Below, piece by piece: positions 1 through 64,000 of a stretch of 64,000 nt of DNA. This DNA is from Algihabitans albus. GTDB taxonomy: Bacteria > Pseudomonadota > Alphaproteobacteria > Kiloniellales > DSM-21159. Numbering within the stretch: the first letter of the stretch is position 1; each line of letters begins with the position of its first letter. The stretch is taken from the NCBI RefSeq assembly GCF_003572205.1, contig NZ_QXNY01000002.1, positions 434,001 to 498,000 of the forward strand, in the 5' to 3' direction. Position numbers and translations under genes: made by a program. Below the pieces are notes generated by a model that was given only the letters and a program-made list of their open reading frames with translations, had not been told where the DNA came from and searched no databases.

Positions 1-43
1 TGGCCGCGACCGTCAGGTAGTGTCCGAGCGTCAGTTCCCACAT
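1..43 (-). CDS. nuoK: NADH-quinone oxidoreductase subunit K (partial, N-terminus only)
   Basis: This is the first 14 codons of a gene cut by the window edge. It reads MWELTLGHYLTVAA, which matches the start of NuoK, a three-helix membrane subunit of complex I involved in proton translocation. The ATG lies three bases after the nuoJ stop codon, which is the normal nuoJ-nuoK arrangement. Identity rests on the short N-terminus plus synteny. Confidence 0.85.
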   Translation of the reverse strand, partial: MWELTLGHYLTVAA

Positions 44-46
44 CGC

Positions 47-664
47 TCAGATCCCGCTTCCGCTCGGCACGTCCTTGACCTCGACCGCCTCGCTGCGCTG
101 GAGCGCGATCTGACGCGCGATCGACTGGCGCTTGACACCCTCGCGCTGGCGCAGGGTGAGCACGATCGCCCCGATCATCGCGACCAGGAGGATCAGACCG
201 GAGGCCTGAAACAGGTAGACGTAGTCGGTATAGAGAACGCGGCCCAAGGCCTCCGTATTGGTCACCTGCTCGCTGGGCGGGATCGGAACGCGCGCCACCG
301 TCCCGGCCGCTTCCGGGGCGCCGAAGTAGAAGCCGGCGACCATCACCAGTTCGACCATCAGGATCAGACCGATCAGGGCGCCGATCGGCAGGTACTGCAG
401 GAAGCCCTGGCGCAGCTCGGCAATGTTCACGTCGAGCATCATCACGACGAAGAGGAACAGCACGGCGACCGCGCCGACATAGACGACCACCAGGATCATC
501 GCCAGGAACTCGGCACCGATCAGCACGAAGAGGCCCGCCGCATTGAAGAAGGCGAGAATCAAGAACAGCACCGAATGGACCGGGTTGCGCGACGAAATCA
601 CCATCACGGCCGAGGCGACCATGATGGCGCTGAACAGATAGAAGCAGAGAACCTGCACGATCAT
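47..664 (-). CDS. nuoJ: NADH-quinone oxidoreductase subunit J
   Basis: NuoJ is an integral inner-membrane subunit of proton-pumping complex I. The 205-residue protein has five hydrophobic segments and the typical family stretch with VVYVGAVAVLFLFVVMML near residues 60-80, a conserved helix near the E-channel. A polar C-terminal tail follows from about residue 170. The start is the ATG at 664, giving the family N-terminus MIVQVLCFYLF. A 157-bp spacer separates it from nuoI, unusual for this otherwise tightly packed operon. Length is normal for alphaproteobacteria. Confidence 0.96.
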   Translation of the reverse strand: MIVQVLCFYLFSAIMVASAVMVISSRNPVHSVLFLILAFFNAAGLFVLIGAEFLAMILVVVYVGAVAVLFLFVVMMLDVNIAELRQGFLQYLPIGALIGLILMVELVMVAGFYFGAPEAAGTVARVPIPPSEQVTNTEALGRVLYTDYVYLFQASGLILLVAMIGAIVLTLRQREGVKRQSIARQIALQRSEAVEVKDVPSGSGI

Positions 665-821
665 TCGATCTTCCCCGACACCCGATCTTCCGCGCTTCGC
701 CGCGCGCCTGCCGCAATCATAAACCGGCGGCCTCCCCTCGCCGCCCGAACCGCAGCCCTAGGTCCCCAAGCGGCGAGCGTCACTTTTGTTGCGCCGCGGC
801 AACGGCGCCCTCTCATACGCC

Positions 822-1310
822 CTAGCGATAGGGTGCGTCGAGGGCGATGTTCTGTGCGATCTCCTGCTCCCAGCGGTCGCCATTCTCGAGCAGCTTGTCC
901 TTGTTGTAGAACAGCTCCTCGCGCGTCTCGGCCGCAAACTCGAAGTTCGGCCCCTCGACGATGGCGTCGACCGGGCAGGCCTCCTGACAGAGGCCGCAGT
1001 AGATGCACTTGGTCATATCGATGTCGTAGCGCGTCGTCCGGCGGCTGCCGTCGGCCCGCGGTTCGGCTTCGATGGTGATGGCCAGGGCCGGGCAGATCGC
1101 CTCGCACAGCTTGCAGGCGATGCAACGCTCCTCCCCGTTGGGATAGCGCCGCAGGGCGTGCTCGCCGCGAAAACGGGGACTGAGCGCCCCCTTCTCGTAG
1201 GGATAGTTCAGCGTGACCTTGGGGCGGAACATGTAGCGAAAGGTAAGGGCCATACCGCCCAGCAGTTCGCTGAGCAGCAGGCTACGCGCGGTTCGGTCCA
1301 GCATCGCCAT
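822..1310 (-). CDS. nuoI: NADH-quinone oxidoreductase subunit I, 2x[4Fe-4S] ferredoxin-type
   Basis: NuoI is the peripheral-arm subunit carrying clusters N6a and N6b, which pass electrons from NuoG towards NuoB. Two CxxCxxCxxxCP motifs are visible, [12 protein letters not shown] near residue 60 and [12 protein letters not shown] near residue 99. The 162-residue length is standard. The N-terminal amphipathic segment ([18 protein letters not shown]) fits membrane-surface docking beside NuoH. Two in-frame ATGs lie at 1310 and 1304; the first is chosen by convention. It sits 34 bp after the nuoH stop. Confidence 0.98.
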
Positions 1311-1344
1311 GGCGATTTCGGCCTCCTTTGAGCCCGGGTTCCGA

Positions 1345-2355
1345 TCAGGCCGGCAGCCAGTCGAAGTAGATCAGTACGCCAGCCGTCAAAATCACCCAGG
1401 CCAGGGAAATCGGCAGAAAGACTTTCCAGCCCAGGCGCATCAGTTGGTCGTAGCGGTAGCGCGGAAAGGTCGCGCGTATCCACAGGAAGAAGAAAAGCAC
1501 CAGCGCCACCTTCGCCGCGAACCAGACCGGTCCGGGAATCCAGGTGAAAGGCGCGATATCCATGATCGGCAGCCAGCCGCCGAGGAAGAAGATCGTCACC
1601 ATCGCGCTCATCAGAATCATGTTGGCGTATTCGCCGAGGAAGAAGAGCGCGAAGGTCATCGAGGAGTATTCGACGAAGTACCCGGCCACCAGCTCCGACT
1701 CGCCTTCCGGCAGATCGAAGGGCGCACGGTTGGTCTCGGCCAAAACCGAGATGAAGAAGATCACGAACATCGGCAGCAGCGGGATCGCGTACCAGAGACC
1801 CTGCTGAGCATTGACGATGTCGGTGAGGTTCAACGAACCGGCGCAGAGCACGACGGTTATCAGCACGAAGCCCATCGAGACTTCGTAGGAGACCATCTGC
1901 GCCGCCGAGCGCAGAGCGCCGAGGAAAGGATATTTGGAGTTGGAGGCCCAGCCGGCCATGATCACGCCGTAGACGCCGAGCGAGGACACGGCAAAAAGGA
2001 ACAGCACGCCGACGTTGATGTCGGCGATCGCCCAGCCCTCCGCCACCGGGATCACCGCCCAGGCCATCATCGCCAGGGAAAAGGTAATCATCGGGGCCAG
2101 GATGAAGACGATCCGGTTGGCGCCGGCCGGCAGGATCGTCTCCTTGAACAGCAGCTTTACGCCGTCCGCGACGGGCTGCAGCAAGCCGAAGGGGCCGACC
2201 ACATTGGGACCCCGGCGAAGCTGCATCGCCGCGATGACCTTGCGCTCGGCGTAAGTCAGGTAGGCGACCGCCACCAGCAGCGGCACCAGCACGGCAACGA
2301 TCTGCGCCACGATGATGGCCGTCGGCAGAAGGTAGCTGTCGAAGAAACCGTTCAC
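1345..2355 (-). CDS. nuoH: NADH-quinone oxidoreductase subunit H
   Basis: NuoH is the membrane subunit that forms most of the quinone-binding chamber and connects the hydrophilic arm to the proton pumps. The 336-residue protein has about eight hydrophobic helices. The conserved loop [20 protein letters not shown] (about residues 208-227) carries the acidic residues linked to quinone chemistry, and [13 protein letters not shown] near residue 292 is another family signature. Translation seems to begin at a GTG (2355), preceded by AAGGAC at a usable distance. The gene lies between nuoG and nuoI with short spacers. Confidence 0.97.
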
Positions 2356-2408
2356 GCTGTCCCGTCCTTAAACCCTGCTGCAAACCTCGCCGCCGTCACT
2401 GTCCGCCC

Positions 2409-4475
2409 CTACTCCGCCGCCTGGGACGGCGCTGCGACGAAGGCCTCCGTACAGGCGGCCATGGTTTTGGAGGCGCGGCTGATCGGGCAGGTCATGTAAA
2501 AGTTCTCGACCGGCAGGTCAAACGGCGTCGCCTGCAGATCCGTCTTGGCTCCGAAGGCCTCCCAGGCTGCCGGCTCCAAGGTGTCGATCGCCGCGAAGAC
2601 CGGGTGCAGTTGCACCAGGCGCGCACGCAAATCGCCCAGGCTGTCATAAGGCAGCTTCACGCCGAGTCGCTCGGAAAGAGCGCGCAGAATGGTCCAGTCT
2701 TCGCGTGCCTCGCCCGGCGGGAAGGCGGCCAGGCGTCCGAGTTGAACGCGGCCCTCGGTGTTGACGTAGGTCCCGTTCTTCTCGGTGTAGGCGGCGCCCG
2801 GCAGAATGACGTCGGCGCGGTGCGCGCCGCGGTCGCCGTGATGCCCCTGATAGATGACGAAGGCTTTGCCGAGCCGCTGCGTATCGATCTCGTCTGCGCC
2901 CAGCAACCAGACCGCCTCGATCTCCCCGGAGCCGGCGCCGGCCAGGATGCCTTCGAGATCGCGGCCGCCCTCGCCCGGCAGAAACCCGAGATCGAGGCCG
3001 CCGACCCGCGAGGCGGCACGCTGAAGAACATTGTAGCCGTTCCAACGGTCGGGTGCCTTCGCGCCGGCGGCACCGACGGAGTCCGCAAGTTGGCGTGCAA
3101 GCGCCACGATGGCCGCCCCGTCCGGTCGCGCCACCGCGCCGGAGCCGAGCACGATCAGGGGCCGTTCGGCCGCCTCGAGAGTCCGGAAAAAGTCGCCCTC
3201 GCCCCTGGTCAGCGCCTCCAGGACGTCAGGCCCCTCGCCCAGATGGTCGTAGTCGTAGGTCAGTTCCACGCGCGGACCGATCAGAGCGATCGGCAGGCCG
3301 GTCTGAAGAAAGCGCTTGCGGATGCGGGCGTTGACCATCGCCGCTTCCCAACGGGGATTGCTGCCGATCAGCAGGATGGCATCGGCTTGCTCGATCCCGG
3401 CGATACCCGTGTTGAAGAGATACTCGGCGCGCGGCCCGCCGCCCAGTTTGGCGCCGTCCTGGCGGCACTCCAGGTTGGGCGAACCCAGCGCGGTCATCAG
3501 GTCCTTCAGGGCCAGCATCGATTCGGCATCGCAGAGATCGCCGGCGATGGCCGCGATCTTCTCCCCGGCAAGCCCCTTGAACCGCGCGGCGATGGCCTCG
3601 AAAGCCTCCGTCCAACTCGCCGGCTTCAGCTTGCCGTCCGCCGCCCGGACGAAGGGCTTGTCCAGCCGCCGGTAATGCAAACCGTCGACGGCCTGGCGCG
3701 TCTTGTCGTTGATCCACTCTTCGTTCACGTCTTCATGCAGACGCGGCAGCACGCGCATCACCTCGCGCCCGCGCGCATCCACCCGGATGTTGGAGCCGAC
3801 GGCATCCAGGACGTCGACCGACAGCGTCTTGCGCAGCTCCCAGGGTCGGGCCGAGAAGGCGTAGGGCGCGTTGGTCAGCGCACCGACCGGACAGACGTCG
3901 ACCAGATTGCCGGAGAGTTCGGAGTCGATCGCCTTCTCCAAGGTCGTGATCTCGGCGTGCTCGCCGCGCCCGACCAGCCCGATCTCCTCGACACCGCCGA
4001 TTTCCGTCGCAAAACGGACGCAGCGGGTGCAATGGATGCAGCGCGTCATGATCGTTTTGATCAGCGGGCCCATGTACTTCTCGGACACCGCGCGCTTGTT
4101 CTCGTCATAACGGCTCGAATCGTAGCCGTAGGCCATCGCCTGGTCCTGCAGATCGCACTCGCCGCCCTGATCGCAGATCGGGCAATCGAGCGGATGGTTG
4201 ATCAGCAGAAACTCCATCACGCCGTTGCGCGCTTTCTTCACCGTCTCGGTGTCTGTGCGGATCACCATCCCGTCGCCGACCGGCATCGCGCAGCTCGCAA
4301 TCGGCTTCGGTGCGCGCTCCATCTCGACCAGGCACATGCGGCAGTTGCCGGCGACCGAGAGGCGCTCGTGATAGCAGAACCGCGGAATCTCGAAGCCGGC
4401 AAGCTCGCAGGCCTGCAGCACGGTAAGGCCGGCCGGAACCTCGATTTCCTTGCCGTTGATGGTCAGCGTTGGCAT
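2409..4475 (-). CDS. nuoG: NADH-quinone oxidoreductase subunit G
   Basis: NuoG is the largest peripheral-arm subunit and carries three or more Fe-S clusters that take electrons from NuoE/NuoF. The 688-residue protein starts with a [2Fe-2S] ferredoxin domain (CYHERLSVAGNCRMC, about residues 34-48). The His/Cys [4Fe-4S] region follows (HPLDCPICDQGGECDLQD), then CIHCTRCVRF, then a molybdopterin-oxidoreductase-like domain to the C-terminus that no longer binds cofactor in this family. The ATG at 4475 is preceded by TAGGAG. The length matches alphaproteobacterial and mitochondrial orthologues, which are shorter than the E. coli form. Confidence 0.98.
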   Translation of the reverse strand: MPTLTINGKEIEVPAGLTVLQACELAGFEIPRFCYHERLSVAGNCRMCLVEMERAPKPIASCAMPVGDGMVIRTDTETVKKARNGVMEFLLINHPLDCPICDQGGECDLQDQAMAYGYDSSRYDENKRAVSEKYMGPLIKTIMTRCIHCTRCVRFATEIGGVEEIGLVGRGEHAEITTLEKAIDSELSGNLVDVCPVGALTNAPYAFSARPWELRKTLSVDVLDAVGSNIRVDARGREVMRVLPRLHEDVNEEWINDKTRQAVDGLHYRRLDKPFVRAADGKLKPASWTEAFEAIAARFKGLAGEKIAAIAGDLCDAESMLALKDLMTALGSPNLECRQDGAKLGGGPRAEYLFNTGIAGIEQADAILLIGSNPRWEAAMVNARIRKRFLQTGLPIALIGPRVELTYDYDHLGEGPDVLEALTRGEGDFFRTLEAAERPLIVLGSGAVARPDGAAIVALARQLADSVGAAGAKAPDRWNGYNVLQRAASRVGGLDLGFLPGEGGRDLEGILAGAGSGEIEAVWLLGADEIDTQRLGKAFVIYQGHHGDRGAHRADVILPGAAYTEKNGTYVNTEGRVQLGRLAAFPPGEAREDWTILRALSERLGVKLPYDSLGDLRARLVQLHPVFAAIDTLEPAAWEAFGAKTDLQATPFDLPVENFYMTCPISRASKTMAACTEAFVAAPSQAAE

Positions 4476-4509
4476 GAAGAAAAGCTCCTAAACCTCTGCT
4501 TTCGGCTGT

Positions 4510-5805
4510 TCACTCGGCCGCTGCTGCGGGTTGCCTGCTGGCCTTGTAGTCCGCGATCCGGCGCTCCAGCTCGGGCCGGAAGTGGCGGATCAGCCCTTGA
4601 ATCGGCCAAGCCGCCGCGTCGCCGAGCGCGCAGATCGTGTGCCCCTCGACCTGATAGGACACGTCGAGCAGCAGGTCGATCTCTTCCAACTCGGCCTGGC
4701 CGCGCACCATGCGCGTCATAACCCGGAACATCCAGCCGGTCCCCTCGCGGCAGGGCGTACACTGGCCGCAGGACTCATGCATGTAGAAGTGGCTGAAGCG
4801 GGCAATCGCCTCGACGATATCCGTCGACTTGTCCATTACGATGACGGCCGCCGTACCGAGACCCGACTTGGCCTCCCGCAGCGAGTCGAAGTCCATCAGG
4901 ATATCGTCGCAGATCGATTTCGGCAGGCAGGGAACCGAGGATCCGCCCGGCACGACGGCCTGCAGGTTGTCCCAACCGCCATGCACCCCACCGCCGTGCT
5001 TTTCGATCAGGTCCTTCAGCGGAATGCCCATCTCCTCTTCGACGTTGCAAGGCGTGTTCACATGCCCTGAGAGCGAGAAGATCTTGGTGCCGGCGTTTTT
5101 CGGTCGACCGAGACCGGCGAACCAGGCCGGCCCGCGCCGCAGGATCGTCGGGACGACGGCAATGGTCTCGACGTTGTTGACAGTGGTCGGACAGCCGTAG
5201 AGGCCGACGGCGGCCGGAAAGGGCGGTTTCAGGCGCGGCTGACCCTTCTTGCCCTCGAGCGACTCCAGCATCGCGGTCTCTTCACCGCAGATGTAGGCGC
5301 CGGCGCCACGGGTCACGAAGACGTCGAAATCCCAGCCGGCGCCGCAAGCGTTCTTCCCCAGCAGACCGGCTTCGCGTGCCTGCAGAACTGCAGCCTCGAG
5401 TCTCTGCAGAGGCTCCCAATACTCGCCTCGGATGTAGATATAGGCAGCATTGGCCCCCATCGCGACGCCGGCGATCAGACAGCCCTCGAGAAGCAGGTGC
5501 GGATCGCTGCGCAGAATCTCGCGATCCTTGCAGCTTCCCGGCTCCGACTCGTCGGCGTTGACCACCAGGTAATGGGGCCGTCCGTCGTTTTCCTTCGGCA
5601 TGAAGGACCACTTGAGGCCGGTCGGGAAACCTGCGCCGCCACGGCCGCGCAAGTCCGATTCCTTGACCTGCTCCACGATCTTCTCGCGGCCGCGTTCGAT
5701 CAGGGCCTTGGTGTTGTCCCAGATACCGCGGGCCTGAGCGCCCTTCAGGCCCCAGTCCAACTCGCCGTAGAGATTGAGGAAAATACGGTCCTTGTCTTGC
5801 AGCAT
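4510..5805 (-). CDS. nuoF: NADH-quinone oxidoreductase subunit F (NADH/FMN site)
   Basis: NuoF binds NADH and FMN and holds cluster N3, the entry point of electrons into complex I. The 431-residue protein shows the glycine-rich flavin/NADH motif [13 protein letters not shown] near residue 55. The 4Fe-4S motif [12 protein letters not shown] is near residue 343, with the fourth cysteine in GHTICALGD. The ATG at 5805 has an upstream AGGGACAGG. It lies nine bases after nuoE and 34 bases before nuoG, consistent with co-transcription. Confidence 0.98.
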
Positions 5806-5814
5806 GACCTGTCC

Positions 5815-6429
5815 CTACCCCGCGTCGGCCAGCAGCGTGCGGCGGCTGTCTGCCGGCGGCTCGCTGGAAACCCGACCGCTCTTGGAGCCCGATTCGACCG
5901 TCCCGCCTTCGCGGAGGGCGCGGATCACGGCGCGCGCCGTCTCCGGCGTCAGGTCTTCGTGGTAGTCCCGGTCGTTCACCTGAAACATCGGTGCATTGGC
6001 GCAAGCGCCGAGACACTCGACCTCGCTGACGGTGAACAGCCCGTCTCCGCTGGTCCCGCCGAACGTCTCGATCCCGGCTTCCTCCAGACAGGCCTTGCCG
6101 ATCTCATCGGAGCCCCGCAACCAGCAGGAGGTCGTGCGGCAGACCTGGATGTGGTGCCGGCCGAGCGCCCGCTCGTTGATCATCGTAAAGAAGCTGGCGA
6201 CCTCATGGACGCGGATCGGCGCCATCCCGAGGTAGGCGGCGACGTAGTCGATCTGCTCCTGCCCGATCGAACCGCCGTTCTGATCCTGCGCCAGGTAGAG
6301 CAGCCAGAGCACGGCCGAGGCCTGGCGTCCTTCGGGATAGCGCGCGATGTAGGCGTCGGCCTGCGCCTCGTTCTCGGCCGTGAACGCGAATCCGCCGCTG
6401 TCCGGCTTGCGGTAGCTGGTTACCTTCAT
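5815..6429 (-). CDS. nuoE: NADH-quinone oxidoreductase subunit E
   Basis: NuoE is the thioredoxin-fold subunit holding the [2Fe-2S] cluster N1a next to the FMN. Its four cysteine ligands are visible in [11 protein letters not shown] and [11 protein letters not shown]. The 204-residue length is normal for alphaproteobacteria, with a polar C-terminal extension after about residue 175 that looks disordered. The start ATG overlaps the nuoD stop in a 4-bp ATGA junction, suggesting translational coupling. Confidence 0.97.
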
Positions 6430-7610
6430 CGATCGACCTCGCCGAAAACGATATCCATGGAGCCGAGGATGGCCACCGAGTCCGCGAGCATATGGCCACG
6501 GCAGAGCTCGTCCATGGCGGCGAGATGAGAGAAGCCGGGCGCCCGGATCTTACAGCGGTAAGGCTTGTTGGTCCCGTCCGACACCAGGAAGACCGCGAAC
6601 TCGCCCTTGGGGGCTTCCACCGCGGTGTAGGTCTCGCCAGGCGGGACGTGATAGCCCTCGGTATAGAGCTTGAAGTGATGGATCAGAGCCTCCATGGAGC
6701 GCTTCATATCGGCGCGGTTGGGGGGACTGACCTTGGTGCTTTCGATCATCACCGGACCCGCCGGCATCTTCTCCAGGCACTGCTCGATGATTGCGATCGA
6801 CTGACGCATCTCCTCGACGCGCACGAGGTAGCGCGCGAAGCAGTCGCCGGTCTTACCTACCGGGATCTGAAAATCCAACTCGTCGTAGACGTCGTAGGGC
6901 TGCGCCTTGCGCAGATCCCAGGCGACACCGGAACCGCGCAGCATGGCGCCGGAAAAGCCCCAGTCCAGGGCCTGTTCCGCCGAAACGATGCCGATATCGA
7001 CCGTCCGCTGACGGAAGATCCGATTATCGGTCAGCAGCTCTTCCAGGTGGTCGATGTGCTTCGGGAAGCGCTCACAGAAGGCCTTGATGTCTCCGGTCAG
7101 GCCGGCGGGTAGATCCTGGTGTACCCCGCCCGGCCGGAAGTAGGCCGCATGCAGTCGGGCGCCGCAGACCCGTTCGTAGAACTCCATCACTCGTTCGCGC
7201 TCTTCGAAGGCCCAGAGGATGGGAGTCATTGCGCCGACGTCGAGGGCGAAAGTGGCGATGTTGAGAAGATGATTGGCGATCCGGGTAAGCTCGCAGAACA
7301 TCACACGGACGTACTGCCCGCGCCGGGGTGCCTCGATCCCGAGGAGCTTCTCCGTCGCCAGGGCGAAGGCGTGCTCCTGATTCATCGGGCTGACGTAATC
7401 GAGACGGTCGAAGTAGGGAATCGCCTGCAGGTAGGTCTTGTACTCAATCAGCTTCTCGGTGCCGCGATGGAGCAGGCCGACATGCGGGTCCGCGCGTTCG
7501 ACCACCTCGCCGTCCATCTCCAACACCAGACGCAGCACACCGTGCGCCGCCGGATGCTGTGGGCCGAAGTTGAGGGTCATCGGCTTGATCTGGACATCCG
7601 TCGCGGTCAT
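6426..7610 (-). CDS. nuoD: NADH-quinone oxidoreductase subunit D
   Basis: NuoD (49-kDa homologue) forms the quinone-reduction pocket with NuoB. The 394-residue protein begins [20 protein letters not shown]. The His of GPQHPAAHG and the RGTEKLIE segment are family hallmarks, and the C-terminus DIVFGEVDR is typical. The open frame extends further upstream, but the ATG at 7610 gives the conserved N-terminus and overlaps the nuoC stop by 4 bp, so it was chosen. NuoC and NuoD are separate here, unlike the fused enterobacterial NuoCD. Confidence 0.98.
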
Positions 7611-8254
7611 GCCTTGCTCTCCTCGGCTGCGGTGTCCGTTTCGGCCGCCGCCTTCTCGTCGCCCGGAAGAATTCCCTGCATGCCTTCCCAGGGTGACGCG
7701 AAGTCGAAGGTGCGGAATTCCTGGGTCAGCTTCACGGGCTCGTAGACGACCCGCTTCTGGTCTTCGTCGTAGCGAACCTCGACGTAGCCGGTCAGCGGGA
7801 AGTCCTTGCGCAGAGGATGCCCCTCGAAGCCGTAGTCGGTCAGGATCCGGCGCAGATCCGGATGGTCGCCGAAGAAGATCCCGAAGAGGTCCCAGACCTC
7901 GCGTTCCAGCCAAATCGCGGAGTTGAAGACACGAGCCGCGGACGGAATGGTGGTTTCCTCGTCGGCGGCCAGCTTCACGCGGATGCGCTGGTTGTGCTTG
8001 AGCGAAAGCAGGTTGTAGACGACCTCGAAGCGCTGTTGCCGGTCGGGATAGTCGACGGCGGTGACGTCCAATAGCTGCTTGAACAGAAGATTCTGGTCGT
8101 CGCGCAACTGCATCAGCAGGTCCAGCAACCGTTCCGGCTGGGTCCAGACGATCAGCTCGCCACGAATGGACTCTGTATCCGTGACGCTCTCACCGACAGC
8201 CATGGAGACGTAGTCGGCGACATCCTGAAGCGCCGGCGGGAGCGCTGCGGTCAT
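7607..8254 (-). CDS. nuoC: NADH-quinone oxidoreductase subunit C
   Basis: NuoC (30-kDa homologue) is a structural peripheral-arm subunit. The family signature [20 protein letters not shown] and the following [19 protein letters not shown] are present around residues 113-156. The start at 8254 was preferred over an upstream extension because an AAAGGAGAG ribosome-binding site sits just before it and the N-terminus then matches family length (215 residues). An Ala/Glu-rich tail closes the protein. It overlaps nuoD by 4 bp. Confidence 0.97.
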
Positions 8255-8294
8255 TATCTCTCCTTTGACCTTCGGAGGCCGTTTGCGTGCCCGC

Positions 8295-8834
8295 CTATCG
8301 GGCGATCGCCGCCTCACGCTTGATCTTCTTCTGCAACTGCAGGACGCCGTAAAGCAGCGCTTCGGCGGTCGGCGGACAGCCAGGGACGTAAACATCCACC
8401 GGCACGATGCGGTCGCAGCCCCGCACCACCGAGTAGCTGTAGTGGTAGTAGCCGCCGCCGTTGGCGCAGGAGCCCATGGAGATGACCCAGCGCGGCTCCG
8501 GCATCTGGTCGTACACCTTACGCAAGGCGGGGGCCATCTTGTTGCAGAGCGTGCCGGCGACGATCATCACGTCCGACTGGCGCGGACTCGGCCGGAAAAC
8601 CGCGCCGAAGCGATCCAGATCGTAGCGGCTGCAGGCCGTGTGCATCATCTCGACGGCGCAACAGGCCAAACCGAAACTCATTGGCCAGAGCGATCCGGAC
8701 TGAGCCCAGGCGGCGAGCTTGTCCAGATTGGCGACGAGAAAGCCTTTGTCCTGCAGGTCGTCGGTCGCCTGCTTCAGAACCAGATCCTGCTCGAAGCCGC
8801 GCGGAAGCGGTTGGTCGACACCGATCACTCCCAT
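8295..8834 (-). CDS. nuoB: NADH-quinone oxidoreductase subunit B (cluster N2)
   Basis: NuoB (PSST homologue) carries the terminal [4Fe-4S] cluster N2, which reduces quinone. The tandem cysteines ACCAVEMM, the third ligand in [10 protein letters not shown] and the fourth in [15 protein letters not shown] are all present. The 179-residue length is standard. The ATG at 8834 was chosen; it overlaps the end of nuoA by 10 bp, and longer upstream readings are out of family. Confidence 0.98.
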
Positions 8835-9190
8835 TCCAACGCTCCCTTTTTCCATTCGTAGAGAAATCCGACGGTCAGCAGGCCCAGGAACACAACCATC
8901 GACCAGAAGCCGAACAGTCCGATCTCCCCAAGAGAGATAGCCCAGGGAAACAGGAAGGCGACTTCGAGGTCGAAAATGATGAAGAGGATGGCGACGAGGT
9001 AGAAGCGCACATCGAACTTGCTGCGCGCATCGTCGAAGGCCTCGAATCCGCATTCGTAGGCGGAGACCTTCTCGCTGTCCGGCCTCTGGCGCGCCACGAT
9101 GTAGGAGGCCAGGACCATGATCGCGGCCAAACCCAGCGCAATCCCGATAAACAGCAGGATCGGCAGATATTCGATCAGCAGGTCTTCCAT
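8825..9190 (-). CDS. nuoA: NADH-quinone oxidoreductase subunit A, first gene of the nuo operon
   Basis: NuoA is a three-helix membrane subunit at the junction of both complex I arms. The 121-residue protein has the conserved loop [21 protein letters not shown] with the cysteine that moves in the active/deactive transition of mitochondrial complex I. The acidic helix [13 protein letters not shown] follows. The ATG at 9190 yields the expected N-terminus [14 protein letters not shown]. It is the promoter-proximal gene of nuoABCDEFGHIJK. Confidence 0.97.
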
Positions 9191-9574
9191 TGATCTCTCA
9201 CCGCTGACGACGCTCGTCGTCGAGCCTGTTGGGATCGCTTTGCACCTGTATTCCGCTGCTAGTGGCCGGCGGCCGGCAGCCCTGGAGAAGCGATCTTGTT
9301 TGAGGGCGCAATATAGAGACGCCGCAGGCTTAGGAAAAGGACGCAATGTCGCAGCGCGGCATCAGAGCAAGTGCCTTTGATAGAAGGATTCTTCCCGACT
9401 CGACGGAGGAGTTGATCACGCTGCCGTTAAAGACTCGATAAAGCGGTCCGCGCAAGGCGGCGAAGGACTGCGTCGAGCCGTCGTCGGCCGACCTTGGCCC
9501 GGTCGGCCGCCGGCCAGAAAAAAGACCGCTGGAATCGCGGCCTTTTTCGCTCTCAGGTCTTGCTCGAACCAACG
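9191..9574. other. Intergenic region: nuo promoter area, hairpin and tRNA terminator
   Basis: This 384-base gap has no convincing gene. On the minus strand it holds the tRNA-Asp terminator (9518-9547) and a second perfect hairpin with 9-bp arms CGGCCGACC/GGTCGGCCG at 9485-9509. A possible nuo -10 box, TATATT, lies at 9310-9315, about 120 bp before nuoA. Its -35 partner is poor (TTTTCC at 18 bp), so the nuo promoter is only tentatively placed. Confidence 0.4.
9518..9547 (-). terminator. Rho-independent terminator of tRNA-Asp
   Basis: On the minus strand an A-rich 5' arm (AAAAAGGCCGC) pairs with GCGGTCTTTTTT over eleven base pairs, one of them G-U, around the loop GATTCCA. It ends in a T run. 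It begins 28 bases after the tRNA-Asp CCA end. The A/T symmetry means it could also work on the plus strand. Confidence 0.8.
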
Positions 9575-9651
9575 TGGCGGGAGTGACGGGACTTGAACCC
9601 GCGGCCTCTGGCGTGACAGGCCAGCGCTCTAACCAACTGAGCTACACCCCC
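9575..9651 (-). tRNA. tRNA-Asp(GTC)
   Basis: The 77-nt cloverleaf has acceptor GGGGGTG paired with CACTCCC (one G-U), a D-arm GCTCAGTTGGTTAGAGC, anticodon loop CTGTCAC giving GTC, and T-arm GCGGGTTCAAGTCCCGT. Discriminator G73 and an encoded CCA are present. It has its own near-consensus promoter and terminator, so it is a single-gene transcription unit. Confidence 0.96.
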
Positions 9652-9668
9652 AGGCGTTGGAGGCCGGG

Positions 9669-9697
9669 TATTTACGCTGCGCCCCCAAGGCTGTCAA
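9669..9697 (-). promoter_or_regulatory. Sigma-70 promoter of tRNA-Asp
   Basis: On the minus strand TTGACA (9692-9697) is followed after exactly 17 bp by TAAATA (9669-9674). This is a textbook housekeeping promoter. It is 18 bp upstream of the mature tRNA-Asp 5' end and just past the stop of the AEC permease. Confidence 0.75.
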
Positions 9698-9715
9698 GGC
9701 GGTCCTGTCCGAGGT

Positions 9716-10594
9716 TTACTGCAGAACCAGCAGCAAGGTCGGTGCCATGGCTAAGGTCATGAGCGTCGAGACGATCACGCCGCCGGCCACATCTCCCGAC
9801 GCCCGCCCGAAGCGCTCGGCGAAGAGATAGCTGTAAACCGCGATCGGCATGGCGCATTGCAGCACCAGCGCACCGCTCGCCACCGGCCCGAGCTCGAAGG
9901 CCCAGGCAACCGCACCGCCGCTCGCCGCGCCGATAGAGATGCGAAGCACGCTCAAGAGAGTCGCCCGGCCGAGTCGGCGCAGCGGCAGGCGCGCCAGGGA
10001 AACCCCGAGGGCCAGCAGCATCAGCGGAATCGTCAGGTTGCCCAGAAGCTCTACCGCGCGCCCTACGACGAGCGGCAACCGCAGATCGAGCACGACCAGG
10101 AGAATACCCACCGCGAGGGCCGGCAGAATCGGCAAGGTCAGCAACTCGCGCGGCTTGAAGGCGCCGCGCGACACGCTGATGCCGACCGTGAAGTGTCCGA
10201 CCGCCGAGAAAGCGAAGACCACGATGGCGAAGGCCAGACCCTCGGGCCCGAAGGCGAACAGCACCAGGGGCAGACCCATGTTTCCCGTATTGGGAAAGGT
10301 GAGCGCCGGCAGAAAATCGCGTGGATCCAGACGCAGGAGGCGCAACGCCGCCCAAGCGAGAAGTCCCATCGCGACGAAGGCCGTAAGACTCGCCAGCGCG
10401 ATCTGAGCGAAGGCCTCCGGTTCGGGACGCACCTTGTCGAAGGTCGCGACCAGCAGGCAGGGCGTACCGATGTACATGACCAACTGGGTGACGAAGGCGT
10501 TGTCGAAGGCCAGACGTGAACGCGCCCAGGCAAAGCCGGCCGCGATGCAGAGGAAGACGGGCAGAACGATATCGAGGAGTTGCACCAGGATCAT
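9716..10594 (-). CDS. AEC-family (auxin efflux carrier-like) permease
   Basis: The 292-residue protein is almost entirely hydrophobic, with about ten predicted membrane helices in two five-helix halves. The start MILVQLLDIVLPVFLCIAAGF and the segment FPNTGNMGLPLVLFAFG are typical of bacterial AEC/Mem_trans transporters, which export or exchange organic acids such as malate or malonate. Substrate cannot be read from sequence. It is divergent from the flavin reductase at 10744; the 149-bp region between holds a 10-bp palindrome ACAGATCTGT at 10643-10652 that could be an operator. Confidence 0.85.
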   Translation of the reverse strand: MILVQLLDIVLPVFLCIAAGFAWARSRLAFDNAFVTQLVMYIGTPCLLVATFDKVRPEPEAFAQIALASLTAFVAMGLLAWAALRLLRLDPRDFLPALTFPNTGNMGLPLVLFAFGPEGLAFAIVVFAFSAVGHFTVGISVSRGAFKPRELLTLPILPALAVGILLVVLDLRLPLVVGRAVELLGNLTIPLMLLALGVSLARLPLRRLGRATLLSVLRISIGAASGGAVAWAFELGPVASGALVLQCAMPIAVYSYLFAERFGRASGDVAGGVIVSTLMTLAMAPTLLLVLQ

Positions 10595-10743
10595 GGGAGA
10601 GTCTCTTAGGCGAAGCGTGGAACCGTGACCAGCGCAGGCGGCACAGATCTGTTGCGTCCGCTACGCTTGTGGCCGTGCCGGTTGCGGGGGTTCAATCCAG
10701 CCTCACCATCCGTTGTTCCTGTCGTCTGAGGAGAGACACGCCC

Positions 10744-11379
10744 GTGTTCATCGAGCCGAACCAGCACAAGGCCCACGGGCTGCCCTACAACCCCTTCAAG
10801 GCCTTGGTCGCGCCGCGGCCGATCGCCTGGGTGAGCAGCCTTTCGGCCGAGGGGGTCGTGAACGTCGCGCCCTACAGCTTCTACAACGCCGTCGCCGACC
10901 AGCCGCCGATCGTATTCTTTGCGCCGACAGGTCCCAGCCGGGAGGACGGCGTCAAAGACTCCCAACGCAACGCGGAGGAAACGGGAGAATTCGTCGTCAA
11001 CGTTCCGACCTGGGATCTTCGCGACAAGATGAACGAGACCTCGGCCCCTCTGCCCGCCGACATCAGCGAGGCCGAGGTGGCCGGACTGAAGATGGCTCCC
11101 TGCGAACGGGTAAAGCCGCCACGCTTGGCCGACGCCCCTGTCTCTCTGGAGTGTCGCTATCTGCAGACGGTCGAGTTTCCGGCTGAAGGAGCCATGCGAG
11201 GCAACTTCGTCGTCTTCGGGCAGGTTGTCGGCATTCATCTTCCCGACTGGGCGATCACCGAAGATGGCCTCGTCGATCCGACGCGCTACAAACCGATCGC
11301 GCGCCTCGGCTACATGGACTACACGGTCGTGGAACGGCTCTTCTCGATCGAACGACCGAAGGACGCACAGAAGCCCTAG
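10744..11379 (+). CDS. Flavin reductase family protein (FMN-binding split barrel)
   Basis: The 211-residue protein matches the flavin reductase-like/DIM6-NTAB group. The N-terminal part NPFKALVAPRPIAWVSSLS followed by VNVAPYSFYNAVADQPPIVFFAPTG is the usual FMN-binding region. The C-terminal part ends in the conserved RYKPIARLGYMDYTVV. A GTG start at 10744 is chosen because GAGGAGAG lies eight bases upstream; no in-frame ATG occurs near it. Members reduce free flavin or act as FMN proteins. The partner is unknown, and no monooxygenase gene is adjacent. Confidence 0.88.
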   Translation: MFIEPNQHKAHGLPYNPFKALVAPRPIAWVSSLSAEGVVNVAPYSFYNAVADQPPIVFFAPTGPSREDGVKDSQRNAEETGEFVVNVPTWDLRDKMNETSAPLPADISEAEVAGLKMAPCERVKPPRLADAPVSLECRYLQTVEFPAEGAMRGNFVVFGQVVGIHLPDWAITEDGLVDPTRYKPIARLGYMDYTVVERLFSIERPKDAQKP

Positions 11380-11415
11380 ATGCCGGTAGCCGACGTCGGG
11401 TGCGGCGGCGCGATC

Positions 11416-11491
11416 TGGTGGGCGGTGACAGGTTCGAACTGCCGACCTTCCGGGTGTAAACCGGATGCTCTTCCAGCTGAGCTAACCGCCC
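11416..11491 (-). tRNA. tRNA-Val(TAC)
   Basis: The 76-nt cloverleaf has acceptor GGGCGGT/ACCGCCC, anticodon stem TCCGG/CCGGA with loop TTTACAC (anticodon TAC), T-arm GGCAGTTCGAACCTGTC, A73 and encoded CCA. A TATAGT -10 box is at 11505-11510 on the minus strand, but its -35 box is weak. Confidence 0.96.
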
Positions 11492-11616
11492 GCCGATCGC
11501 GTCTACTATAGCCGCGAGAGATGGAGGCGCGACTGAAACCTGATCGCCGAAGCCATCAGTCTCGGGTCACGTCAGCCTCGGCTCGCCGCCCAGAGAGACA
11601 GCCAAACAGAGAGAAA

Positions 11617-11659
11617 ACCAAAAAAAAGCGGCGAGCCGCCTGATGCGAAACTCGCCGCT
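11617..11659 (-). terminator. Rho-independent terminator of the HU gene
   Basis: On the minus strand a 9-bp stem AGCGGCGAG/CTCGCCGCT encloses a 15-nt loop and is followed by a run of eight T residues. It lies about 80 bp after the hupB stop and is among the strongest terminators in the window. Confidence 0.88.
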
Positions 11660-11738
11660 GTCGTCCCGTCTACTTCGGCGCTGCAAACCCTGGGCGACCC
11701 GTCCACGAAGCCGCGCGCCGAACGGACCGAGTCTCGCT

Positions 11739-12011
11739 TTAGTTCACGGAGTCTTTGAGGCCTTTGCCGGCCTTGAACTTCACCTGCTTCGACGCAGGAA
11801 TTTTGATCTTCTCGCCGGTGCGGGGGTTGCGACCCTCGCTGGCCGCGCGCTGCGCAACAGAAAAGTTGCCGAAGCCCATCAGGCGGACTTCGTCGCCTGT
11901 TTTAAGAGCACCGGTAATGGAATCGAAAACGGCGTTCACCGCCTTCTCGCTATCGGCCTTGGACAGACCGGCATCGTCAGCAACAGCAGCAATGAGTTCG
12001 TTCTTGTTCAC
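11739..12011 (-). CDS. hupB: HU family DNA-binding protein
   Basis: HU is a nucleoid protein that binds and bends DNA as a dimer. The 90-residue sequence has the helical N-terminal body and the family signature MGFGNFSVAQRAASEGRNPRTGEKIKIPAS (about residues 45-74), including the DNA-intercalating proline arm RNPRTG. The start is a GTG at 12011 after a GAGGGGGG stretch. It lies downstream of lon but has its own terminator and a plausible own promoter (12074-12103). Confidence 0.98.
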   Translation of the reverse strand: MNKNELIAAVADDAGLSKADSEKAVNAVFDSITGALKTGDEVRLMGFGNFSVAQRAASEGRNPRTGEKIKIPASKQVKFKAGKGLKDSVN

Positions 12012-12073
12012 GCTGAACCCCCCTCAGTGTTCTGGAAAGCTCTCTTCTCGAACGGGTCGTTCGTGAGGCAGCG

Positions 12074-12103
12074 ACAATAAACACGGGCTGTTTCGGGCGT
12101 CAA
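12074..12103 (-). promoter_or_regulatory. Candidate sigma-70 promoter of hupB
   Basis: On the minus strand TTGACG (12098-12103) is separated by 18 bp from TATTGT (12074-12079), about 63 bp before the GTG start. The -35 box is nearly consensus and the -10 box matches four of six positions. Confidence 0.5.
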
Positions 12104-12246
12104 TGTGGAAAGGCCCCAGAATACTAGGAATCGAGCGGTTTTTCGGGTGTTTTGGAGGGCAAAAATTCGCCTGTGGAGGTCTTGGCGCCGTAGAGGACCA
12201 TAAATCGCCCGCGACTCGGGCGACGCAGCGAATCGGCGCCAAAACC

Positions 12247-12274
12247 GCAAGAGGCTGCCGAAGCAGCCCCTTGC
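12247..12274 (-). terminator. UUCG-tetraloop terminator downstream of lon
   Basis: On the minus strand GCAAGGGGCTGC and GCAGCCTCTTGC pair over twelve bases with one G-U around a TTCG tetraloop. The following T run is short (GGTTTTGG), so termination may be incomplete. It is 28 bases after the lon stop. The rest of the 290-base lon-hupB spacer contains only the hupB promoter. Confidence 0.65.
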
Positions 12275-12301
12275 AAAACAATCAGTTACCTGACAGCACG
12301 A

Positions 12302-14710
12302 CTAATGGGTGAGCACCGCATCGCGATCATCGCCGTCGCCTTGCTTGCGCAAGGGCTCCTCGTCTTTCTCGTCCCATTCGATCGGAGCCGGCTTTTCGGT
12401 CAAAGCCGCTTCGAGGACTTGATCGATCACGGTACAGGGAATGATTTCGAGTTTCGTCTTCACATTATCGGGGATGTCAGCCAGGTCCTTCTCGTTCTCG
12501 CCCGGTATCAGGACCGTCTTGATATTGCCGCGCAGGGCCGCAAGGAGTTTCTCCTTGAGACCGCCGATCGGCAAGACCCGGCCCCGCAAGGTGATCTCGC
12601 CCGTCATGGCCAAGTCCGAGCGGACCGGAATACCGGAGAGGACAGAGACGATGGCCGTGACCATGGCCACACCGGCCGATGGACCGTCCTTCGGCGTCGC
12701 TCCCTCCGGTACGTGAACGTGGATGTCCTTGCGCTCGAAGATCGTCGGCTTGATGCCGTACTCGGGCGCCCGGCTCTTCACGAGAGACTCGGCGGCCTGA
12801 ATCGACTCCTTCATGACATCGCCCAAGGTGCCGGTCGTCACGACACGACCCTTGCCGCGTACGGTGACCGCCTCGATCGACAGCAGTTCGCCGCCAACTT
12901 CCGTCCAGGCGAGACCGGTGGAGACACCGACCGCATTTTCCGTCTCGGCCTCGCCGTACCGGTAGCGCCGAACGCCGGCGTACTTGTCGAGCGTTTCCGG
13001 CGTGACCTCGACCGAACTCACCTCCGCCTCCATCGCGATTTCCTTCACGGCCTTCCGGATCAGTCCCGTAAGTTCGCGCTCCAGATTTCGCACCCCGGCT
13101 TCCCGGGTGTAGTAGCGGATGACATCCCGGAGGGCGTCGTCGGTGATCGACCATTCGCCGTCCTTGAGGCCGTGGCTTTCGACCACCTTCGGCAACAGAT
13201 GCCGCTTGGCGATCTCCACCTTCTCATCCTCGGTATAACCGGGGATTCGAATCACCTCCATCCGGTCCAGCAGCGGCTGCGGCATGCGCAGCGTGTTGGC
13301 CGTCGTGACGAACATCACGTCCGAAAGGTCGTAATCGACTTCCAGATAGTGATCCTGGAACGTCCCGTTCTGTTCAGGATCCAGCACTTCGAGCAAGGCC
13401 GAAGACGGATCGCCCCGCCAGTCGGCGCCGAGCTTGTCGATCTCGTCGAGCAGGAAGAGAGGATTGGAGGTCTTGGCCTTCTTCATCCCCTGGATCACCT
13501 TGCCCGGCATCGAACCGATATAGGTGCGCCGGTGCCCGCGGACTTCCGCCTCGTCGCGCACGCCGCCCAAGGACATGCGGACGAAGTTGCGGCCGGTCGA
13601 CTTGGCGATCGACTTTCCGAGCGATGTCTTGCCGACACCCGGCGGTCCGACGAGACAGAGGATCGGGCCCTTCACCTTCGCCATGCGCTGCTGAACGGCG
13701 AGATACTCGACGATGCGGTCCTTCACCTTTTCCAGACCGTAGTGATCCCGGTCCAGAATCTCCTGCGCCAGGCGCAGGTCCTTCTTGACCTTGCTGCGCT
13801 TCTTCCAGGGAATCGACAGCATCCAGTCGAGGTAGTTTCGCACCACCGTCGCTTCGGCCGACATGGGGCTCATGGAACGGAGCTTCTTGATCTCGGCCAG
13901 CGCCTTCTCGCGCGCTTCTTTCGTCAGTTTGGTCTTGCCGATCTTCTCTTCGATCTCGGCGATCTCGTCCTTGCCGTCCTCGCTCTCGCCGAGTTCTTTC
14001 TGAATCGCCTTCAATTGCTCATTCAGGTAGTATTCGCGCTGCGTCTTCTCCATCTGGCGCTTAACGCGGTTGCGGATTCGCTTCTCCACCTGCAGAACGC
14101 CGATCTCCGACTCCATGAAGCCGTAGACCTTCTCCAGACGCTCGGTGACCGTCCCGGCCTCCAGAAGCTCCTGCTTCTCGGGGATCTTCAGGGTGAGATG
14201 GCTCGCGATGGTGTCGGCCAGCTTGCTGGGTTCGTCGATCTGATTGATCGAAACCAGCACCTCGGGCGGAATCTTCTTGTTCAGCTTGATGTACTGCTCG
14301 AACTGGGACACCACCGTCCGTCCCAGCGCATCGAGTTCGCGCTCGTCGCCACGGTCGTCTTCCAGAACCTCCGCGTAAGCCTGAAAGAACTCCTCGTTGT
14401 CGCCGAAGCGGGCGATACGGGCGCGCTGCCCACCCTCGACCAACACCTTGACGGTGCCGTCGGGGAGTTTCAAAAGCTGCAGCACGGTGCCCACCGTTCC
14501 GACCTGATAGATGTCGGACGGACTGGGGTCGTCCTGCGCAGCGTTCTTCTGAGTGACGAGCAGGATCTGCTTGTCGTCCTTCATCACGTCTTCGAGCGCC
14601 TTGACCGACTTCTCGCGCCCGACGAAGAGCGGCACGATCATGTGCGGGAAGACGACGATGTCGCGCAGGGGCAGGACGGGATAGAGGTTGCCTTGGGCAA
14701 GCTCGAGCAT
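12302..14710 (-). CDS. lon: Endopeptidase Lon (ATP-dependent protease La)
   Basis: Lon is a cytosolic homo-hexameric AAA+ serine protease that degrades misfolded and regulatory proteins. The 802-residue protein has the LON substrate-binding domain (from [12 protein letters not shown] near residue 14), a coiled-coil-rich middle, and the AAA+ module with Walker [11 protein letters not shown] near residue 353. The protease domain follows, with catalytic Ser in [13 protein letters not shown] near residue 677 and Lys in [13 protein letters not shown]. Order clpP-clpX-lon-hupB is the classic proteobacterial arrangement. An independent promoter probably lies in the 247-bp clpX-lon spacer, but I could not place one securely. 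Confidence 0.98.
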
Positions 14711-14917
14711 GTGACCTCGCGAATGTTGCGGACGGCCCCAATTCGGGCACCGTCTGGTGGCGACCGGCTCCCAGTTAGCGAGCGGCGATGCCGGCCGATC
14801 GGTTCACTCGATAAAGTGTCCGCGGAAAGGCGCCGTTTCAAGACCGCGCTCAGTCCCAATCCGACAAGACGACCCTATTGATAGTGCGATAAAGGCCGCG
14901 TGCCCCAATACCTTGTA

Positions 14918-14947
14918 GGCTTCGCCGCCGTTTTGCGAAGCGAAGCC
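14918..14947 (-). other. Hairpin after clpX
   Basis: Perfect 8-bp arms GGCTTCGC and GCGAAGCC flank a 14-nt loop eleven bases after the clpX stop. There is no T run, so it is either a weak terminator or an mRNA-stabilising stem between clpX and lon. Confidence 0.4.
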
Positions 14948-14957
14948 AGCCGCAGAC

Positions 14958-16226
<1,269 letters not shown>

Positions 16227-16262
16227 GATGCTCGCTTACGCGTCCTTGGTTCCGCGTCGATC

Positions 16263-16292
16263 ATGTTAGACAGACGCGCCGTGGGGGCACAA
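16263..16292 (-). promoter_or_regulatory. Tentative clpX promoter
   Basis: On the minus strand TTGTGC (16287-16292) and TAACAT (16263-16268) are separated by 18 bp and lie 37 bp before the clpX ATG. Both boxes match only partly. An 11-bp element just upstream (16293-16303) recurs inverted at 16389-16399. Confidence 0.35.
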
Positions 16293-16456
16293 CGTCAAAC
16301 TGCCGCCTCAATGGCAAGACGATGACAGTCTCCAACTGACGTGGGGCATAAGTTCCGACCAGCCAAGGGTCTCACTGAAACAGAAGCTGCAGTTTGACGC
16401 CATGGCCTTGCGCAAGGGTTAAAATCGCCGCAGGACCGTCGTGGTCAGGCGATTGC

Positions 16457-17122
16457 TCAGCCATCGCCGTTGCCGTTGTTGTCCTTCGCCAGGTTTTCCA
16501 GGGCTGAGGGGCGCTTGTTCACAACCTCGTCAATCAGTCCGAAGTCCTTGGCTTCCTGCGGCGTCATGAAGCGGTCGCGCTCCATGGCATCCTCGATCAC
16601 GCTGATCTCCTGACCGGTGTGGTGAACGTAGATCTCGTTCAACCGCTGGCGCGTCGCCAGAATCTCGCGGGCATGGATCTCGATATCCGTGGCCTGCCCC
16701 TGGAAGCCGCCGGAGGGCTGATGAACCATGATCTTCGAGTTGGGCAGGGCGAAACGCTTGCCCGCCGTGCCGGCGCAAAGCAGCAGAGAGCCGGCCGATG
16801 CCGCCTGCCCCATGCAGACAGTCGAAACTTCCGGGCGGATATATTGCATGGTGTCGTACATCGCCAGACCGGAGGTGACCACGCCGCCGGGCGAATTGAC
16901 GTAAATGGCCACATCCTTCTTCGGATTCTCGGACTCCAGATGCAGGAGCTGAGCGCAAACCAAGCTGGCCACCACGTCGTGAATCGGACCGGTGACGAAG
17001 ATGATCCGCTCCTTCAACAGCCGCGAGTAGATGTCGTACGCGCGCTCACCGCGGTTGGTCTGCTCGACCACCATCGGCACCAGGGTATTCATATAGAGAT
17101 CGAGAGGATCGCGTTCGCCCAT
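16457..17122 (-). CDS. clpP: ATP-dependent Clp protease proteolytic subunit ClpP
   Basis: ClpP is the tetradecameric serine peptidase partnered by ClpX and ClpA. The 221-residue protein has the catalytic Ser109 in MGQAASAGS and His134 in [10 protein letters not shown], with the Asp in the following MERDRFM region. The substrate-strand motif VNSPGG is at about residues 75-80. The ATG at 17122 gives the usual short N-terminal region [19 protein letters not shown] good promoter lies at 17240-17268. Confidence 0.98.
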
Positions 17123-17239
17123 GGTCGCTCCTGCCTCGCCCCTACCGGCCGTTTAGGCCCGATCAGGCGCGTGATGTCTTCGCTTCGGGAGATGCGGGGC
17201 GACGGCGACTCCACTGCCCCGCCCCGCTTCGGAACCCGC

Positions 17240-17268
17240 GATATAGGCCAGTCGGCGGGACCGCTCAA
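17240..17268 (-). promoter_or_regulatory. Sigma-70 promoter of clpP
   Basis: On the minus strand TTGAGC (17263-17268) and TATATC (17240-17245) are spaced by exactly 17 bp, about 118 bp before the clpP ATG. The -35 box sits inside the loop of a stem with arms CGGTCCC/GGGACCG (17257-17280) that follows the tig stop and may terminate tig transcription. Confidence 0.55.
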
Positions 17269-17289
17269 GCCGACGGTCCCAGTTCAGCC

Positions 17290-18762
17290 TCACTTCTCCG
17301 TGGCGTCCGGGTCTTCGGCCTCTTTGGCGGCCTTGGTCTTGGAGGCCGCTTTCTTGGGAGCCGCCTTCTTCGGCGCCGCCTTTTTCTTGGGTGCGGCCTT
17401 CTTTTTCGGCTTCTCCTCGGCTGACTCGCCCTCGCCGCTTTCCGCCTCAAGTTCCGTCTTCAACTCTTCCGGGGAGAGGCTGCGGACAGTCACCTGCGCC
17501 AGGTCGAGGATGAAGTCGACCACCTTGTCCTCGAAGAGAGGCGCGCGAAGGTTGGCCAGGGCCTGCGGATTGTTCTGAAAGAACTCGATCACCTCGCGCT
17601 CCTGACCGGGGTGGCGTTGCGCCTCCTGGATCAAGGCCCGGTTGAGGTCTTCCTGGCTAACGTCGATCTCGTTGCGGCGACCGACCTCGCTCAAAAGCAG
17701 TCCGAGGCGCACGCGGCGCTCGGCGATTTCGCGGTACTCCTGCTTCAGCGTGTCCTCGTCCTTGCCGTCGTCGTCGGGGTCTTCCTTGCCCTGTTCGCGA
17801 TCCTGCTCGACCTGCTTCCAGATCTGCTCGAACTCCAGATCGACCATACCTGCCGGTACGGTGAAGTCATGTCCGTCCGCCAGTTGATCGAGCAGCAGGC
17901 GCTTCACGCGGTTGCGCGTCAGTTCCTGGTACTGTTGGCCGAGGCTGTCGCGAACCTTGGCCTTCAACTCCTCCAGACTGTCTGAACCGTAGGCCTTCGC
18001 CATCTCGTCATCGATCGCGATCGGCTGCGCCGCGAGAATGTCCTTCACCTTGACTTCGAATTTGGCCTCCCGGCCAGCCAGCTCGTCGTTCACGTACTCC
18101 TGCGGGAAGGTGACTTCGACGGTCGTCTCGTCATCCTTGTTGAGCCCGATCAGTTGATCCTCGAAGCCGGCGATGAAGGAATTCGACCCAAGCTCCAGAT
18201 GGTGATCCTCGCCTTCCATGCCCGGCTTGGTCTCGCCGTCGACGGAGCCCTTGAAGTCGATCACCACGACATCGCCCGATTGGGACGCCCGAGGCTCCGT
18301 CAGCGGCTCGGTCTTCTTCTGCTGACCGGCCAGCCGCTCCAGCGTTTCCGCAACTTCCTGATCGGGCACCGCGACTTCGATCCGCTCGACCTCGATGCCG
18401 GAGAAGTCCATCGGCTCGACCTCGGGCATGACCTCGACCTCGATCTTGTACTCGAGGTCTTCGCCCTGCTCGTACTTGGTCACCTCGACCTTCGGCTGCA
18501 GCGCCGGCGTGATGTTGCGCTCGGTCAGCGCCTGCTGGCTGGAGTCCTGCAGTGCCTTTTCCAGCACCTCGCCCAGAACAGCCTGGCCGTAGCGCTGCTT
18601 CATGAGCGCCGCGGGTACCTTGCCGGGGCGAAAACCCGGAATGCGCGCGGTCTTCGCCAGCTCGGCAAGGCGGTCGTCGACCTTGCCGTCGATATCTTGA
18701 GCGCTGAGCGTGATGGTGAACTCGCGCTTCAGCCCCTCGCTGCTCGTCTCGGTAACCTGCAT
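17290..18762 (-). CDS. tig: Trigger factor (ribosome-associated peptidyl-prolyl isomerase/chaperone)
   Basis: Trigger factor binds the ribosomal exit tunnel and shields nascent chains. The N-terminal ribosome-binding domain contains the signature GFRPGKVPAALMKQRYG near residue 44. An FKBP-type PPIase domain (about 150-245) and a helical C-terminal substrate cradle follow. At 490 residues it is longer than the 432-residue E. coli protein. The excess is a charged tail from about residue 445 with repeated AAPKK units, resembling histone H1-like tails. Gene order tig-clpP-clpX-lon is classic. Confidence 0.97.
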   Translation of the reverse strand: MQVTETSSEGLKREFTITLSAQDIDGKVDDRLAELAKTARIPGFRPGKVPAALMKQRYGQAVLGEVLEKALQDSSQQALTERNITPALQPKVEVTKYEQGEDLEYKIEVEVMPEVEPMDFSGIEVERIEVAVPDQEVAETLERLAGQQKKTEPLTEPRASQSGDVVVIDFKGSVDGETKPGMEGEDHHLELGSNSFIAGFEDQLIGLNKDDETTVEVTFPQEYVNDELAGREAKFEVKVKDILAAQPIAIDDEMAKAYGSDSLEELKAKVRDSLGQQYQELTRNRVKRLLLDQLADGHDFTVPAGMVDLEFEQIWKQVEQDREQGKEDPDDDGKDEDTLKQEYREIAERRVRLGLLLSEVGRRNEIDVSQEDLNRALIQEAQRHPGQEREVIEFFQNNPQALANLRAPLFEDKVVDFILDLAQVTVRSLSPEELKTELEAESGEGESAEEKPKKKAAPKKKAAPKKAAPKKAASKTKAAKEAEDPDATEK

Positions 18763-18876
18763 CTGCTCTTCGGCCTTCTCGTCTGGCGAACTCTGCTATG
18801 GGTCTCGTTCGGCAACGCACGGTCGCGCTGACGTCGGGTCGTATCCTGCTGCAAGACCGGGGTGGGTATCCGGCGA

Positions 18877-18961
18877 TGGTGCGGGCGGAGAGACTTGAAC
18901 TCCCACGGCCGAAGCCACCAGGACCTAAACCTGGCGCGTCTACCAATTCCGCCACGCCCGC
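18877..18961 (-). tRNA. tRNA-Leu(TAG)
   Basis: This class II tRNA of 85 nt has acceptor GCGGGCG/CGCCCGC and anticodon stem CCAGG/CCTGG with loop TTTAGGT (anticodon TAG). It has a long variable arm, T-arm GGGAGTTCAAGTCTCTC, A73 and encoded CCA. Confidence 0.96.
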
Positions 18962-19045
18962 GCCGCGCCGGCAGCGGCTCCGCGACCGTCGCCGCCTGCC
19001 GCCTCGAAAGTTAGTCTCGCACCCCTCCTCACGAAAGGGCGCGGA

Positions 19046-19075
19046 CCTATAGCACGCGCTCTTTCCGCGCGACAA
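19046..19075 (-). promoter_or_regulatory. Candidate promoter of tRNA-Leu(TAG)
   Basis: On the minus strand TTGTCG (19070-19075) and TATAGG (19046-19051) are 18 bp apart. They sit in the spacer between the AceE-like gene stop and the tRNA, about 85 bp before the mature 5' end. Confidence 0.45.
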
Positions 19076-19099
19076 GCGAGGCCGCAACCGTCGAAGCGG

Positions 19100-21592
19100 C
19101 TAACGGAAGCGAGCGACCAGGCCGGCGGCACAAGCATCGAGGATCGCATCGCTGTCGATGCGGTATTTGGCATAGAGGTCGGGAATATCGCCCGATTGGC
19201 CGAAGTGCTCGACTCCCAGCGCCTGGACCTTGTGACCGCGCACGGAGCCGAGCCAACCGAGCGTCCCCGGATGTCCGTCGAGCACCGTCACCAGGGCCGC
19301 GTCGGAGGCCAAGGGTCGCAGCAACTCCTCGACATGACTCGAAGCCGTCTGCAGGCCTTGCTGGCGTGCCTGCTCCGCCGCCGACCACTCGGCATTCAGA
19401 CGGTCGGCGGAGGTCACGGCCAGCAGTCCGGCGCCCGGTACCTCGTCGCTCACCTGCTCCCAGGCCGCCAAGGCTTCCGGCGCAAGGGCCCCGCTGTAGG
19501 CGATCGCCAGCTCCGCGCCCGCGGCCGGCGGCTTCACCCAGTAACCGCCCGTGACGACGTCTCGCGCCAGAGCCGGCGTCATGACCCGCTCCGGCTGGAC
19601 CAGACTGCGGGTCGATAGACGGAGATAGACCGAACCGCCGCTGGAGTCGCGCAGCCAGTCGGTTCCCGGCAGAGCGTCCTGGCCCGGGTGCTCGGCGTCG
19701 CGCTGCAGGTAGTCGAAGGACCACTGCAGCAAGGCCGTCAGTTCGTCGACGTAGGCTGGCTCGAAGCTCGCCAATCCGTCCTGCGCCATGCCGATCAGAG
19801 GGGTGCCGACCGACTGATGCGCGCCGCCTTCCGGCGCCAGCGTAATGCCCGACGGCGTGGCGACGACGATAAAGCGGGCATCCTGGTAGCAGGCGTAGTT
19901 GAGCGCATCGAGACCGCGGGCGATGAAGGGATCGTAGAGCGTCCCGATCGGCAGCAGCCGCGTACCGAACAGGGAGTGGCTGAGCCCTAGGGCGGCCAAG
20001 AGGATGAAGAGATTGTTCTCGGCGATGCCGAGCTCCAGATGCTGACCCTCGGGCGACATGCCCCAGCGCTGGGCCGAGACGACCTTCTCCGACTTGAAGA
20101 CGTCCTCGCGCGGGTGGCGGTCGAAGATGCCACGGCGGTTGACCCATCCCCCGAGATTGGTCGAAACGGTCACGTCCGGCGAGGTGGTCACCAGCCGCTC
20201 CGCCAGCTGACTGTCCTGGCGCGCGAGGTCGGCGAGAATGCGACCGAACCCTTCCTGAGTCGACATGCGATCTGCCTTGGGCTCCGGCAAGGCGGGCACC
20301 TCGATCAGAGGCGCGGCATGACGGCGGCGGCCCTCGGCATTGAACGGGGTTCGATCGAGAAAACCCTGCAGACGCTCGGCCGGCAGGCCCAGGCCGGCGA
20401 AACGCTCCCACTCCTGACCCTTCGGGACCGCGTTGGCGGTCTGGAACTCGGCCATCTGTTCGGGATTCATCAGCCCGGCGTGGTTGTCCTTGTGCCCCGC
20501 GAAAGGAAGTCCCCGGCCCTTGATGGTGTAGGCCAGGAAGCAGGTCGGTCGGTCGTCGCCGGCCAGCGTTTCAGCCTCGACGTTTCGGAAAGCCTCGAGC
20601 ACGGCCACCATGTCGTGACCTCCGAGATTGGTCATGAGGGCCTGGAGATCGCTGTCGTCATGGTCGGCGAGCAGAGCGCGCAGGCCGGGCTCATCGCCCA
20701 AATCCCGCAGCAAGTGCGCGCGCCAGGCCGCCCCGCCCTTATAGACGAGCGCCGAATAGAGCGAGTTCGGACAGTCGTCGATCCAACGCTGCAGAACGTC
20801 TCCGCCGGGTCGTTCGAAAGCGCTCTGCAAGCGCTTGCCGTACTTCACCGTGACGACCCGCCAGCCCATCGTGTGGAAAAGCTGATCGATCTGGCCGAAC
20901 AGCCTGTCGGTGACGACGGAGTCCAGACTCTGCCGGTTGTAGTCGATGATCCACCAAACGTTGCGAACGTCGTGCTTCCAACCTTCCAGAAGCGCCTCGT
21001 AGATATTGCCCTCGTCCAGTTCGGCATCGCCGACCAAAGCCACCATGCGCCCCGGCTTCTTATTCGCGGGCAACAGTCCCTTCAGAGCGACGTAATCCTG
21101 TACCAGACTGGCAAAGGAGGTCATGGCGACGCCCAGCCCGACGGAACCGGTCGAAAAGTCGACGTCGTCGGAGTCCTTGGTTCGCGAGGGATAGGACTGG
21201 GCCCCGCCGAAGGCACGGAACAGCTGGAGCTTCTCGACCTCCTGATGGCCGAGCAGATACTGAATCGCGTGAAATACCGGACTGGCATGCGGTTTCACGG
21301 CGACGCGATCTTCCGGTCGCAGGATCTCGAAGTAGAGCGCCGTCATCAGGGTGACGAGCGACGCGCAGGAGGCCTGATGGCCGCCAACCTTCAGACCGTC
21401 GCGCGACTCTCGCAGATGGTTGGCGTTGTGGATCGTCCAACTCGAGAGCCAAAGGATCTTCTGCTCCAAGGCTCGCAACAGCTCGAGGGTTTCGCTGTCG
21501 GCGACCGGCCCGCTTAGCCGCCGCCCGGCCTCGGCCCGGTCCAGGAGCGCGGCAGTTTGCGCGGCGGTCTGTGCGGCGGGGGGTGGCGTCAT
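19100..21592 (-). CDS. AceE/transketolase-like thiamine-diphosphate enzyme (homodimeric E1 type)
   Basis: The 830-residue protein has the three-part layout of homodimeric 2-oxo acid dehydrogenase E1 and transketolase. The N-terminal ThDP domain includes GGHQASCASLVTLM and the cofactor motif GDAELDEGN...IIDYNRQSLD (about residues 195-230). The central pyrimidine domain has HLELGIAENNL with the expected catalytic Glu. The C-terminal domain ends GVEHFGQSGDIPDLYAKYRID, strongly AceE-like. Pyruvate or 2-oxobutyrate decarboxylation is the likely chemistry. No E2 or E3 gene is nearby, so it may be an orphan E1 or act with components encoded elsewhere. A LysR gene is divergent. An annotation of plain transketolase would be less apt. 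Confidence 0.8.
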   Translation of the reverse strand: MTPPPAAQTAAQTAALLDRAEAGRRLSGPVADSETLELLRALEQKILWLSSWTIHNANHLRESRDGLKVGGHQASCASLVTLMTALYFEILRPEDRVAVKPHASPVFHAIQYLLGHQEVEKLQLFRAFGGAQSYPSRTKDSDDVDFSTGSVGLGVAMTSFASLVQDYVALKGLLPANKKPGRMVALVGDAELDEGNIYEALLEGWKHDVRNVWWIIDYNRQSLDSVVTDRLFGQIDQLFHTMGWRVVTVKYGKRLQSAFERPGGDVLQRWIDDCPNSLYSALVYKGGAAWRAHLLRDLGDEPGLRALLADHDDSDLQALMTNLGGHDMVAVLEAFRNVEAETLAGDDRPTCFLAYTIKGRGLPFAGHKDNHAGLMNPEQMAEFQTANAVPKGQEWERFAGLGLPAERLQGFLDRTPFNAEGRRRHAAPLIEVPALPEPKADRMSTQEGFGRILADLARQDSQLAERLVTTSPDVTVSTNLGGWVNRRGIFDRHPREDVFKSEKVVSAQRWGMSPEGQHLELGIAENNLFILLAALGLSHSLFGTRLLPIGTLYDPFIARGLDALNYACYQDARFIVVATPSGITLAPEGGAHQSVGTPLIGMAQDGLASFEPAYVDELTALLQWSFDYLQRDAEHPGQDALPGTDWLRDSSGGSVYLRLSTRSLVQPERVMTPALARDVVTGGYWVKPPAAGAELAIAYSGALAPEALAAWEQVSDEVPGAGLLAVTSADRLNAEWSAAEQARQQGLQTASSHVEELLRPLASDAALVTVLDGHPGTLGWLGSVRGHKVQALGVEHFGQSGDIPDLYAKYRIDSDAILDACAAGLVARFR

Positions 21593-21624
21593 GGCGGCGC
21601 GTCTCGCATGTCTAGGTCGGAATT

Positions 21625-21656
21625 GCGGTTATACCGCCACCATGGAGCCCCCGAAA
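21625..21656 (-). promoter_or_regulatory. Candidate promoter with overlapping palindrome, AceE-like gene
   Basis: On the minus strand TTTCGG (21651-21656) and TATAAC (21628-21633) are 17 bp apart, 36 bp before the ATG. The -10 box lies within a perfect 13-bp palindrome GCGGTTATACCGC (21625-21637), a position suited to a repressor operator. Further upstream a 16-bp palindrome TCGGCCCGAGGGCCGA occupies 21690-21705. Confidence 0.42.
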
Positions 21657-21848
21657 GCGATAGTGCCAACTTGGGATCGGAATTTATGCTCGGCCCGAGG
21701 GCCGAAGCTTCCTCGCGGAGCCGACGGTCCGGTCCGGGCTGGCCGCGGCGGAACGTGCAAAAACCGCTTTCACCTCATAAGTCACCTTCACCTCGGAACA
21801 TTGGGGCCCTAAATGGATGACCGCTCAAGGATTGCATGAACAGATCAT

Positions 21849-22715
21849 ATGGCCCCGCTTGACCTGGATATTCTGCGCAGCTTCGTTGCCATCGTCGAGC
21901 TGGGCGGTTTCACCCGCGCGGCCGAGCGGCTCGGTCGCACCCAGTCGACCATCTCCCTCCAGATCAAGCGCTTAGAGGAAACTCTTGGCAAGCGACTGCT
22001 CGACCGCAACAGTCGCCAGATCGCCCTGACCACGGAGGGCGAACGTCTGCTCGGCTACGCGCGTCGGATCCTGCAACTGACCGAGGAGGCCCGCGAGGCG
22101 GTCAGCGAGCCGGAGGTCGAGGGCGTCGTCCGCCTCGGCACGCCGGAGGACTTCGCCACGCACCGTCTGCCGCGCGTGCTGGCCGATTTCGCACGCGGTC
22201 ACCCCCGCGTCGCTCTGGAAGTTCACTGTCAGCTTACGGTTTTGCTGAACGAGGGCTTCGAGCGCGGGGACTACGATCTGGTGCTGGTGAAGCGCGATCT
22301 CGAGGGCCCGAGCGCCGGCGAACGGGTCTGGCGCGAACCGCTGGTCTGGACCGGGGGAGCCGGTTTCGATTACGGCTCGGCCGAAAGCGGCAGCCCTCTC
22401 CCGCTGGTGTTGTCGCCCCAGCCCTGCGTCTATCGGAAACGTGCGCTGTCCGCATTGGACGCCAATGGACGGCCCTGGCGGATTGCCTACACCAGCACGT
22501 CCTTGGCAGGAACGCTCGCGGTCGTGGAAGCCGGACTGGGCGTGACCGTGCTACCGAAAGACATGGTTTCGAGCGGCCTGCGGGTGCTGGACGGCGAAGG
22601 CGGCCTGCCGAACCTGGCCGATACCGAAATCGCCCTGCTCAGGGCGTCCAGCCTGTCGCCCGCCGCGCAGCGCCTTGCCGACCACATCGTACAAGCGCTC
22701 GAAGTGCCGCGTTGA
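21849..22715 (+). CDS. LysR-family transcriptional regulator
   Basis: The 288-residue protein has an N-terminal winged helix-turn-helix (FVAIVELGGFTRAAERLGRTQSTISLQIKRLEETLG, about residues 11-46) and a linker helix. A periplasmic-binding-like effector domain follows from about residue 90. It is divergent from the AceE-like gene, the usual geometry for a LysR regulator and its target. The inducer is unknown. The ATG at 21849 directly follows a dyad ATGA-N5-TCAT (21836-21848), and a T-N11-A motif overlaps the start. No Shine-Dalgarno is evident. Confidence 0.93.
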   Translation: MAPLDLDILRSFVAIVELGGFTRAAERLGRTQSTISLQIKRLEETLGKRLLDRNSRQIALTTEGERLLGYARRILQLTEEAREAVSEPEVEGVVRLGTPEDFATHRLPRVLADFARGHPRVALEVHCQLTVLLNEGFERGDYDLVLVKRDLEGPSAGERVWREPLVWTGGAGFDYGSAESGSPLPLVLSPQPCVYRKRALSALDANGRPWRIAYTSTSLAGTLAVVEAGLGVTVLPKDMVSSGLRVLDGEGGLPNLADTEIALLRASSLSPAAQRLADHIVQALEVPR

Positions 22716-22779
22716 CGAACTGACGTTCGCTGCGCCGATCTGGCCACTGCCTTGGGAGCGTCGATGCGAAGCAGCGACA

Positions 22780-23049
22780 TCAACTCTCGACCGGCTGACC
22801 GAAGGCCTGCTGGAAGGTCACCAGGTTGAGCGTCCGGCGTTCGTCGATGAAGCGATGATCGTTCTTCGCCACCAGGAAATCGTAATGAACATGGGCGATT
22901 CCCTGAGTATCCGGCGCGACTTCGATCACGCGTGCCGTCTCGACGACCCCACTGGAGCTCTGTCGGCGAAAGACCGCCCCTTCACGGACCTCGTACTGCC
23001 AACGAGCTCCGCGTCCCATAAGGCCTCCGACAAATTCTATCAGGCTCAC
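22780..23049 (-). CDS. Conserved small protein of unknown function
   Basis: The 89-residue soluble protein starts at a GTG (23049) and has no signal peptide or membrane segment. It contains several aromatic and charged stretches (WQYEVREGAVFRR, VHYDFLV, RFIDERRTLNL), consistent with a small beta-rich fold. I do not recognise a family. It may be expressed from the AT-rich region at 23090-23150, which contains a CtrA-like site TTAACCAATAATTTA (minus strand, 23123-23137). Clean codon usage and an absence of stops support a real gene. Confidence 0.65.
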   Translation of the reverse strand: MSLIEFVGGLMGRGARWQYEVREGAVFRRQSSSGVVETARVIEVAPDTQGIAHVHYDFLVAKNDHRFIDERRTLNLVTFQQAFGQPVES

Positions 23050-23155
23050 GCTTTTTCCCCTTTCTTGCTCAGGTTGCGTTCAGCCCACCAATCCACCAAT
23101 ACTGTTTGTACGAAAGCGCTTCTAAATTATTGGTTAACAAGGCAGACAAGGGTTT

Positions 23156-24658
23156 TCAATCCCACACCTTGTCGTTGTTCTGTAAAATCGAAAGGACAGC
23201 AGGGAGACGCTCCGGCAGATCGTCGGCGATCAAACCCGGGCCGAACCCCTCCGCCGTACCGCCATGCATCCAGACGCCGGCAGCCGCGGCTTCGAAGGGG
23301 GGCAGTCCCTGCGCAAGCAATGCCGAGACGATGCCGCTCAAAACATCGCCGGCCCCGGCTGTTGCCAGGTTCGGCGGGGCATTGGCGTTGATCGCGGCAC
23401 GCCCGTCCGGCGTCGCGATCACACTGTCGTAGCCTTTTATCACCACTGTAGCGCCGATTTCCGCGGAGGCGCGCCGTGCCCGCTCCAACCGGTCGCCGGA
23501 GCGCTCCCCGAACAGCCGGACGAACTCGCCCTCGTGCGGCGTGATGACGAGAGGGCCACGCCGCAGCGCCGCCAGGTCTTGCGGGGCTGCGGCGAAACAC
23601 GTCAGCGCGTCAGCGTCCAGCAGCGTCGGCCGGCCGCTGTCGAGCGCCGCCTCCACCCGCTCTCGCGCCTGTCTGTCCGTGCCTAGCCCCGGTCCCAGCA
23701 GCAGGGCGGTCTTGCGCCGGTCGGCGAGCAGATCCGCAAAGGCTTCGGCGGTGTCGACGGGCAAAACGATCAGGCTGTCGAGACCTTGCTGATAGATCGC
23801 GCGTGTGGCCTCCGGCACGGCCAGTGAAACCAGCCCGGCTCCGCAGCGCAGCGCGGCGCGGGCCGCCAGCCGGCTGGCGCCTGTCATCATCGAGCCGCCG
23901 GCGATCAAAAGGTGCCCGAAGTCGTATTTGTGCGACTGGGGCTCGCGCCAACGCAGGCGCTCCTGCCAAAGCGACGGCGCATTTTCCCAGACGGCTGGCG
24001 AGATTTCCTGCAACACCTCGGCCGCTATGCCGATCTGAGCCAGTTCCAAGGCACCGCAGAGCCGTCGGCCCGGCAGCAACAGGTGTCCGGGTTTCTTGCG
24101 GAAGAAGGTGACCGTGGCCGTCGCCTGGAGACAGACCTCGCCGAGCGGCAAGCCGCTGTTGCCCGACAGCCCGCTGGGCATGTCGACGGCGACACTCGGC
24201 AAACCTCTCCGGTTGATCGCCTGGACCACCGATGCGGCGATACCCTCGAGCGGACGGCAAAGGCCGGCGCCGAACAAGGCGTCCACCGCGAGCTCGGCCC
24301 AGTCTCCGACGGCGGTCAAGCCCGCGGCCTCGGTCAGCGGTTCGACCTCGCCCTCCCAGAGGGCCGCGTGATGGGCCGCATCGCCGCGCAGCCGCTCCTT
24401 GTCGCCGAGCAGCATCAAGCGCACGGGCCAGCCGGCCGCCGCCAGCAACCGAGCCGCAACGAAGCCGTCTCCCCCGTTGTTGCCAGGCCCGCAGAGCACC
24501 AGCGTCCGGCAGGGTTTCCACCGACGTTCAAGGCAGCGCGCCACGGCCAGGCCGGCGGCCGCCATAAGTTCGGCACCGGGGACACCGCCGGTCATCGCGG
24601 CTTGGTCCGCCTGCCCCATCTGCTCGCTGGTCAAGAGTGCCTGCTCGTGCGCCTTCAT
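23156..24658 (-). CDS. nnrD: Bifunctional NAD(P)H-hydrate epimerase / ADP-dependent dehydratase
   Basis: This 500-residue fusion repairs hydrated NADH and NADPH. The N-terminal YjeF_N epimerase part (about 1-215) has LCGPGNNGGDGFVAARLL. The C-terminal ribokinase-like dehydratase part (about 230-500) has LLLGPGLGTDRQ, TLLDADALTCF and the ADP/substrate motif NLATAGAGDVLSGIVSALL. Both halves look intact, so both activities are expected. In related genomes a nnrE gene often sits beside glnB; here glnB is 7 kb away. Confidence 0.96.
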   Translation of the reverse strand: MKAHEQALLTSEQMGQADQAAMTGGVPGAELMAAAGLAVARCLERRWKPCRTLVLCGPGNNGGDGFVAARLLAAAGWPVRLMLLGDKERLRGDAAHHAALWEGEVEPLTEAAGLTAVGDWAELAVDALFGAGLCRPLEGIAASVVQAINRRGLPSVAVDMPSGLSGNSGLPLGEVCLQATATVTFFRKKPGHLLLPGRRLCGALELAQIGIAAEVLQEISPAVWENAPSLWQERLRWREPQSHKYDFGHLLIAGGSMMTGASRLAARAALRCGAGLVSLAVPEATRAIYQQGLDSLIVLPVDTAEAFADLLADRRKTALLLGPGLGTDRQARERVEAALDSGRPTLLDADALTCFAAAPQDLAALRRGPLVITPHEGEFVRLFGERSGDRLERARRASAEIGATVVIKGYDSVIATPDGRAAINANAPPNLATAGAGDVLSGIVSALLAQGLPPFEAAAAGVWMHGGTAEGFGPGLIADDLPERLPAVLSILQNNDKVWD

Positions 24659-24885
24659 CCTGTCGCTCCCCTGGCGTTCGGTGCGACCCTAGCAGGTTGC
24701 CGCCGTTGTGCGCCGCAGCAACAGCGTAGCTTCCAAAATCACACCATTCCAAAGGCTTAGGGTGAAGAATTGGGCTTGCCAAGGCGGCAGCGACCCATCA
24801 CTTTTTACGTATATGAAAAGCCGGCTATCGGGCGCCGATTGGCAAACCGACGGACCGGGAGATAAACGGGAGGAGAAGTGACGAC

Positions 24886-26205
24886 ATGACCGGCAAGAAA
24901 GAACGCGGGCTGTTCGAGCTCTATCAGCAGGACCCTGAACGTGCCGACCGCTTGGTCTTCGGCCGCGTCGCGCACAGCGACCGTCGCGGCTTTCTCAAGG
25001 GGGCCGGTCTTGCCACCATGGGGGCCGTTCTGGGTGCCGCCATCCCCTTCCATCGCAACATGCCGCTCGGCCTGATCCCCGAAGCCTTGGCGCAGAGCGA
25101 TGAAACTATGCTGTTCGAGACGAAGGACGGCCTGACGCTTCTGAACGACCGGCCGATCAATGCCGAGACCCCGGCCCACCTGCTCGACGATGCCATCACC
25201 CCGAACCACCGCTTCTTCGTCCGCAACAACGGCTTGGTGCCGCAGTTTGCCATCGATGGCGACGCCAGCGGTTGGACACTCACCGTCGACGGAGAGGTCG
25301 ACAATCCTCTCGAGATGTCCCTCGACGATCTTAAAAATAATTTTGAAACAGTTAGTTATGAGCTTCAGCTCGAGTGCGGAGGAAACGGACGCAGCGCCTT
25401 CAATCCCCCGGCGCGCGGCAACCAGTGGACGGTCGGCGCGATCGGCAACGCGGTCTGGACCGGCGTGCGCTACGCCGATGTGTTGCGCGCCGCCGGCGTG
25501 AAGGACACGGCCATCTACACCGGCCACTACGGCCTCGACCCGCACCTCTCGGGAGATCCGGAGAAACTGCCGCTCTCGCGTGGAGTGCCGCTCTGGAAGG
25601 CGATGGAGCCGCATAGCCTGATCGCCTTCGAGATGAACGGCGAAGCCATTCCGGCCCTGCACGGCTTTCCGGTTCGCACGGTCTGCTCGGGTTGGCCGGG
25701 GTCGGCCTCCCAGAAGTGGCTCAACCGCATCCAGGTCCGGGCCGACGTGCACGACGGCCCGAAAATGGGCGGCCAGAGCTATCGCATGCCGGCCTTCCCC
25801 GTCGCCCCGGGCGACGAGGTGGAGAACGAAGACATGCGGATCATGGAATCCATGCCGGTAAAGTCCATCATCACCTCGCCGCGCAGCGACTCGACCCTGC
25901 CCCTGGACAACCGCAGCGTCGAGGTCCGCGGACATGCCTGGGCCGGCGAGCGTTCCGTCGCGCAGGTCGAGCTCTCGATCGATTTCGGGGCGACCTGGAT
26001 CTCGACGGAACTCGCGCCGCCGGCCAACAAGTACGCCTGGCAAACCTGGCGTCAGGTGATCCGCCTGCCATCCCAGGGCTACTACGAGGTCTGGTCCCGG
26101 GCGACCGACGAAGCCGGGACCCAACAACCCTTCACGGTCGGCTGGAACCCGCGCGGCTACGGCAACAACGCCATGCACCGCGTGTCCCTGCGCGTCCCGA
26201 GCTGA
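24886..26205 (+). CDS. sorA: Sulfite dehydrogenase (cytochrome) molybdopterin subunit, SorA-like
   Basis: The 439-residue protein is a sulfite oxidase-family Moco enzyme. A Tat signal (SDRRGFLKGAGLA, cleavage after PEALAQ near residue 70) sends it folded to the periplasm. The molybdenum-ligating Cys164 is in LECGGNGRSAF. The Moco-binding FPVRTVCSGWPGSASQKWL and the C-terminal Mo-co dimerisation domain (from about residue 320) follow. The next gene encodes a cytochrome c, as in SorAB, so electrons probably go to cytochrome c. GGGAGGAG precedes the ATG. Odd point: codons 148-158 all end in A or T, in contrast to the GC-rich rest. Confidence 0.92.
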   Translation: MTGKKERGLFELYQQDPERADRLVFGRVAHSDRRGFLKGAGLATMGAVLGAAIPFHRNMPLGLIPEALAQSDETMLFETKDGLTLLNDRPINAETPAHLLDDAITPNHRFFVRNNGLVPQFAIDGDASGWTLTVDGEVDNPLEMSLDDLKNNFETVSYELQLECGGNGRSAFNPPARGNQWTVGAIGNAVWTGVRYADVLRAAGVKDTAIYTGHYGLDPHLSGDPEKLPLSRGVPLWKAMEPHSLIAFEMNGEAIPALHGFPVRTVCSGWPGSASQKWLNRIQVRADVHDGPKMGGQSYRMPAFPVAPGDEVENEDMRIMESMPVKSIITSPRSDSTLPLDNRSVEVRGHAWAGERSVAQVELSIDFGATWISTELAPPANKYAWQTWRQVIRLPSQGYYEVWSRATDEAGTQQPFTVGWNPRGYGNNAMHRVSLRVPS

Positions 26206-26213
26206 GAGGTCAG

Positions 26214-26528
26214 ATGACCCTGTCGAAACTCATCCGCACGTCCCTGGCCGCCGGGATTTTCCTGGCGGCCGGCAGCAGCATGGCTGCCATCGTCAACGAC
26301 CCGGAGGACATGCCGCCGGGCGAAGGCCGCGAAACCGTTTTCTACATGTGCTCGGCCTGCCACTCGATGGCGATCGTCACGCAGCAAGGCCTGTCGCGAA
26401 AGCGTTGGGACGATGTTCTGGACTGGATGGTCGAGGACCAGGGCATGGCCGAACTGGACGAGGCCACGCGAAACGAAATCCTGGACTACCTCGCAGACCA
26501 CTACGATGAGGACCGCACAAACAACTAG
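26214..26528 (+). CDS. sorB: SorB-like c-type cytochrome subunit of sulfite dehydrogenase
   Basis: The 104-residue protein has a signal peptide (cleavage after SSMAA near residue 23) and one haem c site CSACH. The RKRWDDVLDWMVEDQGM stretch probably holds the axial methionine and is like the SorB segment that follows the haem site. It starts eight bases after sorA, so the two are co-translated. Its likely role is accepting electrons from the Mo centre in the periplasm. Confidence 0.9.
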   Translation: MTLSKLIRTSLAAGIFLAAGSSMAAIVNDPEDMPPGEGRETVFYMCSACHSMAIVTQQGLSRKRWDDVLDWMVEDQGMAELDEATRNEILDYLADHYDEDRTNN

Positions 26529-26586
26529 CCCAGAGCCGTTAGCCCAAAGCAGCTGGCGGGATCGAACTCTGGAAACCGAAGCTTTC

Positions 26587-26621
26587 GAGCCCCAGGATGG
26601 TGATGAGCCGCCCTGGGGCTC
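26587..26621 (+). terminator. Hairpin terminator after sorB
   Basis: Ten perfect base pairs, GAGCCCCAGG with CCTGGGGCTC, enclose a 15-nt loop 58 bases after the sorB stop. The T tract is weak (CGTTTATG). It sits between convergent sorB and the HpaI-like gene and may insulate both. Confidence 0.6.
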
Positions 26622-26637
26622 CGTTTATGCGTCGCCC

Positions 26638-27423
26638 CTACGGCAGGCCGGACGATAGCTTGCGCGCTTCCGCAAGCGCGGCCAGAGCGCCGTTACGGAT
26701 AAAGTCGACATCGCTCTGTCCGACGATCAGCCGATGGCCACGCGCAAGCAGATCGCTTGCCGAGCGTCCGGGAAAGACGATCGAACCGAGCGCCCGCCCC
26801 GCCTCCAGGGTCGCGGTCTCGACGCGCTCGATCAGAGCCTGCACCTTGGGATGCTCCGTCTGGCCCAACAATCCGATATCGGCCGAGAGATCCATCGGGC
26901 CGATGAACAGGAGATCGAGGCCCTCGACCGACGCGATTTCCTCTACCGCCTCGACGCCGCGCTGCGTTTCGATCTGCGCGACGATCAGTAGCTTGTCGTT
27001 GATGCCGGCCAGGTAGTCGTCCGCCTTCAGCCCGAAGGCCGTGGCGCGCACGATACCGGGCGCGGCCCCACGGAAACCCTCCGGCGGGTACTTGCAGGCG
27101 GCCACGGCGGCTTCGGCCTCCTCGGGACTGGAGATCGCCGGAATCATGACCCCGGCCGCACCGATGTCCAAAGTGCGTTTGATCGCGACCGGGTCGTTCC
27201 AGGGCACACGAATCAAAGGCGTGCAGCCGGTCCCCTTGATCGCCTGAAGCTGAGAAACGGCATCGCGGTAGGAACCGGACCCATGCTCCAGATCGACCAG
27301 CAGGCAGTCGAAGCCGGCCTCCGCCAAAATCTCGGTCGCCATGGAGGCGTAAAGCTCGCACCAGACACCGAAACAGGGCTCGCCAGCGATCAAGCGGGCC
27401 TTGAGATCGCCGTAGGGAGGCAT
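26638..27423 (-). CDS. HpcH/HpaI family aldolase (4-hydroxy-2-oxo-acid aldolase type)
   Basis: The 261-residue protein is a class II pyruvate aldolase of the HpaI family. It shows LLVDLEHGSG (metal-pocket Glu and catalytic His), PLIRVPWNDP, IVAQIET with the metal-ligand Glu, and LLFIGPMDLSADIG with the second ligand Asp. Members cleave 4-hydroxy-2-oxoheptanedioate or 2-keto-3-deoxy sugar acids to pyruvate plus an aldehyde. The actual substrate is unclear, and no catabolic genes flank it. Its start is nine bases after the stop of the Sel1/SPOR gene. Confidence 0.9.
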   Translation of the reverse strand: MPPYGDLKARLIAGEPCFGVWCELYASMATEILAEAGFDCLLVDLEHGSGSYRDAVSQLQAIKGTGCTPLIRVPWNDPVAIKRTLDIGAAGVMIPAISSPEEAEAAVAACKYPPEGFRGAAPGIVRATAFGLKADDYLAGINDKLLIVAQIETQRGVEAVEEIASVEGLDLLFIGPMDLSADIGLLGQTEHPKVQALIERVETATLEAGRALGSIVFPGRSASDLLARGHRLIVGQSDVDFIRNGALAALAEARKLSSGLP

Positions 27424-27432
27424 GCTGATCGC

Positions 27433-28647
27433 CTACTCCTCGACGGGAATGCAGAAAGCCGCGGGAACTTGACCGCGCAAACGGTCGCAAAGCGTCTGAG
27501 CCGCGTCGCGATCCGCGAATCCTCCGGCCAGCAGGCGCAAGCGCCCGTCTCCGGACGCCGTCTCGATCTGTCCCGCGGTCAGGGCCGGACCCGCGTCGAC
27601 AAGCTGCGCGGCCAGCCGTTCGGCTTCCGCCTCATCGGCTGCCGATCCAAGCCAAACCCGCCAACGACCGCCTCCAGTCGCGCCCCCCTCGGAGGCGCTC
27701 GGCGCCGGCCGTTCGGCGGTTTGGGCCGTTGACGGTGGCGCGGTCCGAGCGGGAGCCTCTGCAGGGGCTTCCGCAGCGGGCGCTGGAGGTGAGCCGGTAA
27801 GCGGGCGCCGGGGCGGAACCGGCGGTGAAACTTCGAAAACGGTCGAGGGGACGGCTGCTGGCGCCGGGCTTTCGGCGGCACTCGGCGGCGGCGGTGCCAC
27901 GGCAGGCGATGACAGGGGTGGGGGCGGACCGGCCCGAGGGGCGGCTTCGGCACCGATAACCGGAGCCAGGCGTTCGGCACTCTGCTGCGACGCCACGTGC
28001 CCCTGGTCCGCGGCCCGCCCGTACCACTGGGCGGCACGCGGCAGATCAGTCTCCCGGTAGATTCCACGTTCGAAGATCTGTCCGGCGGCGAACTGCGCTT
28101 CCGGCAAGCCGGCGGCCGCCGATTGCAGGAACCATTCGACGGCGCCCGCCTGATCCTGTTCGACCCATTCGCCGCGGAACAGGGCCAAGCCGAGATTGTA
28201 CTGCGCGTGGGGGTGGCCGAGCCGAGCCGCCTGGGACCAAAGCAGCACTGCCTGATCCGTATCCCGTCTCACCCCGCGACCTTCCGCGTAGAACCGCGCG
28301 AGATTGTTGAGTGCAGCCGGAACGCCCTGCCCGGCCGATTTCTCGTACCAGCTTACGGATTGCTCGAGATCGGGCTCGAAACCGGGGCCGCCGGTCTCGT
28401 AAAGCTTGCCGAGACCGTATTGCGCCAAGGGCTCGCCCGCCTCGGCGGCCGGCGCCCAGATATCGTAGGCCGCCTGCGGGTCTCCCGCTTCGAAGGCCGC
28501 CAAGCCGTCGCGGAACACCGGAGCTTCATTCGGATCCAGAGTCTGCGCCCAAGATCCGGACGGCCACGCGGCAAGCCCGGCGAAGAGCACAAGAAGCACC
28601 TTCGCCAATCTCGGTCGCCAAATCCGACGCCCTTCGCGTCTCCTCAT
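27433..28647 (-). CDS. Exported Sel1-repeat protein with C-terminal SPOR domain
   Basis: The 404-residue protein has an N-terminal signal (LAKVLLVLFAGLAAW, cleavage near SWA-QT at residue 34). A block of Sel1-like repeats (about 50-235) follows, with motifs such as GEPLAQYGLGKLYE, VPAALNNLARFYAEGRGV and HPHAQYNLGLALFRGEW. A Pro/Ala-rich linker runs to about residue 320, then a SPOR domain (RWRVWLGSAADEAEAERLA to the end). SPOR binds denuded peptidoglycan at division sites. The ATG at 28647 is chosen because the longer reading places a non-secretory stretch ahead of the signal. Confidence 0.85.
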   Translation of the reverse strand: MRRREGRRIWRPRLAKVLLVLFAGLAAWPSGSWAQTLDPNEAPVFRDGLAAFEAGDPQAAYDIWAPAAEAGEPLAQYGLGKLYETGGPGFEPDLEQSVSWYEKSAGQGVPAALNNLARFYAEGRGVRRDTDQAVLLWSQAARLGHPHAQYNLGLALFRGEWVEQDQAGAVEWFLQSAAAGLPEAQFAAGQIFERGIYRETDLPRAAQWYGRAADQGHVASQQSAERLAPVIGAEAAPRAGPPPPLSSPAVAPPPPSAAESPAPAAVPSTVFEVSPPVPPRRPLTGSPPAPAAEAPAEAPARTAPPSTAQTAERPAPSASEGGATGGGRWRVWLGSAADEAEAERLAAQLVDAGPALTAGQIETASGDGRLRLLAGGFADRDAAQTLCDRLRGQVPAAFCIPVEE

Positions 28648-28924
28648 ATCCCGGTCCGCCGCCTCGTAATCCCTCTCCCTGCTCAAAGCTAGCCTTACGC
28701 CACGCGTCGCGGCAAGCCAGCCCCAACACGGCCATGAGCACGGCCCCGGTTTGCGGTTCCCCCTCTCTTTCGACCTGACGCCGAGAACCACAGGCCGAGC
28801 GAATACGATTTCTAGAGAGTTAGGGTAATTTTGAGGCCAAGCTGTGACTTGTATCAATCAAGCATTAACCATTTTCATATAACTTAGGAAGCGATGTAAT
28901 TTTCATCTCGCCCGGAGTCAGGCC

Positions 28925-29767
28925 GTGTTTATCCGCACGTTTATCAGCGGTGCCTTGCGCCTGATCTTCGGCGTAAACGCTCTGCTGCTGGCCACAGCGA
29001 CTGCCACGACCATCGCCACAAGCTCCGCGGCTTCCGCCGACCCCAAGGTCGCACCGCTGATCCTGCAGCCGCTGGATCACGGGGCCGCGCTGTCGTCCGC
29101 AGTGGGACCGCTCGAAGCGCGGCTTAGGCTGACGGAAGCGGAAAACGCGGACTTGATGGGGGTCTCTACCGGCTTCGATTTCGGGTCCTTCGCTCTCAAG
29201 GCGGCCTACGACGGCCAGCTTTCCGGACTGTTCGGCGCACCCGGCGCCATGACCGCATCCGCAAGGGATGCCCTGGTCAACCTCTTTGCGGAGAGCCGCT
29301 CTCTCGGACTGAGTACGGCTTTGGGCGCCGCGCGTCTGGCACTCGCCGCCGGTACCGATCAGGACGCCGGGGAAATTTTCGCCGGTGAACTGCAGGTAAC
29401 GGAGGCGTTTGCCGATCTCGTCCTGCAGCTCGGCGCCAGCGCGGCCGGACAGCGTGTTCTGGGGGCGAGCTCCAGCTTTGCCCTGCGGCCATGGCTGCGT
29501 TTCGAACTGGGCGGCAAGGTGGAAACCAACATGGCCGCCGCCGACCGGCACACCCGCCTCACTTCCGAACTGGCCCTAGGCGGCGACGGCGCGTTCACCT
29601 CCGGCGATCGCCTCCGCGCGCGGCTGACCCGCAACCCGGAGGGCGTGGAACGCTTGTCGTTCGGGTACGCAGCCCCTCTCGGCCCTGGGCGATTGCTCCT
29701 GCGCAGCGAAACCACCCCGGAGGTCGCGACTTACGCGGCCCGCGCCGAATGGAGCATGAAGTTTTAG
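28925..29767 (+). CDS. Exported protein of unknown function, probable outer-membrane beta-barrel
   Basis: The 280-residue protein begins at a GTG and has a signal-like N-terminus (residues 1-39, ending SSAASADP). The mature part alternates polar and hydrophobic residues, with repeated strands such as FGSFALKAAYDG, LRPWLRFELGGKV and ERLSFGYAAPL. It ends in WSMKF; a terminal Phe is the usual BAM recognition residue. No known family was recognised. The AT-rich upstream region has TATAAC at 28878-28883 and a CtrA half-site-like TTAACCATTTT at 28865-28875. Confidence 0.65.
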   Translation: MFIRTFISGALRLIFGVNALLLATATATTIATSSAASADPKVAPLILQPLDHGAALSSAVGPLEARLRLTEAENADLMGVSTGFDFGSFALKAAYDGQLSGLFGAPGAMTASARDALVNLFAESRSLGLSTALGAARLALAAGTDQDAGEIFAGELQVTEAFADLVLQLGASAAGQRVLGASSSFALRPWLRFELGGKVETNMAAADRHTRLTSELALGGDGAFTSGDRLRARLTRNPEGVERLSFGYAAPLGPGRLLLRSETTPEVATYAARAEWSMKF

Positions 29768-29783
29768 GGGCGATCTGGGGAAA

Positions 29784-29861
29784 TGGGGTGGCTGACCGGA
29801 CTTGAACCGGCGACCTCCTGGATCACAACCAGGCGTTCTAACCAACTGAACTACAGCCACC
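29784..29861 (-). tRNA. tRNA-His(GTG)
   Basis: The cloverleaf has acceptor GTGGCTG/CAGCCAC, anticodon stem CCTGG/CCAGG with loop TTGTGAT (anticodon GTG), T-arm GCCGGTTCAAGTCCGGT and encoded CCA. C73 and a genomically encoded G at position -1 (29861) are the tRNA-His identity elements. It lies 16 bases after the convergent barrel-like gene. Confidence 0.96.
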
Positions 29862-29932
29862 ACCGAGACGGCGTCGCGACAGACCGGACCCAGGCAAATG
29901 CCCAGGACAAAGGTCCATCGACGCAGGCGCGG

Positions 29933-29962
29933 TAAATAAGCGGGCCGACTGCCGGGCGTCAA
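29933..29962 (-). promoter_or_regulatory. Sigma-70 promoter of tRNA-His
   Basis: On the minus strand TTGACG (29957-29962) is followed after 18 bp by TATTTA (29933-29938), about 70 bp before the tRNA 5' end. Confidence 0.6.
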
Positions 29963-30105
29963 GCGCGGCCGTCGCCCGCGCTCTCACTGGACGGCCACGG
30001 GGCGCGTTTCGACCGGGCGCAGTTCGACTGAGCGTTTCCACCGAAAGCTCTCCTGCTCTAGGCTCGCGCTTCCTTGCAAGCGACCGAGAGCGAGCTCTTT
30101 GCGTT

Positions 30106-31347
30106 ATGACTGCGCCGCGACCTTCCCCCTTCCCGACTTCGACCTCGGCCTTCGACCCACCGAAGGGTCTGCAGCCGACTCCCGCTCTCGCGCGGCTGGG
30201 AACGGAAAGCGCCTTCGAGGTGCTGGCCCGCGCAAAGGCCCTGGAGGCCGACGGTCGCAGCATCGTCAATCTGGGAATCGGCCAGCCCGACTTCGCCCCT
30301 GCGCCGCATATCGTCGAAGCTGCGATCAAGGCCCTGCACGAAGGTCATCACGGCTACACGCCGGCGGCCGGACTGCCGGAGCTCCGCGAGGCCGTGGCGG
30401 CGGAGCTTGAACCGCGGGCGGGCCGGAGACTCGATCCCGGCCGCGTGCTGATCGTTCCCGGCGGCAAGGTCACCATGTTTCTGGCGATTCTGATGTTCGG
30501 CCAACCCGGCGTGGAGATCGTCTATCCCGATCCCGGCTTCCCGATCTATCGCTCGCTGATCGACTACAGCGGGGCGACACCGGTTCCTCTGCCGCTGCGC
30601 GAGGCGAAGGGCTTCGCCTTTTCCGCGGAGGAAGCGCTGTCCTTGATCGGACCACAGACCCGGCTGATCATTCTGAACAGCCCCGCCAATCCGACCGGCG
30701 GCGTCACGCCGGAGGCCGAGGTGGCGCGACTGGTCGCGGGGCTGGCCGATCATCCGCATGTGGCCGTGCTGTCCGATGAAATCTATGCCCGGCTGCTCTA
30801 CGACGGCCGCAAGCATGCGAGCCTGCTGGCTTACGAGAGCCTGGACGAGCGGCTGATCTTGCTGGACGGCTGGTCGAAGACCTTCGCCATGACGGGGTGG
30901 CGGCTGGGTTACTCCTACTGGCCGCAGAGCCTCGTCGAACCGGCGGTTCGAATGGCGATCAACTCCTTTTCCTGCGTCAACGCGGCGGCGCAGTTCGCCG
31001 GGCTGGCCGCCCTGACCGGCCCGCAAGACGCGGTGGTCGAGATGCATGCGGCTTTCGACGCCCGCCGCCGGCAGGTCGTCGACGGCCTGAACGATCTGCC
31101 GGGTGTCGGTTGCGTGGAGCCGGGCGGCGCTTTCTACGCCTTTCCCAACGTCACCGGCACCGGGCTGACGGCGAAACAGCTCGAGACGGCACTGCTGGAG
31201 ACAGCCGGCGTCGCGACCATCGCGGGCACCTCCTTCGGACTGTTCGGCGAGGGGTATCTCCGCATTTCCTATGCCAACTCTTCCGAGAACCTCAAAGAGG
31301 GCCTCCAACGGATCGGGGCTTTCCTGGCCGACCGCGGTGTCGCTTGA
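30106..31347 (+). CDS. Class I/II pyridoxal-phosphate aminotransferase
   Basis: The 413-residue protein is a fold-type I aminotransferase. It has the N-terminal INLGIGQPDFAPAPHI, the PLP-contact LNSPANPTGG near residue 188, SDEIYARLLYDG near 223, and the Schiff-base Lys in DGWSKTFAMTGWRLGY near residue 251. The C-terminal YLRISYAN gives the carboxylate-binding Arg. It resembles aspartate/aromatic or LL-diaminopimelate-type enzymes; amino-donor specificity cannot be read. A proline-rich N-terminal stretch of about 20 residues precedes the fold. It sits upstream of glnB, separated by 229 bp. Confidence 0.9.
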   Translation: MTAPRPSPFPTSTSAFDPPKGLQPTPALARLGTESAFEVLARAKALEADGRSIVNLGIGQPDFAPAPHIVEAAIKALHEGHHGYTPAAGLPELREAVAAELEPRAGRRLDPGRVLIVPGGKVTMFLAILMFGQPGVEIVYPDPGFPIYRSLIDYSGATPVPLPLREAKGFAFSAEEALSLIGPQTRLIILNSPANPTGGVTPEAEVARLVAGLADHPHVAVLSDEIYARLLYDGRKHASLLAYESLDERLILLDGWSKTFAMTGWRLGYSYWPQSLVEPAVRMAINSFSCVNAAAQFAGLAALTGPQDAVVEMHAAFDARRRQVVDGLNDLPGVGCVEPGGAFYAFPNVTGTGLTAKQLETALLETAGVATIAGTSFGLFGEGYLRISYANSSENLKEGLQRIGAFLADRGVA

Positions 31348-31357
31348 CGCCGCGTGA

Positions 31358-31915
<558 letters not shown>

Positions 31916-31992
31916 CGCTTCTCCCGGAACCGACCTGGCCAAGGACACGGTTTGACCAAGAAACCGGCCTGGGACAGGCGACTGGCGAGACG

Positions 31993-32048
31993 TGTTTCCA
32001 GAAACAGTCAGGATCCGAACTTCGGGTTGAGGGCGCCCCGGTTCGGAT
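31993..32048 (+). other. Structured glnB-glnA spacer (dyads)
   Basis: The 199-base spacer contains a dyad TGTTTC-CA-GAAACA (31993-32006) and a hairpin with perfect arms ATCCGAAC (32013-32020) and GTTCGGAT (32041-32048). The latter can be extended by CGGG/CCCG across a two-base bulge. Upstream, GGTTT and AAACC can pair around 31950-31968. There is no T run, so these look like processing, stabilising or control elements rather than a terminator. Confidence 0.45.
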
Positions 32049-32114
32049 AAACGAAGCAAGAAACCAATGCCCTTCAGGATCCACGAGAGGACAACAAGGA
32101 AAGGCTTGAGAGCA

Positions 32115-33524
32115 ATGTCCGACGTCGAGAGTGTTTTGAAGATGATCGAGGAGAACGGCGTTCAGTACGTCGATTTCCGCTTTACCGACCCGCGCGGCAA
32201 GTGGCAGCACGTCGCGCAGCACGTCGACACCGTCGACGAGGACATGCTGAACGACGGCATTATGTTCGACGGGTCGTCGATCGCCGGCTGGAAGGCGATC
32301 AACGAGTCCGACATGAACCTGAAGCCGGATCTCGGCTCAGCCGTCATGGATCCCTTCACGGCACAGCCGCAGCTCGTTCTGGTTTGCGACGTGACCGACC
32401 CCACGACCGGCCAACCCTACAACCGCGACCCGCGTTCGACCGCGCGCAAGGCTCTCGCCTACATGGAGGCAAGCGGCATCGGAGATACCGCCTTCTTCGG
32501 GCCCGAGGCAGAGTTCTTCGTGTTCGACGACGTGCGCTTCGGCGTCAACATGAACCACACCTTCTTCCGCTTCGAGAGCGAGGAAGGACCTTACATGTCC
32601 GGTGAGGCGCTCGAGGAAGGCAACCTCGGCCACCGCCCGGGCATCAAGGGCGGCTACTTCCCGGTTCCTCCGATCGACAGCGGCACCGACCTACGCGCCG
32701 AGATGGTCTCGGTGATGAAGGAGATGGGCCTGGAGGTCGAGAAGCATCACCATGAGGTGGCGCCGTCGCAGCACGAGTTGGGCATCAAGTTCGATACGCT
32801 GCTGCGCCAGGCCGATGCCATGCAGATCTACAAGTACGTGGTTCACATGGTGGCCCATACCTATGGCAAGTCGGCGACCTTCATGCCGAAGCCGGTCATG
32901 GGCGACAATGGGTCCGGCATGCATTGCCACCAGTCGATCTGGAAGGATGGCAAGCCGCTGTTCGCGGGCGACGGCTATGCGGGCCTGTCGGAAACGGCGC
33001 TCTACTACATCGGCGGCATCATCAAGCACGCGCGGGCGATCAACGCCTTCACCAACTCCACGACCAACAGCTACAAGCGCCTGATCCCGGGCTTCGAGGC
33101 GCCGGTTCTGCTGGCCTATTCCTCGCGCAACCGCTCTGCCTCCTGCCGCATTCCCTTCGGAGCCGGCGAGAAGGCCAAGCGCGTGGAAGTGCGCTTCCCC
33201 GACGCTCTCTCCAATCCCTACCTGGCTTTCTCGGCAATGCTGATGGCCGGGCTGGACGGGATCAAGAACAAGATCCATCCGGGCGACCCGATGGACAAGA
33301 ACCTCTACGACCTGCCGCCCGAGGAGCTGAAGGACATTCCGACCGTTTGCGGCTCCCTGCGCGAATCGCTCAACGCCTTGGCCAACGACATGGACTTCCT
33401 CTGTCAGGGCGACGTCTTCGACAAGGATCAGATCGAAGGCTATCTCGAACTGAAGTGGGAGGAGGTCTACACCTTCGAGCACACACCGCACCCGGTCGAA
33501 TTCTCGATGTACTACTCGGCCTGA
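32115..33524 (+). CDS. glnA: Glutamine synthetase type I
   Basis: GlnA makes glutamine from glutamate, ammonia and ATP as a dodecamer. The 469-residue length is exactly that of GSI-beta enzymes. Visible motifs are the latch loop [10 protein letters not shown], metal-ligand regions [10 protein letters not shown] and [11 protein letters not shown], the ATP-site [16 protein letters not shown], the Glu flap [13 protein letters not shown], and the adenylylation site Tyr397 (NLYDLPPEE, numbering without Met1). The start at 32115 ([11 protein letters not shown]) was chosen over an upstream in-frame ATG. A strong terminator follows. Confidence 0.99.
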
Positions 33525-33568
33525 TCCGACCAGCGCGCTCGGTTGAGGGCGGGCCGGATTGAAGACTT

Positions 33569-33607
33569 GGCGCGAAGGCGGACATCCGCTTTCGCGCCGT
33601 TTTCGTT
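33569..33607 (+). terminator. Rho-independent terminator of glnA
   Basis: Thirteen base pairs (GGCGCGAAGGCGG with CCGCTTTCGCGCC, one G-U) close on the tetraloop ACAT and are followed by GTTTTCGTT. It begins 45 bases after the glnA stop. Confidence 0.9.
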
Positions 33608-33680
33608 CCGGGCAAACCTCTCGGACCGCCACCGCTCGCCCTTGCTCTCATGTCTCGACACGGTTAAGCATAGGTTGAAT

Positions 33681-33764
33681 CCGTTGGGGTGCTCCGCGAG
33701 GGGCTGAGAGGCTTCATGCCAACCCATCACACCTGATCCGGGTAATACCGGCGTAGGAAACGGA
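33681..33764 (+). promoter_or_regulatory. TPP riboswitch (THI element)
   Basis: The conserved THI segments appear in order: GGGGTGC (33686-33692), CTGAGAGG (33704-33711), ACCCATCACACCTGATCCGG (33722-33741), and TAATACCGGCGTAGGAAACGG ending near 33763. P1 can form from CCGTT (33681-33685) and AACGG (33759-33763). A competing pair GCTCCG (33691-33696) with CGGAGC (33761-33766) is also possible. It precedes thiO-thiS-thiG-thiE and should lower their expression when thiamine diphosphate is abundant. Confidence 0.96.
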
Positions 33765-33766
33765 GC

Positions 33767-33868
33767 ATGAATAGACAGCATCTCCTCACCCTCCGCCGTT
33801 CTGCTGTCCTACGGGAGCGGAAAACGACTGCGCGCGGCGCATCCGCGAGGCCCGTACATGACGGGTGA
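33767..33868 (+). CDS. Possible 33-codon leader mini-ORF overlapping thiO
   Basis: An ATG three bases after the riboswitch P1 strand opens a 33-codon frame rich in Arg (starts MNRQHLLTLRR). Its TGA (33866-33868) lies inside the thiO start region, overlapping thiO by 11 bases. The AGGAA at 33756-33760, about six bases before this ATG, is part of the riboswitch 3' core and could serve as ribosome-binding site only in the ligand-free state. Translation is not proven and the peptide has no known homologue; the arrangement suggests translational coupling. Confidence 0.4.
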   Translation: MNRQHLLTLRRSAVLRERKTTARGASARPVHDG

Positions 33869-34853
33869 CGCGACGGTCATCGGATCCGGCGTAGCCGGGC
33901 TTTGCGTCGCCGCCGAACTGGCCAGGCGTGGATTGGCTGTCACCGTCATCGACCGCAGCTCCCGCCCTGGCCCGCATGCCTGCTCCTGGTGGGCGGGTGG
34001 TATGCTGGCCCCGTTCTGCGAAGGCGAGACAGCCGAGGAACCCGTCGTCCGGCTTGGGCAGGAGGCGGCCTGCTGGTGGCTGCGCCAGGGCGTAGCGGTG
34101 CAGCGCCGCGGATCACTTGTCGTAGCGCTAGGGCGCGACAGGCGTGAACTCGACCGCTTCGCGCGCCGCACGCGCGGCCATCGGACAATCGATCGGTCCG
34201 AATTGGCCGCGCTGGAACCGCAGTTGGAAGATCGCTTCGACCGCGCCTTGCATTTTGCCGACGAGGCGCATCTCGATCCGCGCATGGCGCTCGAGCATCT
34301 CCGTGCACGTCTGGCGATTGGCGGTGTCACCTTCGTCGAGGCCGAAGGGCGGGCCGGCGAAGAGCCGCAGAGGTTGACCTTCGACTGTCGGGGGCTGTCG
34401 GCTCGCGACAGTCTCCCCGACCTGCGCGGGGTAAAGGGCGAAATGGCTTTGCTGCGCGCGCCCGACGTCACCCTGACCCGACCCGTGCGTCTGCTGCATC
34501 CGCGCTACCCACTCTACATCGTGCCGCGCGGGGACGGTGTGTTCATGCTGGGTGCGACGCAGATCGAAAGCGGCGAAGGCCGGCGTGCCACCGTCCGCTC
34601 CGTGCTGGAACTGTTGAGCGCCGCCTACGCTCTGCATCCGGCCTTCGGGGAGGCCGAACTGATCGAGATCGGCGTCGATGCCCGACCGGCCTTTCCCGAC
34701 AACCTGCCGCGCCTGCGACGACGGGGTAAGACAATCCATGTCAACGGCTTGTTCCGTCATGGATTCCTGCTCGCGCCGGCGCTAGCGCGAATGGCGGCGG
34801 ACTTGGTCTGTGATGGCAGGCTTCCGGAGGTGATGGATGAAGATCACGGTTAA
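33858..34853 (+). CDS. thiO: Glycine oxidase ThiO (FAD-dependent)
   Basis: ThiO oxidises glycine to iminoacetate for thiazole synthesis. The 331-residue protein opens with a Rossmann FAD motif VIGSGVAGLCVAAELARRG and VTVIDRSSRPG, followed by ASWWAGG-type CSWWAGGMLAPFCE. The C-terminal LHPRYPLYIVPRGDGVFMLGATQIESGE and VNGLFRHGFLLAPALA are typical of DAO-family ThiO. It is slightly short for the family (often 330-370). The ATG at 33858 has only a weak GAGG upstream. Its 3' end overlaps thiS by 17 bp. Confidence 0.93.
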   Translation: MTGDATVIGSGVAGLCVAAELARRGLAVTVIDRSSRPGPHACSWWAGGMLAPFCEGETAEEPVVRLGQEAACWWLRQGVAVQRRGSLVVALGRDRRELDRFARRTRGHRTIDRSELAALEPQLEDRFDRALHFADEAHLDPRMALEHLRARLAIGGVTFVEAEGRAGEEPQRLTFDCRGLSARDSLPDLRGVKGEMALLRAPDVTLTRPVRLLHPRYPLYIVPRGDGVFMLGATQIESGEGRRATVRSVLELLSAAYALHPAFGEAELIEIGVDARPAFPDNLPRLRRRGKTIHVNGLFRHGFLLAPALARMAADLVCDGRLPEVMDEDHG

Positions 34854-35034
34854 CGGCGTTGCCGTTGAGATACGGAACGACGCGCTACCGGCGGTGCTGG
34901 AGGATCTCGGCTATGCCGACAAGAAGGTTGCGACGGCCGTGAACGAGGATTTCGTGCCGGCTGCCGCGCGTGACCGCGTCACGCTGCAACCTGGTGATCG
35001 GCTTGAGATCGTCACGCCGCGCCAGGGGGGCTGA
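34837..35034 (+). CDS. thiS: Sulfur-carrier protein ThiS
   Basis: ThiS is the ubiquitin-like sulfur donor for thiazole formation. At 65 residues it has the beta-grasp start MKITVNGVAVEI and ends with the Gly-Gly dipeptide (RQGG) that is adenylylated and thiocarboxylated. Its start overlaps the thiO end and has the strong ribosome-binding sequence GGAGGTGA just upstream. Confidence 0.97.
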   Translation: MKITVNGVAVEIRNDALPAVLEDLGYADKKVATAVNEDFVPAAARDRVTLQPGDRLEIVTPRQGG

Positions 35035-35037
35035 GCC

Positions 35038-35811
35038 ATGCCACGCTTCTACGGCGTCGAGGTTCCTTCGCGTCTGATGCTGGGCACGGCACACTATCCC
35101 TCCCCCGCGATCCTTGCCGACGCCTTCCGTCGCTCCGGTGCCGGTATCGCGACCGTCTCGCTGCGGCGCGAAGCGGACGGCGGCCAGGCGGGTGCGGACT
35201 TCTGGGCGCTCGTGCGGCAACTCGGGGTTCGCGTATTGCCCAACACCGCTGGATGCCATTCGGTGTGCGAGGCGGTGACGACCGCCGAGATGGCTCGCGA
35301 ACTCTTCGACACGCCGTGGATCAAGCTCGAAGTCATCGGCCATGCCGATACCCTCCAACCCGACCCCTTCGGCCTCCTGGAGGCGGCGCGCATTTTGAGC
35401 GACGACGGCTTCCAGGTGTTTCCCTACACCACGGAGGACGCAGTACTGGCCGACCGGCTGCTCCAAGCGGGTTGCGAGGTGCTGATGCCCTGGGGGGCGC
35501 CCATCGGCACGGGCCTCGGACTGACCAACGTCTACGGCCTCCGCACCCTGCGGGCGCAGTTTCCCGAGGTGCCGATGATCGTAGATGCGGGCCTGGGCCT
35601 GCCTAGCCAGGCCGCAATGGCGATGGAGATGGGGGTCGATGCGGTGCTCCTGAACACCGCCGTGGCGAAGGCAGGCGATCCGGCTGCAATGGCCGAAGGC
35701 TTCGCGCGTGGGGTCGAAGCGGGCCGGCTCGCCTATCTCGCCGATCCGATGGAGCCCCGCGACATGGCGACACCCTCGACACCGGTCATCGGCAAGGCTT
35801 TCCTCGCATGA
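35038..35811 (+). CDS. thiG: Thiazole synthase
   Basis: ThiG condenses DXP, iminoacetate and ThiS-thiocarboxylate to the thiazole phosphate. The 257-residue TIM-barrel shows [11 protein letters not shown] at the N-terminus, the Schiff-base Lys in [16 protein letters not shown] near residue 100, the glycine-rich phosphate site [13 protein letters not shown], and [29 protein letters not shown]. It starts three bases after thiS and overlaps thiE by an ATGA junction. Confidence 0.97.
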
Positions 35812-36476
35812 CGCTCGACCGATTCTACCCCGTCTTCGATGGCCTGAACTGGTTGCAGCGGGCGCTGCCGCTGGGCGTAAAGCTCGTTCAGTTGCGTATC
35901 AAGGACATGCAGGAAACGGCACTGCGCGGGGTCGTGACCAAAGCCCAAGCACTCGCTCGGGCACATGGCGCGATTCTGGTGGTCAACGACCACTGGCGCA
36001 CGGCGATCGATGCGGGCTGCGACTGGGTGCATCTCGGTCAGGAGGACTTGGACGACGCGGATGTGTCAGCGATCCGCCGATCGGGCCTCAAGCTGGGGAT
36101 CAGCACGCATGACCACGCCGAACTCCAACGCGCGCTGTCCTTCACGCCGGACTATGTGGCGCTCGGGCCTATCTACCCGACGATCCTGAAGAAGATGAAA
36201 TGGGACCGGCAAGGGCTGGACCGAGTGACGGAATGGAAACGGCTGGTCGGCGATATCCCGCTCGTTGCGATCGGCGGGATGAGTGTCGAGCGCGCGGCCG
36301 GTGCCTTCGCGGCGGGTGCCGACATCGTTTCGGCCGTCACGGACATCACCCTGCACGACGACCCCGACGCCCGGATGCGCGCCTGGTTGGCGGCGACGCG
36401 ACGAGCCGCCATGCCCGTCAGTTCGCCGTGCCCGAACCCGGGTCGGGCGGACGCCCCCGTCCGCACCAGGCGGTGA
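35808..36476 (+). CDS. thiE: Thiamine phosphate synthase
   Basis: ThiE joins HMP-diphosphate and thiazole phosphate. The 222-residue TIM-barrel has VQLRIKD, the diphosphate site [43 protein letters not shown] and [28 protein letters not shown]. The loop after GPIYPT ([15 protein letters not shown]) follows the alphaproteobacterial variant rather than the E. coli form. The C-terminal 20 residues are Pro/Arg-rich and probably disordered. No thiC or thiD is present, so HMP synthesis must be encoded elsewhere or HMP imported. Confidence 0.93.
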
Positions 36477-36524
36477 CCGATCTCACCCTGGACAAACTGA
36501 TCCTGGAAGTGGCCGCGATACCCT

Positions 36525-36544
36525 TCCGGACCAACAGGTCCGGA
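36525..36544. terminator. Hairpin between convergent thiE and PAS gene
   Basis: A perfect 8-bp stem TCCGGACC/GGTCCGGA closes on AACA, 48 bases after thiE and just before the PAS-protein stop on the other strand. There is no T run, so its termination role is uncertain. Confidence 0.45.
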
Positions 36545-36546
36545 GC

Positions 36547-37167
36547 CTAGGGGATCAAGGTCGCGGAGATCGCCGTCATCTCGAGGTCTTCAAGGCTGAG
36601 GGGCTGATAGAAGACGGCTGCCAGAATGTAAGCGACCCCGCAGGGCGGTTCGCCGGCCGGAGAAGACGTGGCTGAAGAACGTGTGGCGGATGAACCGTCG
36701 ACCGGCGAACCGCTGGCGGTGGCCGATAGCGGCAGCATGATCCGCTCGGCCTCGAAAACCCGGTCGTTGGGAAAGACCATCGCACCACGCCGATACTTCG
36801 GCTGGCGATCGATCAAGATTTCGGACCACTGGTGCGACGTGTCCTTGCGGCGTACGAGCGGAAAGGTCTCGAAGATCGACAGACCGCGCAGGGACCGGCC
36901 GTAGCGTTCTTCGATTTCCTGTCCCGCGACGCGGATCTTCAAATCGCAGGGGTTCGAAAGCACCTCGATGAAGAGAACGTTGGCCAGGAGCGCCCCGAGA
37001 TCGGCGGGATCGAAGGCGTGACGCGGCATCAGACCGTCCTTTCCGGTTTGATGCGACCAGTAGCCGTAGAGGCGTTGGACCGGCGGACTCGGCACCTGCC
37101 CGACCCGAAGCAGGGTCGAGCGGCCGGTTTCCAAGCCGTACCGCCGGGTCCAGCCTGTTGAACTCAC
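36547..37167 (-). CDS. PAS-domain protein (PAS_5-type)
   Basis: The 206-residue protein carries one PAS-like domain of the alphaproteobacterial PAS_5 group. Its core is LYGYWSHQTGKDGLMPRHAFDPADLGALLANVLFIEVL (about residues 33-70), followed by KIRVAGQEIEERYGRSLRGLSIFE. No output domain, transmembrane segment or signal is seen. Its ligand and role are unknown. The GTG at 37167 gives the longest frame; translation could start slightly later because the conserved part begins near residue 30. Confidence 0.75.
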   Translation of the reverse strand: MSSTGWTRRYGLETGRSTLLRVGQVPSPPVQRLYGYWSHQTGKDGLMPRHAFDPADLGALLANVLFIEVLSNPCDLKIRVAGQEIEERYGRSLRGLSIFETFPLVRRKDTSHQWSEILIDRQPKYRRGAMVFPNDRVFEAERIMLPLSATASGSPVDGSSATRSSATSSPAGEPPCGVAYILAAVFYQPLSLEDLEMTAISATLIP

Positions 37168-37300
37168 CTGGTCGGGACCTGCATTGGAAACAAGCCACCC
37201 TGCGAAAACGAGCGACCCGGCCCGCTCTTAAACATCGGCACCTGCTGGCCTCCGGTGCCGGCACCAAGAGATTCGTAAACGCCAAACAGCGACACGACGG

Positions 37301-37684
37301 TCAGCGCGGCACATCGATGGTCAGTTCCGCACCCCCAAACCCGTGCTCGGAATCCCGTGCCCGAACGATGACCCGATCGATCCCGACCGGGATCTCCAAA
37401 TCTCGGAGAGATCGGGTGAAGGGCTGCTCTTCAACGTGAGGGTGGTGCAGCGTACGCGCGCCCAGCAAGTCGCCATTGGGGCTCAGGACCTCCCAGAGGT
37501 CGGCGTAGTGATCCCATCCGGTATCGGCGTGGCGGACGGTGACTTCGGCCGTATAACGGCCATCGCCCTGAAGCGACAGCCGAGCGGCAACGACATCGGC
37601 TTCCCCCGCCCAAACGGGCGAAAGACCGCCTGTGCCAAGCAAAACCGTAAGTGTCGCAACAATCGCCGAAGCTTTGATAGCCAT
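37301..37684 (-). CDS. Exported protein of unknown function
   Basis: The 127-residue protein has a clear Sec signal (IVATLTVLLGTGGL, cleavage after VWA near residue 26). The small mature domain has beta-strand character (GRYTAEVTVRHADTGWDHYADLWEVLSPNGDLLGARTLHHPH). The pattern resembles small periplasmic immunoglobulin-like domains, but I cannot name a family. The stop is 133 bases beyond the next gene's start, and no operon partner is obvious. Confidence 0.7.
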   Translation of the reverse strand: MAIKASAIVATLTVLLGTGGLSPVWAGEADVVAARLSLQGDGRYTAEVTVRHADTGWDHYADLWEVLSPNGDLLGARTLHHPHVEEQPFTRSLRDLEIPVGIDRVIVRARDSEHGFGGAELTIDVPR

Positions 37685-37774
37685 GGCCTGAGAGTGCCGA
37701 AGATCGCCGCTCCAGGCTAGAGTGTAAAAGATGGCTTGCCGACTATAACGCGATCGGACCTGACGAGATTCTGC

Positions 37775-38647
37775 CTAAGCCGCTTCGGCCGGCGCGTTGT
37801 TGAGTGCCTCTTCCAGATCGTAGAAGCTCGGCTGGATCTTTGTCGGCACGTTGCCGCGACCGATTTCGACTGCAACCTGGGCGGCATGACCATGTAGGTT
37901 GGCCGTAATGGTGTCGCGAATGATCATGTAGAACTGCATATCCTCGTCGATGATCTGCTGCAGTCGTCCGGCCATCGGTGCGACCAGGCCGTAGGACAGG
38001 AAGACGCCCAGGAAGGTGCCGACCAGTGCGCCGCCGATCATCTTACCGAGAACCTCCACCGGCTGGTCGATCGAGGCCATGGTCTTGATGACGCCGAGAA
38101 CGGCCGCGACGATCCCGAGCGCAGGCAGGCCGTCTGCCATGGTCTGCAGCGCATGGGCAGGTTTGCCGGCTTCGTGATGAAGCTTCTCGATCTGCTTCTC
38201 CATGTACTCTTCGATCTGATGCGGATCGTCGAGGTTCATGGTGACCATACGTAGCGTATCGCAGATCATGGCACAGGTGATCTTGTCGGCCACAATCTTG
38301 GGATAGGACGAGAAAATGGGGCTCTCGTTCGGCGCCTCGATATGTGGCTCCAGACCGACAGCGCCCTTGGTTTTTATCACCTTGATCAAGCCGTACATCA
38401 GGCACAGAAGATCGCGGTAGTCGTCGCGAGACCAGCGCGGTCCCTTGAAGACGCGCCCCAAGCCGCCGAGCGACTTCTTCAGGGTTTCGGCGGAGTTGGC
38501 GATCAGGAAAGCGCCGACCGCGGCGCCGCCGATCATCATCATCTCGAAGGGCAAGGCGTAGATAATGATGCCCATCTTGCCGCCGGCGAGCGTGTAGCCG
38601 CCGAACACCATGATGAAAACTATGGCCACACCGCCAATCGAAAGCAT
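37775..38647 (-). CDS. motA: Flagellar motor stator protein MotA
   Basis: MotA forms the H+ channel of the flagellar stator with MotB and pushes on FliG. The 290-residue protein has four membrane helices: two near residues 1-50, and two near 170-220 with the conserved prolines (DGLPALGIVAAVLGVI). Between them is a cytoplasmic loop with the charged residues (KGPRWSRDDYRDLLCLMYGLIK) that contact FliG. The ATG at 38647 is preferred, with GAGG upstream. No motB is adjacent in the window, which is unusual for many bacteria but common in some alphaproteobacteria. Confidence 0.95.
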   Translation of the reverse strand: MLSIGGVAIVFIMVFGGYTLAGGKMGIIIYALPFEMMMIGGAAVGAFLIANSAETLKKSLGGLGRVFKGPRWSRDDYRDLLCLMYGLIKVIKTKGAVGLEPHIEAPNESPIFSSYPKIVADKITCAMICDTLRMVTMNLDDPHQIEEYMEKQIEKLHHEAGKPAHALQTMADGLPALGIVAAVLGVIKTMASIDQPVEVLGKMIGGALVGTFLGVFLSYGLVAPMAGRLQQIIDEDMQFYMIIRDTITANLHGHAAQVAVEIGRGNVPTKIQPSFYDLEEALNNAPAEAA

Positions 38648-38737
38648 GGATGCCTCACCCAGTAGATAGCCGACACCGTCAGGGTATTGCGGCTTCCGCA
38701 AAACCTGCACAGCGCGTGTCAGAATGCGGCACTGGGT

Positions 38738-38752
38738 TTAAAGAGGGCTTAA
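38738..38752 (-). promoter_or_regulatory. CtrA-type site upstream of motA
   Basis: TTAAGCCCTCTTTAA (minus strand) matches the full CtrA recognition pattern TTAA-N7-TTAA, 91 bp before the motA start. CtrA activates flagellar genes in many alphaproteobacteria. The assignment is by consensus only. Confidence 0.5.
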
Positions 38753-38876
38753 TCGACGTCCCGAACAACCTGGGATTGTCTAGTGAAATCAGCGGTCTGC
38801 TTCTCATACCGCCTATCCGGGCAGCGTGCTTTCACAGAACGGCTGTGGCGGGTGAAAAGAAGACCGGCAGCGCCGG

Positions 38877-39272
38877 CTAGACCTCCGGAATCGACCGCTT
38901 TCCGCCCGTTTCGTCGATCGCGACATAGACGAAGATCCCTTCCGTAACCTTGACCCGCTCCTGCACGATCCGACGCTCGGCCCAGGTCTCAACGCGCACC
39001 GTCATGGAGGTGCGTCCGACCGTGACCAAGTCGGCATAGCAGCTGACCAGGTCGCCCACGAACACCGGCTTGTGGAACCGCATGGCTTCCACGGCCACGG
39101 TCGCGACGCGACCCTGAGCGCGGCGCACCGCCGGCACGGCGCCGGCCAGGTCCATCTGCGCCATCACCCATCCGCCGAAGATGTCACCGTTCGGATTGGC
39201 ATCGCCCGGCATGGCGACGGTTTTCAGCGCCGGCTCGCCATCGGGCGGGCCACCATCGCCTCTGTTCTTCAT
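38877..39272 (-). CDS. Acyl-CoA thioesterase, YciA-like hotdog protein
   Basis: The 131-residue protein is a hotdog-fold thioesterase that hydrolyses acyl-CoA. The active-site stretch NPNGDIFGGWVMAQMDLAGAV carries the catalytic Asp pattern of the YciA/BACH family, and FHKPVFVGDLVSCYADLVTVGRTSM forms the central helix and sheet. The ATG at 39272 is chosen because GAGGAG lies at ribosome-binding distance; a TTG four codons upstream is the alternative. Divergent from parE. Confidence 0.92.
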   Translation of the reverse strand: MKNRGDGGPPDGEPALKTVAMPGDANPNGDIFGGWVMAQMDLAGAVPAVRRAQGRVATVAVEAMRFHKPVFVGDLVSCYADLVTVGRTSMTVRVETWAERRIVQERVKVTEGIFVYVAIDETGGKRSIPEV

Positions 39273-39369
39273 CTCGCTCCTCAATCATCCACAAGATATC
39301 GTGGCTCTCGGGCTGGAAGCTACCGCATCTGCTTGAATGCGTCGCCCTCCGATTCCTATACTGCAAGCC

Positions 39370-41361
39370 ATGGCCGATCTCTTCCAAACCGCCCAGACGC
39401 AAGACAGCTACACCGCCGCCGATATCGAGGTCCTGGAGGGTCTGGAACCGGTACGCCGCCGGCCCGGCATGTACGTGGGCGGCACCGACGAGCGCGCGCT
39501 GCATCACCTGGTGGCCGAACTGCTCGACAATTCGATGGACGAGGCCGTCGCCGGGCATGCCAGCCGCATCGAACTCGAACTGGGGGGCGGCAACCAGGTC
39601 ACGGTGAGCGACAACGGCCGTGGCATTCCGATCGACCCGCATCCGAAGTTCAAAGACAAGTCGGCGTTGGAGGTCATTCTCACGACTCTGCATTCTGGCG
39701 CCAAGTTCAGCCAGAAGGCCTACGAGACTTCGGGCGGACTGCACGGCGTCGGCCTGTCGGTCGTCAATGCTCTGGCCGAGGAGTTGCAGGTCGAGGTCGC
39801 CCGCGACCGAAAGCTCTGGCGCCAGGTCTTCCGGAAGGGCACCCCGCAGACCCGGCTCGAGAACGTCGGCGGCGCGCCGAATCGTCGAGGCACGACCATC
39901 AGCTTTCTGCCGGATCCGACGATCTTCGGGGCGAACGCGCAGTTCTCGCCGGCACGCCTCTACAAAATGGCGCGGTCCAAGGCCTACCTCTACCGCGGTG
40001 TGGAAATCCGCTGGAAATGCGCAGCGGACCTGATCGCCGAGGGCGACAGCACACCGACGGAGGCCACCCTTCACTTTCCGGACGGTCTAAAGGATTTCCT
40101 GACCGCCAGTCTCGGTAAGCGCAAGACTTTCGTTCCGGAGCCCTTCGCAGGCGAAGCGCAGTTCCCGGACGGTCAGGGACGAGTCGAATGGGCCGTCGCC
40201 TGGCCGGCCGACGAAGAGGGTTTCGCTTCCAGCTACTGCAACACCGTCCCGACGCCGGAAGGCGGCACCCACGAACAGGGGCTGCGATCCGCTCTGCTGC
40301 GCGGCGCCAAGGCTTACGGCGAGCTGATCGGCATAAAGAAAACCGGCCAACTCACCGCCGAGGACGTCTTGGGCGGCGCCTTCCAACTGCTCTCGCTCTT
40401 CATCCGCGAGCCGCAGTTCCAAGGTCAGACCAAGGAGAAGCTCGCCACGGCCGAGGCCACACGCCTGGTCGAGAACGTGGTTAAGGATCATTTCGAGCAT
40501 TGGCTCTCGGCCCGGCCGGACGAAGCGCGGCGGCTGCTCGAGCGTTTCGTCGAGCGCGCCGAGGAGCGTCTGCGCCGACGGCAGGAACGCGAGCTGAAGC
40601 GCCAGACGGCGACCCGCAAACTGCGCCTGCCCGGTAAGTTGACGGACTGCAGCCGCACCACGGCGGAAGGCACCGAAGTCTTCCTGGTGGAGGGCGATTC
40701 GGCCGGGGGATCGGCCAAGCAGGCGCGTGCGCGCGAGACTCAAGCCGTGCTGCCTTTGCGCGGTAAGATTCTCAACGTCGCCAGCGCCTCGGCCGACAAG
40801 TTGAAAGCCAATCAGGAAATCAACGACATTCAGTTGGCGCTCGGTTGCGGCACGCGCGCCCACTTCGATCTCGACAAGCTGCGCTACGAGCGGGTCGTTA
40901 TCATGACCGACGCCGATGTCGACGGCGCCCATATCGCAAGCCTGCTCATCACCTTCTTCTTTCAGGAAATGCCGGACCTGGTCGCGGCCGGACGGCTCTA
41001 CCTGGCACAGCCGCCGCTCTACCGTCTGACAGCCGGCGGAGTGACCCGCTACGCCCGCGACGACGCCCATCGGGAGGAACTGCTGGCCAGCGACTTCAAG
41101 GGCAAGTCGAAGGTGGAGGTCAGTCGCTTCAAGGGCCTCGGCGAAATGCCGGCGGTGCAGTTGCGCGAGACGACGATGAGCCCCAAAACCCGCACGCTGC
41201 TGCGCGTGGTGGTGAACGACGCCACCGACCCCGATCCGCTTGGCGAAGAACGACTGGCGCGCGAGCGGGTCGACCATTTGATGGGCCGCAAGCCGGAACT
41301 GCGTTTCGCCTTCATTCAGGAGAACGCGCGCTTCGTGACGGCGGACGAATTGGACGTCTGA
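39370..41361 (+). CDS. parE: DNA topoisomerase IV subunit B
   Basis: ParE is the ATPase subunit of topoisomerase IV, which decatenates daughter chromosomes. The 663-residue protein has the GHKL ATPase domain (RRRPGMYVGGTDERALHHLVAELLDNSMDEAVAG), the transducer domain, and the TOPRIM domain with LVEGDSAGGSAKQARARETQ and MTDADVDGAHIASLL. The DPLGEERL and LMGRKPE C-terminus is typical. It is ParE rather than GyrB because it lacks the long GyrB insert and ends soon after TOPRIM. The ATG at 39370 gives the expected N-terminus MADLFQ. Confidence 0.96.
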   Translation: MADLFQTAQTQDSYTAADIEVLEGLEPVRRRPGMYVGGTDERALHHLVAELLDNSMDEAVAGHASRIELELGGGNQVTVSDNGRGIPIDPHPKFKDKSALEVILTTLHSGAKFSQKAYETSGGLHGVGLSVVNALAEELQVEVARDRKLWRQVFRKGTPQTRLENVGGAPNRRGTTISFLPDPTIFGANAQFSPARLYKMARSKAYLYRGVEIRWKCAADLIAEGDSTPTEATLHFPDGLKDFLTASLGKRKTFVPEPFAGEAQFPDGQGRVEWAVAWPADEEGFASSYCNTVPTPEGGTHEQGLRSALLRGAKAYGELIGIKKTGQLTAEDVLGGAFQLLSLFIREPQFQGQTKEKLATAEATRLVENVVKDHFEHWLSARPDEARRLLERFVERAEERLRRRQERELKRQTATRKLRLPGKLTDCSRTTAEGTEVFLVEGDSAGGSAKQARARETQAVLPLRGKILNVASASADKLKANQEINDIQLALGCGTRAHFDLDKLRYERVVIMTDADVDGAHIASLLITFFFQEMPDLVAAGRLYLAQPPLYRLTAGGVTRYARDDAHREELLASDFKGKSKVEVSRFKGLGEMPAVQLRETTMSPKTRTLLRVVVNDATDPDPLGEERLARERVDHLMGRKPELRFAFIQENARFVTADELDV

Positions 41362-41482
41362 CCTGCAACGCCGCAGAGCGTTCGCCCATCGATGTGACGA
41401 CGCTCATAGCCTGAGCGTGGTTAAGATCCGACGATAGCTGCGTACTACTTGGCGTGAACGCCGCAGGAGTCGGAGAAAGTCG

Positions 41483-42085
41483 ATGAAGAAAACAGCACTC
41501 GGCAGCCTTTTGGCGGCATCGCTCGGAGGGCTCTTGGCGGCCTGCGCGCCAGGCGGTGCGATCGGTCCCGGCGGTGTCGTTATCAACCAACAGTACGTGG
41601 GATCGAGCTACGACCCCTCCGACCTCGGGTTTGCCCAGAGCCGCGGCGGTGTCCTGTTGCAACTCGGCGGTCAGCCTTTTGCGGGAGACAGGACCGAGTT
41701 CGCCGAGCAGGTCGGCACGCTCTTCGAAGGGAGCCACTTCGGACCGCCGGTGGATTTCATCGTCGCACCGCCCGAGGATTTCCGGAGCTCCTACCGCGTG
41801 GTGACCGTGTTCGACGCGCCCGGCGCGACCTCGGCGCCGCAGCTCTGCCGCAGCGGCGAACCGCCGGCCGTAGAGGCAAACGGTGCCGATGGGCTGCGGA
41901 TCATGGCCGCCTATTGCGTCGGCAGCGACCGCGTGACCTCCGCCGTCGCCAACGTCGGTCCCGTAACGGGGGTGGACGATCCCGCCTTCACCGCCACGAT
42001 CCGCGCCCTGGGGCTTGCCCTTTTCCCGCCCGCCGGGGCCAACGACGAACTGCGCCGCAGCGGCGATTCCCGGCCGGGCGGCTAG
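41483..42085 (+). CDS. Putative lipoprotein of unknown function
   Basis: The 200-residue protein has a lipoprotein signal (SLLAASLGGLLAAC) whose Cys21 would be lipidated. The mature domain has a two-cysteine segment (APQLCRSG and MAAYCVGS) that may form a disulfide. The C-terminal region AFTATIRALGLALFPP is helix-like. I cannot name a family. Upstream of the ATG, GGAGAAAG is a usable ribosome-binding site. It follows parE by 121 bp. Confidence 0.75.
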   Translation: MKKTALGSLLAASLGGLLAACAPGGAIGPGGVVINQQYVGSSYDPSDLGFAQSRGGVLLQLGGQPFAGDRTEFAEQVGTLFEGSHFGPPVDFIVAPPEDFRSSYRVVTVFDAPGATSAPQLCRSGEPPAVEANGADGLRIMAAYCVGSDRVTSAVANVGPVTGVDDPAFTATIRALGLALFPPAGANDELRRSGDSRPGG

Positions 42086-42143
42086 ACCGGAGTGGGATCG
42101 GTCGGACTTGCCTTAAGAATCCGACGATTACGTTGGATCTGCT

Positions 42144-42845
42144 CTAGCTCCCGAGCCAACGGCGCAGGGCGGCGGTGGTTTCGTCCGGTCGCTCCAGGGT
42201 CGTGAGATGACCGCAGTGCTCCAGGACATCCAGACGCGCGTCCGGAATACCCGCGGCCAATTCCATGGCCATGGCCGGAGGCGTCAGCGCGTCTTGCCGG
42301 CCGACCGCCACGAGCGTCGGCACGCGGATCGTTGGCAGAAGCGGCCGCATGTCGTCGCGCCGCATGATCGCCCTTTGCTGGCGGATGAAGCCGGCACGGC
42401 CGACGGTTTCGGCCATCGCGTAGATGACGGAGGTCAGGGCCTCGTCTTGCAGCCTGTCCTGGTGGATCAGGCGTGGCAAAAGCTGTCGTGTCACGCCCTT
42501 GAACTGGCCGCGGTCGGCCAACGCCAGGAGATCCCCGCGACGCTGCCGGTCCTCCGCCGTATCGGCGGTCGCCCGCGTGTTCAGCAGCGCCAGGCGAGTC
42601 ACCCGCTCGGGTGCGGTCCGGAACATCTCAAGCGCCACGTAGCCGCCCATCGAGAGGCCGGCCAGAGCGAAGCGCTCCGGCAGGTCAGCGAGGCAACGTC
42701 GGGCCATGGCCGCAATAGAGTCGTCTCGGGTCAGGTCCGCGACCCTGGGTTCGGCGAAATCGGCCAAACCTTCGATTTGCGGTCTCCAGAGTGCGGCGTC
42801 GCAAAGCAATCCGGGCAGCAGTGCGAGAACGGGCCTGTCGCTCAC
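42144..42845 (-). CDS. Alpha/beta hydrolase
   Basis: The 233-residue protein has an alpha/beta hydrolase fold. The oxyanion region is LLPGLLCDAALW, the nucleophile elbow is LAGLSMGGYVALE (Ser near residue 84), and the acid Asp (VGRQDALTPP) and His (LEHCGHLTTLERPD) are at the right places. It resembles esterase/3-oxoadipate enol-lactonase-like proteins; substrate unknown. Start is a GTG at 42845. Confidence 0.85.
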   Translation of the reverse strand: MSDRPVLALLPGLLCDAALWRPQIEGLADFAEPRVADLTRDDSIAAMARRCLADLPERFALAGLSMGGYVALEMFRTAPERVTRLALLNTRATADTAEDRQRRGDLLALADRGQFKGVTRQLLPRLIHQDRLQDEALTSVIYAMAETVGRAGFIRQQRAIMRRDDMRPLLPTIRVPTLVAVGRQDALTPPAMAMELAAGIPDARLDVLEHCGHLTTLERPDETTAALRRWLGS

Positions 42846-42912
42846 GTCGTTGGTTTTCCTCCGGATGACCTTACGAGGAGTTGGAGTACGCTGGGTTCAA
42901 GCAGGTGCTGCC

Positions 42913-43512
42913 TTAGTGGCCGCTATCCCTGATACGGGCGATCAAGGACCGGAAGGCTGAGTTGTCGGAGTCCCCCAGCCACTCGAAGACCGCCGATTCC
43001 GCCGGCAGGGGCATGACGCCCGCCATGGCCAGGCGCTGGAGCGCAAGCTGGCGATTGGCGTCCCGTCGGCTGCCGATGCCATCTGCCAGGATAAAGGTTT
43101 CAATTCCGGCTGCGGCGAAGTCGAGGGCGGTCTGTAGGACACAGACATGAGCTTCCATGCCGCAGATCAGCACCTGGCGGCGGCCCAGTGCGAACCAGCG
43201 CTCGGCAAAACGCGCTTCGCGCAGGCAGGAGAAATGAGTCTTTGCGATGCGCAAGCTCTCGGGCAGCCGTGCCGACAGGTCCGGAACCGTGGGCCCAAGA
43301 CCCTGGGGATATTGCTCGCTGGCGAGAACGGGCACCTGCAGCGCCAGGGCGGCCTCCAGAACCAAACCGATGCGCTCGAGTGCGGCCGCGCCTCCGGCGA
43401 TGGCGGGAGCAAGCTTTTCCTGCACGTCGACCACCAGCAGCGCCGAGGACTCGGCAGCCAGAAGCGAAGTTGACGGGGACGACGGCTGAGCGGCGGGTCT
43501 CGATGAGGGCAT
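42913..43512 (-). CDS. Isochorismatase-family cysteine hydrolase
   Basis: The 199-residue protein belongs to the isochorismatase-like fold. The catalytic Asp is in LLVVDVQEKL, the Lys is in RIAKTHFSCL, and the nucleophilic Cys is in LICGMEAHVCVLQTALD with the cis-peptide region before it. Members hydrolyse nicotinamide, isochorismate or ureido compounds; this sequence does not decide which. The ATG at 43512 is preferred to a longer frame. It follows 67 bp after the neighbouring hydrolase start, same strand. Confidence 0.88.
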   Translation of the reverse strand: MPSSRPAAQPSSPSTSLLAAESSALLVVDVQEKLAPAIAGGAAALERIGLVLEAALALQVPVLASEQYPQGLGPTVPDLSARLPESLRIAKTHFSCLREARFAERWFALGRRQVLICGMEAHVCVLQTALDFAAAGIETFILADGIGSRRDANRQLALQRLAMAGVMPLPAESAVFEWLGDSDNSAFRSLIARIRDSGH

Positions 43513-43796
43513 GCTGATCAATGTATTACAGCGTAAGGCTACGAGTAACCGCGACAATAACGATCGTTCCAGCAGCGGCCAAGACGCGCAACACTATGTC
43601 GAAGAGCGGTAAGAGTGAGCCATCGTTGGGGCGGTTTCATGCAGGTTATGTTGACTTTTGTCATTGAATCCGAGACAACGGTGGCCATCTGGGGGTCAAA
43701 GAGCCGCTTTGGTTCTGAGATCGCGGAAAACTTGGCCTAGGCCAGACGCCGATCCACAGCTCCCTTACATCTTACGAAGAAGAAACGATTTCACGC

Positions 43797-45437
43797 ATGA
43801 CCTTCGAAGAGCTCGGACTGAGCCCAGAGGTGTTGCGCGCCGTTGCCGAGGCCGGCTACGAGACGCCTACGCCTATTCAAGAAACCGCGATTCCTTACGT
43901 GCTGATGGGCCGTGACGTCATGGGCGTCGCGCAGACCGGAACCGGCAAGACCGCCTCCTTCACCTTACCGATGATCGATATCCTGGCGAGCGGCCGTGCC
44001 AAGGCGCGGATGCCGCGCTCGCTCATCCTGGAGCCGACACGTGAGCTGGCCGCCCAGGTGGGCGAGAATTTCGAGAAGTACGGAAAGTACACGCGCCTGA
44101 CTCACGCCTTGCTGATCGGCGGCGGATCTTTCAAGGATCAACAGGCTCTGCTGGAGCGCGGCGTTGATGTTCTGATCGCCACGCCCGGCCGCCTGCTCGA
44201 CCTCTTCGAGCGCGGCAACATCCTGCTGGCCGACACCAAGACGCTGGTGATCGACGAAGCGGACCGGATGCTCGATATGGGCTTCATCCCGGACGTCGAG
44301 CGCATCGTGAAGCTCTTGCCGCCGCTCCGGCAGACGCTCTTCTTCTCCGCCACCATGGCGCCCGAGATCCGCAAGCTGACCGAAGCCTTCCTGATGAACC
44401 CGAAGGAGATCAGGGTGGCTCCGCCGGCTTCGCCGGCAGCCAACGTGACGCAACGCCTGGTGCGATGCGGTTCAGAGCCCAAGCACAAGCGGGCCGCCCT
44501 GCGCGATCTGATCGACCGGGCCGGCGACGGCTTGGGTAGCGGTCTGATCTTCTGCAACCGCAAGCGCGACGTCGGTATCGTCTACCGTTCGCTTCAGCGC
44601 CACGGCTACGACGCGGCCGAGCTTCACGGCGACATGGCGCAGCCGGCGCGCATGGAGACCCTGGATCGCTTCAAGAAGGGCGAAATTCGCTTGCTGGTCT
44701 GCTCCGACGTGGCGGCGCGCGGCCTGGACATTCCCAAGGTCAGCCATGTCTTCAACTTCGACGTGCCCAGCAATGCGGAGGACTACGTTCACCGGATCGG
44801 CCGCACGGGCCGCGCAGGCCGCAGCGGCGAAGCCTTTACCCTCGTAACCCGTCTTGACTTCAAACTTCTATCCGCGATCGAAAAACTGATCGGGAGCAAG
44901 ATTTTGGATGAAGAGGCGGGCGAGGCAGAACCTGGCCAAGTAGCCGCGCGCGAAAGCGAGACGCCTGTTGCGGAAACAGGCCCGGCCGAGACGGGCGCCG
45001 CCGAGGAAACGACGGTCGATGCCGCTCCCGCCGAAGAACGCAGCAGCCGCCGGAGCGGACGCCGCCGCGGCGGACGCGGACGCCGTAAGACCGGCAGCGC
45101 CGATGCGCCAAGCGTAGCGGCGGAGACCATTGAGGCCGTGGAGGCAGCGTCCGGGGATCAGGCCAATTCCGGCGCGCTCAATGCCGCCGCTCAGCGCTCG
45201 GCCGAAGCCGGCGCTCAACGGGCACGCCGCCGTCGCGGCGACGCCGCCCCTAGCGACGAAGCAGGTCAGGGACGCCAAGGCGAGTCTCCCCGCCGGCCCG
45301 AGCCGGCGACGGAGAACAGGGCCGAGACGGCACGTCCGGAAACACGAACTTTACCGCCCGAGGCCAGAGACACGGCCTTTGGTGCCGACATACCGGCCTT
45401 CCTGCTCAAGCGCGTTCCGCTGACCGCCAGCAGCTGA
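43797..45437 (+). CDS. rhlE: DEAD-box RNA helicase, RhlE-like
   Basis: The 546-residue protein unwinds structured RNA using ATP. The core (about 1-375) has the Q motif (FEELGLSPEVLRAVAEAGYETPTPIQ), Walker A AQTGTGKT, PTRELAAQ, VIDEADRMLDMGF, SAT, and HRIGRTGRAGR. After residue 380 there is a long low-complexity tail rich in Ala, Glu and Arg (RRSGRRRGGRGRRKTG), likely an RNA-binding disordered region. A 239-base upstream region could be a long leader, as is common for cold-induced helicases; no promoter was located. Confidence 0.95.
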   Translation: MTFEELGLSPEVLRAVAEAGYETPTPIQETAIPYVLMGRDVMGVAQTGTGKTASFTLPMIDILASGRAKARMPRSLILEPTRELAAQVGENFEKYGKYTRLTHALLIGGGSFKDQQALLERGVDVLIATPGRLLDLFERGNILLADTKTLVIDEADRMLDMGFIPDVERIVKLLPPLRQTLFFSATMAPEIRKLTEAFLMNPKEIRVAPPASPAANVTQRLVRCGSEPKHKRAALRDLIDRAGDGLGSGLIFCNRKRDVGIVYRSLQRHGYDAAELHGDMAQPARMETLDRFKKGEIRLLVCSDVAARGLDIPKVSHVFNFDVPSNAEDYVHRIGRTGRAGRSGEAFTLVTRLDFKLLSAIEKLIGSKILDEEAGEAEPGQVAARESETPVAETGPAETGAAEETTVDAAPAEERSSRRSGRRRGGRGRRKTGSADAPSVAAETIEAVEAASGDQANSGALNAAAQRSAEAGAQRARRRRGDAAPSDEAGQGRQGESPRRPEPATENRAETARPETRTLPPEARDTAFGADIPAFLLKRVPLTASS

Positions 45438-45539
45438 GAACGGACGGCGGCTCCGTTCCTCGGCCATGGCGGCCCTGGAGCCGAGCACAGACGTGCAATC
45501 GCGATTCCACACGCTCACATCCTGCTTTAGGCTGCCGCG

Positions 45540-45782
45540 ATGCAGACGATCTTCATTCAAATCAAATGCGAGCTCGGGCGCGCGTACGAAGTCGCGGACG
45601 CCCTGGTGCAGGGCGTCGAGCAGGTCTCCGAGGTTCACTCGACCTCCGGCCAATACGACCTGCTGGTCAAATGCTACCTGCCCAGCGATCTGGACATCGG
45701 TCATTTCGTCAATGAGTCGGTTCAGCGCCTGCCCGGCATCAAAGACACCTTCACCCTGATCGCCTTCAAAGCCTTCGCCTGA
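45540..45782 (+). CDS. Stand-alone RAM domain (Lrp/AsnC ligand-binding) protein
   Basis: The 80-residue protein is a lone RAM/AsnC_trans_reg domain with the pattern GRAYEVADALVQGVEQVSEVHSTSGQYDLLVKCYLPS. It lacks the HTH of Lrp proteins. Such SraA-like proteins bind amino acids and can modulate Lrp-type regulators, but the role here is inferred only. The ATG lies 103 bp after the helicase gene. Confidence 0.85.
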   Translation: MQTIFIQIKCELGRAYEVADALVQGVEQVSEVHSTSGQYDLLVKCYLPSDLDIGHFVNESVQRLPGIKDTFTLIAFKAFA

Positions 45783-46021
45783 AGCGTCACTCCGGCACTC
45801 TCATAGTGAGCGCGACTGCGGCCTGCGGAGCCCCCTGCCCGCATGGCCTGTGAGTGCCTTCATCGAGCGCACTCTTAACTTGTGTTGGCAGGAGGCTTCC
45901 TCCATAACCGTTTGGCGTTTGTTCTAAAATCCTTAGGACTCAAGGGTTTCTGGTAGGATAGTGAATCCCTTTACGGCAGCGCGGCAGAGCAAGCGCCGCG
46001 TTTGCGACTGCAGGAGGAAGA

Positions 46022-46981
46022 ATGGTCATCGACGGTTTCTTGATCTTCGTCATCGTCGCCACGATCCTGGTGGTCGGTCTGGTTCTGCTCAGTGCCCGGG
46101 TCGTTCCCCAGGGGTTCGAGTACACCGTCGAGCGCTTCGGCCGCTGGCGCGGCACCCTGCAGCCAGGCCTTCATTTCATCGTCCCTGTCGTCGATACGAT
46201 CGGTCGCAATATCAGTGTGATGGAGACTGTTTTGAATATTCCGTCTCAGTCCGTGATCACACGCGACAACGCCGAGGTCGAAGTCGATGCCGTGGTCTTC
46301 TACCGGGTCGTGGATTCGGCTAAGGCCGCCTATCAGGTCGACAAGTTGGAAGCGGCGATCGAGAACCTGGCCATGACCAACATTCGCACCGTGCTCGGCT
46401 CCCTGGAGATGGACCAGGCGCTGTCGGAGCGGGAGGCGATGAACCGCAAGCTGCTGTCCGTTATCGACGAAGCGACGAGCACCTGGGGCGTACAGGTGCG
46501 CCGGGTCGAGATCCGGGACATCTCGCCGCCCCAGAACCTCGTTGCCGCGATGTCGCGACAGATGGAGGCGGAGCGTCACCGCCGTGCGGAGGTCACGCTC
46601 GCCGAGGGCAAGAAGGCTGCGGCCATTCTGGAGGCCGAAGGCCGGCGGGAAGCGGCCTTCCGCGACGCCGAGGCGCGCGAGCGTTCAGCCGAAGCCGAGG
46701 CGAAGTCGACGCAGTTGGTCTCGGATGCGATCCAGGCCGGCGATGCCCAGGCTTTGCAGTACTTTGTCGGCCAGCAGTACGTCGAGGCCCTGAAGGCCTT
46801 CGCCGGCTCGCCGAACCAGAAGGTTCTGCTCATGCCGCTCGAGACCACCGGTGTGCTCGGCAGCTTGGCCGGTGTCGCCGAGTTGCTGCGCGACAGCCTG
46901 ACGGCGGACGAGTCGGGAGCGCCGCGCCGCCGCGGCCGCAGCGCTCTTCCGACCTCCGGCGACCCTTCCGGCCAGGCTTGA
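46022..46981 (+). CDS. SPFH/Band 7 (stomatin, QmcA-like) membrane protein
   Basis: The 319-residue protein has an N-terminal membrane anchor (residues 5-27) and a Band 7 domain (about 30-200) with VVPQGFEYTVERFGRWRGTLQPGLHFIVPVVDTI. A charged coiled-coil region (GKKAAAILEAEGRREAAFRDAEARERSAEAEAKS) follows. Stomatin-family proteins build membrane microdomain oligomers and regulate proteases or quality control. The adjacent NfeD gene makes a typical pair. Confidence 0.93.
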   Translation: MVIDGFLIFVIVATILVVGLVLLSARVVPQGFEYTVERFGRWRGTLQPGLHFIVPVVDTIGRNISVMETVLNIPSQSVITRDNAEVEVDAVVFYRVVDSAKAAYQVDKLEAAIENLAMTNIRTVLGSLEMDQALSEREAMNRKLLSVIDEATSTWGVQVRRVEIRDISPPQNLVAAMSRQMEAERHRRAEVTLAEGKKAAAILEAEGRREAAFRDAEARERSAEAEAKSTQLVSDAIQAGDAQALQYFVGQQYVEALKAFAGSPNQKVLLMPLETTGVLGSLAGVAELLRDSLTADESGAPRRRGRSALPTSGDPSGQA

Positions 46982-47056
46982 GCGCCGCTCCGCGTCCGCC
47001 CGGTCCGTCTGTAACGGCCCCACGGCTCTTGCCAGACGATTTCGCAGGCTCCTCGC

Positions 47057-47067
47057 AAAGGAGGTGA
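47057..47067 (+). promoter_or_regulatory. Full-length Shine-Dalgarno of nfeD
   Basis: AAAGGAGGTGA is complementary to the anti-SD of 16S rRNA over eleven bases and lies four bases before the nfeD ATG. This is much stronger than the ribosome-binding sites of its neighbours. Confidence 0.8.
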
Positions 47068-47071
47068 CAGC

Positions 47072-47560
47072 ATGACCTTCGTCTGGTGGCATTGGGTGGC
47101 GCTCGGAGTGATCTTGATCGGTGCCGAACTGGCACTGCCCGGGTTGGTCCTGCTCTGGTTCGGTATCGGCGCTCTGCTCGTCGGCGTGCTCTTGACGCTC
47201 GCTCCCGAACTGGCTCTGAGCTGGCAGATCGCGATCTTCGCGGCGACCTCGGTTCTGGCGACTTTGCTCTCGCGCCTCTGGTTGCGCCGCTTCGGCGGCA
47301 GCGGCGGAGCGCCAAGCCTGAATCGGCCCGACGAAGGCTTGGCCGGACGCGTGTTCCGGCTGGACGCCCCGATCGAGTTCGGCTCCGGCCACCTTTGGAT
47401 CGGCGATGTCCGCTGGCGAATTGTCGGGCCCGATCTACCGGCCGGCAAGAAGGTCCGTGTCGTCGCTTGGGACAAGGTGGCGGCGGCTTTGACGGTTGAG
47501 CCGGCCGTGACGGAGACGCCGACGCAATCCAAGACCGGCCTATCCGACGGGACGCCTTAG
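47072..47560 (+). CDS. nfeD: NfeD-family membrane protein
   Basis: The 162-residue protein has two to three membrane helices (residues 5-75) and a C-terminal OB-fold (about 95-160, GLAGRVFRLDAPIEFGSGHLWIGDVRWRIVGPDLPAGKKVRVVAWD). This is the NfeD short form that partners stomatin-like SPFH proteins. It is 90 bp after the SPFH gene. Confidence 0.93.
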   Translation: MTFVWWHWVALGVILIGAELALPGLVLLWFGIGALLVGVLLTLAPELALSWQIAIFAATSVLATLLSRLWLRRFGGSGGAPSLNRPDEGLAGRVFRLDAPIEFGSGHLWIGDVRWRIVGPDLPAGKKVRVVAWDKVAAALTVEPAVTETPTQSKTGLSDGTP

Positions 47561-47588
47561 CCCCTTTGCAAACCCCGCCGTGGCGGCT

Positions 47589-50500
47589 TTACGCCGCTAG
47601 CGCCGCCGCCTTTCCAAGCTGCTCCAACAAACGGCGGACACCGCGCATGCGCTGGTTCGGCCCGTCCCAGTCCCGCTTGTAGACGAGCTTGTGATCGGGC
47701 CGCAGCTTCACCGTGCCGGCCTGAGCCTGAATGAACTGCACGAGGCCTTGCGGATTGGCGAAGAGATCGCCGCGGAAAGCGATCACCGCACCTTTCGGCC
47801 CGGCATCGACCTTCTCGACACCGGCATCGCGGCAAAGCCGCTTGATCGCGATGACGTCGAGCAGGTTCTGCACCTCGTCGGGCAGCGGTCCGAACCGATC
47901 CACAAGTTCGGCTGCGAAGGCGTCGATCTCGATCTTGTCGACCAGTTGCGAGAGCCGCCGATAGAGGCCCAGTCGCACATGCAGGTCGGGGACGTAGACT
48001 TCGGGGATCAGCACGGCCGTCCCGAGGTTGATCTGCGGCGCCCAGGTCTCCCCTGTCCCGCCGGCCGGGCCCTGGGCTTCGCCCCCACGCTCCCGGACCG
48101 CCGCCACGGCCTCCTCGAGCATCTGTTGGTAAAGCTCGATGCCGACTTCCCGGATGTGGCCCGATTGCTCCTCCCCCAAGAGGTTGCCGGCGCCGCGAAT
48201 GTCGAGATCGTGGCTGGCCAGCGTGAAGCCGGCGCCCAGCGTGTCGAGGGTCTGCATGACGTGCAGGCGCTTCTCGGCGGCGCTTGAGAGAATGCGTCCC
48301 GGCGGCAAGGTGAGGTAGGCGTAGCCGCGCTGCTTGCCGCGACCGATACGTCCGCGAAGCTGATAGAGCTGCGATAGACCGAACATGTCGGCCCGGTGGA
48401 TGACCATGGTGTTGGCGGTCGGAATGTCGAGACCGGATTCGACGATGTTGGTCGAAAGCAGCACGTCGAACTTGCGGTCGACGAAGTCCGTCATGGTCTC
48501 TTCCAGGCGGCTCGGCGCCATACGGCCGTGCGCCACCGCGACCTTGACCTCCGGCACCAGCTTCGTCAGCCGCTCGCGCAACTCCTCCAGATCCTCGATC
48601 CGCGGGCAGACGTAGAAGGTCTGGCCGCCGCGATGGTACTCGCGCAAGATGGCCTCGCGCACCACCACCGGGTCGTAGGGCAGCACGAAGGTCCGCACCG
48701 CCAGGCGGTCCACCGGCGGCGTGGCGATCAGACTCATCTCCTTCACGCCGGACAAGGCCAACTGCAGCGTTCGCGGGATGGGCGTCGCCGTCAGCGTCAG
48801 CACGTGCACCTCGGCGCGGAGCTGTTTCAGGCGCTCCTTCTGCTTGACGCCGAAGTGCTGTTCTTCGTCGACGATCATCAGACCGAGGTCTTTGAATTTC
48901 ACCGAGTTGGACAGCAGCGCGTGAGTGCCGACGACAATGTCGATCGTGCCGGCCTCCAGCTCCTTCTTCACCTTGGCCGTATCCTTGGCCGTCACCAGGC
49001 GACTGAGTTGCCCGACGCGCACGGGCAAGCCGGCGAAGCGGTCCTTCACGGTCGCGTAGTGTTGCCGCGCCAAGAGGGTGGTCGGCACGGCAATGGCGAC
49101 CTGGTGGCCGTTCAAGGCGGAGACGAAGGCGGCGCGCAGCGCAATCTCGGTCTTTCCGAAACCGACATCGCCGCAGACCAGACGGTCCATCGGCTTGCCG
49201 GAGTTGAGATCGGTCAGGGTCTCCTCAATCGCGCGCAACTGGTCGTCCGTTTCCGGATAGGGGAACCGCGCGGCGAACTCGTCGTAGAGGCCCTCGGGCC
49301 GCGGCACCGCCTCGGCCTGGCGGAGTTCCCGTTCGGCCGCGATCTTGATCAACTCGTTGGCGATTTCGCGGATGCGCTCCTTGACCTTGGCCTTGCGGGC
49401 CTGCCATCCGCCCTGCCCCAGCCGGTCCAGCTCGACCGAGGCCTCCTCGCCGCCGAAGCGGGACAGCACCTCGATGTTTTCCACCGGGACGTAGAGCTTG
49501 TCGCCGCCGTGGTAGATGACGCGCAGGCAATCGTGCGCGGCTCCGCCGATGTCGAGCGTTTCCAGGCTGTCGTATCGGCCGATGCCGAATTCGACATGCA
49601 CCACGTGATCGCCTTCGGCCAGAGTCGAGACTTCGGTCAGGAAGTTCTCCGGCCGCCGGCGCCGTACCTGTGCGCGGGCGATGCGCTCGCCCAGAACGTC
49701 GGTTTCGGTCAGCACCGTCAGGTCGGCGGTTCCGAAACCGCGCTCCAGGCTCAGCGCGACCACCCCCAGGGTCCCGGCCGGCAACTGCTGCGCGGCCCCC
49801 CAGCTCTCGACGGACGTCTGCGGCGTCAGGCCGTGGTCGGCCAGAACATGGGCCAGACGGTCGCGGCTGCCGCGCGAGTAGCCGACCAGCAGGACTCTGC
49901 GTCCGGCCGCTTGCTCGGCGGCGACGTAGTCCTTGACCGCGTCGTAGAGCTGAGACTCCCCGGCCAGGCGCTCCGCCGCGAAGTCGGGCCCACGCCTGCC
50001 GCCGGCATCGACGATCCCGGCCATGTCGTCGGGTCCGGCAAAGGGCGAGAGGTCCCCCGTCGCCCGTGCCTCCAGCCGCTCCTTCCATTCCTGCGCGGTG
50101 AGGTAGAGCGCCTCGGGCCGCAAGGGATTGTAGACACCGGCGGTGGCCGCTTCGGCCCGGCCCAGTGTCTGACGCGCATCGTAGAAGTCGGCGACGGTCT
50201 CCAGCCGCGTGTCCTTGATTTCCTCCGCCTGATGATCGAGCGTGATCCGCGCCGCCGGCAGATAGTCGAAGAGCGTATCGAGCCGCTCGTAGAACAGAGG
50301 CAGCCAATGCTCCATGCCGGGATGCGGCCGGGCCGCACTTACGGATTCATAGAGCGGATCGCCGCCCGTCTGCGCCCCGAAAGCCTTGCGGTAGCCGCTG
50401 CGGAACCGCTCGATACTTTCCGACTCCAGCAACACTTCACTGACCGGTTTCAGGCTTAGGCGTTCGGCCTTGCCGCTGGAGATCTGCGTCAACGGGTCGA

Positions 50501-51086
50501 AACTGCGGATCGATTCCAGCTCGTCGCCGAAAAAGTCCAGACGCAGCGGCTGCTCCGCCCCCGGCGGAAACACGTCGAGCAGGCCGCCGCGCAAGGCGTA
50601 TTCGCCCGGCTCCCCCACCGTCTCGACGCGCAGGTATCCGTTATCCGCGAAGAAGGCCGTCAGGCTTTCGACCGCGAGCCGGTCGCCCGGCTTCGCATCC
50701 AGCGAGCGTCCGGCCAGGGCCTCGCGCGGCAGGACCCGCTGCATCAGCGCGCTGACGGTCGTCACGACGAGCAGCCCGCCGGGACCCGCCTGGTCGCTGC
50801 GCAAACGGGTCAAGGTCGCCAGCCGGCGGGCCACGATATCCCGGTGCGGACTGACCCGGTCGTAGGGCAGACAGTCCCACGCCGGGAAAAGCAGGACCTC
50901 GGCCTTCGGCGCGAAAAAGGCCACCGCCTCGGCCAGACGGGTCATCCGCTGGTCGTCGCGGGCGACATGCAGGTGGGCCTGTACCGGCGCGACGGCCAGC
51001 GCCTGCGCAATCAGCAGCGCATCCAATCCCTCGGGCGCGTTGACGATCCGTCGTCGCCCGGGAGCACTCAAAACCTGGTGCAACAC
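47589..51086 (-). CDS. mfd: Transcription-repair coupling factor Mfd
   Basis: Mfd removes RNA polymerase stalled at lesions and recruits UvrA. The 1165-residue protein has the UvrB-like N-terminal damage-recognition module. The CarD-like RNA polymerase interaction domain follows (LAEGDHVVHVEFGIGRYDSLETL), then the RecG-like motor with Walker A CGDVGFGKTEIALRAAF, DEEQHFGVKQKERL and TATPIPRTLQL, then the TRCF C-terminal domain. Length is close to E. coli (1148). GTG start at 51086. Convergent with nfeD, 34 bp upstream of the sdhE stop. Confidence 0.98.
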   Translation of the reverse strand: MLHQVLSAPGRRRIVNAPEGLDALLIAQALAVAPVQAHLHVARDDQRMTRLAEAVAFFAPKAEVLLFPAWDCLPYDRVSPHRDIVARRLATLTRLRSDQAGPGGLLVVTTVSALMQRVLPREALAGRSLDAKPGDRLAVESLTAFFADNGYLRVETVGEPGEYALRGGLLDVFPPGAEQPLRLDFFGDELESIRSFDPLTQISSGKAERLSLKPVSEVLLESESIERFRSGYRKAFGAQTGGDPLYESVSAARPHPGMEHWLPLFYERLDTLFDYLPAARITLDHQAEEIKDTRLETVADFYDARQTLGRAEAATAGVYNPLRPEALYLTAQEWKERLEARATGDLSPFAGPDDMAGIVDAGGRRGPDFAAERLAGESQLYDAVKDYVAAEQAAGRRVLLVGYSRGSRDRLAHVLADHGLTPQTSVESWGAAQQLPAGTLGVVALSLERGFGTADLTVLTETDVLGERIARAQVRRRRPENFLTEVSTLAEGDHVVHVEFGIGRYDSLETLDIGGAAHDCLRVIYHGGDKLYVPVENIEVLSRFGGEEASVELDRLGQGGWQARKAKVKERIREIANELIKIAAERELRQAEAVPRPEGLYDEFAARFPYPETDDQLRAIEETLTDLNSGKPMDRLVCGDVGFGKTEIALRAAFVSALNGHQVAIAVPTTLLARQHYATVKDRFAGLPVRVGQLSRLVTAKDTAKVKKELEAGTIDIVVGTHALLSNSVKFKDLGLMIVDEEQHFGVKQKERLKQLRAEVHVLTLTATPIPRTLQLALSGVKEMSLIATPPVDRLAVRTFVLPYDPVVVREAILREYHRGGQTFYVCPRIEDLEELRERLTKLVPEVKVAVAHGRMAPSRLEETMTDFVDRKFDVLLSTNIVESGLDIPTANTMVIHRADMFGLSQLYQLRGRIGRGKQRGYAYLTLPPGRILSSAAEKRLHVMQTLDTLGAGFTLASHDLDIRGAGNLLGEEQSGHIREVGIELYQQMLEEAVAAVRERGGEAQGPAGGTGETWAPQINLGTAVLIPEVYVPDLHVRLGLYRRLSQLVDKIEIDAFAAELVDRFGPLPDEVQNLLDVIAIKRLCRDAGVEKVDAGPKGAVIAFRGDLFANPQGLVQFIQAQAGTVKLRPDHKLVYKRDWDGPNQRMRGVRRLLEQLGKAAALAA

Positions 51087-51119
51087 GTGTTTTGTACCGG
51101 AAAGCTTAGATGGTTGAGG

Positions 51120-51410
51120 TCAGCTGGTAACGGGCTTGTACTCGAAGGCGCGCATCAAACGCATCACATCGTGGTCGAGGTCGGTCGGAGGATCGCTACG
51201 CCCGATCATCCAGGCGTAAAGATCGGGATCCGACTCCAGCAGCAGCCCCTCGAACCTGTCGAGCTGCTGCGACTCGAAGCCCGCGAGATAGGCGTCGGCG
51301 AAGCTGCCGACCAGCAGATCCATCTCCCGGGTTCCCCGATGCCACGCGCGAAACCGCAAGCGTTTCCGCCGTGTTTCCAGTGATTCGCCGCCTGGCGATT
51401 CGTCCTGCAT
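51120..51410 (-). CDS. sdhE: FAD assembly factor SdhE (succinate dehydrogenase assembly)
   Basis: SdhE assists covalent flavinylation of SdhA. The 96-residue protein has the diagnostic RG-x-x-E motif in the first helix (WHRGTREMDLLVGSFA) and is otherwise all helical. It sits between mfd (same strand) and divergent recG, the usual alphaproteobacterial location. Length is standard. Confidence 0.95.
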   Translation of the reverse strand: MQDESPGGESLETRRKRLRFRAWHRGTREMDLLVGSFADAYLAGFESQQLDRFEGLLLESDPDLYAWMIGRSDPPTDLDHDVMRLMRAFEYKPVTS

Positions 51411-51524
51411 GTCGTCTCCGTTCTCCTGGCGCTAGGATATAGACCGTCGCGCGCCGCCTGTCAGCCGGGCCGGTGTCGCGGCAGCGCCCTTTCCTTCCAG
51501 GCTTTGTTCCGTCAAGAAACGCTC

Positions 51525-53606
51525 GTGCGGCCGACGATCCTCAATCCTCTCTTCGCCGAGATCACCGCCCTGCCGGGCGTCGGGCCCCGGTTTGCCAAAC
51601 TCTTCGCCAAGCTGGCGGGGGCGCGCGCCGTGGACCTCTGTTGGCATCTGCCGACGGGCTTGATCGACCGCTCCTATCAGCCGCGGCTGGCCGAGGCCGA
51701 AATCGGGCGGGTGGCCACCGTCACGGTCACCGTGATCGCCATCGAGCCGGGACGCACGACGCGGCAGCCGCTGCGGGTCCGCTGCGAGGACGCGACCTCG
51801 ACGCTCGATCTCGTCTTCTTTCACGCAAAGTCCGACTGGATCGCCAAACAGCTCCCGCTCGGCGCCACGCGGGTCGTGAGCGGCAAGGTCGAGGCCTTCG
51901 GCAGTCATCTGCAGATGGTCCATCCGGACTACATTGCTTCGCCCGAGGAAAAGGACAGCCTCGCCGGCGTCGAGCCCGTCTATCCCTTGACCGCCGGACT
52001 GACGCCGAAGACCGTGGCGAAGGCCGTGCGCGCCGCCGTGGCGCGGGCTCCGGAGCTGCCCGAGTGGCTGGACCCGGCGCTGCAACGTCAGCGCGGCTGG
52101 CCCGGCTGGCAGGCGGCCCTGCGGGCGGTTCACCACCCGGAGGGCGCGGGCGACCTCGAGCCCGCCGCGACGGCACGTCAACGCCTGGCCTACGACGAGC
52201 TGCTGGCGAACCAGTTGGCGCTCGCGATCGTGCGCCTCAACCAACGCAAGGCGCGCGGGCGCGCGCTGCGCGGCGATGGTGGTCTGACCGCCAAGGCGCT
52301 GGCCGCCCTGCCCTTCGCGTTGACGGCGGCGCAACAGGAGGCCTGGACGGAGATCGCAGCCGATCTGGCGACCGAGACCCGCATGCTCCGGCTGCTGCAA
52401 GGCGACGTCGGCAGCGGAAAGACCGTAGTCGCGCTGCTGGCTATGCTGACCGCCGTGGAGGCCGGGCATCAGGCGGCCTTGATGGCGCCGACCGAACTGT
52501 TGGCGCGCCAACACTACGAAACGATCGCGCCGCTGGCCGAGGCCGCCGGCATCGAGGTGCTGGTGCTGACCGGCCGCGACAAGGGCAAGACCCGCCAGGC
52601 GGCCTTGGCGCGGCTGGCCGACGGATCCGCCAAACTGGCGATCGGGACCCACGCGCTGTTTCAGCAGGAGGTCGCCTTTGCCGACCTGGGGCTTGCCGTG
52701 ATCGACGAACAGCACCGCTTCGGCGTCCATCAGCGCCTCTCGCTGGCGGCCAAGGGGCGGGCCGTCGACGTGCTGGTCATGACGGCGACGCCGATCCCGC
52801 GCACCCTGGTGCTGACGGCCTACGGCGACATGGAGTCCTCGCGGATCACCGGCAAGCCGCCGGGCCGCCAGCCGGTCGACACGCGTACTCTGCCGCTGGA
52901 GCGTCTGGAAGAGGTGGTGGAGGCCGTCGGCCGCAAGATCGCCGAGGGCGGCAAGGTCTACTGGGTCTGTCCTCTGGTCGAGGAGAGCGAGACCGGCGAT
53001 CTCGCCGCGGCCGAGGAACGCTACGCGCTGCTGGCCGAGCGCTTCCCCGGCAAGGCCGGCCTGCTGCACGGGCGCATGAAGGCAGCCGACAAGGATGCCG
53101 TCATGGCCGGCTTCGCCGGAGGACCGCTGCAGTTGCTGGTCGCCACCACCGTGATCGAAGTCGGAGTCAACGTGCCCAGCGCGACGGTCATGGTGGTCGA
53201 GCAGGCCGAGCGCTTCGGCCTCGCCCAACTACATCAACTGCGCGGCCGCATCGGACGCGGGTCCGAGAAATCCATCTGCCTGCTGCTCTACGCCTCGCCC
53301 CTCGGGCAGGTCGCGCGCGAACGCCTGAAGGTGCTGCGCGAGACCGACGACGGCTTCCGCATCGCCGAAACCGACCTGGAGCTGCGCGGCGCCGGCGAGC
53401 TTCTGGGAACCCGGCAGTCCGGCCTGCCTCAGTTTCGCCTCGCCGATCTGGACCGGCAAGCCGACCTGCTGGCCGTCGCCCGCGACGACGCCCGCCTGAT
53501 CCTGGAGCGCGATCCCGAGCTACAAAACCCGCGCGGCCAGGCCCTGCGGGTGCTGCTCTACCTCTTCGAACGGGACGAGGGCATCCGCTATCTGCGCTCC
53601 GGTTGA
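51525..53606 (+). CDS. recG: ATP-dependent DNA helicase RecG
   Basis: RecG remodels stalled replication forks and Holliday junctions. The 693-residue protein has the OB-fold wedge domain (about 50-160, with the GPR motif LPGVGPRFAKLFAKL before it), Walker A LLQGDVGSGKTVVALLAML, IDEQHRFGVHQRL and TATPIPRTLVLTAYGD. The TRG-motif region VFPL-like LRGRIGRGSEKS follows. GTG at 51525 gives the orthologue-like N-terminus RPTILNPLF; a TTG at 51504 is the alternative. Confidence 0.97.
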   Translation: MRPTILNPLFAEITALPGVGPRFAKLFAKLAGARAVDLCWHLPTGLIDRSYQPRLAEAEIGRVATVTVTVIAIEPGRTTRQPLRVRCEDATSTLDLVFFHAKSDWIAKQLPLGATRVVSGKVEAFGSHLQMVHPDYIASPEEKDSLAGVEPVYPLTAGLTPKTVAKAVRAAVARAPELPEWLDPALQRQRGWPGWQAALRAVHHPEGAGDLEPAATARQRLAYDELLANQLALAIVRLNQRKARGRALRGDGGLTAKALAALPFALTAAQQEAWTEIAADLATETRMLRLLQGDVGSGKTVVALLAMLTAVEAGHQAALMAPTELLARQHYETIAPLAEAAGIEVLVLTGRDKGKTRQAALARLADGSAKLAIGTHALFQQEVAFADLGLAVIDEQHRFGVHQRLSLAAKGRAVDVLVMTATPIPRTLVLTAYGDMESSRITGKPPGRQPVDTRTLPLERLEEVVEAVGRKIAEGGKVYWVCPLVEESETGDLAAAEERYALLAERFPGKAGLLHGRMKAADKDAVMAGFAGGPLQLLVATTVIEVGVNVPSATVMVVEQAERFGLAQLHQLRGRIGRGSEKSICLLLYASPLGQVARERLKVLRETDDGFRIAETDLELRGAGELLGTRQSGLPQFRLADLDRQADLLAVARDDARLILERDPELQNPRGQALRVLLYLFERDEGIRYLRSG

Positions 53607-53615
53607 CGGAAGCGC

Positions 53616-53650
53616 AGAGGGCGCGCTGTCCGAGGGCAGGATCGCCCTCT
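53616..53650. terminator. Hairpin between convergent recG and hydrolase gene
   Basis: Perfect 8-bp arms AGAGGGCG and CGCCCTCT flank a 19-nt loop in the 42-bp gap, overlapping the stop codon of the minus-strand gene. It could end transcripts from both sides, but no T run is present. Confidence 0.45.
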
Positions 53651-55295
53651 AGTCCTCGGCCAGATGCCTTTGGCGAACCGGCCCCCTGTACTTCGAAGTG
53701 AGGTCTTCCGGGACCTCGGTTCCATCCTGGAGGAACGGCAGGATGCCGCGCCTGAGCGAGCGGCCGCGCATCGCGTCGATATCGGCCTCGGAGCGCGTGA
53801 CGCGCTGCGCCATCCGCCGTCCCCAGAGCGCGAGATCGTCATAGAGCTTCACCCGCACCTCGGCGTGATCCGGACTGTCGCCGAGATCGCGGAACTCCTC
53901 CGGATCGCGTTCCAGATCGAACAGCATCGGGCGGAAACCGCCCTCGGCATGGATCAGCTTCCAGCGGCGGTCGGCAACCATGAAGAGCCGCGCGTCCCGC
54001 GCGCTGACCCCGAGCGTCTCGCGCATCGGCGTGACGGAGTAGTCGTATTCACTGATCACGAAATCGCGCCAAACCGATGGAGCTTCTCCGCGCAGGAAGG
54101 GCATCAGCGAGCGCCCCTCGATGATGTGGTCGGGGACCTCTCCGCCGGCGACCTCGACGAAAGTCGCGGCCAGGTCGATGCTCTCCACCAGCGCGTCGCA
54201 GGTCGTACCGCGGGTCGCATCCGCCTCCGGCCGGGGGTCGTAGACGATCAGGGGGATCTTCACGGAAGGATCGTGGAACAGATCCTTCTCGCCGAGCCAG
54301 TGATCGCCCAGGTAATCGCCATGATCGGAGGTCAGGACGATCATGGTGTCCCGCATCCGCCCGGCCGCCTCGAGATAGGCGAAGAGACGGCCCATTTGAT
54401 CGTCGGCCTGCTTGACGAGCCCCATGTAGGCGGGGATCACCTTTCGCCGCACCTCGTCTCTCTGGAAGGCCTGGCCGATCCGGTTGCCCATGAAGGCGGC
54501 ATAGATGGGGTGGGGCGACTCCCGTTCGATCTCGCTGCGGACGGCCGCCGGCACGTGGTTCGCGCCATAGAGCGCGTGGTAAGGCGCCGGCACGATGTAG
54601 GGCCAATGCGGTTTGATGTAGCTGAGATGGCAGCAGAAGGGCGTCGCGGCCTGTTCCAGAAACCGCAGCGCTTCGCCGGTCAGCCAGGGCGTCTCGCTGT
54701 CCTCCTCGCGGACGTTGGCCGGCTTGTCGGCGTTTTCGAAGAACCAGCCGGTCGCGATCTCCTCGCCTTCGACCCCGGCATTTGCGTAGTCGGCCCAGGG
54801 ATTCTCTCCGTCGTAGCCCCGGGCCTTGAGGTACTCGTTGTAGGGGCTGCGTTTCGCGTCGTAGAAGCCGTCCGGACCTTCCGCCCAAAGCCCGTCGTCG
54901 CGCACCCAGGCATCGAAGCCGCATTCCGCCTGACGGGCGCCGATCAGACTGTCGGGCGACAGCCCGAGCCGCTCCATCCCCTCCGCATCGGCCTTCATGT
55001 GGGTCTTGCCGACAAGCCAGCAGTCCATGCCGAGCCTGCGCAGATGATCGCCCAAGGTGACCTCTCCGACCCTGAGCGGAAAGCCGTTCCACTGCGCGCC
55101 GTGGGAGGAGGTATAGCGCCCGGTGTAGAAGCTCATGCGGGACGCGCCGCAGATCGGCGATTGGGCATAGGCGCGTGTGAAGCGAACGCCCTTGGCCGCG
55201 AGCGCGTCGATATTGGGCGTATGAAGGTGGGGATGTCCGGCGCAGCTCAGGTAGTCGAAACGAAGCTGGTCGAACATGATGAAGAGAATGTTCAT
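53649..55295 (-). CDS. Sulfatase-superfamily hydrolase, phosphonate monoester hydrolase-like
   Basis: The 548-residue enzyme belongs to the formylglycine-dependent sulfatase group. The nucleophile motif is C49-GASR-MSFYTGRYTS, whose Cys would be converted to formylglycine. Metal-site residues are in the N-terminal MFDQLR (Asp9-Gln10) and in TSDHGDYLGDHWLGEKDLF, and C-terminal GG/RDPEEF segments resemble PMH. Aspects shared with bacterial phosphonate monoester hydrolases (FDQLR, YDYSV-like turn, FDLERDPEEF) suggest action on organic sulfate or phosphate/phosphonate esters. The ATG at 55295 is chosen; one at 55313 is possible. It probably lacks a signal peptide, so it is cytosolic, acting after uptake by the adjacent TRAP system. 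Confidence 0.85.
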   Translation of the reverse strand: MNILFIMFDQLRFDYLSCAGHPHLHTPNIDALAAKGVRFTRAYAQSPICGASRMSFYTGRYTSSHGAQWNGFPLRVGEVTLGDHLRRLGMDCWLVGKTHMKADAEGMERLGLSPDSLIGARQAECGFDAWVRDDGLWAEGPDGFYDAKRSPYNEYLKARGYDGENPWADYANAGVEGEEIATGWFFENADKPANVREEDSETPWLTGEALRFLEQAATPFCCHLSYIKPHWPYIVPAPYHALYGANHVPAAVRSEIERESPHPIYAAFMGNRIGQAFQRDEVRRKVIPAYMGLVKQADDQMGRLFAYLEAAGRMRDTMIVLTSDHGDYLGDHWLGEKDLFHDPSVKIPLIVYDPRPEADATRGTTCDALVESIDLAATFVEVAGGEVPDHIIEGRSLMPFLRGEAPSVWRDFVISEYDYSVTPMRETLGVSARDARLFMVADRRWKLIHAEGGFRPMLFDLERDPEEFRDLGDSPDHAEVRVKLYDDLALWGRRMAQRVTRSEADIDAMRGRSLRRGILPFLQDGTEVPEDLTSKYRGPVRQRHLAED

Positions 55296-55369
55296 GGCAG
55301 GCGTTCGGTCCATCGCGAGGCCGGCCGGCTCCGGGGAACCGGCCGGCAGTTTCGGGGCGGGAAAGCGGT

Positions 55370-56389
55370 CTACTGCGCGGGCGCCGCACTGCCTTCCGGG
55401 ATGGTCACGCCGATCTCGCGATAGTATCGCTCGGCCCCGGGGTGCAGCCCGAGCCCGCCGTCCTGCACGGCGTAGTCGAGCGTGATGTCCTCCAGCCAGG
55501 GCGCGCTGTCCCGCATGGCGGCGGTTCCCTCCCAGAAGGCCTTGGTCACACGATAGACGGTCTCCTCATCGAGGGACGCGCGCGTCGCCACGCCGACGAT
55601 CGAGTTGATCGTGTAGACATCCTCGCTGTTGGTCACGCCCTCGCCATAGACCGCGACCGGGATCGGATCGAGCTTGCGGCCCGGGACGCGCGCGGGCGCG
55701 AGCTTCGCCTCGTCCATCGTCTCGACCTCCGCTTTGGTCGGTCCGAGGAGGGTGAGCTGCGCGGTCGCGGTCAGCTGCTCCACTTGCGGAAAGGGCGCGA
55801 TCCCGCCGTTGATGTAGACGTCGATCTGCCGGTCCTGAAACGCCTGAAAGGCGGAAGACCAGGAGCCGTTGAAGCTCTCGAAATCCTCGTCGGGCTTCAT
55901 CCCGGTCTGGGCCTCGACCCACTTCTGCGCGGTCGCCCAGGCACCGCCGCCCGGCGGGCCGAGAAAGACGGTCTTGCCGCGCAGATCCTCCAGGGAGGCG
56001 ATGCCGGAATCGGCGTAGGTCAGCACGTGGTAGGCGCCGTAGGGAAACCAGAAGACCAGGCGAAGTTCCTCGGCCAGTTCGGGGGCGCGTTCCAACTGTT
56101 GGTACATCCGCGTCCCCTCGGACAGGAAGCGGTAGATCGTGGGCGACGTCATCGCGAAATCCAGGTCGCCTTCGGCGAGACTGATCATATGACGCGTAGC
56201 CGCGCCGGTGGCATCGACGGTGATGTCGTGCTCATCCTGACCGCGGTTCACGATGGTCGCCATCGTGGACATGGTCAGATAGGCCGACGAGCCGGGCGCG
56301 ATGGTGGCCATCTTGAGATCCTCCGCCACCGCTGTCGCGGCGGTTCCCAGGATCGCGAAGGCGGTGAAGCAGGCTTTCCAGTGTCTCAT
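55370..56389 (-). CDS. TAXI-family TRAP transporter substrate-binding protein
   Basis: The 339-residue periplasmic protein has a signal peptide (CFTAFAILGTAATAVA, cleavage near residue 22). The TAXI signature is TIAPGSSAYLTMSTMATIVN at the mature N-terminus; LRGKTVFLGPPGGGAWATAQKWVEAQTG is a conserved binding-lobe segment. The ATG overlaps the permease stop by an ATGA junction, so the pair is translationally coupled. Ligand unknown. Confidence 0.92.
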   Translation of the reverse strand: MRHWKACFTAFAILGTAATAVAEDLKMATIAPGSSAYLTMSTMATIVNRGQDEHDITVDATGAATRHMISLAEGDLDFAMTSPTIYRFLSEGTRMYQQLERAPELAEELRLVFWFPYGAYHVLTYADSGIASLEDLRGKTVFLGPPGGGAWATAQKWVEAQTGMKPDEDFESFNGSWSSAFQAFQDRQIDVYINGGIAPFPQVEQLTATAQLTLLGPTKAEVETMDEAKLAPARVPGRKLDPIPVAVYGEGVTNSEDVYTINSIVGVATRASLDEETVYRVTKAFWEGTAAMRDSAPWLEDITLDYAVQDGGLGLHPGAERYYREIGVTIPEGSAAPAQ

Positions 56390-58245
56390 GTCTTTCCTCC
56401 CATTTCGATTTTCGCGGTTTTGATTTTGAAGGCGGAGCGCCGGTGAAACGCGATCAGCGCGGCTGACAGAGCGAGACCGGCGAGGCTGACCGGCAGGTAG
56501 GGAACCAGGGCCAGAAGCCCCGCCAGCAAGCGCAAGCCGGATTCGCCCCGCGAGAGACGCCGCAGGTCGAAGCGCGGCAGCGCCGTCGCAACCATCCAGG
56601 TCGAACAGCCGAAGATCGCGAAGGCCCAGGCGAGACCGAGCGGGCTGACGCCCTCGATCAAAAGGATGTCCGGATGCCAGACGAAGAGAAAGGGTATGAC
56701 GAATCCCGCGAGCGCCAGCCGAAACGCCTCGAGACCCGTCGCCATTGGCCGGGCGCCCGCGATCGGCGCGGCGGCGAAGGCGGCGAGCGCCACGGGCGGT
56801 GTCACGACGGACAGGACGGCGAAGTAAAGCATGAAGAGATGCGCGGCGATCGTCGGCAGACCCAACTGTTCCAGAGCCGGCCCCATCACGATGGCGACGA
56901 TCAGATAGGCGGGCGCCGAGGGAACCCCCATGCCCATGACCAGAGATCCGAGCATGACGAGAAGCAGCGCCAGGAAGAGAGAGGTGCCGGACACCGACAG
57001 GATGGCCTGCGCGAACTGCAGGCCGACGCCGGACATGTTGATCACGCCGATGACGAAACCGATGGCGGCGACGATGACCATCAGCGTCGCCGCCGTATGC
57101 CCGGCCGCGATCAAGGCCGAGATCCAAGCCTTCGGATGACGGAACGCGGGGAATAGGAGGAGACAAAGCAGGGTCGCCGCGATCAGCGCGGTGAAGCCCG
57201 CGTATTGCGCCGTCCGACCCTGGAGAAGAACGAAGACGATCATGCCGAGTGGCAGAAAGAAGGACAGGCTTTGGAGCCAATCGCGCGAGGTGACCGATTC
57301 GACTTCGGGCGCCGGCCGTGGCGCGAGGCCTTGCTTGCGCGCCTCGATCAAAACCATGGCGAAGAGGGAGAGGTAGTAGAACAGCGCCGGAATCAAGGCG
57401 GCAATGACGATCTGCAGGTACGGGATTCCGGTCACGTCGGCCATCAGAAAGGCCACCACGCCCATGACGGGCGGCATGATCTGACCTCCGGTGGAGGCGG
57501 CCGCCTCCACGGCCCCAGCGAAGGTCGGGCGAAAGCCCGCCCGCTTGATGATCGGAATGGTGAAGACGCCGGTGGAAACCACATTGGCGATGGGCGACCC
57601 GGAGAGCGTGCCGAAGGCGCCGGAGGCCACGATGGCCGCATGCGCGGGACCGCCGGTAACCCGGGCCGTGGCGGCCAGTGCCATCTTGAGCAGAACGCGT
57701 CCCGCTCCGGAGGTTTGCAAGACCGCCCCGAAAACGATGAATACCAGGACGACGCGTCCGACCACCTCGACGGGGCGGCCGAAAACGCCGTCTGTGGAGT
57801 ACCAGAGATTCTCGGCGACACGGCTCCAGCGCTCGTCGGCCCCGAAGGGTGCCAGGACGTAGACCGCCAAGGCGAGACAGACGAGCAGCATCGGCCAGCC
57901 GAAGCCACGGTAAGTAGCGTAGAAGATCAGCGCCAGCGCCCCCCAGGCCAGCGCGAGTTCCCCATCCGAGATGTCGATGAAGAAGGTCTCCTGCGCATGC
58001 ATGATCGAGACCCAGAGCCAGATCATACCTGCAAAGCCGACCGCGAGGCCGCCATGGAACGAGAGACGCCGGATCCCGCCGGGCTGGGACAGGAGCAGGA
58101 TCGAAAGCCCCAGGCCGACCGTCAGGCCGGAGTAGAGCGTGGTGTCGAACACGCCGAAGCCCGCGGCGTGAACCGCCAATCCCGACAGTATCAGGGAAAG
58201 GCCCGCGGTCAGCCCTGCGGACCCACGCGCGATCAGGTCCCTCAC
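56386..58245 (-). CDS. TRAP transporter fused permease (DctQM-type)
   Basis: The 619-residue inner-membrane protein fuses the small and large TRAP subunits, as usual for TAXI systems, with about 15-18 hydrophobic helices. Conserved motifs include ASGAFGTLSGSPIANVVSTGVFTIP, GGQIMPPVMGVVAFLMAD and LVMGMGVPSAPAYLIVAIVMGPALEQLG. The GTG at 58245 was chosen because the upstream reading runs into the intergenic operator region. Na+ or H+ driven uptake of an organic anion is expected. First gene of permease-TAXI-hydrolase. Confidence 0.9.
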   Translation of the reverse strand: MRDLIARGSAGLTAGLSLILSGLAVHAAGFGVFDTTLYSGLTVGLGLSILLLSQPGGIRRLSFHGGLAVGFAGMIWLWVSIMHAQETFFIDISDGELALAWGALALIFYATYRGFGWPMLLVCLALAVYVLAPFGADERWSRVAENLWYSTDGVFGRPVEVVGRVVLVFIVFGAVLQTSGAGRVLLKMALAATARVTGGPAHAAIVASGAFGTLSGSPIANVVSTGVFTIPIIKRAGFRPTFAGAVEAAASTGGQIMPPVMGVVAFLMADVTGIPYLQIVIAALIPALFYYLSLFAMVLIEARKQGLAPRPAPEVESVTSRDWLQSLSFFLPLGMIVFVLLQGRTAQYAGFTALIAATLLCLLLFPAFRHPKAWISALIAAGHTAATLMVIVAAIGFVIGVINMSGVGLQFAQAILSVSGTSLFLALLLVMLGSLVMGMGVPSAPAYLIVAIVMGPALEQLGLPTIAAHLFMLYFAVLSVVTPPVALAAFAAAPIAGARPMATGLEAFRLALAGFVIPFLFVWHPDILLIEGVSPLGLAWAFAIFGCSTWMVATALPRFDLRRLSRGESGLRLLAGLLALVPYLPVSLAGLALSAALIAFHRRSAFKIKTAKIEMGGKT

Positions 58246-58309
58246 GTCTCCACCCCATTTTGTATCCGTAGGATGCGTCGGCCTGCCCGTGCCGCAAAAC
58301 GCTATTCCA

Positions 58310-58334
58310 AAACGTGCCACTGAGTGGCACGTTT
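58310..58334. promoter_or_regulatory. Perfect 25-bp palindrome, probable IclR operator
   Basis: Arms AAACGTGCCACT and AGTGGCACGTTT are exact reverse complements around a central G. It lies six bases before the iclR ATG and 65 bp before the divergent permease start. Position between a regulator and its putative target operon makes it the likely operator for both. Confidence 0.85.
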
Positions 58335-58340
58335 CGCGTC

Positions 58341-59177
58341 ATGCTCAAAGAGAGCCGTTCGCTGGACCGAGGTATTTCCTTGATGGAGGCGCTGGCCCGG
58401 CGCGACTCCATGTCCTTGGCCGAGCTTCACAAGACGACGGGTCTCCCAAAGTCCACGATCCGCCGCCTCATGGCGACGCTCGTGGCGCGCTCCATTGCCC
58501 GGCGGTCGCTCGCGGACGGCCGCTACAGACTGAACGTGACCTTGCCCAGTATTTCGCCCGAGCCGATTCCGCGAGGGCTCAGTCTGCTCGCGGACGTCGC
58601 CCTGCCGGATACGCTGGCGCTGACCCGCGCAGTGGGCTGGCCCTCAGATCTGCATATTCTCGACGGCACGGCGATGCAGATCATCGATTCGACCCGCGTG
58701 TTCAGCCCGTTTCAATTCAATCGCGAGCAAATCGACCGGCGGGTCAACATTTTCGGTGCGGCCAGCGGAATGGCCTGCCTCTCGCTGCGAAACGAAGCCC
58801 AGGTCGCTGCCCTGCACGAAGCCACCAAAGGAGATCGGACCTGGGGTCTCGCCCGCTTCGGCATGGACCTCGACGATTACCTTCCGATTTTGGACGAGGC
58901 GCGACGGCGCGGCTTCGGCACACGGCTTCCGAGCTATCACGGGGAACGGCCGCTCGACGGATCCCTTGCGGCCATTGCGGTGACGATCGGGCCACGGGGA
59001 CTGGGTCTCGGGGCGCTCACCTTGGTCTGGCCGCGCGCCTTCAGCTCGACCGAGCTCTTCGCGTCGGAACACCTGCCGGCGCTGCGGGCCGCCGCGGAGG
59101 CGATCAATCGGGCCTTGGACACCAGCCGGCGGATCGACAGGCATTGGCTTGAAGAGCCGCGGGAGGAGGTCCGCTAG
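58341..59177 (+). CDS. IclR-family transcriptional regulator
   Basis: The 278-residue protein has the N-terminal winged HTH of IclR (SRSLDRGISLMEALARRDSMSLAELHKTTGLPKSTIRRLMATL, about residues 5-47). A C-terminal effector domain follows. The ATG at 58341 is selected since an upstream alternative (58314) falls inside the operator palindrome. No Shine-Dalgarno is evident, so translation may be leaderless or use a very short leader. It likely controls the divergent TRAP/hydrolase operon and itself. Confidence 0.93.
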   Translation: MLKESRSLDRGISLMEALARRDSMSLAELHKTTGLPKSTIRRLMATLVARSIARRSLADGRYRLNVTLPSISPEPIPRGLSLLADVALPDTLALTRAVGWPSDLHILDGTAMQIIDSTRVFSPFQFNREQIDRRVNIFGAASGMACLSLRNEAQVAALHEATKGDRTWGLARFGMDLDDYLPILDEARRRGFGTRLPSYHGERPLDGSLAAIAVTIGPRGLGLGALTLVWPRAFSSTELFASEHLPALRAAAEAINRALDTSRRIDRHWLEEPREEVR

Positions 59178-59297
59178 TCGGGTTCGGGCGACTCCCAGTC
59201 GGCGCCCTCTTCGCCGTCTTGCGCGCGCCAAGTCCGGGCAGGTGAGGTATGATTTCGTTCATGACAGGGGTCTTGATAACCGGGCGCGGACAAGACC

Positions 59298-59942
59298 ATG
59301 ACGAGCGATCGCTTCTATACTCCCGAGATAGTGTCCCCCTACCCCAAGACCTTCGAGTTGATCGAGAATTTCGAATACAGCTCTCACCTGCGGATCGGCC
59401 GCAAAAACAAGAAAATCGTCCGATACCGGGAGTCCGAGGTCAGCTATGTGGTTCTCCGCGATTACAGCGTGACCTTCACGGTCGACGGCCGAAGACAGCG
59501 ACTGACCGTGCCGGCAGGAATGATGACCGACCTGGCCTCGGTCCCCGCCTTCGCGCGCCCCGCCATCGGCCGCGTCGGACCGCATCTGGAAGCCTCGATC
59601 GTTCACGACTTCCTCTTCGTGGCTTGGCAACTGCTTCCAACCGGGGTCGCCCGGCCGAGCGACTGGCGCTTCGCCAACGAGGTGATGTATGCGGCGCTCC
59701 GGCAAACGGCGATGGCCGCCTGGAAGCAGTGGGCGGTCCGCCGCGCGCTCAACGGCTTTTCCTGGCGCGTCTTCCGCGAAGCCGAGCCCGACCGGGAGAG
59801 GCTGTTTCTCGATCCAGAGCGGGACTGTCTCTTCAGGCAGATCAACCGGACGGTCGCCGACGACGACGCTACCGGCCCGCCCAGAAGCCTACTGACCGCG
59901 GGGCTCGTGCCGCGGCCGGCTTTGTCGTCAGCGGTTTCCTGA
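59298..59942 (+). CDS. DUF1353 protein
   Basis: The 214-residue protein carries a DUF1353 domain with the pattern LTVPAGMMTDLASVPAFARPAIGRVGPHLEASIVHDFLF (about residues 70-110). DUF1353 also occurs in phage genomes but is common in bacterial chromosomes. The role is unknown. The gene overlaps the 3' end of the convergent DUF502 gene by 15 bp. The GTG/ATG region has no strong ribosome-binding site. Confidence 0.8.
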   Translation: MTSDRFYTPEIVSPYPKTFELIENFEYSSHLRIGRKNKKIVRYRESEVSYVVLRDYSVTFTVDGRRQRLTVPAGMMTDLASVPAFARPAIGRVGPHLEASIVHDFLFVAWQLLPTGVARPSDWRFANEVMYAALRQTAMAAWKQWAVRRALNGFSWRVFREAEPDRERLFLDPERDCLFRQINRTVADDDATGPPRSLLTAGLVPRPALSSAVS

Positions 59943-61370
59943 CACCGTCTCCAACGGATCGGACAGATCGTCGCCCAGCATCTTACCCTTCTCGCCGTTG
60001 GTGCGATCCGGCGGCGTGACGATGCCGGCCGATACCACCATCTTCAGCCCCTCCTCCACGCTCATGACCAGATCGGTAATCTCGTCGCGCGGCAGGAACA
60101 GCAGGAAGCCGGAGGTCGGATTGGGCGTGGTCGGCAGGAAAACATTGACCACTTCCTCGTCGGTGATTTCCTGGATGTGGCCTTCGGTCTTGCCCGTGAT
60201 GAAGCCGATCGCCCAGCTTCCGGGGCGCGGATACTGGATCAGCACGCAGTCGCGGAAGGCGTCGGAGCGCGCCGCCAGCACCGTCTCGAAGATCTGTTTG
60301 ACCGCGCTGTAGAGGCTGCGCACGACCGGGACCCGGCCCAAGATCCACTCGCTGGTGCGCATGAGCCAGCGGCCGACGATCCCGGCGGCGAACATGCCGA
60401 TCACCGTCAGACCGACGAAGACGATCAGCAACCCAAGTCCGGGCAGGCCGAAAGGCAACACGTCGTCCGGCCGCCATTGAGCCGGCAGCCACGGCGTGAC
60501 GCGCGCATCCACGAAGGCGATGAACTGCCACGCCAACCAGAAGGTGATGGCCGCCGGAGCCGTGACCAGAATGCCGGCCAGCAGGTAGTTGCGCAGGCGC
60601 TGCGGCAGGCCGGGACGGATCGACTTCGCTTCGGCTTGCTCGTCCAGCAGGCGTTGAATCGCATCGTTCTGACTTGGCCGCGCGTCGGCCGGCGGCACGA
60701 CGATTCCGCCGGAGACGACCAGCTTCAGCCCCTGCTCCACCGTCATGTCGAGGATATTGACCTCGTCGCTCGGCAGAAACAGCAGGAAGCCGGTCGTCGG
60801 GTTGGGCGTGGCGGGAACGAAGACGCTGACCAGGGTCTCGTCGGTCAGGCGTTGCACCTCTCCCTTCGTGACGCCAGTGACGAAGCCGATGGCCCAGCAG
60901 CCTTCCTGCGGATACTGCACCAGCGCGACCTCGCGGAAGGCCTGGCTGCGCTGCGCCAGCACCGTCTCGAAGATCTGCTTGACCGCCCCGTATATAGAGC
61001 GGACCACCGGCACCTGGTCGAGCAGCCGTTCGAACTGACGCATGACCATGCGTCCGGCAATCCCGGTAAAGAGCATCCCGACCAGAACCAGAAAGATCAG
61101 AACGACGATCAGCCCCAAGCCGGGCAGTCCGAAGGGCAGATAGGTCTCCGGGTTCCAGCGGGCCGGAACCAGCGGTGTCACGCGCGCATCGACGAAGGAG
61201 ACCACCCCCCAGGTGAGCCAGATCGTGATCCCCAGCGGTGCGGCGATCAGCACGCCGGCGAAGAAGTAGTTGCGCAGACGAACAGCCAGGCCGGGACGCG
61301 CGGCAGGCCGGGGCCGTGGCGGACGCCGACCGGAGCTGTCGGGCTTTGGCGATTTACGGAAAGCGGTCAT
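59928..61370 (-). CDS. Tandem DUF502 membrane protein (two in-frame copies)
   Basis: The 480-residue protein contains two complete DUF502 units. Copy 1 is about residues 30-230 (RLRNYFFAGVLIAAPLGITIWL ...), and copy 2 about 257-455 (RLRNYLLAGILVTAPAAITFWLAW ...). Each has two membrane helices near its start and the shared blocks VDARVTP, LPFGLPGLGL, VPVVRS, AVKQIFETVLA, QYP and TPNPT-GFLLFLP. By eye about 123 of 198 aligned positions are identical with no gap. DUF502 proteins normally have one unit of about 200-240 residues. The ATG at 61370 is the natural start. Function of DUF502 is unknown. Confidence 0.9.
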   Translation of the reverse strand: MTAFRKSPKPDSSGRRPPRPRPAARPGLAVRLRNYFFAGVLIAAPLGITIWLTWGVVSFVDARVTPLVPARWNPETYLPFGLPGLGLIVVLIFLVLVGMLFTGIAGRMVMRQFERLLDQVPVVRSIYGAVKQIFETVLAQRSQAFREVALVQYPQEGCWAIGFVTGVTKGEVQRLTDETLVSVFVPATPNPTTGFLLFLPSDEVNILDMTVEQGLKLVVSGGIVVPPADARPSQNDAIQRLLDEQAEAKSIRPGLPQRLRNYLLAGILVTAPAAITFWLAWQFIAFVDARVTPWLPAQWRPDDVLPFGLPGLGLLIVFVGLTVIGMFAAGIVGRWLMRTSEWILGRVPVVRSLYSAVKQIFETVLAARSDAFRDCVLIQYPRPGSWAIGFITGKTEGHIQEITDEEVVNVFLPTTPNPTSGFLLFLPRDEITDLVMSVEEGLKMVVSAGIVTPPDRTNGEKGKMLGDDLSDPLETVSGNR

Positions 61371-61419
61371 ACGAACTCTGAAAGGGAAATCGACGGCGAT
61401 AAATAGGCCGGCGAGAGGG

Positions 61420-62325
61420 CTAGAAGAAGGCCTCGAGCGCAGCCAGCGTTTCCGCCGGCGCTTCCTCTGGCACGAAGTGGCCGCAGGGCAACGCCTGCCC
61501 TTCCACCTTCTCCGCCTTGGCGCGCCAGACGGCCAGCACGTCGTAAGTGCGCTGAACGACCCCTTTTTCGCCCCAAAGCACCAGCAACGGGCAGTCGATC
61601 CGCTCACCGGCGTCGGCCTCGTCATGCTCCAGATCGATGGTGGCGGACGCCCGGTAGTCCTCGCAGGTGGCGTGGATGCCAGCCGGATCGAAGCAGCGCT
61701 CGTATTCCGCCAAGGCCTCGGATGCGAAGACCTTCAGGCCGCTCTTCCCCCAGGCGCCCAGGCAGTGACGCAGCCAGGCCGATGGATCGGCGGCGATCAT
61801 GCGCTCCGGCAGGTCATAGGGCTGGATCAGATAAAACCAATGGAAGTAGGCGGCCGCGAAGGCCATGTCTGTTTGACGGTACATGGTGAGCGTCGGCGCG
61901 ATATCGATCACGCAGGCCCGCCGCACACGCTCCGGATGATCCAGGCAGAGCCGGTGGGTGACACGCGCACCGCGGTCGTGACCGACGAGGCCGAATCGCC
62001 GAAAACCCAGGTCGTCCATTACCTGAACGACGTCTGCCGCCATGGCCCGCTTGGAATAGAGCGCGTGGTTGCCGCCGCCGGGCGGCTTGGCACTGTCGCC
62101 GTAGCCGCGCAGATCCGGGCAGATCACGGTATGGCGCTCGGCCAACTTCGGCGCCAAGTCGTGCCACATCGCATGGGTTTGGGGATAACCGTGCAGAAGC
62201 ACGAGGGGGTCGCCGCTGCCGCCGATGCGCAGATTGATCTCAGCATCGCGTGTCGCCACGCGGCGCTGTTCGAAGCCTTCGAAGAAGCCTGCTGACACCC
62301 CGACCTTCCCCCGACTGAAACCCAT
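61420..62325 (-). CDS. Fluoroacetate/haloacetate dehalogenase-family alpha/beta hydrolase
   Basis: The 301-residue protein matches the FAcD family. The nucleophile is Asp117 in GHDRGARV, followed by Arg118 and Arg121 at the spacing that holds the substrate carboxylate. His162-Trp163 in YFHWFYLIQP correspond to the halide-binding pair, Tyr224 in CEDYRAS is a candidate for the third fluoride ligand, Asp141 is the acid and His283 in CGHFVPEE the base. HGYPQT forms the oxyanion region. It may defluorinate or dechlorinate short halo-acids, or act as an epoxide hydrolase. Physiological substrate unproven. Confidence 0.85.
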   Translation of the reverse strand: MGFSRGKVGVSAGFFEGFEQRRVATRDAEINLRIGGSGDPLVLLHGYPQTHAMWHDLAPKLAERHTVICPDLRGYGDSAKPPGGGNHALYSKRAMAADVVQVMDDLGFRRFGLVGHDRGARVTHRLCLDHPERVRRACVIDIAPTLTMYRQTDMAFAAAYFHWFYLIQPYDLPERMIAADPSAWLRHCLGAWGKSGLKVFASEALAEYERCFDPAGIHATCEDYRASATIDLEHDEADAGERIDCPLLVLWGEKGVVQRTYDVLAVWRAKAEKVEGQALPCGHFVPEEAPAETLAALEAFF

Positions 62326-62462
62326 TCGGTGGGGTCGCCCGCCACCTTGCGGCCTAGCCTAGAGCATCCGGCGTCCAGGGGAAGGCGAATAAGACGGCTT
62401 CGACGCGGCGGCAAGACCATGCCCCCAGAAACGTGAAACTCGGAAGCGCGCCGCACCGAAAC

Positions 62463-62496
62463 GCGAAACGGCGCCCCGCGGGACGCCGTCTTTCGC
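62463..62496 (-). terminator. Terminator of the tRNA-Leu pair
   Basis: On the minus strand GCGAAA-GA-CGGCG-T-CCC pairs with GGG-G-CGCCG-TTTCGC, a long stem with a two-base bulge. It is 39 bases after tRNA-Leu(CAG). The T run is short. Confidence 0.55.
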
Positions 62497-62534
62497 AGTC
62501 TCGAGCCCGTCGTCCCGAAGCCGGGAGACGGGAA

Positions 62535-62621
62535 TGGTGCGGCTGAGTGGACTCGAACCACCACGGCCTCGCGGCCACAGATACCTGAAACCTGCGCGTC
62601 TACCAATTCCGCCACAGCCGC
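62535..62621 (-). tRNA. tRNA-Leu(CAG)
   Basis: This class II tRNA of 87 nt has acceptor GCGGCTG/CAGCCGC, anticodon stem CAGGT/ATCTG with loop TTCAGGT (anticodon CAG), a long variable arm (GTGGCCGCGAGGCCGTG), A73 and encoded CCA. It lies 62 bases after tRNA-Leu(GAG) on the same strand. Confidence 0.95.
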
Positions 62622-62683
62622 ATCACGTCGCGTCGGCAGCCCCCGTTTGGAGCCCGAAAGCAAGACCCGTTCCGACAAGGCGG

Positions 62684-62770
62684 TGGTGCGGCTGAGAGGA
62701 CTTGAACCTCCACGGGGTTTCCCCCACAGCGCCCTCAACGCTGCGCGTCTACCGATTCCGCCACAGCCGC
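62684..62770 (-). tRNA. tRNA-Leu(GAG)
   Basis: Class II tRNA of 87 nt with the same acceptor stem as its neighbour, anticodon stem CAGCG/CGCTG with loop TTGAGGG (anticodon GAG), variable arm GTGGGGGAAACCCCGTG, A73 and encoded CCA. Upstream on the minus strand TTGTGT-N17-TAGATA (about 62850-62895) is a weak promoter candidate. Confidence 0.95.
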
Positions 62771-63053
62771 GCGGGTCCCGCGAACAGCCCCAACCACGGA
62801 CTGCCGAGGCGTCCGGCAAAACCAAGGTCAAGACCTGGCCCCAGCCGAACGAGACGGCGTATCTAGCGCGTTCACCCCGACCACACAAGAGGCCTAGAGC
62901 GTTTTTCGAAGGGCAGGTAAACCGCCCCTGCGCGGCTCGACCCGGCCCATCGAGCCTGAACGGAGATTTTACGCCTCCGATCCGGTCTTTTGTGACGCAG
63001 GCCGCGCAAGGACCCTGGAGCGCGCCCTCGACGCTGCCTATAGTCCGCACGCC

Positions 63054-63389
63054 ATGAGATACTTTCTGATCGGCGGCGGTCTGTTCGGGATCCTCGCTCT
63101 GTCCCTCTACTTCGCCGTGGTTACCTGGATCGACCTGGGCGAGGTTTCGCTGGGATGGTTCGGTTGGCTGACCATGATCGTGGGATCCCTGATGGCCCTC
63201 GGCCTCGGCGGGGGCCTGATGGCGCTGGTCTTTTACTCGGCACGCCGCGGCCACGACGACGCCCACCACGATCAGGGGGTCTTTCGGCTCAGTTCCGTCG
63301 AAAACGAACCCGAGCCCGATCCGGACCCGATCTCGGACCCGAAATCCGAGCGCGGGCGAGATAACCGCCGAAAGAACGACGACGCGTGA
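63054..63389 (+). CDS. Small two-helix membrane protein of unknown function
   Basis: The 111-residue protein has two hydrophobic helices (about residues 4-27 and 34-60) and a polar, acidic C-terminal tail (EPEPDPDPISDPKSERG). No family recognised. A TATAGT -10 box at 63039-63044 ends only ten bases before the ATG, so its mRNA may be nearly leaderless. Its stop overlaps the start of the glycosyltransferase, suggesting an operon. Confidence 0.7.
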   Translation: MRYFLIGGGLFGILALSLYFAVVTWIDLGEVSLGWFGWLTMIVGSLMALGLGGGLMALVFYSARRGHDDAHHDQGVFRLSSVENEPEPDPDPISDPKSERGRDNRRKNDDA

Positions 63390-64000
63390 CGGATCTGGTC
63401 GCCCACCCCCATGAAGACCGGCCGCTGCGGGTCCTGCAGGTCATGGCCGGGGCGGCCCAGGGTGGCGCCGAGACCTACTTCATGACGCTGACCTTGGCCC
63501 TGCAGCGCGCCGGCGTGACACAGGCCGCGGCGATCCGACGGCACGGCGAGCGCCGCGCAGCTTTGAGCGATGCCGGTGTTCCCGTCACCGAACTGCGCTT
63601 GGGCGGTCCGCTCGACCTGGTTTCGCCCTGGCGGCTGAAGGCCCTGACCGCGCGTTTTCGGCCCGATATCTGCATGACCTGGATGGAACGGGCGAGCGCC
63701 AGGATGCCCCGAGGCCGTTATCTGACGATCGGGCGGATCGGTGGCTACTACAAAGCCAAGTACTTCACGCGCTGCGATCACCTGGCCTGCATCACGCCGA
63801 AGCTGGTCGAACGGATGATCGGGCAGAACTGGCCAGCCGAACGGGTACACTTTCTGCCCAACTTCTCCAAGGTGGAGCCACTGCCGCCGGTCTCGCGCGC
63901 CGATTTCGACACGCCCGAGGACGTCCCGCTGCTGCTCGCCCTTTCCCGCCTTCATACCAACAAGGCCTTGGATGTCCTGCTCCGTGCGCTGGCGCGCCTG
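63386..64000 (+). CDS. Glycosyltransferase, GT4-like (partial, runs off window)
   Basis: The open frame starts at GTG 63386, overlapping the previous stop, and stays open to the window end (205 codons). The N-terminal domain has LRVLQVMAGAAQGGAETYFMTLTLALQ, typical of GT-B glycosyltransferases that use the GGAE-type turn to bind the acceptor. The start of the second Rossmann domain appears as LLLALSRLHTNKALDVLLRALARL, a GT4 donor-site opening. Likely role is transfer of a sugar to lipopolysaccharide or a capsule lipid. The catalytic C-terminal part is outside the window. Confidence 0.85.
   Translation, partial: MTDLVAHPHEDRPLRVLQVMAGAAQGGAETYFMTLTLALQRAGVTQAAAIRRHGERRAALSDAGVPVTELRLGGPLDLVSPWRLKALTARFRPDICMTWMERASARMPRGRYLTIGRIGGYYKAKYFTRCDHLACITPKLVERMIGQNWPAERVHFLPNFSKVEPLPPVSRADFDTPEDVPLLLALSRLHTNKALDVLLRALARL

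Follow-up and report, generated by a model that had tools for sequence, protein, structure and literature searches.

DUF502 is a protein family that is widespread in bacteria, present in haloarchaea and found also in plants. The plant membrane protein COV1 (CONTINUOUS VASCULAR RING) is one of its members. According to PMC7752856, which cites Shirakawa et al. 2014, COV1 resides at the TGN and is needed for the sorting of vacuolar proteins; this is the cell biology of a eukaryote and is not transferable to a bacterium. A preliminary description of the locus treated here had called the function of DUF502 unknown, which is almost correct: our literature search found no study of a bacterial DUF502 member, but functional data do exist for COV1.

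The closest system is the single-unit DUF502 protein encoded beside recG, sdhE and mfd in other Alphaproteobacteria. It belongs to the same family, shares the neighbourhood and the layout of two helices followed by a beta domain, and is about 50% identical to each half of the fused protein described below; it differs in consisting of one unit (mostly in frames of 210-330 codons) with no linker, and in carrying both residue sets, E and R/T/S, of which each fused half retains one. For the fusion itself a parallel exists in the SemiSWEET and SWEET sugar transporters (see PMC5742349), where a small membrane unit that prokaryotes have singly is found in other organisms as a tandem fusion. The step from SemiSWEET to SWEET resembles the present case by analogy, in evolutionary route only.

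Two DUF502 units in one reading frame

The window, the whole 64,000-nucleotide stretch of Algihabitans albus DNA that was analysed, contains a gene composed of two DUF502 units (Table 1). A profile search of the genome detected two DUF502 domains, with E values of 9.7e-36 and 3.6e-35, in a single stop-free frame, and hmmscan of the 480-residue protein returned two DUF502 (PF04367) stretches scoring 236 bits, where the cut-off is 23.8, bearing out the earlier claim of two complete units in a single 480-codon frame. Scored alone, the N-unit reaches 120.6 bits and the C-unit 122.5 bits against the same curated cut-off. According to a whole-genome search, this is the only DUF502 gene of the host. 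A longer listed frame of 565 residues opens at 61625; since it begins within the neighbouring alpha/beta-hydrolase gene, position 61370 is the likely start of the DUF502 gene.

An ungapped scan over all offsets gave a single clear peak at 227 residues, with 131 matches as against 51 for the runner-up. From residue 28 at this offset, 122 of 198 positions are identical without gaps, one fewer than the 123 of 198 (about 62%) counted previously. Identity between the units is 82% at second codon positions and 60% at third positions, a pattern that, as read from the alignment, is one of coding-level divergence. The linker joining the units, DARPSQNDAIQRLLDEQAEAKSIR, is 24 residues long.

Table 1. 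Positions in the window of the fused gene, its parts and its neighbours.
Feature	Position	Strand	Remarks
Fused double-DUF502 gene	59928..61370	minus	480 aa; ATG at 61370, stop ends 59928
N-terminal DUF502 unit	60687..61295	minus	protein 26-228; PF04367 core 60792-61109
Membrane segment 1 (N-unit)	61200..61256	minus	residues 39-57; hydropathy
Membrane segment 2 (N-unit)	61056..61112	minus	residues 87-105; hydropathy
N-unit motif PATPNPTTGF	60786..60815	minus	residues 186-195; family form PTTPNPTSGF
Linker	60615..60686	minus	24 aa; across the order 20-57 aa and unconserved
C-terminal DUF502 unit	60006..60614	minus	protein 253-455; PF04367 core 60111-60428
Membrane segment 3 (C-unit)	60528..60584	minus	residues 263-281; hydropathy
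Membrane segment 4 (C-unit)	60375..60431	minus	residues 314-332; hydropathy
C-unit motif PTTPNPTSGF	60105..60134	minus	residues 413-422; ancestral form
Alpha/beta-hydrolase gene	61420..62325	minus	directly upstream of DUF502; 49 bp gap
mfd, sdhE, recG	49300..53606		mfd (-), sdhE (-, 51120-51410), recG (+, 51504-53606); conserved alphaproteobacterial DUF502 neighbours

Around the gene, an alpha/beta-hydrolase cluster occupies the same place in 9 of the 20 loci of the host order that were examined. Positions 53649-59942, between DUF502 and recG, hold a sulfatase, a TAXI-type TRAP transporter (DctM, NMT1_3), an IclR-type regulator and DUF1353, and look like an inserted catabolic cassette; in most relatives DUF502 and recG are direct neighbours. 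The DUF1353 frame (59298-59942, plus strand) converges on the DUF502 gene, with a 15 bp overlap at the stops (59928-59942). Two nearby tRNA-Leu genes with CAG and GAG anticodons lie at 62535-62770 on the minus strand, and the long ORFs listed over them are probably spurious. Near other alphaproteobacterial DUF502 genes, a type III polyketide synthase and isoprenylcysteine methyltransferase pair is a frequent companion (loci L146, L154, L164, L168 and L171).

Distribution and origin of the fused gene

DUF502 is present in 60 of the 61 genomes and 27 of the 28 genera of the host order, among whose named members are Pelagibius, Denitrobaculum and Rhodovibrionaceae and Kiloniellaceae bacteria. Both units lie in one frame in 58 of these 60 genomes, with no loss of either half among them; in each of the remaining two, the contig ends within the gene and a single half is seen (the C-half in G041, the N-half in G345). 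Genome G018 of the same order, estimated to be 100% complete, gave no DUF502 match, an apparent loss. A second complete and diverged fused gene, with both half-specific motifs kept, occurs in G042 (L227) and G038 (L228), indicating that the fused gene can be duplicated whole.

Our survey took in Pseudomonadota genomes and plasmid records. Outside the order, the matches listed comprise single-unit frames from 290 and 386 class genomes and 397 phylum genomes, the class and phylum samples overlapping, and DUF502 on plasmids (including records from Rhizobiales, Neisseria and haloarchaea) is likewise single-unit. Where a genome has two DUF502 genes, the copies are on different contigs or far apart. 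The exception is an alphaproteobacterial family, f229, in which two genomes (G726 and G753) have a two-unit gene whose N-half motif carries the same Ala as the N-halves of the host order and which, in G726, sits beside recG and mfd. The earlier statement that DUF502 proteins are typically single-domain thus holds in the sampled Pseudomonadota genomes save this family. The f229 fused genes (L219 in G753, L220 in G726) are fast-evolving, and the genomes are about 2 Mb in size. A degenerate DNA search for PATPNPTTGF, which by design misses fused genomes with variant motifs, matched 5 of 366 class genomes, all carrying the fused gene.

Two outcomes named beforehand as fatal to the idea of a genuine fusion do not occur. 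A sequencing or assembly error hiding a stop codon is ruled out by the fused frame found throughout the order, and separate adjacent genes with a lost stop are ruled out by the distance between copies in two-copy genomes.

A tree built from 125 units has a branch that sets all the N-halves to one side (SH-aLRT 93) and a group made up of the C-halves and one long-branch single from Geminicoccus (88); the remaining singles are separated from the fused halves (97). A second, careful tree that included f229 again separated the singles (100/99) and joined the f229 halves to the matching N and C clades; in this tree the C-halves did not form one resolved clade against the singles, and an AU test did not reject an independent fusion in f229 (p-AU 0.286). 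Recent duplication or gene conversion is ruled out, each half grouping with its counterpart from other species. The gene order DUF502, recG, sdhE, mfd is common to fused and single lineages, indicating that a single gene was duplicated in place. These comparisons show one in-frame tandem duplication before the order radiated and inheritance of the two-unit gene since, in keeping with the old, retained duplication proposed at the outset.

Divergence between the halves

Both halves remain constrained. The dN/dS values (NG86) are 0.10-0.14 for N-halves and 0.14-0.28 for C-halves, the most distant comparison having a high dS, and column entropy is near-equal in the two. Particular residues, given here by their N-unit/C-unit positions, nonetheless distinguish the halves. 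One set is retained on the C-side: Thr at 187/414 is found in 42 of 42 C-halves and 40 of 41 singles, with Ala in all 42 N-halves; Ser at 193/420 in 42 of 42 C-halves and 41 of 41 singles, with Thr in 41 of 42 N-halves; and Arg at 155/382 in 42 of 42 C-halves, 40 of 41 singles and 12 of 42 N-halves. A second set is retained on the N-side. Glu at 171/398 occurs in 42 of 42 N-halves, 37 of 41 singles and none of 42 C-halves; G170 is invariant in the 42 N-halves, the equivalent G397 being lost from C-halves; and Glu at 152/379 is present in 41 of 42 N-halves (the sole exception being the window's own protein, with Q152) and in 14 of 42 C-halves. In terms of motifs, the glutamate of the conserved TGxTxGEV loop is kept in N-halves and lost in C-halves. 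The beta part holds 17 of the 20 columns that best separate N from C (hypergeometric p 5e-5). Half-specific losses number 3-4 per half among 59 conserved columns, and 1-3 columns, depending on threshold, are lost from both; with so few one-sided losses, and shared ones beside them, the complementarity is a pattern rather than a proven statistic.

At the level of sequence, these data show purifying selection on each half together with divergence that is fixed and specific to the half, the specialisation running in opposite directions and appearing mainly in the cytoplasmic beta domain rather than in the membrane part. The preliminary description had supposed that both halves are likely needed. 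The constraint on each agrees with this, but the halves are not two equal copies, their residue losses differing, so that the need for both is probably a division of labour.

Two other accounts of the divergence have to be weighed. Under the first, the units were tied together by chance and still join larger homo-oligomers, the differences between halves are drift, and the fusion persists as it is hard to reverse. An unconserved linker of 20-57 residues across the order would suit such a neutral history, as would a mean half-versus-half identity (56%) little above that to singles (50%) and the dispensability of the gene in the genome without DUF502. We nevertheless consider this account unlikely, given that the N-specific residues are fixed (42/42 and 41/42) inside the most invariant motif of the family, that neither half has been lost in 58 genomes and that half-specific change is concentrated in one domain.

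The second account, neofunctionalisation, we regard as less probable again. Here the C-half would keep the ancestral activity and the N-half, with PATPNPTTGF, would now be regulatory or partner-binding. The ancestral PTTPNPTSGF is indeed intact in 44 of 46 C-halves, one of the other two being cut short, and the derived motif is common to N-halves, which also evolve slightly more slowly than C-halves within genus, as expected under a new constraint. However, the C-halves have themselves lost E398, G397 and E379, kept by singles and N-halves, and the two halves are equally close to singles (mean identities of 0.506 and 0.504).

Topology, fold and a putative site between units

Hydropathy and structural models give each unit two membrane segments, then further helices and then a beta domain, the helices being present in the predicted models of both the single unit and the fusion. 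The N-terminal tail carries a charge of +9, and the loops on the outer side have almost no net charge, from which the positive-inside rule would place the N- and C-termini of both units in the cytoplasm. In the AlphaFold2 model of the fusion (pTM 0.57; 0.40 for the single unit), the soluble beta domains reach pLDDT values of about 85-95 and the membrane helices mostly 50-75, so that the model supports a soluble beta domain following the membrane helices but no particular packing of the units.

Foldseek returned weak SH3-like barrel matches for this domain (best E 0.029). A second-look structural comparison, covering only families already found by Foldseek, gave Tudor- and ribosomal-protein-type barrels as the top matches; the highest Z score, 7.2 (76 residues, 3.2 A), falls inside the background range that the tool states. 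Several of its rows span residues of both halves in the fused model, which could reflect shared or swapped strands or merely neighbouring barrels. A sequence search of solved structures found no relative.

It is highly improbable that DUF502 is an MscS-like channel subunit, consisting of a membrane hairpin and a beta domain of SH3-like type, and that the fusion forms a ring in which N- and C-units alternate. Foldseek did match MscS-type channels weakly across the greater part of the unit (3udc, with an E of 0.053; 3t9n, 9go3 and 2vv5), but every such match has a TM-score below 0.2, the second-look Z scores lie within background, and sequence profiles do not support MscS homology, a search with PF00924 having given no match even at an E limit of 10 and hhalign a probability of 1.2% over 26 columns against 30 MscS sequences from related genomes.

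In the reading that we prefer, and to which we give even chances, the fused protein is a pseudo-dimer, or half of a ring, whose two units are parallel and covalently joined and which has kept one of two inter-unit sites that were formerly equivalent. Each unit would be a two-helix membrane hairpin; with the N-terminus, linker and beta domain all in the cytoplasm, the two units would insert in parallel, much like the partners in a homodimer or adjacent subunits in a ring. All junctions of an ancestral homo-oligomer would have had an identical composite site, to which one unit contributed its TGxTxGEV loop and the next unit its Arg/PTTPNPTSGF loop. Once the units were fused, it would have been enough to preserve one of the two kinds of junction: the acidic loop is retained and the Arg/Thr/Ser set lost in N-halves, with the opposite in C-halves. 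The protein would then act as a covalently linked pseudo-heterodimer, each pair having a single working site. This pattern of losses also fits a relaxation of two sites inside each unit, independently of one another.

Extended to the family as a whole, the pseudo-dimer reading would have the reciprocal losses mark a composite site at the DUF502 subunit junction and the fusion represent the minimal functional unit of all members, COV1 included, a possible but doubtful generalisation. The fusion and its divided residues suggest that an ordinary single DUF502 protein works as a pair or a ring. Kept across an order, the fusion offers structural work a ready-made construct of fixed stoichiometry, and the divided residues (155/382, 171/398, 187/414 and 193/420) provide a short, testable list of functional positions for the whole family. 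If the composite-site reading is true, the minimal unit of DUF502 would be a pair with one active junction.
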